DNA from: a virus
Length of the DNA stretch: 47,973 bases
IMG/VR virus record: IMGVR_UViG_3300032086_002480
Span: 1 to 47,973 of that record
Reading direction: 5' to 3' (one strand)
Shown: positions 1-47,973 of the stretch, piece after piece
How positions within the stretch are numbered: position 1 is the first letter of the stretch
Layout of the letters: every line of letters begins with the position of its first letter
Made by a program: the position numbers and the translations under genes
Notes under the pieces: model-generated
What the model was told of the DNA's origin: nothing
Databases searched by the model: none
The model's input: only the letters and a program-made list of their open reading frames with translations

Positions 1-91
1 TATCACCAGTGGCACGACTATTGCATGCATATCTCGTGTCAAGTTTACTTTACATACATGTTAGTATGCACTCACATGCCTTGACTTGTCA
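1..91. repeat. Left copy of 91-bp terminal direct repeat
   Basis: These 91 bases are identical to 47883-47973. Either the genome has short direct terminal repeats, or this is the overlap left by a circular assembly. An exact, odd-length overlap is what a fixed k-mer assembler produces, so I favour a circularised or circularly permuted contig of about 47,882 bp (inference). The right edge lies inside a 12-bp perfect palindrome, TTGACTTGTCAA (81-92). Confidence 0.95.
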
Positions 92-474
92 AACCCCCCA
101 GCCATCCTAACCACATACTTAGCCATCCTAACTATCTCTTGATAATCAAACACTTACCCTAGCTAACCACCTCTTTCACGACTACCACATCCCACACTGT
201 TTGTCAACATGTCCACATACTGTACGTCACACAGTACTGCGATGGCACTCCTTGCACACTTGGCACACTCCTTGCATCAATGTGACGTAGATTGTCACTT
301 CTGCGTAGATTGTCACTATTATGTGACGTAATGCGTCACTTATGCAATACCTATGCCAACACATTAATAATGCTATCATCCCTTTAATATCAATGACTTA
401 ACCCACTATTTCGAAAGTTGGCACATCACATGCATTACCACTAGTACATTCACTGACTACTGAGGTTTACTGAT
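92..474. promoter_or_regulatory. Repeat-rich non-coding control region (iteron-like)
   Basis: No convincing gene is present. The stretch holds pairs of short direct repeats spaced about two helical turns apart: AGCCATCCTAAC at 100-111 and 121-132; CACTCCTTGCA at 246-256 and 266-276; CGTAGATTGTCACT at 286-299 and 304-317. Two inverted repeats of the form GTGAC-N7-GTCAC lie at 282-298 and 323-339. Spaced repeats and palindromes of this kind are typical of protein-binding arrays such as replication origins or operators. Which of these it is cannot be told from sequence. It sits at the divergence point of the early and late arms. Confidence 0.55.
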
Positions 475-582
475 ATGCTTGAGTTCTTCCTTTACATTAC
501 TGAGGTACTTATCTATTCATTCGTATTCATAGGTATCTATATAGGTGCTACACTTATCAATAGATACTTCAACAATAAGTAG
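475..582 (+). CDS. Tiny predicted membrane protein (35 aa)
   Basis: An ATG at 475, preceded by GAGG at 462-465, opens a 35-codon frame ending in TAG. The product begins MLEFFLYITEVLIYS and is hydrophobic for most of its length, with one helix (about residues 4-28) rich in Phe, Tyr and Ile, then a short polar tail ending RYFNNK. It would be a single-pass inner-membrane micropeptide. Function unknown. It lies between the repeat array and the early promoter with a similar micro-ORF just downstream, so the pair may be the first genes expressed. The length is too short for statistics; support is the ribosome site, the composition and the paired arrangement. Confidence 0.45.
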   Translation: MLEFFLYITEVLIYSFVFIGIYIGATLINRYFNNK

Positions 583-623
583 TAGTGAGTGTGTTTACAT
601 TAACTTTTATAGGAGATAGGGTA

Positions 624-734
624 ATGACTCATATTGAATTCACCATTTACTTGTTTGGTTGCTTTTACATAGGTACTCTGTTGGGGAAGTATATTATCGG
701 ACCATTAATAATACTTATGTTTTCAGATAAGTAG
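624..734 (+). CDS. Tiny predicted membrane protein (36 aa)
   Basis: ATG at 624 has a good Shine-Dalgarno (AGGAG, 611-615, 8 nt upstream) and opens a 36-codon frame that stops at 732-734. The product (starting MTHIEFTIYLFGCFYIG) is almost entirely hydrophobic, with a glycine-containing membrane segment (about residues 5-32) and a short polar end (FSDK). Its stop codon directly abuts the -35 box of the early promoter, so it must be transcribed from further upstream. Together with the 475-582 ORF it forms a pair of membrane micropeptides. Function unknown; host membrane interference or superinfection exclusion are guesses only. Confidence 0.5.
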   Translation: MTHIEFTIYLFGCFYIGTLLGKYIIGPLIILMFSDK

Positions 735-771
735 TTGACATGCTAATGCGCATACGATAGGATGTGCGCAT
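735..771 (+). promoter_or_regulatory. Sigma70-type early promoter with overlapping palindrome
   Basis: A consensus -35 box TTGACA (735-740) is followed by a 17-base spacer and a -10 box TAGGAT (758-763), giving a predicted start near 770. A 7-bp perfect inverted repeat, ATGCGCA (746-752) and TGCGCAT (765-771), brackets the -10 box; its half-sites are 19 bp apart. This is the best host-type promoter seen in the window. A palindrome across a -10 box is the classic position for a repressor, so early transcription may be shut off by a phage or host regulator. It points into the structured leader and the early genes. Confidence 0.7.
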
Positions 772-1250
772 TGTCGTATTAACTAGGCTCTAGAGAGGTC
801 TTGTTTGTTCTTACTCTCTATGGTTAACAGGTGTAGCTAAGCTACCGATACTACAGAACATCGACCGATTGACTTTGTTGAACGTGTACTTGAAAGGCTA
901 CCTAGGTAGTTGAGTAAGGGCTAGTAGGCATAAACGTCGGCTGCTTAGGGGGACTGTAACATCCATCTAGGTGTAGGGGCAAGCGGGTACGAATCCGCCC
1001 ACCAATGAGAGGACTAGTACAGTCTCTCTCGGCAGAGCTGCAAGGCAAGTAGATGGTTTACTTGTCTTGAATAACTTTACGCTCACTTCAATTCGATTCC
1101 ACTTATTATACTAATCGTTGATACTATTACACCTGTAACACTGGGACGTATAAGTATTAGGCGAGACACGCTGAGTCTGACAAGCTCAGTCTGTTAGTAA
1201 GTGAGAGAGGATTAATGCTATCATAACTAGTCCCTTCTCACTTACTAATA
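770..1250 (+). ncRNA. Structured leader / candidate non-coding RNA
   Basis: No long reading frame is present, but self-complementary segments are dense: 791-797 with 814-820; GTAGC 833-837 with 841-845; TACTTGA 887-893 with TTGAGTA 910-916 enclosing CTAC-CTAG-GTAG; CCATCTA 963-969 with TAGATGG 1050-1056; GCGG-loop-CCGC near 984-998 with a T-loop-like GTACGAAT; a GAGAG/CTCTC hairpin at 1007-1028; GGCAAGTA 1044-1051 with 1059-1066; CTGAG 1171-1175 with CTCAG 1185-1189; and a 21-bp hairpin at 1194-1248. The region starts at the promoter's predicted start site. It could be a stable RNA or a regulatory leader. It does not fit a tRNA, and I do not recognise a named family. Confidence 0.5.
1194..1248 (+). 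promoter_or_regulatory. Very long RNA hairpin (21-bp arms)
   Basis: Arms 1194-1214 and 1228-1248 pair over 21 positions with one A-C mismatch and two G-U pairs, around a 13-nt loop (1215-1227). The outer 13 bp are perfect. There is no U-run after it, so it is not a standard intrinsic terminator. Its size fits an RNase III-type processing site between the leader and the first early mRNA (inference). The loop holds part of the recurring TAATGCTATCA motif. Confidence 0.65.
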
Positions 1251-1268
1251 ACCATAGGTAATCATACA

Positions 1269-1379
1269 ATGAGAATCTTTAAGACTAATGGCATATGGTA
1301 CTTCATAGGTACTAAGTACCAAGGTGCACATGCTAACTTTAATGTGTTAATCACAGAAGCCAAAAGAGCTGGGGAGTAA
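1269..1379 (+). CDS. Small unknown early protein (36 aa)
   Basis: ATG at 1269 with an upstream AGGT (1255-1258) opens a 36-codon frame. The product (starting MRIFKTNGIWYFIGTKYQ, ending TEAKRAGE) has a mixed, soluble-looking composition: a short beta-type stretch, then a polar helix. It ends three bases before the next gene, whose ribosome site (GGGGAG) lies inside its last codons, so the two are probably co-translated. Tight spacing and plausible protein composition favour a real gene. Function unknown. Confidence 0.5.
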   Translation: MRIFKTNGIWYFIGTKYQGAHANFNVLITEAKRAGE

Positions 1380-1382
1380 CTT

Positions 1383-1949
1383 ATGAACAAAGTTAATGGA
1401 TATGAAATAAAACCCTGTGCTGACTTAAGGGGTGCTGACTTAAGGAATGCTGACTTAAGTGATGCTGACTTAAGGAATGCTAACCTAAGGAATGCTGACT
1501 TAATGGGGGCTAACTTAATGGGGGCTAACTTAATGGGGACTAAGTTAAGGAATGCTAACTTAATGGATGCTTACTTAAGGTATGCTCACTTAAGGTATGC
1601 TAACTTAATAGGTGCTAACTTAATGGGGGCTGACTTAAGGAATGCTAACTTAATGGATACTAAGTTAAGGAATGCTAAGTTAATGGGGGCTGACTTAATG
1701 GATGCGGATTTGAGGTATTGTATAGGGAATAATCAAGAAATAAAGACGCTACAGCTAGATGCGTATCAAGTCACATACACCTCATCGGTTATGGCTATTG
1801 GGTGTCAACAACATACTATAGTGGAGTGGTTTGAGTTCACTGATGCAGATATCTTCCAAATGGACGAAGACACTGCAACGAGATGGTGTGATAAGTACTC
1901 GCCTATCTTAGAAACTATATTTAAAACACAAGGCATTAAGACCACTTAA
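1383..1949 (+). CDS. Pentapeptide-repeat protein A
   Basis: 188 residues. After a 12-residue head (MNKVNGYEIKPC) come about 20 tandem A(D/N)LRx/A(D/N)LMG pentapeptides to about residue 112, which should fold as a right-handed quadrilateral beta-helix. The remaining ~75 residues form a separate C-terminal domain with QLDAYQVTYT, IGCQQHTIVEW and MDEDTATRW motifs, which I recall as a recurrent C-terminal module of phage pentapeptide proteins. At DNA level the repeat region is nearly identical 15-bp units (such as GCTAACTTAAGGAAT), suggesting recent expansion or gene conversion with its paralogue at 2508. Pentapeptide helices can mimic DNA and act on gyrase (known for MfpA and Qnr), but no such role is shown here. 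Confidence 0.9.
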   Translation: MNKVNGYEIKPCADLRGADLRNADLSDADLRNANLRNADLMGANLMGANLMGTKLRNANLMDAYLRYAHLRYANLIGANLMGADLRNANLMDTKLRNAKLMGADLMDADLRYCIGNNQEIKTLQLDAYQVTYTSSVMAIGCQQHTIVEWFEFTDADIFQMDEDTATRWCDKYSPILETIFKTQGIKTT

Positions 1950-1998
1950 TGCTATCACGATTCATAAACAATCAATCAACTAACTGGAGTAACAACCA

Positions 1999-2493
1999 AT
2001 GAAAACATCAACTAAGAAAACTTTTAAAGCTAACCTTCAAACAATCACTAAATCAGGTGAAACCGTCCGAGTAGCTGTTCAGAATGCTTGTATCCAAGCT
2101 GTAGAGCATTACTCTAAGACTGGGGACACTGGTTTTTTAACTAGTCTAATGGAAGTTGCTAAGGCTAACCGAGGAATTAGAACATTAACCTTACAGAAGT
2201 TTATCCAAGAGCATGCAAATGTTAAGTACTCTAAGGTTAAGAATGCTAAGGGTGAAGAGATTCATGTATTTAAGAAGGCCACTGGTAAAGGTGGTGAGGT
2301 AGTAGTGCAAGAGATTACTACATTCTGGTATGACTTCACCAAAGATGGGGAAGCTGTTGCGGAGGTAGATTTTATAGCCCAAGCTAAAGCATTATTAAAG
2401 CGTATGTCTAACAATGAGAAGCCTCTGAAAGATGGTACTCAAGAAAAGACCGAGGAGTTAGCTGCGCATTTACAATCGATCCTAACTGCATAG
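1999..2493 (+). CDS. Unknown early protein between pentapeptide genes
   Basis: 164 residues, mostly helical and charged, with a basic start (MKTSTKKTFKANLQ) and an Ala/Gln-rich middle (VRVAVQNACIQAVEHY). A WYDF motif sits near residue 112, followed by a helical acidic-basic tail ending AAHLQSILTA. No membrane segment or signal peptide. The start has GGAG 10 nt upstream. The 5' leader (CAATCAATCAACTAACTGGAG-type sequence) is closely matched by that of the gene at 3228, showing that intergenic DNA has been duplicated along with the pentapeptide genes. I do not recognise a family with confidence. A general nucleic-acid or regulatory role is possible but unsupported. Confidence 0.75.
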   Translation: MKTSTKKTFKANLQTITKSGETVRVAVQNACIQAVEHYSKTGDTGFLTSLMEVAKANRGIRTLTLQKFIQEHANVKYSKVKNAKGEEIHVFKKATGKGGEVVVQEITTFWYDFTKDGEAVAEVDFIAQAKALLKRMSNNEKPLKDGTQEKTEELAAHLQSILTA

Positions 2494-2507
2494 CATGGGA
2501 GTAAGCT

Positions 2508-3191
2508 ATGAACAAGGTTAATGGATATGAAATAAAGCCCTATGCTAACTTAAGGCATGCTAACTTAAGGAATGCTAACCTAAGGTATGCTTCCTTAGTT
2601 GATGCTAACTTAAGGTACGTTGACTTAAGTAAGGCTGACTTAAGGGATGCTGACTTAAGGGATGCTAACTTAAGGGCTGCTTACTTAAGGGATTCTGACT
2701 TAAGGGATTCTGACTTAAGGTTCGCTCACTTAATGGATGCTAACTTAATGGATGCTAACTTAAGGTATGCTAACTTAATGGGGGCTAACTTAAGGTATGC
2801 TGACTTAAGGGGTGCTGACTTAATGGGTGCTGACTTAAGGTATGCTAACCTAAGGCGCGCTAACTTAAAGGGCGCTAAGCTGCCAGATTACTCCATCGTT
2901 CCAGAATGTGGTAGCTTCTACGGCTATAAAAAGACAACACATGGTGTAATTAAAATCCTAATCCCTGCTAAAGCTGAGAGGGTCTCTACATTAGTAGGTA
3001 GAAAATGTAGAGCTAGTCATGTTAAAGTTATTAGCGGTGAAGGAGTAGGAGGTGCTAGCACTATGAGGGGGGGTGTAATTTACTACCGAGGAGCAACCAT
3101 ACATGCTGATAAATTCGATGATGATATACGTGTTGAGTGTACACATGGTATACATTTCTTTTTAACAAGAGCAGAAGCCGAAGCTTGGTAA
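2508..3191 (+). CDS. Pentapeptide-repeat protein B with DUF5758-like C-terminus
   Basis: 227 residues. The first 11 residues match protein A (MNKVNGYEIKP), then about 23 pentapeptides run to about residue 127. The C-terminal ~90 residues differ completely from protein A: GVIKILIPAKAERVSTL, GRKCRASHVKV and a final CTHGIHFFLTRAEAEAW. That last motif is characteristic of the DUF5758-type domain found at the end of many phage pentapeptide proteins (recalled, not searched). The shared helix with swapped C-terminal modules suggests domain shuffling through the near-identical 15-bp repeats. The TAA stop is part of the TAATGCTATCA motif, as in protein A. Confidence 0.9.
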   Translation: MNKVNGYEIKPYANLRHANLRNANLRYASLVDANLRYVDLSKADLRDADLRDANLRAAYLRDSDLRDSDLRFAHLMDANLMDANLRYANLMGANLRYADLRGADLMGADLRYANLRRANLKGAKLPDYSIVPECGSFYGYKKTTHGVIKILIPAKAERVSTLVGRKCRASHVKVISGEGVGGASTMRGGVIYYRGATIHADKFDDDIRVECTHGIHFFLTRAEAEAW

Positions 3192-3227
3192 TGCTATCAC
3201 AATCAATCAACTAACTGGAGAATAACT

Positions 3228-3596
3228 ATGGACGAAGTACTACAGAAGGCTATCGAAGGCCTTCTAAATACAGTAAATCAAGCGGGGGATTTTGTTATTG
3301 AACAAGCCCCCGAAGTCATACAACAATGGATTACATTCACAACTGTGTATAGTGCACTATCTATAGTAGCCAATGTTGGCGCTTTAGTTATATGCTACTT
3401 AACTGTATTCAAGTGGGTGGATCAAGATACTTACCGTGGCGAGTGGTCAGTTGGTAAACAGTGCAGTGGTGTAGTTGGTGGCATAGTATCCTCGTTTTGT
3501 GTCACTAGCATTATTTTCAACACACACAAACTACTTCTTGTCACTATCGCACCAAAGGTGTTCATACTGCAAGAAGCTTCTAACCTAGTGAGGTAA
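3228..3596 (+). CDS. Predicted membrane protein (122 aa)
   Basis: 122 residues. An acidic, helical N-terminus (MDEVLQKAIEGLLN) is followed by two likely membrane segments, about residues 36-62 (VYSALSIVANVGALVICYLTV) and 83-110 (GIVSSFCVTSIIFNT onward), separated by a polar loop with VDQDTYRGEW. The start has CTGGAG upstream, in a leader that resembles that of the gene at 1999. It probably sits in the host inner membrane with a short loop between two helices. Function unknown; a holin-like or exclusion role is conceivable but unsupported by position, because the lysis genes are on the other strand. Confidence 0.7.
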   Translation: MDEVLQKAIEGLLNTVNQAGDFVIEQAPEVIQQWITFTTVYSALSIVANVGALVICYLTVFKWVDQDTYRGEWSVGKQCSGVVGGIVSSFCVTSIIFNTHKLLLVTIAPKVFILQEASNLVR

Positions 3597-3600
3597 TACT

Positions 3601-3864
3601 ATGAGTACTAAAGCTGAGAAGTACGATAAGGTAGCTACTCCCTATAGTGGGGAGCTGTTCGATCTTAAATCGTTAAAGGCAGAGGATGAGTTACTCGAGA
3701 TAACTCCATTCGATAGCGATACTGAATGCTCTTGTGTTATCGAAGTAAAGAGTGGAGAGAGAGTACCTGATTTTGTATGCAGTAAGTGTAATGGTACTGG
3801 TAAGTATCGCACCTTATCTCTATACGAGAAAGCTATCATAGCTAAGGCAAATAGGGGTTCTTAG
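3601..3864 (+). CDS. Small Cys-rich putative zinc-binding protein
   Basis: 87 residues. Residues 43-68 contain ECSCVIE, then VCSKCNGTGKY. The second half, CxxCxGTG, is the repeat unit of DnaJ-type zinc fingers, and with the earlier CxC could bind one zinc ion. The rest is polar and charged. It starts four bases after the upstream gene and closes the first early operon, followed by a 147-bp gap. A small zinc adaptor or co-chaperone-like role is possible; sequence alone shows only the metal site. Confidence 0.7.
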   Translation: MSTKAEKYDKVATPYSGELFDLKSLKAEDELLEITPFDSDTECSCVIEVKSGERVPDFVCSKCNGTGKYRTLSLYEKAIIAKANRGS

Positions 3865-4010
3865 CCCCTTGATAACTATAGGTTATTAAGTTTACTATTT
3901 ATGTAAGTAACTTAAGCCTTTAAGTCGCATCTTAAGGGCATATATTACTTAGACAATATATTCAATAAATAAGTTCAATATTATTTTAAATTAATACAGG
4001 AGATACTAAT
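3865..4010. promoter_or_regulatory. Intergenic element A (bipartite 34-bp motif)
   Basis: This gap of about 150 bp before the modification cassette holds ACTTAGACAA (3947-3956), 14 bases, then AAGTTCAATA (3971-3980). The same two 10-mers with exactly 14 bases between them occur at 47558-47591 and, inverted, at 16770-16803. Copies A and B also share an upstream TTAARGGCAT (3932-3941 here). The flank downstream is very AT-rich and leads to the ribosome site at 4001. No canonical sigma70 promoter is clear, so this is probably a regulator site or an activator-dependent promoter (inference). Confidence 0.6.
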
Positions 4011-4883
4011 ATGAGTGTTAGTTACAGATTCGTAGATAAGGAGGGTAACCGCCTTATAACCTCTAAGTCCAGGGGTTGGAGTAGTGCAGGATGCTGGGGG
4101 GTATTGAAACAGTTTAAGTATAGTTTCGAAAGCTGCATCCAGCACTACGAAAAGTTTTTAAAGATGAGCCCTCATGAACAAAGGTTTTACCCAGACTCTT
4201 ACAGGAATGGTAGTGCAAATTATCTTGGAATACCTTTAGATACGAAACTGGAGGATATAACTCACTTAGAGTACCTAATGCCATTAGCTACTTTACGCAG
4301 TAAAACCAAGGAGGAGTTTTTGGTTTGGATACAACATGTTGCAGACTCATTGCCTATGTGGTTTAAAGACTTCAGTTTTAAAAGAGAAGGTTCGGAGTAT
4401 ATAGCCTCGGTGGATTGTTCAGGATCTTTTCTTCGTAACTACAATGCACTTAGATTCTTAAGGTCTATTGTGTATAGATACATAGGTAACCAACACAGAA
4501 CAGAATCTATCCCAATAGAGGCGCTTTTAGTTTTTTCAGAGGCATACTACTACTCTGGTACTACGTTCAAGTCTATAGGGCACATGGGAGATAATGTGTG
4601 TGTCCCTTTTAGACACTTTGACTCCTTAAAAGATGTACTTGAAAGAGTTCACTCTGGTCCTATAGAGTGTGGTTTCGACACTCCGTTATTGTTTCAAGAT
4701 AATAAATCTTTAGATATCCTTAAAGTGTCTTACGGCACTACTTACTATCCCTTAAGTAATGCATTCTTAACCACTACAGAGAGAATGGGTGGAGAAGCTA
4801 TTGGGGATGATCAATCAGTCCCTTCATACATCCCAAGGTATTCAGATGAGTACATCGAAAAAGCTAAGGAGGCACTGGCATGA
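4011..4883 (+). CDS. Unknown first gene of the amidoligase cassette
   Basis: 290 residues, good ribosome site (AGGAG). No family recognised. The N-terminal third is polar with SKSRGWSSAGCWG, the middle has DCSGSFLRNYNALRFLRSIV (about residues 136-155), and the C-terminal part is rich in Tyr, Ser and Gly (ALLVFSEAYYYSGTTF, SYGTTYYPLSN). No membrane segment. Its last four bases overlap the start of the COOH-NH2 ligase gene (ATGA), so the two are translationally coupled. It most likely belongs to the same pathway, perhaps as a partner or substrate-binding subunit. That is an inference from linkage only. Confidence 0.75.
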   Translation: MSVSYRFVDKEGNRLITSKSRGWSSAGCWGVLKQFKYSFESCIQHYEKFLKMSPHEQRFYPDSYRNGSANYLGIPLDTKLEDITHLEYLMPLATLRSKTKEEFLVWIQHVADSLPMWFKDFSFKREGSEYIASVDCSGSFLRNYNALRFLRSIVYRYIGNQHRTESIPIEALLVFSEAYYYSGTTFKSIGHMGDNVCVPFRHFDSLKDVLERVHSGPIECGFDTPLLFQDNKSLDILKVSYGTTYYPLSNAFLTTTERMGGEAIGDDQSVPSYIPRYSDEYIEKAKEALA

Positions 4884-5671
4884 CAAAATCAATAGCATTA
4901 AAGACTAATGTTGTGGAAACGACCATCGGATGTGACCCTGAGGTATTTTTCCTAAGAGGTGATAACGTTTACCCAGCAATAGGTATGATTGGTGGTACCA
5001 AAGAAGAGCCGATCCCTTGTAATGGAGGTGCATTGCAAGAAGACAATGTAATGGCAGAGTTTAACACTGATCCAGTGATGAGTGCTAACTCGTTTGACCA
5101 AATTGTTAAAACTGTTCTATCCGAAGTAGAAAAGATTGCTATCACGAATCAATGTACAGTTGGGACTCAAGCATCGAAGAATATTAATCAAATAACACTC
5201 GATTGTTTTCCTATGTCTAAACAGTTTGGATGTGACCCTGATTATAATGCTTACACTATGAAGGTGAACAAGACTCCTGACCCAGAAAGCACATTAAGGA
5301 CTTGTGCAGGGCATATTCACGTAGGGTATGATGTTGATGGAGGCCACAGTATGGAAGCTTCCAGTTACCTAGTTAAGTACTTAGATGCATACGTAGGGAC
5401 TTTTTGTGTACTCCAAGATAAAGATACCAGACGCATGAGTAGGTATGGCAAAGCAGGAGCATTTCGGCCTAAACCTTATGGCACAGAATACAGAGTTCCT
5501 TCTAACTTTTGGATATTCAGGAGTAGCTTGCGTAAGGAGATGTTTAAACGCGTACGAGAAGGATACTTAGCAGCTAAGATGGGGTACTCTTTACCAAGAG
5601 ATGTAGCAAGGGCTATTAACCTTCAAGACAAAGCAAGATGCGAGGAGATACTTAAATGCTTAAAACGATGA
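4880..5671 (+). CDS. COOH-NH2 ligase type 2 (phiEco32-like amidoligase)
   Basis: 263 residues, the usual size for the phage phiEco32-type COOH-NH2 ligase family (glutamine-synthetase/GCS fold). Motifs in order: GCDPEVFF (17-24), the acidic strand QEDNVMAEFN (53-62), AGHIHVGY (143-150), and the basic-aromatic block RYGKAGAFRPKPYGTEYRVP (about 188-207). These correspond to the metal- and ATP-binding strands of the superfamily. Such enzymes are predicted to join a carboxylate to an amine using ATP. The substrate is unknown; in this cassette it would act with a second amidoligase and an ATP-grasp ligase. It overlaps the genes on both sides, so it is tightly co-expressed. Confidence 0.88.
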   Translation: MTKSIALKTNVVETTIGCDPEVFFLRGDNVYPAIGMIGGTKEEPIPCNGGALQEDNVMAEFNTDPVMSANSFDQIVKTVLSEVEKIAITNQCTVGTQASKNINQITLDCFPMSKQFGCDPDYNAYTMKVNKTPDPESTLRTCAGHIHVGYDVDGGHSMEASSYLVKYLDAYVGTFCVLQDKDTRRMSRYGKAGAFRPKPYGTEYRVPSNFWIFRSSLRKEMFKRVREGYLAAKMGYSLPRDVARAINLQDKARCEEILKCLKR

Positions 5672-6366
5672 AAGGGTGGAAGGAAGAATTTTCTACTTCC
5701 ATGAGAGCAGCTGAGGGGCACCACAGCTTAGAGGACTTAGGGAGATTACACAGCAACTCCATTGTGACTTGTAATGGTAAAAAATACCTCCTCAGAGGAA
5801 GAGCTGTTGTTGGGAGAAAGACTGGAAAGATATACATTGAAGCTAGAGACCTCTCAAAACCTGAACCTACAACTAGACATTATCTACCCTTTGAAAAAAT
5901 AGATAACAAGTTTCCTGAAGTTGGGTACTACAACGTCTCTGTCCTCGCTCCAATGCGGGCAATCTTTGTAGACAGGATTACCTCTCAAAGGCAATGGAGG
6001 TATGGATTTCATGAGTCTATAGCTAGAATTTCTACACCATTTGTTCCTAAAGCTGCGGATGCCTTACACTTTTTCTTTAGAGACATAAGACATATCAATC
6101 AAGAGCACACAACGACTCTTATGGTGTACTCGCAGTGTGATGACAACTACCTGCCATTCGATGAAGCTATGCATAAAATCTCTCGTAACCAAGCGATTTC
6201 AGTAGCTTTGAGCAATAAGGTAGCTATCTCATTATCCCCTTATGACAACTCGATTGGCGTGTTCTTGATGGGTGTTGAGGTAGGAAGTGTAGACCCTTCA
6301 ACTGGACAGTTACATATTTTCAAAGAGTGGGCAGAAGATTCAATAAAGGAGGTGTGCAATGCCTAA
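5656..6366 (+). CDS. Unknown protein linked to the two amidoligases
   Basis: 236 residues, overlapping the ligase before it by 16 bases and the amidoligase after it by 8. No family recognised. It has a basic, helical start, a beta-rich stretch with KKYLLRGRAVVGRKTGKIYI (about 43-62), a central segment with FHESIARIST and FFFRDIRH, and a C-terminal SLSPYDNSIGVFLMGVEVG. No membrane helix or signal peptide. Being sandwiched by overlaps between two ligases of the same superfamily suggests a stoichiometric partner, such as a carrier or substrate-recognition subunit. This is inferred from gene order only. Confidence 0.75.
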   Translation: MLKTMKGWKEEFSTSMRAAEGHHSLEDLGRLHSNSIVTCNGKKYLLRGRAVVGRKTGKIYIEARDLSKPEPTTRHYLPFEKIDNKFPEVGYYNVSVLAPMRAIFVDRITSQRQWRYGFHESIARISTPFVPKAADALHFFFRDIRHINQEHTTTLMVYSQCDDNYLPFDEAMHKISRNQAISVALSNKVAISLSPYDNSIGVFLMGVEVGSVDPSTGQLHIFKEWAEDSIKEVCNA

Positions 6367-7525
6367 TGCATCAAACATTGCTAGCGTGTTTAGCCTAGCT
6401 GCTGCAGATTCGCTTGTGAATAAATCATCAGCACTGCTTCTATCTGATACTCGTGTGGGGATTGAGGTAGAAGCCGAGTCTCTTAGACGAAACAGAGACT
6501 ACTACCAACACACCCCTTCGCCTATAAGTGCTTACTGGAATGTTGTAAGGGATGGCTCCCTAAGAGGATCTTCCAGTGCAGAGTTTGTGTTTAAACAGCC
6601 ACTGTTTGGTGAAGACGTAGTGAATGCTTTGACAACTCTACATGAGGAGATAGGAGACTTGAGGCCTTCTGTTAGGACTAGTGTACATGTACATTTAGAT
6701 GTTAGAGATATGACTTACCAACAATTACTAAATCTAGTTATTGTGTACCTACTTGCAGAACCTATAATGTTCTCTCAGGTAGCCAAAGAAAGGGTTCATA
6801 ACCCGTACTGTGCACCATTGAGATCTTGCAGCACTTACCTGTCCAACATTAGACGTTGTTTAACATCAGACGATAGGGATGGGTACTATAGTTTCTTAGG
6901 TAATTCAGCTGGTAATAAATACACAGCTTTGAACTTGCTGCCTATGGCTACTCAAGGCTCTATCGAGTTTCGTCACAAGGAAGGGACAAGTGATGTTAAT
7001 GCTATCATAGATTGGCTAAATATAATATATTGCATTAAGAACTATGCAATGTCCTGTGATGACATATCCAGCATTGTAGATGTTAATGGGATTATGGATG
7101 ACTACCAAGGGTTCATATTAGAAGTCTTTGAACAGGCTAACATTCCAGCTCTTCCTGTATTAGCTTCACAGGCTGAAAGGGATGCAGGAATATGTGTTAA
7201 AACGATGCTGTATGATGTCAGGGAGGACTTAGTAGTTATGGGTAGATCTTTTGACAAAGATTCCCCTTTCTGGGAACTCTGCCAAGACGTTTACGAAGAA
7301 CATTCTGATTACATCCTGCAAATGGATACAACAGCTTCCGCAACTAGGAGACGCGGCACCCCTTCCGCAACTAGCAGACGCGGTAGTAGACTCTCAGGCA
7401 CCCATTCGTGGATTACTACTGGGCCATCCCGTACATCCACAGACGGGCTCGATGTACTACTTGGAGATCAAGATATACAGCGTACAGTAGCAGAATTTCG
7501 GTCAACATTTACCTCAACAGATTAG
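6359..7525 (+). CDS. Amidoligase (Amidoligase_2 family)
   Basis: 388 residues. Superfamily motifs: GIEVEAE (34-40), VRDGSL (63-68) with AEFVF (74-78), the His strand SVHVHLDV (108-115), KYTALNLLP (187-195) and SIEFRHKEGT (201-210). These acidic, His and Arg residues are the expected metal/ATP ligands of the GCS-type amidoligase fold. It is distinct from the ligase at 4880, so the cassette has two. Beyond about residue 320 is a low-complexity Ser/Thr/Arg tail with two copies of an SATxRRG unit. The predicted activity is ATP-dependent amide-bond formation between a carboxyl group and an amine; partners are unknown. Confidence 0.85.
   Translation: MPNASNIASVFSLAAADSLVNKSSALLLSDTRVGIEVEAESLRRNRDYYQHTPSPISAYWNVVRDGSLRGSSSAEFVFKQPLFGEDVVNALTTLHEEIGDLRPSVRTSVHVHLDVRDMTYQQLLNLVIVYLLAEPIMFSQVAKERVHNPYCAPLRSCSTYLSNIRRCLTSDDRDGYYSFLGNSAGNKYTALNLLPMATQGSIEFRHKEGTSDVNAIIDWLNIIYCIKNYAMSCDDISSIVDVNGIMDDYQGFILEVFEQANIPALPVLASQAERDAGICVKTMLYDVREDLVVMGRSFDKDSPFWELCQDVYEEHSDYILQMDTTASATRRRGTPSATSRRGSRLSGTHSWITTGPSRTSTDGLDVLLGDQDIQRTVAEFRSTFTSTD
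7335..7383 (+). repeat. Tandem 27-bp repeat in the amidoligase tail
   Basis: Two copies of a 22-nt unit (7335-7356 and 7362-7383, 21 of 22 identical, starting CTTCCGCAACTAG) with a 27-bp period, equal to nine codons, encode two Ser-Ala-Thr-x-Arg-Arg-Gly modules. The segment is visibly more GC-rich than its surroundings. Confidence 0.8.
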
Positions 7526-7553
7526 ATTTTAACTAGAAACAGGAGATATACAT

Positions 7554-9038
7554 ATGTGTGGAATAGTAGGAGCAGTGGGCTCCGCTTTAACTTATAAAGT
7601 AAAGGAAGCGTTCTTAGACTTATTAGTCTTAGACACCATTCGTGGAGAAGATAGTACAGGGATGGTTGTAGTAGATAATTCTCTCGATACAAGCTCTTTC
7701 AAAAAAGCTGTGGATGGTTTTACATTTACTCAAATGAAGAAAACCAACAAGTTGCTGAACAGAGCTACCTCCCCTAGGCTTTTACTAGGGCATAACAGAG
7801 CTGCTACGAAAGGGAGAGTCACTTGTGAAAATGCTCACCCATTCAAATCAGGTAACACTCACCTTGTTCATAATGGTACGTTAACATCTTGGTTTGATTT
7901 ACATAATGCTAAAGATACTGATGTTGACAGTGAAGCTATCTGTTTTGAGGTAGAAGAGAATGGAATACTCCCTACTGTAGCCAAGCTAAAGGGGGCTTAT
8001 ACTCTAGCTACCTACGATGAAGAGACTAAGATATTCAGTATTATTCGGAATGATCAAAGACCTTTGTCATGTGCTAAGCTCAAGGGTGAGGATATTATGT
8101 TCTTTGCAAGTCTCCCAGATATGATCAGGCTGGTTGCCAGTAAGTACAAGTTAGAGTTGGAGACAGACCCTTGGGAGCTTAAGACAGATACATTAGTCGA
8201 GTTTGATTTGAGTAGAAACAGTAAAGATATTGCTACAAAGTTTAAAGTTACAAAGGATGTCCCTGTATATACACCACCAAAGTTTACAAAGGGAGGGACA
8301 TACAGAAAAAAGTTTCTTCCGGCGACTACGAAGATTGGTTCAACGAACAATGTAGGTTCTACGAAGGGCGCTACTAACAATCTGAGTAGTCTCCGAGATA
8401 AGCGTCAACAGAAGCAACAGACTGTACTAACAAAAGATTTTGGGTTAGCTATGAACCAAGACGTAGTAGGACTAGTCACTTCTTTCCAATACTTTGATGG
8501 GCAGTCTAGTGTTAAGCACAACAAAGGCTTCGGTAAGATTTTCTTTGAGTGGTGTAATCCTAAGAAACCTTACGACCGCCAGAGGATGGTATCTTTTAGA
8601 GCTACTATGGCTGACTTCTTGAAGTTCAAGAATGAGTATGTCCACTGTACAATCATCGGAGTGGCTAACATCAAAAGTAAAAACAGTGTAAAAGATATAT
8701 GGGTTCCTATGATTAAATTCGCTGATGCGTTGACAGAGGAAGAGCATGATTCTTTTTGGCAAAGTTGCAACTGGGATTCTGAAATTGTCATAGAAGATAC
8801 AACAGAGGAGGGCACCCAACACACTCTGGTCGAATACCTCGGCAAAGAGGTTACTACTGAAGAGTTTAATAAAGCCGTTAAAAATGGGTGCTGTGTCTGT
8901 AGTGACCCTATATTTCCTGCTGACTCAAGCGACGTCGTGTTAGTCATGGAAGAGCCTGTTTGCAAAGGGTGCGCAACAGATCTAGCTTGGCAAGCAAAGA
9001 ACACTGGGGAAAGCATAGAGGAATTGTTAACTAAATGA
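7554..9038 (+). CDS. Class II glutamine amidotransferase with zinc-ribbon tail
   Basis: 494 residues. It begins MCGIVGAVG, with the catalytic N-terminal Cys2 of Ntn-type (GATase II) enzymes, followed by IRGEDSTGM (about 30-38), LGHNRAATKG (about 79-88) and HLVHNGTL, which match the glutamine-binding motifs. The GATase domain ends near residue 240. The long C-terminal half is not a synthase domain I recognise; it contains a Ser/Thr/Lys-rich linker (about 245-290) and near the end Cys446-x2-Cys449 and Cys470-x2-Cys473, a likely zinc ribbon. The family hydrolyses glutamine to ammonia or transfers the amide. Here it probably supplies nitrogen to, or edits products of, the cassette's ligases. Confidence 0.88.
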   Translation: MCGIVGAVGSALTYKVKEAFLDLLVLDTIRGEDSTGMVVVDNSLDTSSFKKAVDGFTFTQMKKTNKLLNRATSPRLLLGHNRAATKGRVTCENAHPFKSGNTHLVHNGTLTSWFDLHNAKDTDVDSEAICFEVEENGILPTVAKLKGAYTLATYDEETKIFSIIRNDQRPLSCAKLKGEDIMFFASLPDMIRLVASKYKLELETDPWELKTDTLVEFDLSRNSKDIATKFKVTKDVPVYTPPKFTKGGTYRKKFLPATTKIGSTNNVGSTKGATNNLSSLRDKRQQKQQTVLTKDFGLAMNQDVVGLVTSFQYFDGQSSVKHNKGFGKIFFEWCNPKKPYDRQRMVSFRATMADFLKFKNEYVHCTIIGVANIKSKNSVKDIWVPMIKFADALTEEEHDSFWQSCNWDSEIVIEDTTEEGTQHTLVEYLGKEVTTEEFNKAVKNGCCVCSDPIFPADSSDVVLVMEEPVCKGCATDLAWQAKNTGESIEELLTK

Positions 9039-9066
9039 AAGGGTGACCCCCAGTGGGCTCTATTAG

Positions 9067-9192
9067 ATGAAAACAAAGATGAGTATTGCCGGAGTAAGAA
9101 CAGAGTTGAGATACAGAGCATGGCAATATGCTCTACAGAATCCTCAGGATTCAAATACTCTGTGGCAATGGCATTTCAAACAGAAGGAGTAA
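9067..9192 (+). CDS. Possible small protein (41 aa)
   Basis: ATG at 9067 opens a 41-codon frame ending TAA at 9190, inside the ribosome site of the next gene. The product (starting MKTKMSIAGVRTELRYRAWQ) is polar with several Arg, Gln and Trp residues. It fills the gap between two cassette genes, and the next start (GTG 9196) follows within four bases. The ribosome site is weak, so it may be a leader peptide or not translated. Confidence 0.4.
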   Translation: MKTKMSIAGVRTELRYRAWQYALQNPQDSNTLWQWHFKQKE

Positions 9193-9195
9193 TGA

Positions 9196-9543
9196 GTGAG
9201 TAAACAACATACAGTAGCAGTATATGGTTCTTTGAAGAAAGGTTTTGGAAACCATAGATTGCTTACCAATGCAGAGTACTTAGGTGTAGACAAAATCGAT
9301 GGATGGGATATGTATGGACTAGGAGGGTTCCCCGGAATAGTAGCAGGGGAGGGTTCTATCCACATAGAGGTCTACAAAGTCGATGATGAAGAGATGGCTA
9401 GATTAGATATGCTAGAAGGCTACCCATCTTTTTATGATCGTAAGCAAGTTTCTACACAGCATGGTGATGCTTGGGTGTACTTCCTAGCTACCCCTGAGAA
9501 TTACATAGATACCTGTGCTGTAGTTCCTACTGGGAGGTGGTAA
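9196..9543 (+). CDS. Gamma-glutamylcyclotransferase-like protein
   Basis: 115 residues from a GTG start with AAGGAG 6 nt upstream. VAVYGSLKKGFGNHRLL (about 7-23) carries the YGSL signature of the GGCT/AIG2-like fold, and LDMLEGYPSFYDRKQV (70-85) provides the conserved acidic residue (Glu74) and the Tyr of the active-site pocket. The length is typical of the bacterial short form. The family cleaves gamma-glutamyl-amine bonds with release of 5-oxoproline. Next to two amidoligases, a GATase and an ATP-grasp, the obvious idea is that a gamma-glutamyl group is added and later removed, as in gamma-glutamylated pathway intermediates (inference). Confidence 0.88.
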   Translation: MSKQHTVAVYGSLKKGFGNHRLLTNAEYLGVDKIDGWDMYGLGGFPGIVAGEGSIHIEVYKVDDEEMARLDMLEGYPSFYDRKQVSTQHGDAWVYFLATPENYIDTCAVVPTGRW

Positions 9544-9774
9544 GTGAGTACAATAAGGTCTTTCGTTGATGAGGAGATAAAAAATTTTAATAAAAGTTTG
9601 TTAGCTTTAATAAAAGCTAAGTACCTAGGCAGAACTGTCCAAGTGATGGGTCTTAACAAAGGTGTGTGGGTAAAAAGTACCGTAACCGTAAAGACGATAC
9701 ACCTAGACTCAAACTACAGTATCCATATAAACAACATCTGCCATCACCAAGATTACCCTATTATCATAATCTAA
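9544..9774 (+). CDS. Small unknown protein in amidoligase cassette
   Basis: 76 residues starting at GTG 9544, immediately after the stop of the cyclotransferase gene, with GGGAGG overlapping that gene's end. A Lys-rich helical N-terminus (VDEEIKNFNKSLLALIK) is followed by beta-type residues (GRTVQVMGLNKGVW, VTVKTIHL) that could form a small barrel, and a hydrophobic end (PIIII). No family recognised. Tight coupling suggests it works with the cyclotransferase or the ATP-grasp ligase downstream. Confidence 0.65.
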   Translation: MSTIRSFVDEEIKNFNKSLLALIKAKYLGRTVQVMGLNKGVWVKSTVTVKTIHLDSNYSIHINNICHHQDYPIIII

Positions 9775-9793
9775 ATTTAGGAGGTACTAAACT

Positions 9794-10552
9794 ATGAGAA
9801 TACTTCAATACAAGAATGGCAGTAAAAGTGCTAGGGAACTTTCTACTGCACTTGGTTGTCTAAGACTAACCCGTGAGGGTAGTAGATTTAGGAATAACTA
9901 CAACCATGCGATTATTAATTGGGGGTGTAGCTCTTTCGATAACTCATTTCCTGTCACTACTTGGATAAATAATCCAGAAGCTGTAGGTAGAGCTAGTAAT
10001 AAGCTATCATGCTTTAGGGCTTTGCAGGAGAAGATCCCTGATAACATCCCTGAGTTTGCTACATCCCCTCAAGATGTTGATTGGGAGAAACCTACTGTAG
10101 TTAGACACAGGTTGACAGGGCATAGTGGGGAAGGTATAGAGATTGTACCTGAAGGGCAAGAACTCCCTAGAGCACCTCTTTATGTAAAATACATTAAGAA
10201 GTCTAAAGAGTTCAGGGCACATGTAATCAACGGGAGGGTTGTAGATGTTCAAGAAAAACGTAAAAGACGTGATGTTGAAAATGATCTGGTGGATTATCGC
10301 GTGCGTAACAGCAGTAATGGTTGGGTGTATTGCAGGGATTCTGTTAATTACGGGGATCAACTTGTGGATATTGCTGTTGATGCTGTTGATTGTCTGGGAT
10401 TGGACTTTGGAGCGGTAGATATCATATATAACAGGCACTATGACAAGTACTACGTACTAGAAGTCAACACTGCTTGTGGAATGGAAGGTTCTACAGTCAC
10501 CTCGTATGCTAATCACATACGTAGACTGCTTTTAGAAAAGGGGGCAAGATAA
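9794..10552 (+). CDS. ATP-grasp ligase (RimK-like, phage type)
   Basis: 252 residues with AGGAGG upstream. The ATP-grasp core is visible: KYIKKSKEFRAHVINGRVVD (132-151, with the Lys and Glu-Phe-Arg of the nucleotide site), QEKRKRR (153-159), LDFGAVDI (203-210, acidic metal ligand) and VLEVNTACGMEG (221-232, the Glu-x-Asn metal pair). This is the arrangement of RimK/carboxylate-amine ligases, which form amide bonds via an acyl-phosphate. It is the third predicted amide-forming enzyme of the cassette. A partial copy of the bipartite regulatory motif lies inside its 5' end (9836-9864). Its stop overlaps the next gene start (TAATG). Confidence 0.88.
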   Translation: MRILQYKNGSKSARELSTALGCLRLTREGSRFRNNYNHAIINWGCSSFDNSFPVTTWINNPEAVGRASNKLSCFRALQEKIPDNIPEFATSPQDVDWEKPTVVRHRLTGHSGEGIEIVPEGQELPRAPLYVKYIKKSKEFRAHVINGRVVDVQEKRKRRDVENDLVDYRVRNSSNGWVYCRDSVNYGDQLVDIAVDAVDCLGLDFGAVDIIYNRHYDKYYVLEVNTACGMEGSTVTSYANHIRRLLLEKGAR

Positions 10553-10770
10553 TGGATTTGTACATGTTAATAGCGATTTGTGGGGTGTACGTAATAGGTT
10601 TTGTAGCGACTAGTGTTATAATAAAACCAAAACCTTTTCACCAAGAAGATTTTATAATCATATCTGCTGCTAGCGCGTTTTGGCCTGTAGTCCTTGTGAT
10701 TGTCTTACCTGCATACGCAGTATATCGACTCAGTAAATGTATTAATCAAAGTACTTGGGGGAAGGAATGA
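10552..10770 (+). CDS. Small membrane protein, coupled to ATP-grasp gene
   Basis: 72 residues with two hydrophobic segments: about 3-24 (MLIAICGVYVIGFVATSVII) and 40-60 (AFWPVVLVIVLPAYAVY). The loop between them has KPKPFHQED, and the tail is short and polar. The start codon overlaps the stop of the ATP-grasp gene, and its own last bases overlap the next start. Probably an inner-membrane hairpin protein. Function unknown, but coupling to the cassette hints that the product is made or used at the membrane. Confidence 0.7.
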   Translation: MDLYMLIAICGVYVIGFVATSVIIKPKPFHQEDFIIISAASAFWPVVLVIVLPAYAVYRLSKCINQSTWGKE

Positions 10771-10988
10771 CTCTTAAACAAATAGTATCAACAATACTTT
10801 TCTCTATCCTATGGCTTGCAGTAGCATTCAGTGCAGGGTACAGGATTGGGAAGGAGGCGTCCCCGACTAATTGTTGGGATGAATTCGGTCAACAGACATC
10901 TACAACTAGAGTAGAGCATGGGGAAGTTGTTCCACATAAAGGTGTTAGACCTAATATGATAATAACCGTATGTGAGGATATATTATGA
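10767..10988 (+). CDS. Small protein with one N-terminal membrane anchor
   Basis: 73 residues. I place the start at ATG 10767 (ribosome site GGGGGAAGGA just upstream; ATGA overlap with the previous gene) rather than at the TTG 12 nt earlier. Residues 4-22 (QIVSTILFSILWLAVAFSAG) form a signal-anchor helix, followed by a polar part with one Cys in the PTNCWDEFGQQ segment and another near the end (VCEDIL). The soluble part would be periplasmic. Function unknown. Confidence 0.65.
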   Translation: MTLKQIVSTILFSILWLAVAFSAGYRIGKEASPTNCWDEFGQQTSTTRVEHGEVVPHKGVRPNMIITVCEDIL

Positions 10989-11182
10989 TTATTTTAGCAT
11001 GGCTTGGTTTAATATGTTGTTGGTTTCTTGGAGTACCGGTCTTTATTTATATGCTGGAGGATTATCACGACTACCTAGAGTGTGTTTATTGGTGGGCTTC
11101 TGTAACAGCAATGTTGTCCCTTTTCGCTGCGTTTATAGCATTTGTGCACGTATGCATAACGTACATCACAAGCGGAGGGTAA
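10985..11182 (+). CDS. Small membrane protein, third of coupled trio
   Basis: 65 residues starting in an ATGA overlap with the previous gene. It has two hydrophobic stretches, about 1-24 (LAWLGLICCWFLGVPVFIY) and 37-60 (SVTAMLSLFAAFIAFVHV), with an acidic loop (EDYHDYLE) between them. Most likely a two-pass inner-membrane protein. It ends the run of overlapping genes that began with the ligases, after which the reading frames turn to small soluble proteins. Function unknown. Confidence 0.65.
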   Translation: MIILAWLGLICCWFLGVPVFIYMLEDYHDYLECVYWWASVTAMLSLFAAFIAFVHVCITYITSGG

Positions 11183-11189
11183 TAAGAAT

Positions 11190-11393
11190 ATGGGCATAGA
11201 GAGCCACAAGTGGAGTGATGAAGAGTTAGTTTTTAGTAGTTGTAGTTCAGACGAAATCGATCTAGAGGTTGTTGGATATATAGATTGTTATGGTCATGAA
11301 TGCTACGTCAGTATTAACAAACAAGACGCGATTGAAATAGCTAAACACTTTAACGTATACGCAACAAAAGAAGGGGCATTAACTCATGAGTAA
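11190..11393 (+). CDS. Small unknown acidic protein
   Basis: 67 residues. Acidic (SDEELVFSS, SSDEIDLEVVGYIDCYG) with an amphipathic C-terminal helix (KQDAIEIAKHFNVYA). No membrane segment or known motif. The start lies 7 nt after the membrane-protein trio, with GGAGG overlapping that gene's end. Function unknown. Confidence 0.65.
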   Translation: MGIESHKWSDEELVFSSCSSDEIDLEVVGYIDCYGHECYVSINKQDAIEIAKHFNVYATKEGALTHE

Positions 11394-11409
11394 AGTGCCT
11401 GAGGAGTAG

Positions 11410-11694
11410 ATGATGAGAAGAAACCCAAGACGTAATATAAAAATATTAGATGCTTTGATTCGTAACGATTTCTCAGTGACTAATGCAGCACTAGATTTAT
11501 CAATGCCAAAGACTAATGTCAGCAGTGCATTGTACCAAATGGAAAAAGATTTCGTAGATGGATTCTTTATTACTTCAGAGCGGTACTCAAGGAATGGAGG
11601 GAGATTTAAAGGTATTTCAGACCCTGAGAATGTGGAGGTAATATTGAAGCTAGCTAGTGGTTTTAACGAAGCAGAGGAGATACTCTATGGTTAA
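11410..11694 (+). CDS. Small helix-turn-helix DNA-binding protein
   Basis: 94 residues. After a basic start (MMRRNPRRN), residues 10-45 read KILDALIRNDFSVTNAALDL, then MPKTNVSSALYQMEKDF, which is the spacing of a LysR-type winged helix-turn-helix (helix, turn, recognition helix S-x-x-N-V-S-x-A-L-x-x-M-E). The rest (SRNGGRFKGISDPE) could be the wing. There is no effector domain. It is the only clear transcription-factor-like gene in the window, so it is the prime candidate to bind the palindrome at 746-771 or the bipartite element (inference). Confidence 0.7.
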   Translation: MMRRNPRRNIKILDALIRNDFSVTNAALDLSMPKTNVSSALYQMEKDFVDGFFITSERYSRNGGRFKGISDPENVEVILKLASGFNEAEEILYG

Positions 11695-11863
11695 CAGTGC
11701 TAAAGACAAGGGGTGGAGGAATTGCCCTATCAATGAGAGTACCTATATAGATGGTGTACTTAAGGAAGCTAGAGAAGACAATGCAACAGGTACTGATCTA
11801 GTAATTAATTCAGTAAATCGTATCAGACAACGGGAGAAAAAAGATGAGCACAGAAGCAAATAA
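11687..11863 (+). CDS. Small unknown protein (58 aa)
   Basis: The start is taken at ATG 11687 because AGAGGAGA lies 7 nt upstream; a frame opening 30 nt earlier lacks this. The product (starting MVNSAKDKGWRNCPINE) is charged and helical with a basic end (RIRQREKKDEHRSK). It overlaps the preceding HTH gene by 8 bases and the following gene by 20, so it is part of a tightly packed operon. No family recognised. Confidence 0.6.
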   Translation: MVNSAKDKGWRNCPINESTYIDGVLKEAREDNATGTDLVINSVNRIRQREKKDEHRSK

Positions 11864-12041
11864 AAACATGTTTAAAGTCTATGACGACTCTGTCAGCGGA
11901 AACCGGATTGTTTCAGATGTAGAGTTTTACCAAATAACAGATGGTTTTGTCACATTCTTTAGGGAGAATGAATTTGGAAAATTTGATCGCACCTTAAGCA
12001 TTAATGCCAGCTCTGTTTACGAAGTAGCCAGAGTTCTATAG
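11844..12041 (+). CDS. Small unknown protein (65 aa)
   Basis: 65 residues, ATG 11844 with GGGAG upstream inside the previous gene. Mixed beta-type sequence (NRIVSDVEFYQITDGFVTFF, then FGKFDRTLSINASSVYEV) that could form a small beta-sandwich or barrel. No membrane helix and no cysteine. Its stop lies 10 bases before the next gene. Function unknown. Confidence 0.6.
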   Translation: MSTEANKNMFKVYDDSVSGNRIVSDVEFYQITDGFVTFFRENEFGKFDRTLSINASSVYEVARVL

Positions 12042-12051
12042 GAGAAGAAAG

Positions 12052-12264
12052 ATGGGAAAAACAATTAATGGAACATACTATACCTCTAGAGAGTTAGAGG
12101 CTATAAAGAAGGCTCACACTGACGATGAGTTTGAAAAGTTTCTGATCAGTGGAGTAATAGGAGCTGCTACAGGCTCCACTATAATTGGAGGACTCTTAGG
12201 TGGAAGTTTCTTAGGAGGTTTTATGGGAGACCTATTAGAGGGGGATGATGACTCTTGGTTGTAA
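12052..12264 (+). CDS. Small glycine-zipper membrane protein
   Basis: 70 residues. A polar helical half (MGKTINGTYYTSRELEAIKK) is followed by a Gly-rich hydrophobic region at about 33-60 (SGVIGAATGSTIIGGLLGGS) with GxxxG spacing, then an acidic tail (LLEGDDDSWL). This is the pattern of glycine-zipper membrane peptides that oligomerise or perturb bilayers. It overlaps the start of the primase-helicase gene by 10 bases, so the two are coupled. Function unknown. Confidence 0.65.
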   Translation: MGKTINGTYYTSRELEAIKKAHTDDEFEKFLISGVIGAATGSTIIGGLLGGSFLGGFMGDLLEGDDDSWL

Positions 12265-13976
12265 GAGATGACACTGGTAAATGCGTAGCTAAAGCTGCTT
12301 GCCCATCTTGTGGTTCTGGGGATGGAGTACAAATTTTTGAGAAGCCCTCAGGCAAGAGAGATGCGTACTGCTTTGCATGTGAAAAACATTATAATAAAGT
12401 TGATGGACTTCAAGTCATCGAGGAGGATACCATTACACAACACACCATATCTAAAATATCAATGAGCGACATAAGGGATCTAAAGGCAGGGCCACTACCA
12501 GAAAGAGGATTAAGAGAAGATACTCTCGAAGCTTTCGGTGTTAAGTTAGGCTATGCATCGGATGATCGTAACAGAGTCGCACATCATTTCTACCCTTCAT
12601 ACCATTTAGATGGTACATTACAAGGGTACGATCACAGAGAGGTTGATGGGAAGAAGTTTTTCAAAGTAGGGAAGACTAAAGACTCTCAACTGTTCGGACA
12701 AAACATACGTAATGGAGGTAAAAAACTATTCGTAACAGAGGGTCATTGTGATGCAATGGCACTATTCCAAGCTATTAAAGATACTAACCCACCAGCCATG
12801 ACTGCTAAAGGTTACTTACCTTCAGTCGTATCTATAACTAACGGTATAGCTGGAGCACTTACACAGCTAGAAAACAATTCAAAGTTCTTAGCAACTTTTA
12901 AAGAAATAGTTCTTGTATTTGATTCAGACACTGCTGGACGTAGTGGTGCAGAGAAGGTAGCTAAATCCTTAGATCATAAGGTTCTTATTGCAGACTTGCC
13001 TCTTAAAGATGCCAATGATATGGTATTAGCAGGTAGGGAGCAAGAGTTGCGAGAGGCTGCTGTATTCAATGCAGTTCCTTATGAACCTGATGGTATTATG
13101 AATGGTAAAGATTGTTGGGAAAGGTATAAGACTAAGCAAGATATTAAATGTCATCCATACCCTGAACAATTCTCTGAACTTAATCGTAAGACATATGGAT
13201 GGAGATCTGGAACAGTAGTAGCAATCACCTCTGGATCAGGGATGGGTAAGACTCAATTCTGTCGAGAGCTTGCGTATGACATTGGAGTAGTAAAAGGTAT
13301 TAAGACAGCCATCGTAGCCTTAGAGGAGGACGTAGGAGACTCAGTAGAAGGCTTAATGGCTGTTCACCTAAGTAAGAGAATATCCTTGCCTGACGTAGCT
13401 GTAACTAAGGAGGAAGAGACTAAAGCTTTTGATGAAGTGTTTGGTTCAGGTATGTTTGAACTGTATGACCACTTCGGAGGTATGAGTGACTCCTCCTTAT
13501 TCAGTAGACTTAGGTACTTTGCTACGTATCTTAACTGTAAAGCTATCATACTTGACCATCTATCCATAGTCATCTCTGAAACAGCTGATGAAGGTGATGA
13601 ACGTAGAAGGATAGATGCTGTTATGACTAAGCTAGCTGTAATGGCTAAAGCATTAGACGTAGTTATATTCTTAGTAATACATCTACGTAAAGCAGGGCAA
13701 GGGAAATCATTTGAAGAAGGCTATGTACCAACTAGTGATGATCTAAGAGGGAGTGCATCTATTAAGCAACTATCTCATGACATCCTAGCTTTATCTAGGA
13801 ATCAGCAAGAAGAGGACGATGTAAAGAGGAATACCTCTGGTATACATGTGCTCAAGTGTAGGTTCTCAGGAGATACTGGGCAAGCTGGTTATACCTTTTT
13901 CAATCCAACAACTGGGAGACTCACGCATAGTGAAGACCCTCATCTTGAAACAGTCAGTGAAGAGAGTGAATTTTAA
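12255..13976 (+). CDS. Primase-helicase (T7 gp4-like)
   Basis: 573 residues, close to T7 gp4 (566). N-terminal zinc ribbon: Cys16-x2-Cys19 and Cys39-x2-Cys42. The TOPRIM primase core has VTEGHCDAMALF (about 159-170) and VFDSDTAGRSG (about 219-229). The RecA-like helicase has Walker A SGSGMGKT (about 325-332), Walker B AIILDHLSI (about 429-437) and the hexamer motif DDLRGSASIKQLSHD. It unwinds DNA and primes lagging-strand synthesis at the fork. The start appears to be TTG 12255, with GAGGGG 10 nt upstream and overlapping the previous gene, because no ATG precedes the zinc motif. TTG suggests modest expression. Confidence 0.95.
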   Translation: MVVRDDTGKCVAKAACPSCGSGDGVQIFEKPSGKRDAYCFACEKHYNKVDGLQVIEEDTITQHTISKISMSDIRDLKAGPLPERGLREDTLEAFGVKLGYASDDRNRVAHHFYPSYHLDGTLQGYDHREVDGKKFFKVGKTKDSQLFGQNIRNGGKKLFVTEGHCDAMALFQAIKDTNPPAMTAKGYLPSVVSITNGIAGALTQLENNSKFLATFKEIVLVFDSDTAGRSGAEKVAKSLDHKVLIADLPLKDANDMVLAGREQELREAAVFNAVPYEPDGIMNGKDCWERYKTKQDIKCHPYPEQFSELNRKTYGWRSGTVVAITSGSGMGKTQFCRELAYDIGVVKGIKTAIVALEEDVGDSVEGLMAVHLSKRISLPDVAVTKEEETKAFDEVFGSGMFELYDHFGGMSDSSLFSRLRYFATYLNCKAIILDHLSIVISETADEGDERRRIDAVMTKLAVMAKALDVVIFLVIHLRKAGQGKSFEEGYVPTSDDLRGSASIKQLSHDILALSRNQQEEDDVKRNTSGIHVLKCRFSGDTGQAGYTFFNPTTGRLTHSEDPHLETVSEESEF

Positions 13977-14245
13977 TGGAAGACTACGAAGAATGTAATT
14001 GTGACTTAGCACTCTATCTAAAACAATTCAAACCAAAATACGATGTAGGTAAAGAAGTGTTTTTCATGGAAAATAACAAAGTAGATTCTGCAAATGTCAC
14101 AAGTGTGTCCATACTTGTAACCAAGAGAGGCATTGATAGGGTACTGTATAAATTGGAGGGAAAATTATCCCGCAAACAGGAAAGACAACTTTTCTCGACT
14201 AAAGCAGAGCTGATAAATAACCTCATAGGAGAGGAGCTAAAATGA
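13976..14245 (+). CDS. Small unknown protein between helicase and polymerase genes
   Basis: 89 residues. The start overlaps the helicase stop (TAATG). The N-terminus is acidic with two Cys (MEDYEECNCDLALYLKQF), then a beta-type stretch (VGKEVFFMENNKVDSANVTS), and the C-terminal half is basic (LEGKLSRKQERQLFSTKAEL). No known motif. It sits between the helicase and the polymerase exonuclease, so an accessory replication role is plausible but unproven. Confidence 0.65.
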   Translation: MEDYEECNCDLALYLKQFKPKYDVGKEVFFMENNKVDSANVTSVSILVTKRGIDRVLYKLEGKLSRKQERQLFSTKAELINNLIGEELK

Positions 14246-14322
14246 TTAGAAGAAAACGCACACTAGAGAAGTTAAGTCGTAAACGTAGAATCAGGCTATC
14301 AAATGATTCTAACAGTATTTGA
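14242..14322 (+). CDS. Arg/Lys-rich micro-ORF (26 aa)
   Basis: ATG at 14242 sits in an ATGA overlap with the preceding stop and has GGAGAGGAG just upstream. The 26-residue product starts MIRRKRTLEKLSRKRRIRL and has 10 Arg/Lys. It overlaps the exonuclease gene start (14303) in another frame. A similar basic micro-ORF lies at 18472, also tied to its neighbours. It may be a real nucleic-acid-binding peptide or a translational coupler that brings ribosomes to the next start. Too short to judge by composition alone. Confidence 0.45.
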   Translation: MIRRKRTLEKLSRKRRIRLSNDSNSI

Positions 14323-14770
14323 TACTGAGTCCGATGGACTTCTTGACGAAGCTACTAGAATACATTGTGCCTGCCTACGTAACAATAAAGGTGAGCGTAA
14401 CAGCTATACTCGTAGTGATATCAGCTTATTTCTTGATGCTTTATCTCTTTCAGATATTATCGTAGCACATAATGCTATTGACCATGACATCCCACTCCTT
14501 AAGAAGCTTTATGGGTGGGAGTACAATGGCATAGTAGTAGACTCTTTAGTCTTCAGTAGATTGCTACAACCTGAGAGAGTAGGAAGGCACAGTATTGAAG
14601 CTTGGGGTGAACGGTTTGGAGTACCTAAACCAGTTCATGAAGATTGGTCTACATACTCACCAGAGATGTTACATAGGTGTGAGCAAGATGTAGAGATTAA
14701 CTGGCTTATTCTAGAAGAACTTCTGAAGGAGTCAGAGTTAACAATGGAGGATTTATGTCAAATGAAATAG
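14303..14770 (+). CDS. DNA polymerase 3'-5' proofreading exonuclease (separate gene)
   Basis: 155 residues matching the N-terminal exonuclease domain of T7-type DNA polymerase: ExoI FDTESDG (Asp7, Glu9), ExoII AHNAIDHD (55-62), the conserved RHSIEAWGERFGVPK (95-109), and ExoIII HRCEQDV (Asp129). T7 pol has Tyr-x3-Asp in ExoIII. Here the position four before the Asp is Arg125, while His124-x4-Asp129 fits a DEDDh pattern instead. The polymerase domain is a separate gene starting 358 bases later in the same frame. The product would proofread in trans in complex with the polymerase subunit. Confidence 0.88.
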   Translation: MILTVFDTESDGLLDEATRIHCACLRNNKGERNSYTRSDISLFLDALSLSDIIVAHNAIDHDIPLLKKLYGWEYNGIVVDSLVFSRLLQPERVGRHSIEAWGERFGVPKPVHEDWSTYSPEMLHRCEQDVEINWLILEELLKESELTMEDLCQMK

Positions 14771-14949
14771 CACATGAAGCAGTAGATGAACAAATCAAAG
14801 AGCATCGTTCTAAGATTAAGAAGTTGAACCAAATGAAACAGTTTTTTAACTCTGTCAGCTACTTGTGTAATCAAATAGGTGGCTATGATCTTGAAGGACA
14901 AAAGCATGTCAAGGTTGTTAAAGAGTTCTTAGGTGAGAAATATGAATAG
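14755..14949 (+). CDS. Small coiled-coil protein within split polymerase locus
   Basis: 64 residues from ATG 14755 (GGAGG upstream; overlaps the exonuclease end by 16 bases). Charged and helical: AVDEQIKEHRSKIKKLNQMK is a likely coiled coil, then a short end with Cys and Tyr (FNSVSYLCNQIGGYDLEG). It lies exactly where a T7-type polymerase would continue from exonuclease to polymerase domain, so it may bridge the two subunits (inference from place only). No known family. Confidence 0.6.
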   Translation: MSNEIAHEAVDEQIKEHRSKIKKLNQMKQFFNSVSYLCNQIGGYDLEGQKHVKVVKEFLGEKYE

Positions 14950-14958
14950 GAGTTAACT

Positions 14959-15141
14959 ATGAGCAAAGATGTTAGTAAAAAGGTGGATATTGACCTTAAG
15001 GAGTTCTTAGAAGAGGTAGAGGATGCTATTGATTATATAGTATTTGACAGAGATTCTTCCAAAATTCCAGAGGTAATGTATCTAATAAAAAAGTTTGTGC
15101 TTGAAAGAGATAGAAACTGTGACTGTGATGGGCATGTCTAG
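14959..15141 (+). CDS. Small acidic protein within split polymerase locus
   Basis: 60 residues, ATG 14959 with GGAG upstream. Acidic helical (DIDLKEFLEEVEDAIDYIVF) with a C-terminal pair of Cys in RDRNCDCDGHV. It overlaps the polymerase start by about 14 bases in another frame. No family recognised. It is the second of two small ORFs inserted between exonuclease and polymerase genes. Confidence 0.6.
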   Translation: MSKDVSKKVDIDLKEFLEEVEDAIDYIVFDRDSSKIPEVMYLIKKFVLERDRNCDCDGHV

Positions 15142-16495
15142 ATCATGGCTACAAGCCTTACAGATTGAACTCAAGATGGCTCATATTATCCATCAACAGG
15201 CTCAAAATGGTTGGTTATTCGACAAAGACAAGTGTTCTGCTTACATAGAAGAGCTTGGTGCCACTATGAATGGCATATACGAATCACTTAAACCATCCCT
15301 CCCTATAACTGTTAAACAGTATGGCGTTACAATCGAAGAGCCTTTTAAGATGGATAGGTCTCTTAAGAAGATGGTTACTGATTGGACAGATGAGGATGTT
15401 CTTGGGCCTTTTACGAGGATCTATTTTGAAGATTTTAACTTAGGTAGTGACAAGCAGGTTAAAGAGTTTCTACTCACCGTTGGTTGGAAACCTACTTGGT
15501 GGAACTTCAGAAAGAAAGACTCTAAAGAAGGTAAGAAGGGAGACAGGATGTCTCCTAAATTATCAGATAAAGGCCACCTTTGTCCTAACCTAGATGAGTT
15601 AGATGGAGAACTAGGTCAGAACATAGCTACATACCTTAAGTGTAAGCACCGTAAGAGCTTGTTAGAGGGCTTATTAAAGGTAGTTAGACCAGATGGAAGG
15701 ATACCTGCAGAAGCTAACACCATAGGGGCTGCTACGCATCGTATGACGCATAGGAAGATCGTCAATATCCCCGGAGGTGACTCCTTTTACGGTAAAGAGA
15801 TAAGATCATTGTTTATTACTAAAGCTGGCTACTCTATAGTAGGTTGTGATTCAAAGAGTAATCAAATGAGGATGTTAGCTCATTACCTAGGGATAGATGA
15901 AAAGCACCCCTATGGCTATGCTATACTAAAAGGTACAAAAGCTGAAGGGAATGACTGTCACTGTGTTGCTGCTGAGTCTGCTGGATTGGAGAGTAGAAGT
16001 GGAGGTAAGACTCTTAACTACTCACTCTTATTCGGCCAAGGAGACGCATCTACTGCTAAAGCGTTAGGTAAGTCAACTGCTCAAACAAGAGCTGTAAAGG
16101 ATAGATTCTTCAGTAATATCCCTGAGTTGCCTATCTTACTTAATAATGTAAAGAAAGCTGTTAGGGTAAGAGGGTTCTTGTACGGGCTAGATGGTAGGAA
16201 GATTTACTGCTCTAGTGAGCACAAAGCTCTTAACTACTTACTACAATCTGCGGAGGCAGTCTATATGAAATATAGCCAAGCAATCTTAGCTAGGGCTATC
16301 GAGAAAGAAGGTCTAGATGCTAAGTTTATAGCAACCATACATGATGAGTATCAACTGGAGGTAAAAGATGAGCATGTAAAGAGAGTATCTGAACTTTGTT
16401 TGTGGGCTATGGAGAAAGCTGGTACATATCTAAACATTAGTGTTCCTATGGAAGGGGATGTGAATGTAGGTAAAAACTGGTCAGAAACACATTAA
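15128..16495 (+). CDS. Family A DNA polymerase, polymerase domain only
   Basis: About 455 residues, covering only the polymerase part of T7 gp5-type enzymes (704 residues with exonuclease). Motif A GCDSKSNQMRMLAHYLG carries the metal Asp, with Gln where many family A enzymes have Glu. Motif B RSGGKTLNYSLLFGQG has the Arg and Lys of the O-helix, Tyr at the Phe762 position of Pol I, and Phe instead of the usual second Tyr. Motif C IHDEYQLEV has the catalytic His-Asp-Glu. GLDGRKIYC and ALNYLLQSAEAV are also conserved with T7. I place the start at ATG 15128; ATG 15134 is equally possible, and earlier codons lie inside the upstream gene. Confidence 0.92.
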   Translation: MGMSRSWLQALQIELKMAHIIHQQAQNGWLFDKDKCSAYIEELGATMNGIYESLKPSLPITVKQYGVTIEEPFKMDRSLKKMVTDWTDEDVLGPFTRIYFEDFNLGSDKQVKEFLLTVGWKPTWWNFRKKDSKEGKKGDRMSPKLSDKGHLCPNLDELDGELGQNIATYLKCKHRKSLLEGLLKVVRPDGRIPAEANTIGAATHRMTHRKIVNIPGGDSFYGKEIRSLFITKAGYSIVGCDSKSNQMRMLAHYLGIDEKHPYGYAILKGTKAEGNDCHCVAAESAGLESRSGGKTLNYSLLFGQGDASTAKALGKSTAQTRAVKDRFFSNIPELPILLNNVKKAVRVRGFLYGLDGRKIYCSSEHKALNYLLQSAEAVYMKYSQAILARAIEKEGLDAKFIATIHDEYQLEVKDEHVKRVSELCLWAMEKAGTYLNISVPMEGDVNVGKNWSETH

Positions 16496-16513
16496 TTAAT
16501 AGGAGGAGAGTGT

Positions 16514-16741
16514 ATGGAGGAAATAACGGGAAGATTGGAAAATTGGTATAGTATTCATATGTCTAAGAAAGAATTCGTTATAGCAGGGGAGTGTTATAAC
16601 GATATTCATAACAGATTCAGAGATGGTAGCCATGTCATAACATCTGGTATAAAAAATATAGTTGTTAAAGAAGGAGATATTATTAAAACCAGAGACAGTA
16701 TGTATACGCTAGGCAAACAAGCTGTATCTACTGAGTCTTAA
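16514..16741 (+). CDS. Small unknown protein downstream of DNA polymerase
   Basis: 75 residues, strong ribosome site (AGGAGGAG). Beta-type composition (SKKEFVIAGECYNDIHNRF, then HVITSGIKNIVVKEGDIIKT) that could form a small barrel. No known motif, no membrane segment. It ends the polymerase operon; the next 89 bases are AT-rich and contain bipartite element C. Confidence 0.65.
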   Translation: MEEITGRLENWYSIHMSKKEFVIAGECYNDIHNRFRDGSHVITSGIKNIVVKEGDIIKTRDSMYTLGKQAVSTES

Positions 16742-16769
16742 TAAAATAATTTAAATTAAAATAGCTATG

Positions 16770-16803
16770 TATTGAACTTATTCAAACCTTGTGTTGTCTA
16801 AGT
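16770..16803 (-). promoter_or_regulatory. Bipartite element C (inverted copy)
   Basis: Read on the minus strand this is ACTTAGACAA, 14 bases, AAGTTCAATA, as at 3947-3980 and 47558-47591. On the plus strand it reads TATTGAACTT-N14-TTGTCTAAGT and lies 27 bases before the SSB start codon, in the 89-bp AT-rich gap at 16742-16830. Relative to the gene it would control, the orientation equals copy B upstream of the late arm and is opposite to copy A. No clear -10/-35 pair is seen, so a separate SSB transcript would need an activator or phage factor. Confidence 0.55.
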
Positions 16804-16830
16804 ATGTGAAAACCAAAAAGAGGAATAATA

Positions 16831-17307
16831 ATGTTATTAAAAAATGTAAGATGCAAGTGGGCAAGTATTCTTGAACCTAATACTAAATATGACCCTGTGT
16901 GGGAAATTGTAGCAGTGTTAGATGAAGAGCAAGCTGCTGAACTAGCAAATAAAGGTTATAAGATTAAGACAGAGGATGACGGCACTTTATCTTATAGATT
17001 CAAGAGAAAGACCCTTGGAAATAAAAAAGGTGGTGGTACATTTGAGAAAGAAGCACCTAAGTGTGTGGATGCTGCTCGTAATCCTTTCACTGAACTTATA
17101 GGCAATGGCTCTTTAGTTAATATTCAATATGAGCATAAGCAGGGTAACGCTTATGGTATTGACTTTTGTAAAGGAGAGCTTAGTGGCGTACAAGTCCTAG
17201 AGCATGTTAAGTTTGGTGACGATGAGTTTGAAGAAGTAGGGGAAACTAAAACTATCCAAGCTGCTGAAGAAACCCCTGTTGCCGAAGATGATGACGTACC
17301 ATTCTAA
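16831..17307 (+). CDS. Single-stranded DNA-binding protein
   Basis: 158 residues, with the layout of phage SSB proteins (T7 gp2.5 role): an OB-fold-like core with VRCKWASILEPN and WEIVAVLDEEQ, a basic loop (RFKRKTLGNKKGGG) and an acidic, disordered tail. The last residues, EDDDVPF, closely mimic the DDDIPF tip by which bacterial SSB recruits host repair and replication proteins (known for E. coli SSB). It should coat ssDNA at the fork and may use the tail to capture host or phage partners. It stands in its own transcription context, with bipartite element C upstream and a large hairpin downstream, which fits a gene needed in quantity. Confidence 0.8.
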   Translation: MLLKNVRCKWASILEPNTKYDPVWEIVAVLDEEQAAELANKGYKIKTEDDGTLSYRFKRKTLGNKKGGGTFEKEAPKCVDAARNPFTELIGNGSLVNIQYEHKQGNAYGIDFCKGELSGVQVLEHVKFGDDEFEEVGETKTIQAAEETPVAEDDDVPF

Positions 17308-17327
17308 TAATTAAGTTTAGTTGTACT

Positions 17328-17395
17328 GCGGGTCAGCTAGCTAAGCAGTAACTGTTTACTCCTCGCTAATCAGTATTTAGCTAGCCCCTACCCGC
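17328..17395 (+). promoter_or_regulatory. Large branched hairpin after the SSB gene
   Basis: In the 118-bp gap after SSB, GCGGGT (17328-17333) pairs with ACCCGC (17390-17395) and GCTAGCTAA (17336-17344) with TTAGCTAGC (17377-17385), 15 bp in total. The enclosed loop forms a further 5-bp hairpin, AGTAA-CTGT-TTACT (17347-17360). No U-run follows, so it is more likely an mRNA end-protecting or RNase III processing structure, or an attenuator, than a simple terminator. Confidence 0.7.
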
Positions 17396-17425
17396 TCCAT
17401 AATAACAATAATAATAAGGAAAGCA

Positions 17426-17677
17426 ATGAACGTATTATACAGCACAAATAACTATGATGTAATTGAATTAGAAGAGTCTCTACCTATCGAACAAAGTGGT
17501 ATGACCCTCTACTTCCATTACGGAACTTTTAACACAACAACTAACAAGATTGAAGGCTACTCTCAATTCTTACCCAATGCTATTGATCAAGCTATAGCTC
17601 TAGATGAAGCACTGACAGATCTAATGTCAGCTAATCAATCTGAAACAGAAGGGAATGTAGTCCCTCTCAATCGCTAA
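17426..17677 (+). CDS. Small unknown protein
   Basis: 83 residues, ribosome site AAGGAAA. Beta-type N-terminal half (MNVLYSTNNYDVIELEE, then MTLYFHYGTFNTTTNK), an Ala/Leu-rich helix (AIDQAIALDEALTDLMSA) and a short polar tail. No known family. It precedes the 5'-3' exonuclease gene by 13 bases and is probably in its operon. Confidence 0.65.
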   Translation: MNVLYSTNNYDVIELEESLPIEQSGMTLYFHYGTFNTTTNKIEGYSQFLPNAIDQAIALDEALTDLMSANQSETEGNVVPLNR

Positions 17678-17690
17678 ACAGGAGAAGCAT

Positions 17691-18488
17691 ATGCATGTAG
17701 GCATAGATGGTGACGTACTTTTATACCAAAGTGCATTTGCAGTAGAAAGTAGGGGGTACATAGCGTACGATGAAGAAGGCACCCCTGTTTTCTTTACCAA
17801 GTATAAGAAGAACGTCAAGGAATTCCCAGAGGTTAAACCATATAGATGTGTTGAGGTTGGAGATGTTGAGTATGCTTGTAACATCTTTAACGCGAAGGTT
17901 AATTCAATAATAAGAAAGACAGGAGCTACCTCTCACACAATCTACTTAACAGGGAAGGGGAATTTTAGACAAGAGTTGTACAATGGATATAAGGCTTCTA
18001 GAAAGGACAAGCCATTACTTTACAAGGTAGTTAGACAACATGCGGAAGGTCTATTGGAAACCGTAGTTGTTGATGGACAAGAAGCAGATGATGCCCTAAG
18101 CATAGCACAGTATAAAGACCCAGAAGGTCATATAATTGCAACCATAGATAAGGATTTACTTATGGTTCCGGGGCATCACTACAACCCTAACACGGAAGTT
18201 ACTTCTTACGTTACACCAGAAGAAGGTACTAAAGCCTTCTATAAACAAATACTGACAGGAGACTCTATCGACGACATCCCCGGTATCAAGGGCATAGGCC
18301 CAAAGAAAGCAGAGAAGATACTGGAAGGGATGAACGAAGAGGAGATGTGGTATGAGGTACTACGACAGTGGGCTGGTGTTATGCAACACGATTCAGTCTT
18401 AGAAACTGTGACTATGTACGCTCAACTATTGTGGATGAGGGAGAAAGAAGATGAATACTGGATGCCTAGGTATGAGGCGCTCATATAG
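17691..18488 (+). CDS. 5'-3' exonuclease (T7 gp6-like, FEN/PIN fold)
   Basis: 265 residues, slightly shorter than T7 gp6 (300). FEN-family features: an N-terminal metal Asp in HVGIDGDVLLYQSAF (2-16), YLTGKGNFRQELYNGYKASR (about 84-103, arch/helical clamp with basic residues), QEADDALSIAQY with acidic metal ligands (about 130-141), IATIDKDLLMVPG, and the helix-hairpin-helix region GDSIDDIPGIKGIGPKKAEK. It removes RNA primers and degrades host DNA during replication and recombination. The ribosome site AGGAGA precedes the ATG. Its end overlaps a basic micro-ORF. Confidence 0.92.
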   Translation: MHVGIDGDVLLYQSAFAVESRGYIAYDEEGTPVFFTKYKKNVKEFPEVKPYRCVEVGDVEYACNIFNAKVNSIIRKTGATSHTIYLTGKGNFRQELYNGYKASRKDKPLLYKVVRQHAEGLLETVVVDGQEADDALSIAQYKDPEGHIIATIDKDLLMVPGHHYNPNTEVTSYVTPEEGTKAFYKQILTGDSIDDIPGIKGIGPKKAEKILEGMNEEEMWYEVLRQWAGVMQHDSVLETVTMYAQLLWMREKEDEYWMPRYEALI

Positions 18489-18546
18489 AGTTAGAAGATT
18501 GGTAGGGAGATTCCCTCTATATAAAAGATTAGAGAAATCTACATGA
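18472..18546 (+). CDS. Arg-rich micro-ORF (24 aa)
   Basis: ATG at 18472 lies inside the end of the exonuclease gene and the frame ends in an ATGA overlap with the endonuclease start. The 24-residue product begins MRRSYRVRRLVGRFPLYKR and has 9 Arg/Lys. Without it, 54 bases would separate the two nuclease genes. Structure and charge resemble the micro-ORF at 14242. The ribosome site is weak. It could be a coupler peptide or a genuine basic protein. Confidence 0.45.
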   Translation: MRRSYRVRRLVGRFPLYKRLEKST

Positions 18547-18911
18547 AGTACGATAGTAAGTTTGAAAAGGAATTACATAGAGGCCCACTTAGCGCTTGTG
18601 AATTTCACACAGAGTCTGTCCCATACACGATTAAAAGAATGTATGAACCTGACTTTATAAAAGGGAAGTTCTACATAGAGGCTAAGGGGAGATTTAGGGA
18701 TAGGAATGAAAGTAATAAATACTTGTGGATAGCTAAAGCTTTACCTAAAAACAAAGAGCTAGTCTTCGTATTTATGAATCATAAAACCCCTATGCCGGGA
18801 GCTAAACGAAGGAAAAAGTGTGGTACTAAACAAAGTGTTGGAGAGTGGGCAACTAAGAATGGAATACGTTGGTACACCCCAAGAACAATTCCAAAAAGGT
18901 GGAGTAAATAA
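18543..18911 (+). CDS. Endonuclease I (Holliday-junction resolvase, T7 gp3-like)
   Basis: 122 residues, shorter than T7 gp3 (149). FESV-like motifs: an N-terminal Glu (FEKELHRG), YEPDFIKGKFYIEAKGRF (about 34-51) with the catalytic Asp, Glu and Lys of the PD-(D/E)xK fold, then KNKELVFVFMNHK and the closing SVGEWATKNGIRWYTPRTIP, which parallels the T7 C-terminus. It resolves branched DNA and helps degrade host DNA. The start overlaps the micro-ORF stop, and its TAA overlaps the next ATG, so expression is coupled. Confidence 0.9.
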   Translation: MKYDSKFEKELHRGPLSACEFHTESVPYTIKRMYEPDFIKGKFYIEAKGRFRDRNESNKYLWIAKALPKNKELVFVFMNHKTPMPGAKRRKKCGTKQSVGEWATKNGIRWYTPRTIPKRWSK

Positions 18912-19063
18912 TGGAACCAATGATTGAAGTAAGCAAGCATGAGCTCTATGTTATTAGAGATGCTTTACTGGAGAAGGATGGGGATGATGTACAAGATGCC
19001 TTAGCTATTGTAGAAGGTCTACTGTATAATCCATCTCAACCTTTAGACTTTGCAGATGAGTAA
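18911..19063 (+). CDS. Small acidic protein (50 aa)
   Basis: ATG 18911 overlaps the endonuclease stop (TAATG), with GGTGGAG upstream. The product (starting MEPMIEVSKHELYVIRDALL) is acidic and helical, ends LDFADE, and has no known motif. It overlaps the next gene by 8 bases. The conserved-looking overlaps and acidic composition support a real gene. Function unknown. Confidence 0.6.
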   Translation: MEPMIEVSKHELYVIRDALLEKDGDDVQDALAIVEGLLYNPSQPLDFADE

Positions 19064-19253
19064 TCTACCTAAAAGGGTTTTAAAAGACACTTTTGGGGTA
19101 CGGATTATCCAATCCCCCGGATTAATTGGTGGGGAAGAAATGGGCATGCTGATCGAAAAATTTTACAGAGGTGAGCACTTTCAAATGCATTTGACAAAAG
19201 AGGAGGTATGCGTCATTGCTTCAGCTGTTAATGAGGAATGCAAAGATGAGTGA
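19056..19253 (+). CDS. Small unknown protein (65 aa)
   Basis: I use ATG 19056 rather than the TTG six bases earlier. The product has a basic start (MSNLPKRVLKDTFGVRI), a glycine-containing turn (SPGLIGGEEMGM) and an amphipathic helix (LTKEEVCVIASAVNEE). No family recognised. It overlaps genes on both sides by 8 bases, typical of this dense block of small genes. Confidence 0.55.
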   Translation: MSNLPKRVLKDTFGVRIIQSPGLIGGEEMGMLIEKFYRGEHFQMHLTKEEVCVIASAVNEECKDE

Positions 19254-19473
19254 TGAGGATGTATGGAAAATTAACACTGGTTCCGTACAAGTAAACTCGA
19301 GAGCTGTTATTGATGAGAACGGGCACCAAAAAGTACAATGGCAGCGAGTAGAGTATGACATAGACGGAAAGTTGGTTAAAATCAGCGAGTGGGAAGATAT
19401 GTACACTATTAAGTACTATGTGCCACAGCCTAAGATAACATTTTTTGATAAAGTTAAGGAGTTCTTTTTATGA
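19246..19473 (+). CDS. Small unknown protein (75 aa)
   Basis: ATG 19246 with GAGGAA upstream is preferred over a frame opening 30 nt earlier. The sequence is beta-rich with charged turns (VQVNSRAVIDENGHQKVQW, then YDIDGKLVKISEWEDMYT) and ends with an aromatic helix (FFDKVKEFFL). No membrane helix and no known family. Its stop overlaps the next start (ATGA). Confidence 0.6.
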   Translation: MSDEDVWKINTGSVQVNSRAVIDENGHQKVQWQRVEYDIDGKLVKISEWEDMYTIKYYVPQPKITFFDKVKEFFL

Positions 19474-19820
19474 ATACAGCTTACAAACTTCTTAGGAAAA
19501 GAAAGGATGGAAGCATAGGCCCACTATTTATAAATCGTAGTCAGCGTATACCAATAGGTAAATGGCTTAAGGCGGAAGACCATCCAACTAAAGGTTTCGC
19601 ACATAGACCTTTTTGGCACTCTACCTGTAAGCCAGAGGCACCTCATTTAAAAATGAATCTTAAATCTGGGGAAACAAGGATATGGTGTAAAGTTGAAATA
19701 GACAAAGTAACTGAGCATCCTAGGCCTGCCTCACAAGGAGGCGTGTGGTACTTATCTGAACGCCTAAAAGTAATCAGAGAGTTAGAAGGACATATGGGAG
19801 GACGAACATGTCGAGAGTAG
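19470..19820 (+). CDS. Conserved-type phage hypothetical protein (116 aa)
   Basis: 116 residues, ATGA overlap with the previous gene. YKLLRKRKDGSIGPLFINRS (5-24), then the striking HPTKGFAHRPFWHSTCKPEA (about 38-57) with three His and a Cys, then WCKVEIDKVTEHPRPASQGG. I recall similar RKDG...LFIN...GWHA..PEAPHL sequences in many unrelated phages, where the function is unknown. The His/Cys-rich centre could bind a metal or be an active site. Overlaps the phosphoesterase start by 13 bases. Confidence 0.75.
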   Translation: MNTAYKLLRKRKDGSIGPLFINRSQRIPIGKWLKAEDHPTKGFAHRPFWHSTCKPEAPHLKMNLKSGETRIWCKVEIDKVTEHPRPASQGGVWYLSERLKVIRELEGHMGGRTCRE

Positions 19821-20485
19821 GGATAATAGGAGATACACATTTACCTTACGAACTGGAAGGTTACTTAGAGTTCTGTCAACAGACCTTTAAGGATTGGAAA
19901 GTAGATACAGTAGTACATATAGGAGACTTAGTGGATCACCACGCTCTATCTTTTCATGATTCAGAGCCTACCCTTAAGGGGGCTAATGGTGAGTTCATGG
20001 ATGCTAGAGAGAGGTTAAAACCTTGGTACAAAGCTTTCCCTAAGTTAACATTAATAAATGGAAACCATGATCTCATCCCAGCTAGACAGTTAAAGAAAAT
20101 AGGGATGGATGCAGATATATGGATGAAACCTTTAGCTGACATCTATGAGTTTCCTAAAGGATGGAAGGTAGAAGATGAAAAGACTATTGACGGCGTACTC
20201 TACCATCACGGCTATACTAGTAATGGAGTTAATGGTTTCCGTAATGATGCTAAAGCACGAATGGTTTCCACTGTTTCTGGTCATTGCCACGGGAACGCTG
20301 GTGTCAGCGCTAGCGCTTCTGACCATAGGCTTGTATGGGGGATGGCAGTCGGATGTGGAGTGGATAACTCTACGATGGCGATGGTATATGGAAAGCACTT
20401 TAAAAATAAGCCAATCATTAGCTGTGGTATTGTTATTGATGGTAAGCTACCAGTTGTGGAATTTATGGATTTAGGAGAACAGTAA
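19808..20485 (+). CDS. Calcineurin-like metallophosphoesterase
   Basis: 225 residues containing the full metallophosphoesterase motif set: GDTHLP (8-13), GDLVDHH (39-45), NGNHD (about 79-83), a lone His in YHHGYTS, and SGHCHGNAG (about 156-164). These bind a two-metal centre. Substrate not predictable; phage enzymes of this type act on phosphomonoesters, phosphodiesters or cyclic nucleotides (such as anti-defence 2',3' or cyclic dinucleotide phosphodiesterases). No signal peptide, so cytoplasmic. It sits among nucleotide-metabolism genes. Confidence 0.9.
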   Translation: MSRVGIIGDTHLPYELEGYLEFCQQTFKDWKVDTVVHIGDLVDHHALSFHDSEPTLKGANGEFMDARERLKPWYKAFPKLTLINGNHDLIPARQLKKIGMDADIWMKPLADIYEFPKGWKVEDEKTIDGVLYHHGYTSNGVNGFRNDAKARMVSTVSGHCHGNAGVSASASDHRLVWGMAVGCGVDNSTMAMVYGKHFKNKPIISCGIVIDGKLPVVEFMDLGEQ

Positions 20486-20486
20486 T

Positions 20487-20837
20487 ATGAGTGTTACATC
20501 GATTGAAAAGAAATCAGCCTTATGCCCTCCCAGCTCAGGGGCAGTAAAGTTCGATGATGATAAACCTAGGATGGATTTAATACCTCCAGAGCTCTTAACC
20601 GAAGTAGCTAAAGTCCTTACCTTCGGGGCTGAAAAGTACAGTGCTAGGAATTGGGAAGAAGGGATGGATTGGGGGAGAGTGTATGCAGCACTTCAACGAC
20701 ACTTAAACGCTTGGTTGTCTGGGGACGATAAGGACGATGAGACTGGGTATAGCCACCTATCTCACGCAGCCTGTTGCATAGCTTTCTTAATAACTTATGA
20801 AAGTAGGGGTATCGGGGAAGACACGAGGTCATTATGA
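20487..20837 (+). CDS. dATP/dGTP pyrophosphohydrolase-like protein (DUF5664 type)
   Basis: 116 residues, GGAGAA upstream. GAVKFDDDKPRMDLIPPELL (about 18-37), LTFGAEKYSARNWEEGM (about 44-60), ALQRHLNAWLSGDDKDDETG (about 67-86) and LSHAACCIAFL match the DUF5664/MazG-like pattern (D-D-x-K-P-R...H-x-x-x-W...E-x-G), which is annotated in other phages as dATP/dGTP diphosphohydrolase. Acidic residues in the D-E-T-G segment would bind Mg. It would adjust the dNTP pool. No modified-base synthesis gene (PurZ-like) is visible, so a 2-aminoadenine genome is not indicated. Confidence 0.75.
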   Translation: MSVTSIEKKSALCPPSSGAVKFDDDKPRMDLIPPELLTEVAKVLTFGAEKYSARNWEEGMDWGRVYAALQRHLNAWLSGDDKDDETGYSHLSHAACCIAFLITYESRGIGEDTRSL

Positions 20838-21058
20838 GTAAAACAATAAGAAACGTTCTAGCCTTAATAGGTGTAGGAGCTTTAGCAGGGTTTATATATT
20901 GGGTTGGGTTCTTTAATGGTATGAAGAAACACGACAAGTTCTTTAACGAGGCCTGTAGCAAGGCTACCATATTAAAATTTAAAGATGACCCAGTACCTTA
21001 CCTATGTCTACCACCACCAAAGCAAAGAAGAGGAGCGCACAAGTATGATTCAATTTAA
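20834..21058 (+). CDS. Small protein with N-terminal membrane anchor
   Basis: 74 residues, ATGA overlap with the previous gene. Residues 6-28 (RNVLALIGVGALAGFIYWVG) form a membrane helix, followed by a polar, Lys-rich part with one Cys, a PVPYLCLPPPKQRR segment and a basic tail. The C-terminal part would be cytoplasmic or periplasmic depending on insertion. The proline-rich end overlaps the start of the next gene. Function unknown; its place just before a putative endolysin allows, but does not prove, a lysis role. Confidence 0.6.
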   Translation: MSKTIRNVLALIGVGALAGFIYWVGFFNGMKKHDKFFNEACSKATILKFKDDPVPYLCLPPPKQRRGAHKYDSI

Positions 21059-21371
21059 AGGAGGTGTTTCTGTAGATGGGGTAACTAAAGAGTGTATTGA
21101 GGGGATGTTTATAGTAGCTCAGTACTACAGTTTATTCCAAGACAGAGATCTAGTAGTTACCTCTGTAACTGATGGTAAACACGGAGATAATAGTCTACAC
21201 TATAAAGGAAATGCATTTGACCATCGAACATGGACTACTCCTACCTCAGGTATTCAGCTATCTCCTGATGAAAAGCAGAGTATCGCCATAGAGTTATACA
21301 AGAGGTTAGGGGATAAATGGGATGTAGTAGTAGAAAGAACACATATTCATTGCGAGTATGACCCTAAGTGA
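21045..21371 (+). CDS. Putative peptidase M15-like endolysin
   Basis: 108 residues from ATG 21045 (AGAGGAG upstream; a frame 60 nt longer lacks a site). NSLHYKGNAFDHRTW (49-63) and VVERTHIHCEYDPK (95-108) match the zinc site of M15/Hedgehog-type peptidases: His52, Asp59 and His102 as ligands and an acidic catalytic residue nearby. Phage proteins with this S-x-H-x-x-G-x-A-x-D and H-x-H ending act on peptidoglycan peptide links (known family activity). No other endolysin is visible, so this is the best candidate, although it lies far from the spanins on the other strand. Confidence 0.75.
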   Translation: MIQFKGGVSVDGVTKECIEGMFIVAQYYSLFQDRDLVVTSVTDGKHGDNSLHYKGNAFDHRTWTTPTSGIQLSPDEKQSIAIELYKRLGDKWDVVVERTHIHCEYDPK

Positions 21372-21679
21372 AAATACGTGAAGTAGTAATAGGGTATCAA
21401 ACATACACAGTAGAACAAGACGATGACTACTGTGCTGGGATAGATGCTAATGCTTTAACATTAAAAGACAGACAAAGGATTGTCTACTCTAGCACTACCC
21501 CTAAGAGGGAACTAGCAGATACTTTGATGCATGAAATCCTTCACGGTATCTGCCATAACTACCTACCTGATGTTGATAGGGCTGATGAAGAAGAGGTTGT
21601 CACTATGATTGCCCACGGATTGACTCAAGTAATGAGAGACAATCCTATCCTCTTCAAGGAGCTTCACAAGCTCTTGTAG
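21368..21679 (+). CDS. Small zincin-like metallopeptidase (HExxH)
   Basis: 103 residues from GTG 21368, overlapping the previous stop. LADTLMHEILHGICHNYL (49-66) contains the HExxH zinc motif, with acidic DEEEVVTMIAHG (73-84) supplying the third ligand. Proteins of this shape are common in phages and resemble the catalytic core of ImmA/SprT-type peptidases. The target is unknown; cleavage of a host regulator or a virion protein is possible. It is the last gene of the rightward arm, ending 5 bases before the convergent gene's end. Confidence 0.75.
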   Translation: MKIREVVIGYQTYTVEQDDDYCAGIDANALTLKDRQRIVYSSTTPKRELADTLMHEILHGICHNYLPDVDRADEEEVVTMIAHGLTQVMRDNPILFKELHKLL

Positions 21680-21683
21680 CCAC

Positions 21684-21983
21684 TTATCTTCTCCCCTTCT
21701 GTTTCCTCCTTTTCCTTCCTCCAGTCCCACCATTGTCTGCTCTATTAGAACTAGCTGAGCGGACTCTGGTGTTGGACTTCTCATTCGACCCACCATCTTT
21801 AAGTTTCGTCTTGTGGTCAACGTCTTTCCCATCACCTTTACTCACTCTACCATCTTTAATAGCTTCAGCTCTAGCTTTATTACGAGCTGCTCGATTCTTC
21901 TTTTGTTTAGCAGAACTGTTGTACTTACGTTGTTGCTTACTACGTTTACTAGCGTTCTTTTTAAACTGTCCTTTCTTAGGCAT
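21684..21983 (-). CDS. Very basic HNH-like protein
   Basis: 99 residues, about 30 of them Lys or Arg. After a highly basic, disordered half (starting MPKKGQFKKNASKRSKQQRK) the sequence DVDHKTKLKDGGSNEKSN, then RVRSASSNRAD (about 54-83) resembles the DH...GG...N...N of HNH nucleases. The second and third metal ligands are uncertain, so it may be an inactive or structural variant. Last gene of the late arm. It could be a DNA-packaging-associated or virion DNA-binding protein. Confidence 0.65.
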   Translation of the reverse strand: MPKKGQFKKNASKRSKQQRKYNSSAKQKKNRAARNKARAEAIKDGRVSKGDGKDVDHKTKLKDGGSNEKSNTRVRSASSNRADNGGTGGRKRRKQKGRR

Positions 21984-21992
21984 GTCTGCCTC

Positions 21993-24125
21993 CTAATTTA
22001 AATTATAGTATGTCTCATCTAAGCTATACATCAAAGTGCCACTTCCTACGAAGGAAGGTACGAAAGCTGTAAGTGTTAATGTTGGATTAAACCCAGTAAT
22101 AACTACTGTATCTAGTGTAGCTGAAACAGATAGATTAACGAGAACTTCTACGCTTGGGTTGAAAGTGGTTAATGCTATCATCCCTGCGCTAGGGAATACG
22201 CTCACCTCACTACCTATTTGAACCGATGGATTAATTCCAGCTATCGCTATGGCATCGAGAGAGACTGCGATATTCTGGTTTACCAACACTTCAACAGTAG
22301 GAAGTAGTGTAGCAATTGCTATCGTGTCTAATGTGCTTGATACGTTTGTATTTATAAGCACTTCTACAGAGGGATTTATACCAGCTATTGCTACTGTATC
22401 TAATGTAGATGTTACATTGGTATTGATTAATACTTCAACAGTTGGATTAAACTCAGCTATAGTAATAGTATCTAATGTAGCTGTAACGTTGGTTGGAGAA
22501 CTTGTCTCTACTGTACCTGCGAAGGTTGCTAAAGTTATTGTAGCTACAGACGCTGAGATGTTTAGGACAGACTCGAATATCTGATACTCATCTGCCTCGC
22601 CCATCATCATGAACTCACCATCTGGAAGTATCGCTACTCCTTCCATCTGAGTGAGGTTTGTGTTATCTATCTCTGCTACAACAGTCCCATCTGTTACGTC
22701 AACTTGCAGGACCTTTTGCCCAGTGTGGGATGCAATTAACACATTCCCAGAGGCGTGATCAAAATCTATGCTAGATAGATCAAAAGTTGCACCAGTTGCT
22801 CCGTAAGAGGAGAAAGCTGTTTCTGGATCCCAAGGTTGAGAGATGTAGTCATCTAGTGACCAGCCGTCCCCATCATCAGCATCATTGTAAGCGTAGCTTG
22901 TAGAAGTATCTCCAAACCTACCATCAACACCCGGACGAAGGATTTTAAAGAATTCTCTATCTGTACTTGTCTCTTCTCCCTCTCCTACTACATAAAATGT
23001 CTTAGTAGAACGGTCATAACAAATACCTTCAGGGCCTGAGTTGTTGTCTGCAGCATTAGCTGCTATAGTGAACTCTTGCTTAGAGGTGGCTGTAGTTCCT
23101 ACGTCACTAGGCCAATCATATATGTTAAACTGATATCGTCCACCATCCTCTGAACAGGTAGCGAACTCTCCACCACCCATATCACAAATACCTTCACAAT
23201 CTGAACCGTCGAAGTTAAGTGTAATAGTCTTAACTAAGGTTCCATACACACCTAGATCATATACATCAGCTGTAGCAGAGCCATTCCTTATGGCTATGAC
23301 TTCATCAGTCTCATCTCTGTATGTAGCATCAGAGGTATTAGAACCTCCATTACCAAAGCTGGCAACTGAAGCCTTAGCTACATGATTATCTACAGTATTT
23401 ATAAGACTAGCTATGTTAGGAGCTAGTACAAATGGGTTGTATGTCTTTGCTACTGTTATAGCTGCAGTAACTGGTGTGACTGAAACATCATTAGAAGCAG
23501 CTTTTATTACAAATACGTGATGAACACCATCACCATCTGCAGACTCACTAGCCTGTACTGTTTGACCAGATAAAGTGCTTGTAACATCTCGAGTCCAAAC
23601 AGCCATAGATCTACGGCCGGGACTAGTTACTAGCGCTATGTTAGAACGCTCAGTGAAGTTAGCAGGAGCAGTCCATGAGATAGCCCCGCCACCACGACAG
23701 TGTTGTCTTACATAGACAACTGTGTCTCCATCTTCTGCATCATAACTTAGACTTGGCTCAGTCGTACCTGAACCTGAGTAAGTTCCTCCAGATCCACCTG
23801 TTACACTCCCAACGCCATCAACAGTAAAAGCGTAGCCACCTTCATTCAATCGAGAACTAGACCATGTTAAACTACATGTTTGACTAGTTGTTCCCGGAGA
23901 GAGAAGGTAAGCAGTAGCAATTGTAGGGTCACCACTCCCAGCTAAATCAACTGATTGGTCAGAGTTGGTGACTTCGGACATTGAAGATCCACCAAAGTCT
24001 TGCCCACTGACTGTAGCAGTGCCTACACCGGTAGCTCCAGTGACCCACAGTAGCATAGTATCTGTGCCGGATGCGGGAGCATAGCTACCCCCCGGATTTG
24101 TAGTACTGCCACTAACAAATGACAT
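21993..24125 (-). CDS. Large distal tail/virion protein with beta-propeller and repeats
   Basis: 710 residues, no signal peptide. Residues 1-210 are Gly/Ser/Thr-rich and beta-type, with WTAPANFTERSNIALV and VHHVFVIKA, a domain often seen in phage structural proteins. Residues about 265-520 look like an SdiA-regulated-type beta-propeller: DCEGICDMGGGEFATCSED, then GPEGICYDRSTKTFYVVGEG, then QMEGVAILPDGEFMMMGE. Residues about 520-690 are seven 24-residue repeats (NVTSTLDTVAIAGINPSVEV type). A single related repeat (about 212-235) precedes the propeller, as if the propeller was inserted into the array. Probably an adhesin or receptor-binding part of the tail. Confidence 0.75.
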   Translation of the reverse strand: MSFVSGSTTNPGGSYAPASGTDTMLLWVTGATGVGTATVSGQDFGGSSMSEVTNSDQSVDLAGSGDPTIATAYLLSPGTTSQTCSLTWSSSRLNEGGYAFTVDGVGSVTGGSGGTYSGSGTTEPSLSYDAEDGDTVVYVRQHCRGGGAISWTAPANFTERSNIALVTSPGRRSMAVWTRDVTSTLSGQTVQASESADGDGVHHVFVIKAASNDVSVTPVTAAITVAKTYNPFVLAPNIASLINTVDNHVAKASVASFGNGGSNTSDATYRDETDEVIAIRNGSATADVYDLGVYGTLVKTITLNFDGSDCEGICDMGGGEFATCSEDGGRYQFNIYDWPSDVGTTATSKQEFTIAANAADNNSGPEGICYDRSTKTFYVVGEGEETSTDREFFKILRPGVDGRFGDTSTSYAYNDADDGDGWSLDDYISQPWDPETAFSSYGATGATFDLSSIDFDHASGNVLIASHTGQKVLQVDVTDGTVVAEIDNTNLTQMEGVAILPDGEFMMMGEADEYQIFESVLNISASVATITLATFAGTVETSSPTNVTATLDTITIAEFNPTVEVLINTNVTSTLDTVAIAGINPSVEVLINTNVSSTLDTIAIATLLPTVEVLVNQNIAVSLDAIAIAGINPSVQIGSEVSVFPSAGMIALTTFNPSVEVLVNLSVSATLDTVVITGFNPTLTLTAFVPSFVGSGTLMYSLDETYYNLN

Positions 24126-24133
24126 AGGTTATC

Positions 24134-24580
24134 CTATACAGTTACAGTGAAAATACCTGAAGCATTCCAAGTAACAGTTATATCTCCCGCTACAAGCGAA
24201 ATAGGAGTAGTTCCTGCATCAGTAGTGAGATCTATGTACCCTATAGCATCATTAGTTCCTGCATGCGTATCATTCACTAGTAAGCCCGCCACAATGTTAG
24301 TAGGGGAGCCAGCCGAGGCTGTCCAAGATGGATTAGTGGAGCTATCAAAAGTAGCCACACCCCCTACCTCTGTGTAGGTAGTGGTTAACGCAATACCTCC
24401 TGCGGTGTATCCACCCCCAGCTGTAACCTCAGTGAAGTCAGCTCTATCGGGAGTAGCTTGTGCTGCGGTTGGTAAGGTTGTTATTAAAATCAAAGAGAAT
24501 GTGTCGCCATCTAAGTCGTGACTTCCATCCCCTATGTAATCTGCAAATTCCTCAAATAATGTGAAGTCGCCCTGTGCCAT
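24134..24580 (-). CDS. Small beta-type virion structural protein
   Basis: 148 residues rich in Thr, Ala and Gly. It starts MAQGDFTLFEEFADYIGDG and contains HDLDGDTFSLILITTLP, VTAGGGYTAGGIAL and ITVTWNASGIFTVTV, a pattern I recall from minor structural proteins of many tailed phages. No catalytic motif. It lies between the large adhesin-like gene and the coiled-coil tail protein, so it is probably part of the same tail structure. Exact role unknown. Confidence 0.65.
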   Translation of the reverse strand: MAQGDFTLFEEFADYIGDGSHDLDGDTFSLILITTLPTAAQATPDRADFTEVTAGGGYTAGGIALTTTYTEVGGVATFDSSTNPSWTASAGSPTNIVAGLLVNDTHAGTNDAIGYIDLTTDAGTTPISLVAGDITVTWNASGIFTVTV

Positions 24581-24586
24581 TGTTTT

Positions 24587-25249
24587 CTATGCCTCTCTTG
24601 TGATTGTTATATTTCCACCACCTACAACAGCATCTTCTACCCACACAATGTAAGTAGGAGACACCTTAGGCAGTTGTATTGTTGAACTAGCTACTGTAGC
24701 ATGTACTATATTAATTTTTGAACTGTTTAAATCCGACTCTGTAAATATGTTCGTATCTTGATCAGCAAGGAGTACGTTTGTAATAGGCCCCACTTCAGGA
24801 GTGCTACCACCTGATCCACTATGGTAATTAATAGCTTCTTGGACTTTTCGTAAAGACTTGTCCAATTCACTTTTCGTAACAAATACTTCAAGCTTCTCAT
24901 CGCTTATCTCCTCTCTTATTAATTCCACTTTAGGTCTTAACTCTTTATCCATATCTGGAAGCTTAGCTTCTAACATAGCCCCAACAATATCCTCTAGTTC
25001 GCCTGAATTGATTTGTTGAACTATTGTCTTCTCTACTGTAGTATGTTCTACCTTAGCTTCAGGTAGTAAAGGAGTTACCGCTTTAACTATCTCAGAGAGC
25101 TCAGGGGCGTCTTTTCCATCCCTAGGGGTAGGTAAGACTACCTGAGAGAGCAACCGTTCAATGAGCGCCCTCTCAGAGGCTTCCTGAGCCTCCTTTCTTT
25201 TTCTTACTGCAACCCTAGCTTTAGCCTTGAGTTTTAAATTACTTGCCAC
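24587..25249 (-). CDS. Coiled-coil tail fibre or adaptor protein
   Basis: About 220 residues. I favour GTG at 25249 (GAGAG 6 nt upstream, 11-base overlap with the preceding gene) over ATG 25291, which lacks a ribosome site. The N-terminal half is basic and helical (LKLKAKARVAVRKRKEAQEA), followed by acidic coiled-coil stretches (KVELIREEISDEKLEVFVTK, SELDKSLRKVQEAI), then a Gly/Ser hinge (NYHSGSGGSTPEV) and a beta-type C-terminal domain (SSTIQLPKVSPTYIVWVED). This is the shape of a trimeric fibre or adaptor. It follows the internal virion genes. Confidence 0.65.
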   Translation of the reverse strand: MASNLKLKAKARVAVRKRKEAQEASERALIERLLSQVVLPTPRDGKDAPELSEIVKAVTPLLPEAKVEHTTVEKTIVQQINSGELEDIVGAMLEAKLPDMDKELRPKVELIREEISDEKLEVFVTKSELDKSLRKVQEAINYHSGSGGSTPEVGPITNVLLADQDTNIFTESDLNSSKINIVHATVASSTIQLPKVSPTYIVWVEDAVVGGGNITITREA

Positions 25250-27323
25250 GAGCTTCTCTCTGTAGCTTCTGGAACTCTTCGAACTCTTCATCTGTCATAT
25301 CTGATACATCATCAGGATCTTTACCATCTAGTATGGCTTGTACAGATTTCAAAGCTTTGCTCACTGTAGCTTGTGGAATATCGCTTTGTTGAACTCTGCG
25401 TTCTATATCAGCAAATACACCAGCTGCTTCATTAGTTGTTTTAACTATGTCAGTCTTAGCTCTTAGCTCTTCTAGCGTAATACCTTTAGAAGCTGCTTCA
25501 TTGTGTTCTGGGGTAAACTCTGTAAGCTTACCTTTAATAGCTGAGTCTGGTAACCCTGTAGTGCGTACAAAGAAATCTCTAGCTTCTCTCTCTCCTAATG
25601 AAGAAATGAATGGATCATCTTTACCGTAGATACGAGCTACATCTAGCTGCTTGTTTAATGCTTCAACTCTAGCTTTCTGTTGTTTCTGAGAGTGTAGTAT
25701 ACCTGAGCCACCACCAGCCTTAGCTTGTTCCTCAGTGAGCTTTAAATCAAACTCAACTTCAAATCTACCAGCATTAGCATCATAAGTTACTTTAGACCCT
25801 AGACCAGAACCTCCAGCGTCTTTGATAACTCTTTGTACATTGTTCTCTAAGGTGTCTCTGTTATACTGGATAACCTTTCTACCCATTGCTTTCTTAATCT
25901 CATCAGGAGCTTTATCGTATAGCTTCTTGAACTGAGGGGAGTTAATGGTATTCAAAGCTCTTTGCTTATCTTCTACTGTGCCTCTTTCCTCTGCAAATTC
26001 TAAAACTTGAACAGCTGCTACTGCCATAGAAGTAACACCTTCTTGAGAAGAGTTATCTATAACTGATGGTGTATCCATGAAACCTTTTACTGTATTCCAA
26101 TAGACATTAGAAGCTTGGCTTTGATCTTGAGAATCATAATCTTGTATACTCTTCCCTTTACCAATACCAGCCATAATGCTTACACCAGCTGCGAACTGAT
26201 CATTCTGATCAAAACCTACATTCTTAAATGCATCCATCTGAACAGATTTAAGTTGGTTTCTAAATGCTGGGTCTTTAGCCATACGCTCAGATATTAATGC
26301 TCCGAACGCTTGAGTGCCCATCATGTTTTGTAACCTTAGGAACTCTGGGGAGTTACGCATAAGGTCTAGGTTATCTTTATCCTTAAGGAGAGCTGCTGTA
26401 TCTAAGAAGTTCTTAAACTTATCTTCTTCTAGGCTATTTATAAATGCAATCTGATCATCGTAGAAAGAGGCTCTCTCGTCTACCAAGGACTTGACACTGG
26501 CTCTGTCTTTACTATCTGATATTTGTAAAAGGACATCTCCACTAAACTTGTCTTGAAGATTCTTCTTAGCGCTTTGTGTTACAGTAAGCAAACTCTCTTT
26601 CATTTGTTGTAGAGGTTCACCTACTAATTCTATTCCTTGCTGAGAAGCTAGGTTAAGTTGTTGTACGTACAGGCTAGTCATAGCCCCACCTAGTGCACCG
26701 AATTGTTCCTTATCAGCTTTAAACCAAGAACCTAAGACATTTAGATTGCCTTTAGCTAAACCTTCCTCTGCCACCTTCTTATCGTTAGCAGACTTCAAAG
26801 CATTAGCTTGCAAGGCTCTTCCACGCTCTATGACAATTTCCATAGTGTCATTGTCTAATTCAGAGCTAGTAGAATTAGGAACTTTCTCCATAAGAGCTAT
26901 ATCACCAAACTGCCCTAATCCTCTAAATTCTTGTTCTAGATCATTAGCAAACTTTTCAGACTCGGAGAGGATACCTTGTGAGAGGGTTGGTGTACCAAAT
27001 TGGCTAGCAACTATAGCACCTATCTGTGCTTGTTCAATCAAACTTCCACCAGAAGATCTAACACGCTTCTGAGCTTCTACGAATAGCTTCTCGTTAGATA
27101 CTTGGCCTTGTAGGTCTTCTAACCCCTTAGCTATCTCCAACCCTTTAGTTAGTGTAGCTTGTCTAGACTCTTCTGCTTTTATAGCTCTGTTCTTATTCCT
27201 TACTTGTAATCCAAAGCTAAGTAGATCAGCCATGTTCCTGCCCGGAGAAGCCCCCGGAGCTAGGTTGACAGGAGCTACTGCAGGAACTTCTACAGGGGTG
27301 GTAACATCTTTAGCAAAACTCAT
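25239..27323 (-). CDS. Internal virion (ejection) protein, 694 aa
   Basis: 694 residues, mainly Gln, Lys, Asp and Ala-rich helices, with coiled coils in the first 200 residues (GLEIAKGLEDLQGQVSNEKL). A Pro/Gly N-terminus (PVEVPAVAPVNLAPGASPGR) may link to the core. No enzyme motif found. Position and size match T7 gp15, which is ejected with the DNA, but here the gene follows the largest internal protein instead of preceding it. ATGA overlap with that gene means the two are made together. Confidence 0.7.
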   Translation of the reverse strand: MSFAKDVTTPVEVPAVAPVNLAPGASPGRNMADLLSFGLQVRNKNRAIKAEESRQATLTKGLEIAKGLEDLQGQVSNEKLFVEAQKRVRSSGGSLIEQAQIGAIVASQFGTPTLSQGILSESEKFANDLEQEFRGLGQFGDIALMEKVPNSTSSELDNDTMEIVIERGRALQANALKSANDKKVAEEGLAKGNLNVLGSWFKADKEQFGALGGAMTSLYVQQLNLASQQGIELVGEPLQQMKESLLTVTQSAKKNLQDKFSGDVLLQISDSKDRASVKSLVDERASFYDDQIAFINSLEEDKFKNFLDTAALLKDKDNLDLMRNSPEFLRLQNMMGTQAFGALISERMAKDPAFRNQLKSVQMDAFKNVGFDQNDQFAAGVSIMAGIGKGKSIQDYDSQDQSQASNVYWNTVKGFMDTPSVIDNSSQEGVTSMAVAAVQVLEFAEERGTVEDKQRALNTINSPQFKKLYDKAPDEIKKAMGRKVIQYNRDTLENNVQRVIKDAGGSGLGSKVTYDANAGRFEVEFDLKLTEEQAKAGGGSGILHSQKQQKARVEALNKQLDVARIYGKDDPFISSLGEREARDFFVRTTGLPDSAIKGKLTEFTPEHNEAASKGITLEELRAKTDIVKTTNEAAGVFADIERRVQQSDIPQATVSKALKSVQAILDGKDPDDVSDMTDEEFEEFQKLQREARGK

Positions 27324-30300
27324 TCTTCATTCTCCTGTTGTAACTCTTGTCTGAGAACATTTTGATTAACTCCTATTCCTGAATTTCCATCTGGAGTTCT
27401 ATTATAGAATCCTTGCATCTTAATTACCCTCTTTTCTAACATAGCTTCGCTATTCTCTATTGACCTGTACCCTCTGACAACTTCATCAGTGATCCCTAAG
27501 TCTTCTGCTTTAGCCCCAAGGATATTTAAAACTCCTTGTAGGTTAGCTACTTTTTCTGTGTCTCCAGCTACAAATGCGTCATCTAGCTGTCCGTTTATCT
27601 TAACAAACATACCAGACATCTCTTTAATCATATCTGTTCTTTCTTTGCCAGAGATGAATGTCAACGATAGATTCTCGTACGCTTGTGGTGGAATACCTCC
27701 TACCATTAAGAAGGTAGTCATATCATTTATCTTAGCGTACTTGACTCCACTCTTAGCAAACAGATGTCCAAATCGTAAAGCCATATTGGTTTTATCTGCA
27801 AGCTTGAGGGAGCTAATCTCAGCCTTAAGTATTGCCCAAGAGGCTTCCCCTACTGAGTCTATACTAGGGTTATTGAATATACCATAGCCTTGAGAGGCTG
27901 AGTACACAGTACCTAGTATCCCAGACAGGGTCTGTCCACCAGCACCAGTTACAAATTCACCAGCACTCTTATCTCGAATATCTCTAACAATATCTGTGAA
28001 GAATTGACCACCACCAGCTCTTCCTGCAAAGTTTGTATTAGCTTTACCGTCTGTCAATGCGTATATGGCCGTATCAATAGCTCCATTAGTCATAGCTTTC
28101 GCTACTACTGGATCTAAGTTGTCACTCTTAGCTGTGTAATGGTTTACAATCATATCTGCTATAGGTATACCAGCACTTCCATAAAGGAAAGCTTGTGCCA
28201 TAGCTAGTCTGGCCTTCTCTGCGCCACTAAATGCTGTACCACCACCTAATCGAGTAGGCAACATAGCGCCAGTTAGCCTGAAAGGGTATGACCAGAACTG
28301 TGTAGGTACACCTGCTAGTCCTCTAAATCCTAGCTGTACATCCTGACGAGATAGCCCTAAGGATAGCCTGTGTGCTTCATTTTGAATCCACAATCTCCCT
28401 TCTTTACTTGTAGCTTCTAGCCCTCTTGGATTAATACCTTTATCTTCTAACCATCTAAGTCTAGCTGCACCATAAGAGGTTAATCGAGAGATCTTCTCTC
28501 CTTCATTAAAAAATACTCTACCTGCTTCTGCAACTGCACCAGCTTTTGAAGTACCTAATTGTGCTCCATTTACACCAGCAACATCTGCTATCCCTCTGTC
28601 TAAGTGTCCTAGACCTAAGTTATTGAATTCATCTATATACTCAAAGAAATCATCTTCAGATCTAAAACCTGCTTCTTTCCAACCCTTAGCGATCTGTTTA
28701 CGCATAGAGCCATCAACCCCTCCAGTAAGTGCGAGTCTAGCAGGCAAGGCATGCTTAGCTGCTCTAGCTCCATACTTAGGAGATAATGCCATTATGTTGG
28801 TTATGTTCATAGCTTGGATAATAAAAGAAGGTATATTGAATAGACCTAGCTTAGCATTAAATACTAAGTTCTTGAGTCTACCTGCAGGATCTTTAGTAGC
28901 AATTCTGAGTGCTGCTTGTCTAGCTGAGCCCTTCTCTACCCATCCATCCTTTAAGCCTTTAGCTACATCTGAGCTTTTATCAAATACCCAGTTAACTGCA
29001 CTCTCTGCTTTCTGTAGGTACTCTTCTTCCCAACCAGTCCTCTTAGAGATAACCTCTTCTATGTATCGTTGGTGAGCTTGTATCGCTCTAACTAGCCCAG
29101 TATCTTGTCTGAACTGTTGATGTACGTTAGCTGAGAGGATTTCTATAGGGTTAGCTCTAGTATCGTAATTCAGCTTATCACCAAACCTTTCTCTCATAAA
29201 GGTTAGCATATGATCTCTATAGCCTTGGACACTAGCAAACCTAGTTGTAGTATCTAATGAATCAGCTAATGCTGCCATTGGGTCTAGGATAAGACTATCC
29301 TCGCCATCTAGATTCTTAAGACGATCTCCTCTCATACCATTCATTTGATTACGAATGTTACTCATGATTGGTTCATCTGTTTCATCTAGTATGTTAAGGG
29401 CAGTACCATCTCCCATCTTAACTAGCTCTCTATCTCTAACCCCTGCAAAATTAATTTGATCGTAATCATATAACCTATGTGATTTAAAGAATTCATCAGC
29501 TTGTTTAGCTGTAGTTATACCGATAGCATCTAAGTTTTTAGAAGCTACTAATGCATCTAATTGTTTAAGGTCAGCAGCATCATCTAATCCCTTTACAGCA
29601 ATGAATATTTCATTCAAAGACTCTGCAGCTTGTTTAGCCTTAGCTTTAGAGACAGAGCCGTGTGTAGCTATATCAGATACTCTGACTGGTGTACCATCTC
29701 CTCCATTTTTAATTCTTCCTACTTTTAAGTAAGAGGGAGAGTTATTTACACGTCTCCCACCAGCTTTATAAGGGAGTTGATGAGTAGATACACCTTTAGC
29801 TTTAGTTCCTTTAGGTACAAACACCCACTTTGTAGGCTCTGATGTAACACCATCATCGAACAACTGTGCAGTCCATCTAGGGTTAACTTCTAGTAAGTCG
29901 TGAGTCTTACGAAGAGACTCCATACCTAACTCATCTAAGCCCCCTTTACTGATGGTAACACTTTCACTAGCCACGTCTTCAATTACGTGTATTGCTTGTT
30001 TGTTTTTACCATTTTCTATTATTCTACTTACATCTTTAGGAGCAGCATTAAATTCTAGAGGTCCACTAGATATGTTGAGAGAGTATGACTTCTCTCCTCT
30101 AGCCACTGCATCCTCATATAGTACTTTATTCTTTAACTCGTAGTCAAAATCATTAAGTTGCTTAAAAGCGAAGTAAGCTTCTACTTCATCTTTCCTAGCA
30201 TCTCTTCCAACGATCTTCCTAAATTTTCCTAAAAACTCTTTAGGATTTAGCCATTCGTCGTTGTCTACTCCACGCTGTATAACACGGAGGGTATCTTGAC

Positions 30301-31816
30301 CCCGCTTAGTTCCTAGAACTTTCAACGAGTTATCGAATACTTGTCTTGCAGTTTGGAACACTTGGTTCTGTGCACCCTCTACAGACCTAGCTCCTGCTAC
30401 TACATTCTTAGAAATAATGTTATCAATATTACCAAAGTACTTACTAAACCAAGATAGGTTAGTAGGTGTAGAGCTATCTATCTCATTCAAAGGACTCTTT
30501 AGCTTCACAGAGAAGCCACCAGAGGGGTGTCTTATGACTTTACCATCTAGCTTATGTTTATCAATAAGATTCTGCGCAACCTTCTCAGATTTGAAAGGAG
30601 TACCTTTAGCTGTTCCTACAGAGAACTCTATTACACCAGAATCTTCAAGAGAGATATTACTGTTTAAAACCCTTTCACCACCATAGCTTGAATTGAACTC
30701 TTGAATACGTCTAGCATTTATAGAGGCTAAAGACTCAGGAGCTGTAAAGTTATCTAAGGTATTATCCAGTAGTTTAGCATTAAGCGATAAGTTCTTTTGA
30801 ACTTCTCCTAGTACTCCATCTGTTTCATCGAATGGTGGTTTAAATGTACTGACCGTATCTACGACATCTATATCAGATTTAACTAACTCTCTTTCTTCAA
30901 GAGGTTTCATTAGGTCATCTGCTAAGATCTTCTTGTTGCCTAGAGCTTTAGATATGTTTAATACCTTTAAACTTTGTAAGGCTTGGATATCGAAAGGTGC
31001 TGCTACAACACTTAACATCTGGAAGAACTTAAGGCGTTCTAATTCTTTATCACTCCCATCAGCAGCTGCACTCATAAGGTCTACATCTGACTGAGGGTTA
31101 TTAGCAATAACTTGTATTTCATTTAAAAAGTTTTGAATAGGGCCACGTAAGAACGCATCTTGCTCCCCTTCAGGTAGAGCTTTAGCTTGAGCTAATGCTT
31201 GTCTAAGAGTTGCATTAACACCACCTTCCCCTCCTTGAAACAATCTCTCCCCAGCTTCAATAGGGATGATTACTTTAAAAAAGTCTATAGCCTCTTGAAG
31301 TAAGTTCTCTTCATCCTCTGCATCTTGACGTTCTGCAATAAAGTTCCTTACCTTCAAGGCAAAGGCTTGATCTTTAGCCATGTCTGTCAACACACTTTCG
31401 TCTACCACATCTCTGATCTCCTCAGGGAGTGTTGTAGCAATAGCTTCTACTGCTTTATTCTCTAAAGCAAACTTATCTTCTTCCTGAAGTACATTTGCAA
31501 GCAGTTGGTTAGCAAGCACATCAGAAGTCTCGGTTTGAACAGCCGTAGTTATAGACTCCATAGAAGCACGTTTAGAAGCTTCGAACTCAGTCTCAGTAAT
31601 TAAACCTCGAACACCGGAGTACCCTTCAAACACAGCTGAAGTATTAGCTTTTTCTTTAAGAGCAACAGCGTCTACATCCATAGCCTGAGCAGAGATACCT
31701 ACTTGTGAAAGTAGTTCTCTAGACTCTTTTCTATCTACAGGAGTAGACACTTTAACAGGATCTTCAGGGATTATAACCTCTGCTGCCGAATCCCCTGTAT
31801 TAAATAGCTCTTCCAT
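27320..31816 (-). CDS. Giant internal virion (ejection) protein, 1498 aa
   Basis: 1498 residues, similar in size to T7 gp16 (1318). Mostly helical. It has an acidic, disordered N-terminus (starting MEELFNTGDSAAEVIIPEDP), Ala-rich regions, and near residues 1150-1300 several hydrophobic, Gly-rich helices (FRLTGAMLPTRLGGGTAF, AFLYGSAGIPIADMIVNHY) that could enter a membrane. I looked for the lytic transglycosylase motif of gp16 and did not find one, so wall digestion may rely on another protein. Probable role: forms the ejected channel for DNA entry (family knowledge and position). Confidence 0.75.
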   Translation of the reverse strand: MEELFNTGDSAAEVIIPEDPVKVSTPVDRKESRELLSQVGISAQAMDVDAVALKEKANTSAVFEGYSGVRGLITETEFEASKRASMESITTAVQTETSDVLANQLLANVLQEEDKFALENKAVEAIATTLPEEIRDVVDESVLTDMAKDQAFALKVRNFIAERQDAEDEENLLQEAIDFFKVIIPIEAGERLFQGGEGGVNATLRQALAQAKALPEGEQDAFLRGPIQNFLNEIQVIANNPQSDVDLMSAAADGSDKELERLKFFQMLSVVAAPFDIQALQSLKVLNISKALGNKKILADDLMKPLEERELVKSDIDVVDTVSTFKPPFDETDGVLGEVQKNLSLNAKLLDNTLDNFTAPESLASINARRIQEFNSSYGGERVLNSNISLEDSGVIEFSVGTAKGTPFKSEKVAQNLIDKHKLDGKVIRHPSGGFSVKLKSPLNEIDSSTPTNLSWFSKYFGNIDNIISKNVVAGARSVEGAQNQVFQTARQVFDNSLKVLGTKRGQDTLRVIQRGVDNDEWLNPKEFLGKFRKIVGRDARKDEVEAYFAFKQLNDFDYELKNKVLYEDAVARGEKSYSLNISSGPLEFNAAPKDVSRIIENGKNKQAIHVIEDVASESVTISKGGLDELGMESLRKTHDLLEVNPRWTAQLFDDGVTSEPTKWVFVPKGTKAKGVSTHQLPYKAGGRRVNNSPSYLKVGRIKNGGDGTPVRVSDIATHGSVSKAKAKQAAESLNEIFIAVKGLDDAADLKQLDALVASKNLDAIGITTAKQADEFFKSHRLYDYDQINFAGVRDRELVKMGDGTALNILDETDEPIMSNIRNQMNGMRGDRLKNLDGEDSLILDPMAALADSLDTTTRFASVQGYRDHMLTFMRERFGDKLNYDTRANPIEILSANVHQQFRQDTGLVRAIQAHQRYIEEVISKRTGWEEEYLQKAESAVNWVFDKSSDVAKGLKDGWVEKGSARQAALRIATKDPAGRLKNLVFNAKLGLFNIPSFIIQAMNITNIMALSPKYGARAAKHALPARLALTGGVDGSMRKQIAKGWKEAGFRSEDDFFEYIDEFNNLGLGHLDRGIADVAGVNGAQLGTSKAGAVAEAGRVFFNEGEKISRLTSYGAARLRWLEDKGINPRGLEATSKEGRLWIQNEAHRLSLGLSRQDVQLGFRGLAGVPTQFWSYPFRLTGAMLPTRLGGGTAFSGAEKARLAMAQAFLYGSAGIPIADMIVNHYTAKSDNLDPVVAKAMTNGAIDTAIYALTDGKANTNFAGRAGGGQFFTDIVRDIRDKSAGEFVTGAGGQTLSGILGTVYSASQGYGIFNNPSIDSVGEASWAILKAEISSLKLADKTNMALRFGHLFAKSGVKYAKINDMTTFLMVGGIPPQAYENLSLTFISGKERTDMIKEMSGMFVKINGQLDDAFVAGDTEKVANLQGVLNILGAKAEDLGITDEVVRGYRSIENSEAMLEKRVIKMQGFYNRTPDGNSGIGVNQNVLRQELQQENEE

Positions 31817-31819
31817 TAA

Positions 31820-32311
31820 CTAGAAACCTCCGAAGAATGTAGTAGCTATTGCCACCTTATCTTTAGTCTGCTGTTCTTCAAAACCAATTTCTTCTATTGC
31901 TGTTAATCTGTTACGGGTTTGTTGGTTAAGACTCTGCAATTGGTTAATAAAACCAATATTACCACCAGCTTGAGATAGAACACTTCCAGCCCCACCGAGT
32001 GCAGCAGAGCTTCCTCCGACATTTTGTTTCTCACTGTCAGCTACGATGCTAGCTCTTGCTATAATGGACTTACGTATCTGTTCTGCCACTTGCTTAGATG
32101 CTTTCAACCTCTCCCGCTTTTCTTCGATGGCTTTTAGTCTTTTCCTCTCAGCCTTCTTAGCTTTAGATGATTGTGTACCTGTTATATCTCCCGGATCAAA
32201 GAACGTAGAGAATATATCAGTACCACTTCTACTTCCTCCGAAGATACCTGCTGGATCTAAGCTGTCTTTTAATCCATCAACGATGTTACCTATATTGCTA
32301 AACAGTCCCAT
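31820..32311 (-). CDS. Small internal virion protein (T7 gp14-like)
   Basis: 163 residues. A Gly/Phe-rich head (starting MGLFSNIGNIVDGLKDSLDP), a basic helical segment (KAERKRLKAIEEKRERLKAS), an Ala/Gly-rich, membrane-active-looking centre (SAALGGAGSVLSQAGGNIG) and a Gln-rich coiled end. Size, composition and location before the giant internal protein fit the small ejection protein of T7-type phages. Its start overlaps the upstream tail gene's stop. No catalytic motif. Confidence 0.6.
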   Translation of the reverse strand: MGLFSNIGNIVDGLKDSLDPAGIFGGSRSGTDIFSTFFDPGDITGTQSSKAKKAERKRLKAIEEKRERLKASKQVAEQIRKSIIARASIVADSEKQNVGGSSAALGGAGSVLSQAGGNIGFINQLQSLNQQTRNRLTAIEEIGFEEQQTKDKVAIATTFFGGF

Positions 32312-33588
32312 TATATCTTACCTTTAATACTGAATTGAGTTGTGTACCCTAGCAATTTCATATCCTTCCCAGCCTCTTGTTCGAACCTAAGGCTTACAGC
32401 CTGCCCTCTCCCTAGAACCTTGTTTTTAGTTGTAATAACAGACTCTCCTGAGTCAAAGGCTCCGGCACCTGTTGGTGTATAGATCCTTCTGAATCTATAT
32501 GCTTGTTGAGCAGGGCTCCATCTACCATTAGCAGTAGAGTTATTCCAATCCCATTTAGCTCTTAGCTGGCAACCTGATTGTTTATCTAACTCAAATCCAC
32601 CGCTCCCATCACTTACCCAATTCTCTTCAGTCTGTAAAAAGTGAGTAACTGTATATGGAGCAGTCTTCTTATTACTAGGCTTACTTAATGTATCGTAGCC
32701 TGTCTCCACAAATGCTGTTGGGTAAACAGTACTAAAATCTTCAAAAGCAATATCTGACTTTCTTCCAAAATCGATACTGTATTCCTGAGTAGAAGAAGGA
32801 GTGCCTGTAGTAATTACAACCTTGACTTCATCATACTCTTCTGTAGCTTCTGTTGTGTTAACTCCACATGCTATGAAGTTACCAGCAGCTTCTGACAGAG
32901 TTGCATTGTATTGTTGAGGCCATAAGCCTCCGCCTCTTATATCGAGGACAAGAGATAAATCTGTAGCATGTTTATATTCTGAAGCACCTGTCTGTGTATC
33001 ACTACAGTAGTGCCATTCAACTTGTTTCTTAATTCTGTTGTATGTACCATAAGATTTCTTCTTTGAACCTAGTGGTATATCATTGTAGAAGCTTTGCATT
33101 GAACCCTCTATTATACTACCTGATTCAGCTTCTCCGAATTGATTAGTAGAGATAATAAAGATACCCTCTGCACTCCAGTAGTAGTGAGCATCCTCAACTT
33201 GAACTACAGAATGTGGAGAGATGCACCCAGAGTTAGAAACTTGGTCTAGACTAAAGTTTGTAGCATCAAATCCTTTATCAGGCCCACTGAGATACCATAC
33301 ACCATTGGTGCTATAAATCATAACACCATTTCTAAACTTCTTAATTTGTATAATATCTGTAGCATTATCTATCTGGAGTGTACCACCATCAGTAGCCAAT
33401 AAGTCTGAAAGTCTCTGAGATGTAGGATCATTCTGTTGATAACATTTACCAACCTTATCAATACTCTCCCCTTCCATTACTTGTGAATAGTATACATTAT
33501 TTTTTGAGCCATAGAACATACGCCCTGCTACGTATTCACAACATGTAGGTCGTTCTGCTATAGTCTCTTGAGGTGCGGTTAAAGCCAT
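32311..33588 (-). CDS. Tail tube protein B, C-terminal half (T7 gp12-like nozzle)
   Basis: 425 residues corresponding to the second half of T7-type gp12. ERPTCCEYVAGRMFYGSKNN (about 12-31) opens a propeller-like region; FRNGVMIYSTNGVWYLSG, DQVSNSGCISPHSVVQVED and YWSAEGIFIISTNQFGE match the conserved nozzle blades, and the end (LRFEQEAGKDMKLLGYTTQF) is typical. The N-terminal half is a separate gene (33598-34560) 9 bases upstream. Both together give 745 residues against 794 in T7. The protein forms the hexameric tail nozzle. Confidence 0.75.
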   Translation of the reverse strand: MALTAPQETIAERPTCCEYVAGRMFYGSKNNVYYSQVMEGESIDKVGKCYQQNDPTSQRLSDLLATDGGTLQIDNATDIIQIKKFRNGVMIYSTNGVWYLSGPDKGFDATNFSLDQVSNSGCISPHSVVQVEDAHYYWSAEGIFIISTNQFGEAESGSIIEGSMQSFYNDIPLGSKKKSYGTYNRIKKQVEWHYCSDTQTGASEYKHATDLSLVLDIRGGGLWPQQYNATLSEAAGNFIACGVNTTEATEEYDEVKVVITTGTPSSTQEYSIDFGRKSDIAFEDFSTVYPTAFVETGYDTLSKPSNKKTAPYTVTHFLQTEENWVSDGSGGFELDKQSGCQLRAKWDWNNSTANGRWSPAQQAYRFRRIYTPTGAGAFDSGESVITTKNKVLGRGQAVSLRFEQEAGKDMKLLGYTTQFSIKGKI

Positions 33589-33597
33589 GTCTATCCT

Positions 33598-34560
33598 CTA
33601 CGGTAATGCTACAGGAGTTTCGAAGTCCCAATCATAACCAGAGCCTCCACTTGAAGAACCACCAGATGATGCACCTGATCCAGACGGAGTAGTAATTATA
33701 GAATCTCTGTCTATGTTGAAAATATCAACTACGTAGTGCCCTTTAGGAGCGGGTGTGCTTCCAAAGGTCTGATCTCGTAAGAACTCTGCATCGAATATAA
33801 GATCTCCAGAAGAGTCTACCATTCCTACCCAAACTATATCAGCATTGGAAGGATACTCAGACCACGTAGTATTATACTCCGCGATAGGATCTGATTCTGT
33901 AGCACTGCCTGAGGTTAGTCTACGTTGTTTATACCAACCTTGGTTTAACAGGTTATACCTGTGGTCATCCGTAAGTGTAGATGGATGCTCATCAGTTTCT
34001 AATCCGTCATCAACCCCTAGCATATCTCTTTGCTTTAAATTAATAGCATGTACTGTTACATTCACACCATTATACTGAAGTATAGTAGGGTCTATGGGCT
34101 TAGCAGTTATAACCAGCTTGCCTTTTATTGTAGCATAGTTTAAGCGAGTAGACTCTGCTAAAGCGAGAGTACCGGCGGTAGTCCCACTGATCAAATCATT
34201 TAAATCTACACGCTCATTGTGTACAGCAGTTGTTGGGTTAGATAGGCCATCATCATCAAAAAAGTATAGATACCTTCCTACCTGCACAACTACAAAATTC
34301 TTATCAGGGTCATTTCCGACAGCTTCCCAGAGATGAGCTGAGATGGCTACATCGTGAGCATCTGCATTTCTAGTCTCTGCTAAGCGTTCTTCTCCTGATA
34401 CTGTTATTCCTTTCCTAGGTCTTACAACTTGAGGGTCGTAATCTATTTCCATATTAAGCAGAGAAGGGGAAAACTCTTGAGGGAAATGTAATAAATTAGC
34501 CTCAGTGTTTAACCCTTTAGTTGGGAGTATGTACTCCTTATCACCTCTACTTCTTGGCAT
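33598..34560 (-). CDS. Tail tube protein B, N-terminal half
   Basis: 320 residues. LPTKGLNTEANLLHFPQEFS (12-31) and PSLLNMEIDYDPQVVRPRKG (32-51) are the hallmark start of gp12-like nozzle proteins, followed by FVVVQVGRYLYFFDDDGLSN and KGKLVITAKPIDPTILQYNG. The protein ends with a Gly/Ser-rich stretch (about 293-309) and then stops, and the next gene continues the fold. Splitting at a flexible linker suggests the two products assemble as one nozzle subunit. A sequencing frameshift is unlikely because the second gene has its own start and spacing. Confidence 0.72.
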   Translation of the reverse strand: MPRSRGDKEYILPTKGLNTEANLLHFPQEFSPSLLNMEIDYDPQVVRPRKGITVSGEERLAETRNADAHDVAISAHLWEAVGNDPDKNFVVVQVGRYLYFFDDDGLSNPTTAVHNERVDLNDLISGTTAGTLALAESTRLNYATIKGKLVITAKPIDPTILQYNGVNVTVHAINLKQRDMLGVDDGLETDEHPSTLTDDHRYNLLNQGWYKQRRLTSGSATESDPIAEYNTTWSEYPSNADIVWVGMVDSSGDLIFDAEFLRDQTFGSTPAPKGHYVVDIFNIDRDSIITTPSGSGASSGGSSSGGSGYDWDFETPVALP

Positions 34561-34830
34561 CTATTTATCCTTTGGTTTTAACTTGTTAGGACGTTTCTTA
34601 GCAGCTTTAAGACCATCAATGACTTTCTCTGGACGAGTCTCTTTACTTAGATACACTTTGATTGTGTTCTCAATCTGTCTAGCATCCGTCCATGAACCTG
34701 TCAATTCAGCAGGTAATTGTCCACCGCCTACAAAGAAGATCTCATATAAAGACTCCCCTTGTGGGACTCGATAAGCTACTTCCTTTCCAGCCTTTGTTTT
34801 TCCTACTACTACTTGTTTATACATACTCAT
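34561..34830 (-). CDS. Small unknown protein between tail tube genes
   Basis: 89 residues, ATGA overlap with the tail tube A gene. Basic, with VVVGKTKAGKEVAYRVPQGE (about 7-26), a Gly-rich turn (FFVGGGQLPAEL), a helical WTDARQIENTIKVYL, and a very basic C-terminus (KRPNKLKPKDK). No family recognised. Position among tail genes suggests a tail assembly or minor virion component. Confidence 0.6.
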   Translation of the reverse strand: MSMYKQVVVGKTKAGKEVAYRVPQGESLYEIFFVGGGQLPAELTGSWTDARQIENTIKVYLSKETRPEKVIDGLKAAKKRPNKLKPKDK

Positions 34831-35585
34831 CTTCCGTAATTCCTTCTTTTATCTTTAGTCCCTATCTGCTCTTTCTTCCTAGCTTTTAGAATACCTATTC
34901 TAGCTTTTCTAGCTATACCAAATATAGGCTCTTCTCTTAAAACTTCACTAGCTTCTGTAATAACAGCATTCAGGTAGGTTGGGTGAAACCACTCAGGAAA
35001 ATCTATTACGTAATTATCTGATTGAGTGAATGTTCTTTGCACGGAGGTCAGTATACCACTCTTACTTGATTGCAATACAGAGTCTACATCAGAGTCGAAA
35101 GAATCAAACACTAGGTGTTCATCATCGAAATCAGTGTAGTACTGAGGAGCCTTCTTATTGTATATAACCATCTGGTAGCCACTGAAATCTGTGACTGTCT
35201 GTGTGTTAGATTCGGTAGTACTTCTTTTTCCTACTAAATCTAAGAATTCATCTGGGCTTAAGTACTCTATCTCTTTAAAATTAAGAGTTGAAGAACCAGC
35301 TTCTCCAGTTGTTACATTATACATAACTCTTGAATCGTTGATCCTCATTGCAGTATCTGGAAGCTTTAAATAGTTAGGTCTAGCAGAGTCTGCTAAGGAT
35401 TCTAACTGTACTAAGTTTTCAGTAAGACCGCTAGAGAATACATCATTCACTAAGTCATTAAACACTTTTTCAGCGATAGAGGCTACTTGCTGAGAATCTA
35501 TAGTGTCATCTATAGAAGAGACTCGAAACCCATCAGTTGCATCCATATAAGAGTTAACTATAGAAAGTAAAGTCAATTTAGCCAT
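34827..35585 (-). CDS. Tail tube protein A (T7 gp11-like adaptor)
   Basis: 252 residues if begun at ATG 35585; a TTG start 27 nt earlier is less likely. KLTLLSIVNSYMDATDGFRV (3-22) is the usual opening of the gatekeeper family, followed by SQQVASIAEKVFNDLVNDVF, RPNYLKLPDTAMRINDSRVM and, near the end, FPEWFHPTYLNAVITEASEV. The C-terminus is basic (KARKKEQIGTKDKRRNYGR). In T7-type phages this protein forms the dodecameric ring joining portal to nozzle. Length against T7 gp11 (196) shows moderate insertions. Confidence 0.8.
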   Translation of the reverse strand: MAKLTLLSIVNSYMDATDGFRVSSIDDTIDSQQVASIAEKVFNDLVNDVFSSGLTENLVQLESLADSARPNYLKLPDTAMRINDSRVMYNVTTGEAGSSTLNFKEIEYLSPDEFLDLVGKRSTTESNTQTVTDFSGYQMVIYNKKAPQYYTDFDDEHLVFDSFDSDVDSVLQSSKSGILTSVQRTFTQSDNYVIDFPEWFHPTYLNAVITEASEVLREEPIFGIARKARIGILKARKKEQIGTKDKRRNYGR

Positions 35586-35615
35586 TATACACCATATCTT
35601 ATTTTGAATCAAGAG

Positions 35616-35637
35616 GTAGAGGGCTTTCGCCCCCTAC
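35616..35637 (-). terminator. GNRA-loop hairpin after the capsid block
   Basis: On the minus strand GTAGGGGGC pairs with GCCCTCTAC (9 bp, one G-U) around a GAAA tetraloop. It lies between the capsid-associated gene and tail tube A, the same place where T7 has its T-phi terminator. No strong U-run follows, so it may be a partial terminator, an mRNA-stabilising end or a processing site that raises capsid expression over tail genes. Confidence 0.65.
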
Positions 35638-35647
35638 ATCAATTTAG

Positions 35648-36112
35648 TTAGACGATATATTCTACTACTAGTTCGAATACACCAGCCGTAACTGTTCCAC
35701 CAGTACTAGCGGTAATAGAAGCTGCTTCTTGAGCTACAGCGCCTGCACCAACTTGAGCACCATCACATACGATGATTGCACCAGCGGTTAAGGCTGCTTG
35801 AGCTACAGCTGCATCAATACCATCTGCATCAATCACACCGCCGCCATCAGCTTGAGAAGTACCAATGGTAAGAGTACCAGAGGTTCCTGCCATAGCTGTT
35901 ATGACTTTAATGTGAGCTGATACAATAGCTGCACCAGAGGGTAAGTTAGCTAACATCTCATTGTCAGCAGAAACGGCAGGAAGATCATCATAGCTAAAGC
36001 GGAACCTTAGTTCCTTCTTTTTACCAGCACTATGCACTTCTCCACCGAACTTGTTTTGTTGTGGTAACGCACCAAAAAAGGTTTTTCGTCCACCTACGTC
36101 TTCTAAAGCCAT
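35648..36112 (-). CDS. Probable capsid decoration or head-associated protein
   Basis: 154 residues, Ala/Gly/Thr-rich and beta-type. It has a basic N-terminal part (FGGEVHSAGKKKELRFRFSY), then small-residue strands (AIVSAHIKVITAMAGTSG, TLTIGTSQADGGGVIDADG) and ends VTAGVFELVVEYIV. It sits directly after the capsid gene, 11 bases away. Small, Gly/Ala-rich proteins in this place are often decoration or head-fibre proteins. No family identified with confidence. Confidence 0.65.
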   Translation of the reverse strand: MALEDVGGRKTFFGALPQQNKFGGEVHSAGKKKELRFRFSYDDLPAVSADNEMLANLPSGAAIVSAHIKVITAMAGTSGTLTIGTSQADGGGVIDADGIDAAVAQAALTAGAIIVCDGAQVGAGAVAQEAASITASTGGTVTAGVFELVVEYIV

Positions 36113-36123
36113 GTTATGACCTC

Positions 36124-37083
36124 CTATGAATTGTCAGTTAGTAAGCAAATTAGAGACTCTGGTCTATACAGAGCAAATCCCCAATAGGCAGTAGATGACC
36201 AAGCATCACGCTTCTTACTTTCCTGACGCTCGAAAGCAGCAGTAGGTCGTTGGCGAATTACACCCATCATTGGCTTACAATCTTCATCTGCTACGCACAT
36301 AGCGATACATACTTCAGTACCAGCTAATGTTGCAACACTGTCTACAGTCTCTGCAGCAGTGGATACAGGAAGAAGATTAGATACGAAGATATCAAATCCG
36401 TGGATATTACGGATGAATCTGTGAGATTTAGCAAAGCCTGACTCTAACAAACCTTCGAAACGAGGGCTGTCAGCGACTAACACTGCACCTGATGCAAGTT
36501 TATTCAACTTGTTTTCAGTTTTAGCATCTACGATAAGCAAACGACCTTCTTCAGGTACATTAGCTTTATCAAAAGATAGCTTCATGTCAGCAACAGCGTC
36601 TACGAAGTTCTGAGCAGTATACCCAGTAGCTAACGCAATACGATGTGGCTGTCCGTTGATGTTATTAGGATCAGCGGGAGTTTGAGTGCTATTGGCAGCA
36701 GCATAAAGCTCTGCTTCCATGTCTTTACCAAAAGCGTATGCACTAGCTTTAGTGCGAGTAGCCCATAACCGGTCTGCTGCACCACCAGCTGTCATTTTTA
36801 GCTTGTCAGTAACGTAGAAACCATCTTGCTTGTAATCAGTCAATGAAAGAGTGATTCTAGAAGTGTCGATAGCCGAGTAATCAATATCAGAGTTCTCTGT
36901 GTAGTCAGATACAGTTGTTTGACCAATTTGATCAACATTGAAGGTATCCCCCACAGGGAATTCTGAAGTCATGTCGTTCATGCCAACAAGACCAAGCAAG
37001 TTATCTTGGAAAGATTCTTGTAGCATCTCCCCATAGATTTGTTGCTTAGTGATGTTAACACTATTACCAGTAGTTTGTGCCAT
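36124..37083 (-). CDS. Major capsid protein
   Basis: 319 residues, usual size for a podovirus HK97-fold capsid. Features: helical start (NITKQQIYGEMLQESFQDNL), GDTFNVDQIGQTTVSDYTEN (about 46-65), spine helix region GGAADRLWATRTKASAYAFG, PEEGRLLIVDAKTENKLNKL, and the closing AWSSTAYWGFALYRPESLIC. No protease or delta-domain, in line with a separate scaffold. It lies downstream of portal and scaffold genes as expected, and is followed by a hairpin at 35616-35637 that may protect its mRNA. Confidence 0.9.
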   Translation of the reverse strand: MAQTTGNSVNITKQQIYGEMLQESFQDNLLGLVGMNDMTSEFPVGDTFNVDQIGQTTVSDYTENSDIDYSAIDTSRITLSLTDYKQDGFYVTDKLKMTAGGAADRLWATRTKASAYAFGKDMEAELYAAANSTQTPADPNNINGQPHRIALATGYTAQNFVDAVADMKLSFDKANVPEEGRLLIVDAKTENKLNKLASGAVLVADSPRFEGLLESGFAKSHRFIRNIHGFDIFVSNLLPVSTAAETVDSVATLAGTEVCIAMCVADEDCKPMMGVIRQRPTAAFERQESKKRDAWSSTAYWGFALYRPESLICLLTDNS

Positions 37084-37098
37084 TATTAAGTTTCCTTA

Positions 37099-37791
37099 TT
37101 AATTATATCTCGCCCCAGCTTTTTCTAAAGCGGAGAGGATATCAGTTGAAGTTACACGCTTACTATAATCCAAGTGTTTATCAGGAGCATTACTTGGAAT
37201 ACTAGCTGTGTTGAATGAACCCGAGGGGGTTGCTTGATTAGCAGACTCTGGCCCTTTCATTGTGGCTACAAGCATATTAGCAGTAGTTGGATTTTTAGCC
37301 ATCTCGTAAATTTCAACTTTACTGACACCTAATTCAGTAGCTTTAGCTGCCATAGCTTCGTCTACTTTATCTCCAAATATTGCTGTTAACTTTTCACCTG
37401 TTTCTTGAAAGGTTCTCTCAGCTAACTCTTGAGCGGCCTTTTGTGCGGCTTCTGCTCGTTGTTTTGCTAAGTACTCTTCCATCTGCTTAGTAGCAATTGC
37501 TCCGATCTGTTCCTCACTTACTGAAGGGGTAACTTCTGAAGATTGGCTATCTTGAGACTGTTGCTGTGGTGTTAATTTAGCTAAGGCTTCCTCTATCTTA
37601 GTTGCTTGGGCTACTTGTGCTTCTAAAGCAGCAAGTCTCTCTTTGTAACTTTGATTTTCAGATTGGATAGTCTCAATGTGCTGATCTGCTGCTTGAATTT
37701 TCTTAGCTGCTGATTCTGCATCAAATACTCTATCGCCTACGCTAAAGGACAACTGGTCAGTTGTTTGTTCTGGCTTTTGGTCAAAGCTCAT
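37099..37791 (-). CDS. Scaffolding protein
   Basis: 230 residues, highly charged and Gln/Ala-rich. Coiled coil at about 30-75 (AAKKIQAADQHIETIQSENQ, YKERLAALEAQVAQATKIEE), a disordered centre (TPQQQSQDSQSSEVTPSVSE), a second helical part (KQRAEAAQKAAQELAERTFQ) and a C-terminal HLDYSKRVTSTDILSALEKA. This is typical of the scaffold that templates procapsid assembly and leaves before maturation. Placed directly upstream of the capsid gene. Confidence 0.85.
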   Translation of the reverse strand: MSFDQKPEQTTDQLSFSVGDRVFDAESAAKKIQAADQHIETIQSENQSYKERLAALEAQVAQATKIEEALAKLTPQQQSQDSQSSEVTPSVSEEQIGAIATKQMEEYLAKQRAEAAQKAAQELAERTFQETGEKLTAIFGDKVDEAMAAKATELGVSKVEIYEMAKNPTTANMLVATMKGPESANQATPSGSFNTASIPSNAPDKHLDYSKRVTSTDILSALEKAGARYN

Positions 37792-37806
37792 TTTGTGCTC
37801 CTGAGA

Positions 37807-38064
37807 CTATTCTAAGTCTTTAATTAGTTGTCGAAGTTGCTCACGCTTACCTAAGCGCTTCGCTTTACTCCAACGGGTTTGAAACCATGTAGGGAAAGAA
37901 TTCGTTTCTTCCTCCTGTATGAGTCGGTCTAACTCTCGTTCTAAATGCGCTTTCAATAAATCTGCAACTTCCCAAGCTTTCCAGCTTTTAAATTGCTTCA
38001 TCATCTCTTGCTTTTTCTCTTTGTCTAGATTCGTTAAGAAACTAGGTATCCTTACTAATGCCAT
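37807..38064 (-). CDS. Small unknown basic protein between portal and scaffold
   Basis: 85 residues. Helical and basic (KEKKQEMMKQFKSWKAWEVA, then LKAHLERELDRLIQEEETNS), with Trp-rich SFPTWFQTRWSKAKRLGKRE near the end. One-base overlap with the portal gene. Probably a minor head assembly factor; no family recognised. Confidence 0.65.
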   Translation of the reverse strand: MALVRIPSFLTNLDKEKKQEMMKQFKSWKAWEVADLLKAHLERELDRLIQEEETNSFPTWFQTRWSKAKRLGKREQLRQLIKDLE

Positions 38065-39824
38065 TATTCAGTCCCTTCTAACTCGTTCGTAATCATCTGT
38101 TCTTCTAAACTTGGTTGGGAGGCTTGTATAGCTGCACTTTGTTGTACTTGACTAGCTACTTGTTGTGCTTCCCCTTGCTCGATTATCTGAGCGTACTCTT
38201 CAAACATACCTGTGTCTTGTATCTCTAATAACTCAGATATTAGATTAGCAGTGGATTTACCTGATAAATGAGGTGCTGCAAACTGTAGTAAAGGAGTAGC
38301 AGATAACTGGGTTAAGGTTGTAAGCATCTGATTCTTTCTAGCAAATCTTCTAGCACCCTTAGGTATCAATACTCCATTAACAGCTAAATCTTCTTTAGTA
38401 ACATTCAACATCTCAATAAACCCACTTTCAGACTTATTAGGGACCTTGAAAGCATTTCCAAAGTTTTCATGAGCTAGTTCAATACCAGCCTTCAGATGCT
38501 GCTCTAATGAACTTCTTTCAAAGTCTGCAGCCTTATCAATGAATCCTCTCATACCACCTTCAGTAAGCGCTGTAACCTCTCCCAAGGTTTTCTCGCCTTG
38601 CGACCTAAACCCTGTTAAATCGCTTGGCAGACGAGCTGCTGAACGTGCTGAATGAGTTAATCTATCTATATGTAGATCATAACTGAAGAATTGAGTATTG
38701 ATGGCTAACTCATTTACACCGCCACCTTCTGGAGCCAAGTAAGTGACTTGTCCAGTATCTTCATCAAACATCTCTTCTACATCACCTATGTACACCTTAT
38801 CAGGGTATATAAGCCTATCCAATGCTTCGCTTTTAGCGTTCTCTCTGTGGTTTACTTGGTAGTTAAGACCTACTATATTCTCTAATGGCCCCATCCCCCA
38901 CAGATTATCTGGAAGCTTTTGCCAAACACTTTGAAAAATGTGTGGGTTACCAGATGCTGTTTTAATAGTGTCTTGAAGAAGAACTTCTTCTCTATCTGCA
39001 GTTACAACTATCTGTGATTCATGCAGTTCTCTATTCTGTGCATCATATACATCCCCGTAGAACCATAGCAGTTCTATGAATCCACTAGCAATGTACTGTT
39101 GATAAGTGCCAAACCCAGTTGGAACATATTGCTCATTCTTATCCTCTCCAGCATCTGAGTTAGCGAAGTTACTCCTGCTTTTAAGTAGCTTATCCACCAC
39201 TTCTGAGTCTAAATCTCCGCTGTCCCCTCTCCGCTTAAGCTCTCCTAAAGAGATGATTTCTCTGATTACCTTAGGGGACGTTGCAAAGTCTGTAGCTGTT
39301 GGGTCGAAAACAATATCATACGGGCTAATACGTCTAGTCTTAGGGCCTATATACCCCTGTTTATCTCCTTTCCTCTCATTGGCGTGAAAGGTCTGAGAGA
39401 AACAAACACCATATGTTACTAAGTCACTTCTTAGTTTTGCTACTTCTTCAGCATACCCATTTAAAGCATGTCTGTTTTGTAGGTAAGATTTTATAACTTT
39501 TCTTTGTTCAATACGAGCACCTTTAGCATCCATTGGTTCAAAAGTAAACCAATCATCGTGAGGCATAACCACTTGAAGGAGTATAGCTTCTAAGTCTTGA
39601 GCAATAGCCGCTAACACTGGTGTATGTGTAGTATGTGTAAATGCCCCTGAAGCGCTTGGTAAAGAGTTGGTATCTGTTGCATATCTGTACGCTTCAACTT
39701 CTCTCCATTTAGAGATAGCAGGGGCTCTTATTCCATCCCACTCAGTCCACAGTCGTGTAACAAACTCGGCTTTATCCGAAGCTGTTACAAATGCACCTAG
39801 TGCTGTTGCTGATTCGCCACTCAT
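38064..39824 (-). CDS. Portal (head-tail connector) protein
   Basis: 586 residues, close to T7 gp8 (536). The N-terminus carries REVEAYRYATDTNSLPSASG (about 41-60) and LLQVVMPHDDWFTFEPMD, the wing region RRISPYDIVFDPTATDFATS, then QSVWQKLPDNLWGMGPLENI and VNHRENAKSEALDRLIYPDK, a common stem signature, and a Gln/Ala-rich C-terminal barrel-like end (QIIEQGEAQQVASQVQQSAA). Twelve copies should form the DNA channel at the capsid vertex. ATGA overlap with terL means the two are co-translated. Confidence 0.9.
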   Translation of the reverse strand: MSGESATALGAFVTASDKAEFVTRLWTEWDGIRAPAISKWREVEAYRYATDTNSLPSASGAFTHTTHTPVLAAIAQDLEAILLQVVMPHDDWFTFEPMDAKGARIEQRKVIKSYLQNRHALNGYAEEVAKLRSDLVTYGVCFSQTFHANERKGDKQGYIGPKTRRISPYDIVFDPTATDFATSPKVIREIISLGELKRRGDSGDLDSEVVDKLLKSRSNFANSDAGEDKNEQYVPTGFGTYQQYIASGFIELLWFYGDVYDAQNRELHESQIVVTADREEVLLQDTIKTASGNPHIFQSVWQKLPDNLWGMGPLENIVGLNYQVNHRENAKSEALDRLIYPDKVYIGDVEEMFDEDTGQVTYLAPEGGGVNELAINTQFFSYDLHIDRLTHSARSAARLPSDLTGFRSQGEKTLGEVTALTEGGMRGFIDKAADFERSSLEQHLKAGIELAHENFGNAFKVPNKSESGFIEMLNVTKEDLAVNGVLIPKGARRFARKNQMLTTLTQLSATPLLQFAAPHLSGKSTANLISELLEIQDTGMFEEYAQIIEQGEAQQVASQVQQSAAIQASQPSLEEQMITNELEGTE

Positions 39825-41407
39825 CGTCTTGTTCTTCTCCCTCCGCCAAACCTACTCATAGGGATGACGTTGCTATGTTGTCTTTCTAAGCCTCTTCTCT
39901 TCAGAGGGGCTACACATTCAGCTACTGCGATAGCTAACGTATCTTTTAAATCATCATGAGGCGGTTTTGCTAGCTTAAGCTCTTCTTCTAGCATCTTAGT
40001 TAAACCACCTTTAGTGTGGTAGATAGTCCCAGTTCTGTATCTCTGGTGTAATGCATTAGCTACACGTTCTTCTTTCTTTCCCGAGTGAGATACATGAGGT
40101 TTCCCCTCTACTTCTAATCTACCGCCGTTTCTTCTAACTTCATCTTGCAGGAAGTTCTTTATGATATGACCAGCAGCATTAGTCTCTACTGTTATCTTAT
40201 TAAACTCCCAATACTCTTGTAATTCTATAATCCTTTCGTAATATACTTCAGGCTTATCTGTTTGAAACCTTTCTAGTGCTAGTACGTATATGTAACCTTC
40301 ATCATCGATACCTACTACAGCTAGTGCTGTGAAGTCACGCTTCTTAGCATTTAGAGAGCTACTGTCTGTCCAAGCCAAGTCAGCTGCTGCATATAGCTTT
40401 AACTTCTTACCTAAATAGTACCAAGACTTGCCATTCTGTTCTAAATGTCTAGGATCTAGGTATTTAAAATCACTCTGTTTAATTACGTGAGTGGATTCAT
40501 CTGCTGGGTCATTGTAGTACTGTCCGTAGAATAGCCCTAGGTCTCCATCGATAAGAGCATCTGCTTTCTTTATAGCGAGCTCTTCTTCATCAAAACCGTA
40601 CCATTCGCCATTAGGCATCTGAGCCTTAGGCCATACGAATGTACCATCTCCTGTTCGTCTGTACGAGTCTTCTACTACTCTTTCGAATACATCCCAGCGT
40701 TTATGCTTTTCACCTTGTATGGTGTATTCTATGTCTAACATCTTGGTGTACAAATCGTCTTCACTGTACTTAGTACCTACAGCTATGAAATGTCCACCAC
40801 TAGAGTTAATCTTAGCGAATGACTTATAGCACTTCAGCACATCAGCTTTTCCAGACTCAGTATCCCAATTTTCATCTGTAACTAAATCATCAAAGACTGT
40901 TACATCTGAATGCATTCCAGTATTCCCTGACTTAGCAGTTGTAGCTCTAACAGATGGGTCTCGTACCATACGCTCTTTACGAGCTGGATGGTCTAGGTAG
41001 AAATTCATCTTATTCCACCCTTCAGTAGGTTTATGTACCCAAGTGTTTTTTCTTGTATCCCTTTCAAAGTTTAAATGATCAGGCCATAACTCTCTGTGTG
41101 CATCTGAGTACAGCAAAGACTCTATAGAAGTCATCTGCGCTAACACTAGAGATTCAGACCAACTAACGTAATTAATACGTGCCCAAGGCTTTATTGTTAA
41201 TATCCAAGATACGTAGACTGCAGCACACCAGCTCTTCTGGTGGTCTCGAGGGATCAGGGCTAATTTACACCTAGCTTCCCCGTATTGGAAATAGTCAAAA
41301 AGATCGAAGTGTACATCACCGTAGTATCTATCTGGAGATACCCACTGTGCATAAGCTTTTAGGCTATTCTCACACTCTTCTCTTATTGCTAACAATTCTT
41401 TATTCAA
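39821..41407 (-). CDS. terL: Terminase large subunit
   Basis: 528 residues. ATPase: Walker A-like LIPRDHQKSW (51-60), Walker B VTVFDDL (169-175) with the following DEN, and the coupling motif FIAVGTKYSEDD (about 207-218). RNase H-like nuclease: AAADLAWTD (340-348, Asp343), VETNAAG (407-413) and HDDLKDTLAIAV (484-495). It drives DNA into procapsids and cuts the concatemer. The only usable start is TTG 41407; no ATG or GTG lies upstream in frame after the TGA, which suggests limited synthesis. ATGA overlap with the portal gene. Confidence 0.93.
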   Translation of the reverse strand: MNKELLAIREECENSLKAYAQWVSPDRYYGDVHFDLFDYFQYGEARCKLALIPRDHQKSWCAAVYVSWILTIKPWARINYVSWSESLVLAQMTSIESLLYSDAHRELWPDHLNFERDTRKNTWVHKPTEGWNKMNFYLDHPARKERMVRDPSVRATTAKSGNTGMHSDVTVFDDLVTDENWDTESGKADVLKCYKSFAKINSSGGHFIAVGTKYSEDDLYTKMLDIEYTIQGEKHKRWDVFERVVEDSYRRTGDGTFVWPKAQMPNGEWYGFDEEELAIKKADALIDGDLGLFYGQYYNDPADESTHVIKQSDFKYLDPRHLEQNGKSWYYLGKKLKLYAAADLAWTDSSSLNAKKRDFTALAVVGIDDEGYIYVLALERFQTDKPEVYYERIIELQEYWEFNKITVETNAAGHIIKNFLQDEVRRNGGRLEVEGKPHVSHSGKKEERVANALHQRYRTGTIYHTKGGLTKMLEEELKLAKPPHDDLKDTLAIAVAECVAPLKRRGLERQHSNVIPMSRFGGGRRTRR

Positions 41408-41465
41408 TTTTAATTTAGTACTCTCGTTACTTACGTATCTGTTATTTAGTCACGGATATGGTAAA

Positions 41466-43643
41466 CTACCCTTGAAAATTGACTGTAATAGTCCTAGTTG
41501 AGCCAAGCCTGTTCTTGATGAGAAGGTTGCCGCCTGTAGACCAGACATTTAAATCACCATCTATGTCGTTGTTAGCTGTACCTCCCGGATTAAAGTTAGT
41601 AGCGGCCGCAGCCCCAAAGTTCAAAGCGCCCGAACTGTCAATTGATACAACTCCACATGAAAGTCTACTTAAAGTGGTTGTAATAGTCGCTATGCCCCTA
41701 TTATCAACATTTGGAATCTCTATAGTCATGGTCGCATCATCAGCAAGAGATTGCGAGAATACGTGATTCCCAGTGTTTGCTGTGTTATTTCCGCTTTCGT
41801 CCACGCCTGTAATCCTACTTTCCAAAGAGGATACGCCGTTATCAGTGGTAGCTGTCACGCCGATTGAAGGCGTCATCTGCAGGGTTGGCTTAGCTAAACT
41901 TGCCGGTGTCGTTGTTTGATATGTCGGCTTAACTGCTGTGGATGCATGCGTAAACTTATCTACCTTTATTATAGCAACAGATTTTAAATCAGCGCTAGAT
42001 GCGAATCCAAACAATCCGTTTGCGGAATCTATCTCTTTAACATAGACACTATCTACATTGGCATAAAAAACCCCGGTACTTGTAAGTGCTGGGCACGACA
42101 TAAAAGACGAATGAGAAGCAGTTGATATAACGTTAGTGACATTGATGACACTATCAAAAGTCGAAGTCAAATCGGACTGAGATGCAGTTATAACTGGCGT
42201 TGCCATGGAGCCTGTTGTTGTATTATCATGTATTGTTACGTCTGAAACGTTACCTATCCTTGGTTTGATTAATGTCCCAGCAGCGAATATGCTTATCGCA
42301 GATATAGGTCGAGCAAAGGTTGCTTCCCCGCTAGTAGAATCATCATACAGGAAAGTTGGTCCAATAACATCCCCGCCGTGGATTTGTAAATCAATTTCCA
42401 CTGATGCGCCAGTAATTCCTGCTATATTTCGATATATTGTAGGTGCGATTATTGTTGTTACATCATTTTGAGTTTTTATGGCTCTCCCTTTGCAATTTTT
42501 AAAGTAGCAATTTGAGATGTTTGCTGTTGTTCTTCTTACCAAATTAGATGCTACATTGGCAAAAACTTTTAATCCATCTGCATCTGTATTATTTGAGTTG
42601 TCAGTGGTTTCCCCGTTAGTAATGTCAATAAAGCTACAGCGGTCTATCAAAGTGCTTTTTACATCAAACGTGTTAAGTAGTGTAACTGTTAATCCGCTTG
42701 TGCCAGTGACGCCCGGATTTCCATTTCCAAGAGCTCTAGTGTGGTTCTTAAACTCAGTGCCGGTAATATTTACCTCTTCAAACCCGCCACGGATAAATAG
42801 GCCTGCATTACCATTGTTTCCAGTATCAACATAGGAATCATTGAACGACCCGCCGTTTATTGTCACCTTACCAGTACTCTCTTGATTGGCAAAGATGTAA
42901 AACGGATACCCTGAAACTCCTCCACCAGAAACATTGACCCCATCAATTGTTAAAGAAAATCCAGCGCAATCGATAGCAACATTATCTTCTCGACTACCGT
43001 TCGCAACGTCCGTCAATAGGCCTCCACCACCAGAAGCCTTGAGTTCTGTATCTCTCGTTAACGTAATGGTGGCGGTAGTTTTTATTTTGAATGTTTTAGA
43101 GCCAAAATCGATAGAGCTGTTATAGTTTATAATATGAACAAGACCAGCCGAGTTATCGACATCCCCCTCTGCTAAACCCCATTGCTCGACAATTGCTGGT
43201 ATGGTTCCTCTCAACACAAGACATTTAGTTGCATCAGCTGTTGATACTACAATATTATAAGTGTTAGGAAGGTCTACATTTGCAGTAGTTCCTACTGTAA
43301 TCACATCAAATATACCATTAGCCCTGTCTTTTACTACAGCAACATCTCCTACATTTAAAGTAGAATCTGCTGTAGCTAGTAGCATTGTATCGTAAAACTT
43401 AGCATCTGCTTCTTGGAAGGCTGCTCTGTTTACTAATTGCCCGTAGTTAACTGAATCACCTGTCTGAGTCCCATCAGGAAGATTCAATAACTTCTGACTA
43501 TTCATATCTATAGGTGCAGTAACAAAACCACCATCAGAATCTAACTTAGAATCAATAGCAGCTTCTATGCCACTAAGCTCAGTATTAATTTGACTAGCTG
43601 TATTATATCCACTACCTATAGGCGTATGAGTGTAGTCTGTCAT
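41466..43643 (-). CDS. Tail spike protein 1 (beta-helix)
   Basis: 725 residues. The N-terminal ~130 residues are an adaptor: QINTELSGIEAAIDSKLDSD, PIDMNSQKLLNLPDGTQTGD, AKFYDTMLLATADSTLNVGD. After that come Asn/Gly/Thr-rich strands typical of a right-handed beta-helix (VSGGGVSGYPFYIFANQES, GKVTINGGSFNDSYVDTGNN), likely a depolymerase or receptor binder, and a C-terminal trimerisation-like end (NVWSTGGNLLIKNRLGSTRT). It shares the adaptor motifs with tail spike 2, so both can attach to the same tail site. No catalytic residues assigned. Confidence 0.8.
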   Translation of the reverse strand: MTDYTHTPIGSGYNTASQINTELSGIEAAIDSKLDSDGGFVTAPIDMNSQKLLNLPDGTQTGDSVNYGQLVNRAAFQEADAKFYDTMLLATADSTLNVGDVAVVKDRANGIFDVITVGTTANVDLPNTYNIVVSTADATKCLVLRGTIPAIVEQWGLAEGDVDNSAGLVHIINYNSSIDFGSKTFKIKTTATITLTRDTELKASGGGGLLTDVANGSREDNVAIDCAGFSLTIDGVNVSGGGVSGYPFYIFANQESTGKVTINGGSFNDSYVDTGNNGNAGLFIRGGFEEVNITGTEFKNHTRALGNGNPGVTGTSGLTVTLLNTFDVKSTLIDRCSFIDITNGETTDNSNNTDADGLKVFANVASNLVRRTTANISNCYFKNCKGRAIKTQNDVTTIIAPTIYRNIAGITGASVEIDLQIHGGDVIGPTFLYDDSTSGEATFARPISAISIFAAGTLIKPRIGNVSDVTIHDNTTTGSMATPVITASQSDLTSTFDSVINVTNVISTASHSSFMSCPALTSTGVFYANVDSVYVKEIDSANGLFGFASSADLKSVAIIKVDKFTHASTAVKPTYQTTTPASLAKPTLQMTPSIGVTATTDNGVSSLESRITGVDESGNNTANTGNHVFSQSLADDATMTIEIPNVDNRGIATITTTLSRLSCGVVSIDSSGALNFGAAAATNFNPGGTANNDIDGDLNVWSTGGNLLIKNRLGSTRTITVNFQG

Positions 43644-44161
43644 TATTTAGTCTCTTCTCTCTTCTGACGCCATTCTTCCATCCTAGTTATAGTAGGACTC
43701 TTAGTGGTCTCTTTCTTCGATTTTCTTCCAACAGGGGTCTTAGCCTTGCTTTCAGCTAATAGTGTTTTAGCAGCTGTGATGTTACCCTCTTTAGCTTGCT
43801 CTTGTAGAATCTTTTTAGCTAGAGACGCATCCCTAGCTTTCATATGTTCTCTCCACACCTTAAGGCCGTCATGTGCATGCCTAGGGTCTCCTTCTCTAAA
43901 CCAATTACAGTTAACCAGTGTATCCCACACTTTCATGTTAGGAGCTAGTTTAGTTGCTGCATCGTACTCATCTACACTGTCCATGTAGATTTGATAGGCA
44001 GAGGGTAAACCTTTGTGTGGTTCTAATTTCAATGTGAATAGTGGTGGGAGGTCTTTTCTAGTCGCTGCTAGGTCATGCTTCTCCCAAAACATCTTATTAA
44101 AAGCAAACACTCCTTCTGAGGAGTATAGTTTTTTAAAGTCTTCTTTAGTCGGTAATTTCAT
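43643..44161 (-). CDS. Possible terminase small subunit
   Basis: 172 residues. An early aromatic-basic part (MKLPTKEDFKKLYSSEGVFA), a centre WDTLVNCNWFREGDPRHAHD, a helical KARDASLAKKILQEQAKEGN, then ITAAKTLLAESKAK, which resembles the oligomerisation helix of many TerS proteins, and a basic disordered tail (TPVGRKSKKETTKSPT). Location between tail spikes, one gene before terL, fits but does not prove it. It could also be a tail spike chaperone or DNA-binding protein. Confidence 0.5.
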   Translation of the reverse strand: MKLPTKEDFKKLYSSEGVFAFNKMFWEKHDLAATRKDLPPLFTLKLEPHKGLPSAYQIYMDSVDEYDAATKLAPNMKVWDTLVNCNWFREGDPRHAHDGLKVWREHMKARDASLAKKILQEQAKEGNITAAKTLLAESKAKTPVGRKSKKETTKSPTITRMEEWRQKREETK

Positions 44162-44171
44162 AAGGCTCTTC

Positions 44172-46046
44172 CTACACTGGGGTATGTACTACAACACCTT
44201 GCGCATCTACCCAAGGATCGGCTGCAGCTGTACCTCTAGCCCTCACCATTAGATTCGTGTTCGCATTCATCAGTATCCTTGTAATACTTTTATTTGAAGT
44301 GTTTACAGCATGACCTATATCGGCCAGTTCTGCTGTTGTAGCTCTTCCGCCTCCCTGAGGATTCCAAACAACACTTCCACCATAAGCTGATGCATTAGCA
44401 GTCCAATGTGTTGGTGCATACAATGCAGTTGAATCATTAAGACAGATAACATTCTTCTCGTAGAATACTGCAGTATCTGTTGGAGGAACCCCCCCACTAG
44501 CCCTGAACACTTGACCGCTAGTTGGGTCTGTTTCTATAACTTCGTTATTTACTGAACACAGTGGGTCTATGATTGCTGATGCAGCCTCGCTACCCCTAAG
44601 CCTAGCACCATTAGTGTTTGGCTCATCTACAGCTGAAGCGTTTAATGAGTCGCAGTTTGTTAAATCTATCTGCGGTGCGCCAGCCGAAATATTAGCTATA
44701 AAACCATTATTATGCACATGATTAACGGTCCCGTTTCTATCAGAAACAAATAGACCATAGGACATAGCACAAGCAGCAGAAGTAAACCCTCTTATCCTTG
44801 TACCGTTTTTGATTCTCATTTCTGTGCACGTTCCAATGATAAAGTTATTTCCACCAGAAACGTCACACTCCTCCCACAACAAACTAGAAGCACCTTCAGC
44901 ATCTATATAGTTTCTTCCTGAAGAAGCTGCTCCGTCAACTCTGAGCAAATACACAGATGACCCTGTTTTAACTGAACATTCTGTAGTTACGTTAGCAGTC
45001 AAAGTTCCATCATTCCACTGAATCCTGCTACCTTTTTCAGCACCTATCCCAAAGGTATTGTTCGTAGAGGTGCCTCTTATCATTTCTATCTTAGAAAAAC
45101 TCTCTGCTAGAAACCCAGTATTACAGCCATCAGCAGTAACATCATAACAAGTGACAGAACCACCTTCATGAGATAGAAGTCCAGTGGTAGCCCCTGTCAA
45201 TCTCATCGTTTCAAGTTCTAGGTCTTTAGTGCCATGTGCCCATACACAATTTCTAGCACCAATTGCAGTTCCATCAAGTATTGTCAGACTTTCGCTTGAA
45301 CCTCGTAAGGTTATCTTTGCTGCTTTTGTATTAAGAGCAATAGTGGAATCTCGAAGAGGGGCGATAGTCTTTTGAGACATATCTACTACAACAGGTCTCC
45401 CCCATTCATCTGTACCACCTTGTTCATTATAAGTCCCATTTGCTATGTTTATAACAACATCGTGTTGTACAAGGTTGGGGAAGGTATCTACTGCGTATTG
45501 TATTGTAGCAGTAGCACCTGCACCAGATGACCACCCAGCCCCTTCTACATCAGAACCAAGGGCTTTGTCTACGTACAAAGTTATGTTCTTGTGTGTTGCG
45601 AATTTACTATCTTTTCTTAAAACAAGGCTCAAGCTGAGAGTATCGTGAGCAATGATATCCTCACCATTTGCGGAAGATGTGCCTGCCACTACATCAAAAA
45701 TAGAGCTTAGATGGTCTTTCAGTATTACCTCATCTCCTGCTACTAAAGACGTATCTGCAGTAGCTAGAGCCTCTGTGTCGTAGAATTTAGCATCTGATGT
45801 TGATAAAGACCAGTCTAGTGTCGATAGTCCCTGCCTAAGGGTTATAGGCTCTCCAGACGTAACAGCATCAGGTAGGTTGAGTATCTGATTAGAATTCATA
45901 TCTAAGTCAGCACTCATTGTATTAGGGAGATCCCCTACTCTAGATACAGTATCAGCAATAGCTGCTTCGATAAGACCTAGTTGTACATTGACATCAGACT
46001 TTACTGAATCACCTGTAACAACATCTGTCTTTGTGTATCTACTCAT
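44172..46046 (-). CDS. Tail spike protein 2 (beta-helix)
   Basis: 624 residues. The N-terminal module has VNVQLGLIEAAIADTVSRVG, SADLDMNSNQILNLPDAVTS and AKFYDTEALATADTSLVAGD, paralogous to tail spike 1. From about 190 on there are many short strands (RDSTIALNTKAAKITLRGSS, HEGGSVTCYDVTADGCNTGF, GSRIQWNDGTLTANVTTECS) that look like pectate-lyase-type parallel beta-helix coils. The C-terminus (RARGTAAADPWVDAQGVVVH) is short. Likely the second receptor-binding or polysaccharide-degrading spike. The start overlaps the previous gene's stop by 8 bases. Confidence 0.8.
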   Translation of the reverse strand: MSRYTKTDVVTGDSVKSDVNVQLGLIEAAIADTVSRVGDLPNTMSADLDMNSNQILNLPDAVTSGEPITLRQGLSTLDWSLSTSDAKFYDTEALATADTSLVAGDEVILKDHLSSIFDVVAGTSSANGEDIIAHDTLSLSLVLRKDSKFATHKNITLYVDKALGSDVEGAGWSSGAGATATIQYAVDTFPNLVQHDVVINIANGTYNEQGGTDEWGRPVVVDMSQKTIAPLRDSTIALNTKAAKITLRGSSESLTILDGTAIGARNCVWAHGTKDLELETMRLTGATTGLLSHEGGSVTCYDVTADGCNTGFLAESFSKIEMIRGTSTNNTFGIGAEKGSRIQWNDGTLTANVTTECSVKTGSSVYLLRVDGAASSGRNYIDAEGASSLLWEECDVSGGNNFIIGTCTEMRIKNGTRIRGFTSAACAMSYGLFVSDRNGTVNHVHNNGFIANISAGAPQIDLTNCDSLNASAVDEPNTNGARLRGSEAASAIIDPLCSVNNEVIETDPTSGQVFRASGGVPPTDTAVFYEKNVICLNDSTALYAPTHWTANASAYGGSVVWNPQGGGRATTAELADIGHAVNTSNKSITRILMNANTNLMVRARGTAAADPWVDAQGVVVHTPV

Positions 46047-46443
46047 GCTTCTTCCTAAAAGTGTGGAGGGCGATAGCTGATAAAGCCCCTATGTACAACC
46101 ACTCCATTACAGGAGTGTAGTGTTGGTACAAAAGAGAACTCTTGTTAATGTACTCGTTATAATTTAGTATATTGAATATGAAACTGATTATAAGAATTAA
46201 CAAGAGTTCTAAGTTAAACGTAAGTAGCATCGTAAAAAGAGCTACTAGTAAATCTATCCCTGCGTGAGTTAAGTAGTACTTCTCTCCTAGGGAATGTGGT
46301 ATTTTTAAATTACTCGAGAGTATTATTATCGCGAGTATTATCCAATCCTTTCTCTGGAAGCCCCGGCAAGTCTTCATGAACTGGCGGGTTTTCTGGGTAA
46401 TCCACTGGAGGATCTGGTGGGGTATCTGTATTAGGCATAGCAT
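46039..46443 (-). CDS. Membrane protein in the lysis block
   Basis: 134 residues from the first ATG; initiation at an internal ATG (residue 23) is equally possible, because the first ~45 codons share DNA with a proline-rich ORF in another frame. From about residue 32 there are three or four membrane helices: DWIILAIIILSSNL, GIDLLVALFTMLLTFNLELL, LLILIISFIFNIL and a last one (MEWLYIGALSAIALH), with a basic C-terminus (FRKKHE). Between the spanin genes and the tail spike, a second holin or antiholin is possible; no family recognised. Confidence 0.6.
   Translation of the reverse strand: MLCLIQIPHQILQWITQKTRQFMKTCRGFQRKDWIILAIIILSSNLKIPHSLGEKYYLTHAGIDLLVALFTMLLTFNLELLLILIISFIFNILNYNEYINKSSLLYQHYTPVMEWLYIGALSAIALHTFRKKHE
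46310..46438 (-). CDS. Proline-rich small protein in overlapping frame
   Basis: 42 codons from ATG 46438, in a different frame from 46039-46443 but using the same DNA. The product (starting MPNTDTPPDPPVDYPENPPV) is acidic and proline-rich, with a polar end (KGLDNTRDNNTLE), a very non-random composition for a chance frame. It starts 11 bases after the stop of the upstream gene, where only a weak ribosome site serves both ATGs. Either this is the real first gene and the membrane protein starts inside it, or both are made. Confidence 0.5.
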   Translation of the reverse strand: MPNTDTPPDPPVDYPENPPVHEDLPGLPEKGLDNTRDNNTLE

Positions 46444-46449
46444 CTCATA

Positions 46450-46707
46450 TTAGTTGTGGTTGTGATTCTTAGAATCCCTACTAGCTAGATCTATCCTTAG
46501 TTGTGTGATAATCCCTGTTAACTCTTTCGTAGCTGCAGTATTCTCATCTATAGCTTTATCTATCTGTTCACCTCTTGTCTCTAAGATGGTGATACGTTTA
46601 TCTGTATCCCTCTGCACCTTAAACAAGTAAGCCCCCACAGGTACGAATACCATAGCCCATATGTACTTCAATACAGCCGTTAGGGAGGCTACTTCCGGTG
46701 AAACCAT
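46450..46707 (-). CDS. Membrane-anchored coiled-coil protein (lysis block)
   Basis: 85 residues. One membrane helix near the N-terminus (about 9-29, LTAVLKYIWAMVFVPVGAYL) is followed by a charged coiled coil (QRDTDKRITILETRGEQIDK) and a His/Asn tail (KNHNHN). The start overlaps the o-spanin gene stop by one base. Membrane plus coiled coil suggests a holin-associated or pinholin-type protein, but the family is not clear. Confidence 0.6.
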   Translation of the reverse strand: MVSPEVASLTAVLKYIWAMVFVPVGAYLFKVQRDTDKRITILETRGEQIDKAIDENTAATKELTGIITQLRIDLASRDSKNHNHN

Positions 46708-46976
46708 TATCTCTCATTCTCTTTATTTAGTTCTTTTTCAACCATATCGAACCATTCCTGTAATTTACCTTTGTCAAGGTTATTAAGTTTAAGCTCTTCG
46801 ATGAGATCTAAAGAGTATTGTTTTAAGTCATCTACAGTTTTACCTGTAAAAGGTGGGATAGGACGTACATCCGTAAGCTCGAGAGGAGGCCTCTTTACTA
46901 CGTATCTAGTCTCTACTATCGTTGAGCAACTTGATAAACTCAGGGTCAAGAGGAGTATCATCACTAGTCGTTTCAT
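46707..46976 (-). CDS. o-spanin (Rz1-like lipoprotein)
   Basis: 89 residues. Signal peptide MKRLVMILLLTLSLSSCS with lipobox Leu14-Ser-Ser-Cys17, so it should be lipidated and placed in the outer membrane. The mature part is proline-containing (RPPLELTDVRPIPPFTG) and then helical (LIEELKLNNLDKGKLQ). The gene begins within the i-spanin gene in another frame (71-base overlap), the classic arrangement of Rz/Rz1 pairs. It fuses the outer to the inner membrane in the last step of lysis. Confidence 0.82.
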   Translation of the reverse strand: MKRLVMILLLTLSLSSCSTIVETRYVVKRPPLELTDVRPIPPFTGKTVDDLKQYSLDLIEELKLNNLDKGKLQEWFDMVEKELNKENER

Positions 46977-47220
46977 TACGTACCTTCTCCTTAACAGCTT
47001 CAGTGCTGGCTTTTATCGCAGCTTCTTCTATCTTGTGTTCGACATGTATAGTTGTAGACACGTCCTCAGTAACCTCTACTGTTCGTAAAGATTCTTCTTG
47101 ATTCTTATTAACTTCTTTGAGTAGTTTATTCTCTTTCCGAGTGGAAGAGAAGATAGCGAAGAAGATACCTGCTCCTGCTAGTACTGCTGCCCATAGATAA
47201 GCTTTTATTGTACTAAACAT
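46906..47220 (-). CDS. i-spanin (Rz-like)
   Basis: 104 residues. A single N-terminal membrane helix (about 7-25, AYLWAAVLAGAGIFFAIF) is followed by a long charged, coiled-coil region (ENKLLKEVNKNQEESLRTVE, then VEHKIEEAAIKASTEAVKEK) in the periplasm and a polar end. It partners the lipoprotein encoded in the overlapping frame (46707-46976). The start is one base from the end of the holin-like gene. Together they span the cell envelope; the presence of spanins means the host is Gram-negative. Confidence 0.8.
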   Translation of the reverse strand: MFSTIKAYLWAAVLAGAGIFFAIFSSTRKENKLLKEVNKNQEESLRTVEVTEDVSTTIHVEHKIEEAAIKASTEAVKEKVRNETTSDDTPLDPEFIKLLNDSRD

Positions 47221-47426
47221 TATTTATCCTCTATAGCCTTAGTAGTCTTGAATACCCTAAGTATAACATTACCAATGATTATAACGTAAAAAAGACCTTT
47301 CTGGTCTAAGTAGTTAGTAAATTCAGGGTAAGTAAGTAAGGTCTGTAAGTAGATAACACCTACAGCATTAAACCAATTCGTAAGAGATTTATGTAAGGAG
47401 AGTAGCTTAACCTTTAGTTTCTTCAT
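47220..47426 (-). CDS. Putative holin-like protein, first gene of the late arm
   Basis: 68 residues from ATG 47426, chosen because AGGAGGAG stands 7 nt upstream; a frame 30 nt longer has no site. A basic amphipathic N-terminus (MKKLKVKLLSLHKSLTNW), one moderately hydrophobic helix (WFNAVGVIYLQTLLTYPEF) and a clear one (KGLFYVIIIGNVILRVF) before a basic tail. Two-helix topology, small size and position directly before the spanins fit a class II-type holin, although no family was identified. Confidence 0.6.
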   Translation of the reverse strand: MKKLKVKLLSLHKSLTNWFNAVGVIYLQTLLTYPEFTNYLDQKGLFYVIIIGNVILRVFKTTKAIEDK

Positions 47427-47882
47427 ATAGTGTCTCCTCCTAGTAAGGGTTACCATACACTCGGAGCTGTAAGCTCCTCGTCTTATCCCACCCTTATTAC
47501 TTAGTTACTTACCTTATCTACTTACTTAAATTCTTTATACTTTTAAAGGCATTATATACTTAGACAACAAAACTACCTAAAAAGTTCAATAAATAATTAA
47601 AAATAAGTAAAATAATTCATTATTTCGATAAAAAGATTAGGAATCTACAGATTCGATCTAAGGGTAGGGCATACTAGGGTGGGTATATATACCCTTTATA
47701 GAGCTTTCATTCGCATCACCGTTTCCCCAGGTACGAAAAACCAAAAGGTCCGAAATTTCCCAAATTATTGTAAAAAATCTCCAGTGGTCTTGCACTACAT
47801 CAACGAAGGCCCCCAACCCCCCTGCACCCCTCTAAACACAGGTGATGAAGATCTTGGCATGAATCTTGCTAGTTCACACGAA
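47427..47882. promoter_or_regulatory. Late-arm upstream control region
   Basis: This 456-bp stretch has no supported gene. From the late gene outwards it contains a GGAGCT-GTA-AGCTCC hairpin (47463-47477), a very AT-rich core (about 47515-47640), the bipartite element B (47543-47591), GAATC-TACA-GATTC (47641-47654) and a 14-bp perfect palindrome GGGTATATATACCC (47681-47694). Reading on the minus strand, TATAAT follows element B and could be a -10 box for the late arm, but no matching -35 box is visible. Confidence 0.55.
47543..47591 (+). promoter_or_regulatory. Bipartite element B
   Basis: TTAAAGGCAT (47543-47552), then ACTTAGACAA (47558-47567), 14 bases, AAGTTCAATA (47582-47591). The two 10-mers and the spacing are identical to copy A (3947-3980), and 20 of 25 bases match A across the left part. 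On the minus strand, the late-arm direction, TATAAT lies immediately past the TTGTCTAAGTA half. It is 117 bases upstream of the first late gene. Confidence 0.65.
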
Positions 47883-47973
47883 TATCACCAGTGGCACGAC
47901 TATTGCATGCATATCTCGTGTCAAGTTTACTTTACATACATGTTAGTATGCACTCACATGCCTTGACTTGTCA
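47883..47973. repeat. Right copy of 91-bp terminal direct repeat
   Basis: Identical to 1-91. See the left copy. When the molecule is closed here, the control region is continuous from the late gene at 47426 to the first micro-ORF at 475, about 930 bp. Confidence 0.95.

Follow-up and report, generated by a model that had tools for sequence, protein, structure and literature searches.

A conserved phage gene cassette as a candidate pathway for making and cutting gamma-glutamyl amides

We consider it somewhat probable that the genes at positions 4011-10552 of the window (the whole 47,973-nucleotide stretch of viral DNA analysed here) encode a conserved cytoplasmic phage pathway that makes and cuts gamma-glutamyl amides, the most likely acceptor being an envelope precursor. 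The genes form an operon-like run on the plus strand, in which a 290-aa protein (Y), a COOH-NH2 ligase, a 236-aa protein (X) and an Amidoligase_2 are followed by an Ntn enzyme of the class II GATase type, then by a gamma-glutamyl cyclotransferase (GGCT) and lastly by an ATP-grasp ligase resembling RimK; the first four genes overlap by 4, 16 and 8 bases. Every open reading frame that a sequence-only reading had placed in this run was found there, and the enzyme set that it named (two amidoligases, ATP-grasp, GATase II and cyclotransferase) is borne out by Pfam and PHROG matches and by conserved catalytic residues; these residues, whose loss that reading had named as refuting its proposal, are intact in the cassette enzymes. 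A 76-aa open reading frame between GGCT and ATP-grasp (9544..9774, +) had no confident family match in Pfam or PHROG. A hydropathy scan of the cassette proteins resolved no transmembrane-like segment, and no obvious signal peptide was seen. Downstream, and outside the pathway, lies the cassette's usual neighbour, a DNA primase/helicase (12255..13976, +; homologue in the phage locus L002, 1.8e-231), on the same side of the cassette as in phiEco32, tf, PaP3, PA11 and CVT22. A promoter scan returned sites that were rarer than in shuffles and was not used, and a LUZ24-like nick motif, present at four sites over both strands, was judged not enriched since 15 of 100 shuffles reached as many.

Three predicted enzymes of the run are ATP-dependent ligases. 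The COOH-NH2 ligase (4880..5671, +), a phiEco32-type amidoligase, matched PF14395 (2.6e-8; 33.8 bits against a family cut-off of 25) and phrog_3815 (5.7e-66), and it keeps the invariant acidic, His and Arg columns of the family (D19, E21, K41, D55, E60, R140, H145, H147, R185, R196, E203, Y204 and R205). Comparison of its profile with solved structures gave no useful match, and its kinship with gamma-glutamylcysteine ligase is therefore taken from the published classification only. The Amidoligase_2 (6359..7525, +) matched PF12224 (2e-7; 31.6 bits against a cut-off of 22) and phrog_7469 (1e-45), with its ExE, HxH and E-F-R motifs conserved (G34, E36, E38, E75, H110, H112, Y188, E203, F204 and R205). 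The ATP-grasp ligase (9794..10552, +) matched RimK-type PF08443 (5.8e-6) and phrog_2599 (2e-79) and conserves the core residues of a RimK-type glutamate ligase (K70, E139, R141, K155, D209, E223 and N225). Its nearest families in the NCBIfam comparison are glutamate ligases, with the match to rimK_fam TIGR00768 (7.9e-10, 38.5 bits) below the cut-off of 143.4.

The opposite activity, cleavage of gamma-glutamyl bonds, is represented in the window by GGCT (9196..9543, +), a member of the GGACT/AIG2/YtfP family (PF06094, 1.8e-24; 87 bits against a cut-off of 22.8) with the YGSL motif and the catalytic Glu in place (Y10, G11, L13 and E74); its nearest solved structure is YtfP (1xhs, 4.8e-21). Around the COOH-NH2 ligase of 84 cassettes, GGCT occurs in 56 and the unrelated Peptidase_C26 in 55, the C26 triad C87/H183/E185 being conserved at 97-100%. 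The best NCBIfam matches of C26, gamma-glutamyl-CDP-amidate hydrolase and gamma-glutamyl-GABA hydrolase, were both below cut-off. All 84 cassettes have at least one of the two families, a slightly asymmetric count because whole-record searches covered only the three loci with neither nearby, which yielded GGCT in Salmonella 7-11 and Proteus 3H10_20 and C26 in locus L134, two of these three genes being separated from the ligase by roughly 10 kb or more. Mutual exclusion of GGCT and C26 appeared significant by Fisher's test (p 0.0013) but not in a tree-aware test, and therefore only the weaker statement, that at least one is present, is made. The window's own cassette has GGCT and no C26. Either enzyme could be a generic metabolic gene.

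The Ntn enzyme (7554..9038, +) was assigned to the class II GATase type by GATase_6 (PF13522, 1e-12), by phrog_4736 (3.7e-76, over nearly its whole length), by the N-terminal Cys and Gln-pocket residues (C2, R82, N107, G108 and D125) and by its structure model, whose fold resembles both GlmS (Z 25.5, 208 aligned, 2.2 A) and EgtC, a gamma-glutamyl hydrolase (Z 22.1, 204 aligned, 2.6 A). No synthase domain was found in the model or among structural or NCBIfam matches: the match to glmS TIGR01135 is confined to positions 1-202 of 607, and its 50.2 bits fall short of the 418 set for the full-length family. The NCBIfam EgtC family was matched at 0.0062 (15.9 bits against 218.65), and the likeness to EgtC, as judged from the model, is structural only. 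The middle region is flexible or disordered in the model, and the C-terminus carries a zinc-ribbon-like CxxC...CxxC segment whose four Cys are kept in 71-80% of 120 homologues. Of the description as an ammonia-handling Ntn enzyme, the Ntn part stands and the ammonia role is only putative; since a recognisable synthase domain is lacking, EgtC-like gamma-glutamyl hydrolysis is at least as likely as ammonia handling. Its Gln-binding pocket is equally consistent with a true glutaminase and with a gamma-glutamyl hydrolase.

Two large proteins, grouped in the sequence-only reading as unknown, proved to be unalike. X (5656..6366, +) belongs to a conserved family found in 47 loci, including phiEco32 gp85, PaP3 ORF47 and PA11 ORF006; it was detected in 66 of the 84 cassettes and lies directly between both amidoligases in 64. 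It has no known enzyme motif. Its AlphaFold model (pLDDT 80.7, pTM 0.74) gave no Foldseek match to the PDB at E 0.001, and viral structural matches include CW02 H9D1D2. The N-terminal part is weakly SH3/Tudor/KOW-like, the best structural match (Z 4.9, 57 aligned, 3.2 A) being too weak to name the fold. Y (4011..4883, +), the positional counterpart of phiEco32 gp87 and PaP3 ORF49, had no match in Pfam, PHROG, NCBIfam or PADLOC, and no relatives in a pattern scan of viral contigs, a phmmer search of the open reading frames of ~135 loci or a profile comparison. Proteins of ~300 aa stand at the place of Y in many cassettes, two such clades being mutually related; as no relative of Y emerged, we do not call it a homologue of other upstream proteins.

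The ligases of the cassette occur in more than 300 phage records, from phages of many different hosts. Around the COOH-NH2 ligase, a GATase-type gene is present at 84 of 84 loci, ATP-grasp at 83 and Amidoligase_2 at 80, a recurrence that excludes chance as the source of the grouping. The window holds all five enzymes together in the conserved order and upstream of primase/helicase. phiEco32, PaP3/tf/UFV-P2 and relatives carry these genes in an almost unchanged order: the series Y, COOH-NH2 ligase, X, Amidoligase_2, GATase-type enzyme recurs in phiEco32, tf and PaP3, and only the last pair differs, with GGCT before ATP-grasp here, as in L002, whereas ATP-grasp comes first in those three phages. 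Enzyme families, adjacency and place before primase/helicase are likewise those of the podovirus 'peptidoglycan modification cassette' (phiRIO-1/PSA-HP1, phiEco32, PaP3/LUZ24, PA11, CW02), a name used in a 2017 paper. Judged by its genes, therefore, the cassette is not new but of a kind already recognised in other phages; a search of the phage collection found no DNA nearly identical to the window. A scan of genome contigs, which reaches only fairly close patterns, returned 13 metagenome-binned contigs; in several a phage-type primase adjoins the cassette, and a home in cellular genomes is therefore not supported.

From the conserved gene set we infer a route in which up to three ligases form amide bonds, and the Ntn enzyme and a dedicated enzyme (GGCT here, Peptidase_C26 elsewhere) cut gamma-glutamyl bonds. 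One ligase would couple the gamma-carboxyl of glutamate to an amine; a second ligase and ATP-grasp would lengthen this intermediate or link it further; finally, the Ntn enzyme and GGCT or C26 would take off the gamma-glutamyl group, releasing the product, with X perhaps acting as a binding or scaffold subunit beside the ligases. The gamma-glutamyl add-and-remove scheme of the sequence-only reading is thus supported by the intact residues and by a cleaving family in every cassette examined. The likeliest acceptor would be a cytoplasmic cell-envelope precursor, altered to shut out later phages, with a protein only slightly less probable. A bolder version, which we hold only tentatively, is viral biosynthesis rather than wall degradation: five phage enzymes, with X as their scaffold, would run a gamma-glutamyl protect-ligate-deprotect cycle yielding a novel small molecule or conjugate, GGCT and C26 being interchangeable final deprotectors.

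An envelope acceptor overlaps with the reading of Iyer and Hardies, as conveyed by papers citing them, in which the ligases build unusual wall-peptide linkages and superinfection is blocked; the difference lies in GGCT, which, with the GATase, is there taken to degrade peptidoglycan. The substrates of GGCT and C26 are L-gamma-glutamyl groups whose alpha-amine is free, whereas in the wall the nitrogen of gamma-D-Glu bears L-Ala. GGCT is therefore unlikely to degrade the wall directly. That reading as a whole is possible but doubtful, and the literature yielded no experiment on it. Cassette carriers across many hosts fit a near-universal acceptor, and middle-time expression in PaP3, which counts for the gamma-glutamyl pathway as well, is in its favour: ORF32-48 of that phage, cassette enzymes among them, are expressed as middle genes with a peak at 10-30 min (PMC4707531). 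Envelope modification against superinfection has been proposed in print for phiEco32 and relatives (PMC5498523; PMC10580990), so the label 'undescribed' falls for the proposal and holds for experiment: the literature yielded no experimental report of peptidoglycan modification, or of what any cassette member uses or makes. Also counted for the gamma-glutamyl pathway are missense changes in the amidoligase and the GATase-like gene of evolved variants of Pseudomonas phage FJK (PMC11450229); the two evolved phages, at 15 and 30 rounds, may belong to a single lineage and are not taken as independent.

Rather less probable is tagging of a host or phage protein, with ATP-grasp and the amidoligases adding glutamyl or other residues, X as adaptor, and GGCT, C26 and the Ntn enzyme as trimmers. 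The nearest relatives of ATP-grasp are RimK-, MptN- and MvdC-type ligases, a group with some members that modify proteins or peptides, and the X model has a part weakly resembling SH3/Tudor, a common binding fold; against this, those X matches are weak, there is no target candidate, and GGCT and C26 act mostly on small substrates. PADLOC defence models gave no match at 0.01, and none of the tests run points to anti-defence rather than to modification of the envelope or a protein. A role in auxiliary nitrogen or amino-acid metabolism, in which glutamine, ammonia and gamma-glutamyl peptides are recycled to feed phage or host growth, is improbable, since recycling needs neither two dedicated amidoligases nor X. 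It has been proposed for ZRK32, a Planctomycetes phage that carries these genes (cassette seen in locus L045), where the gene role appears to be inferred rather than drawn from gene deletion (PMC10945688). Hypermodification of DNA bases with amino acids or peptides is an unlikely role that we all but discard: the cassette adjoins replication genes and some other phages do attach amino acids to their bases, but native-versus-amplified Nanopore sequencing of Rembedalsseter, which has the whole cassette, reported nicks alone, without any base modification (PMC11780129), and HaeIII cuts tf DNA (PMC3517423).

Hundreds of phages, including the laboratory models phiEco32 and PaP3, spend ~6 kb of a 45-90 kb genome on this cassette. 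What is added here is X as a conserved family, a gamma-glutamyl cutter in every cassette examined and an Ntn enzyme without a synthase domain; the regularity of the cutter, drawn from one of two unrelated families, together with the conserved X, turns a general proposal into specific chemistry that is testable in tractable phages.

The proposed cycle would follow the add-then-remove logic of the butirosin and ergothioneine pathways, in which a gamma-glutamyl group is added by BtrJ and removed by BtrG, or added by EgtA and removed by EgtC. The butirosin side-chain pathway shares with the cassette an ATP-grasp enzyme (BtrJ) and a GGCT-family cyclotransferase (BtrG), but it is carrier-protein based and lacks counterparts of the COOH-NH2 ligase, the Amidoligase_2 and the GATase-type Ntn enzyme. 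EgtC, like the cassette Ntn enzyme, has a GATase-II fold without a synthase domain, and it cuts a gamma-glutamyl amide; unlike the ergothioneine pathway, the cassette has no sulfoxide synthase or methyltransferase, and its sequence match to EgtC is weak. In PuuA/PuuD polyamine catabolism, ligation of glutamate to an amine is followed by a Peptidase_C26 hydrolase, the family that replaces GGCT in many phage cassettes, whereas the cassette lacks the Puu oxidases and dehydrogenases and, in the window, C26 itself.

Analysis of the window, a 47,973-base virus record from a podovirus-like phage, placed overlapping or closely spaced genes at 4011-10552, all on the + strand, in the order Y (290 aa), COOH-NH2 ligase, X (236 aa), Amidoligase_2, a GATase-II-type Ntn enzyme, gamma-glutamyl cyclotransferase (GGCT), a 76-aa ORF and a RimK-like ATP-grasp. 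ORFs and family matches bore out, on each main point, the multi-enzyme amide-bond cassette recognized there in the sequence-only reading. That reading had named loss of catalytic residues as one observation that would count against it. Each of the five enzymes, aligned with 49 to 59 relatives, retained the polar residues conserved in its family, and the few window deviations at conserved columns, for example T63, S113, A143 and C254 in the COOH-NH2 ligase, L187 and I191 in the Ntn enzyme and C228 in the ATP-grasp, lie outside the invariant charged residues; the proposal therefore withstood this comparison. In tblastn searches, the COOH-NH2 ligase matched 316 phage records and Amidoligase_2 matched 321. 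The cassette is a real, intact and widespread module.

Many cassettes also carry a Peptidase_C26 (C26), whose Cys-His-Glu triad is retained in 97-100% of 77 sequences. We compared 84 loci that had sufficient flanking sequence (the window, 67 viral contigs and 16 phage records), and found both GGCT and C26 nearby in 30, GGCT only in 26, C26 only in 25 and neither in three. If at least one of these two gamma-glutamyl cutters is always needed, the three exceptions should carry one elsewhere in the record, and all three did: GGCT in Salmonella 7-11 and Proteus 3H10_20, and C26 in the contig of locus L134. Thus, every cassette examined (n=84) has a gamma-glutamyl cutter family, GGCT or C26. Plain counts that ignore kinship hinted that the two replace each other (Fisher p 0.0013), but the ligase tree offered too few supported independent pairs to bear this out. 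The best argument that the pathway acts on gamma-glutamyl amides is that C26 and GGCT are unrelated folds sharing gamma-glutamyl specificity.

In such a pathway, one or both amidoligases would most likely join the side-chain carboxyl of glutamate to an amine, the ATP-grasp would add a further amide, and the Ntn enzyme together with GGCT or C26 would remove gamma-glutamyl groups again, an add-and-remove logic established for butirosin and ergothioneine. Residues 1-222 of the Ntn enzyme gave a high-confidence model matching GlmS (Z 25.5), PurF (Z 24.9) and EgtC (Z 22.1), followed by a middle region predicted to be disordered and a C-terminal CxxC...CxxC whose cysteines are kept in 71-80% of 120 homologues. 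No synthase domain as in GlmS, PurF or AsnB was recognized in this protein, which may provide a separate partner with ammonia or have a gamma-glutamyl amide as its substrate, as EgtC does; the sequence fits both roles because each needs the conserved Gln pocket. The acceptor is probably cytoplasmic, since a simple hydropathy scan of the cassette products found neither an obvious signal peptide nor a transmembrane-like segment.

Iterative profile searches seeded with the 236-aa protein of the window gathered the X family from 47 loci, including phiEco32 gp85, PaP3 ORF47, PA11 ORF006 and CVT22 gp57. X was detected in 66 of the 84 loci, in 64 of them with the COOH-NH2 ligase and Amidoligase_2 as its immediate neighbours on either side. 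The family alignment had no catalytic-site-like column pattern. The AlphaFold model was fair (pLDDT 80.7, pTM 0.74) and had no PDB match at E 0.001; its N-terminal part weakly resembles SH3/Tudor/KOW barrels (best Z 4.9, 57 residues, 3.2 A), and the model matches viral models, among them H9D1D2 of the cassette phage CW02 (E 7e-9). We infer that X is a binding or scaffold partner of the ligases. A second architecture (GGCT, ATP-grasp, C26, COOH-NH2 ligase, GATase, Amidoligase_2), in which the X gene was not detected, occurs at loci L004, L010, L015, L064, L066, L097, L104 and L110. At L054, L059 and L060, two adjacent, mutually related proteins of ~300 aa precede the COOH-NH2 ligase, which suggests that some phages have Y-type genes duplicated in tandem.

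Wall modification, the published reading, is still the leading candidate use for the cassette, with prevention of superinfection as its hypothesized purpose (PMC5498523, citing Iyer et al. and Hardies et al.; restated for phiEco32 in an OM43 phage paper, PMC10580990), although wall degradation by GGCT is hard to square chemically with a gamma-D-glutamyl residue in the wall that lacks a free amine. Protein tagging is a possible alternative use, and a role in nitrogen metabolism has been proposed, for phage ZRK32 (PMC10945688). DNA modification is unlikely, since Rembedalsseter has the complete cassette, yet its Nanopore comparison reportedly gave nicks only (PMC11780129). In the window, the LUZ24-like nick motif TACTRTGMC is not enriched (4 sites, both strands; as many in 15 of 100 shuffles), and because of this the window phage probably lacks that nicking pattern. 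Evolved variants of Pseudomonas phage FJK have missense changes in the amidoligase and GATase-like genes (PMC11450229), the sole experimental hint of selection on the cassette that we found; both evolved phages may come from one lineage. The regularities found here, X and the gamma-glutamyl cutter, make the biology of the cassette easier to test.

Immediately upstream of the cassette lie two pentapeptide-repeat proteins (1383-1949 and 2508-3191) that share a near-identical N-terminus, MNKVNGYEIKP; the second also has a DUF5758 domain at its C-terminus. Pentapeptide repeats can mimic DNA, and the pair are possible host-takeover genes. Further along, 20487-20837 encodes a nucleotide-pool enzyme of the dATP/dGTP diphosphohydrolase N-terminal family (PF18909, 3.5e-36). 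The DNA polymerase is seemingly split into an exonuclease-like ORF (14303-14770) and a polymerase ORF (15095-16495), like PaP3 and phiEco32, in which a separate exonuclease subunit is annotated.

The cassette is already known, and the window copy adds another member. A 2017 Pseudoalteromonas phage paper gave the 'Peptidoglycan Modification Cassette' its own section and named RIO-1, phiEco32, 7-11, PA11, tf, MR299-2, LUZ24, PaP3 and CW02 as carriers (PMC5498523). The PaP3 counterparts of the enzyme genes lie within the middle-expressed ORF32-48 block, 10-30 min post infection (PMC4707531). The order Y, COOH-NH2 ligase, X, Amidoligase_2, GATase-type enzyme is common to the window, Pseudomonas phages tf and PaP3 and Escherichia phage phiEco32, and is kept in UFV-P2 save for insertion of an HNH gene (PMC3890496).
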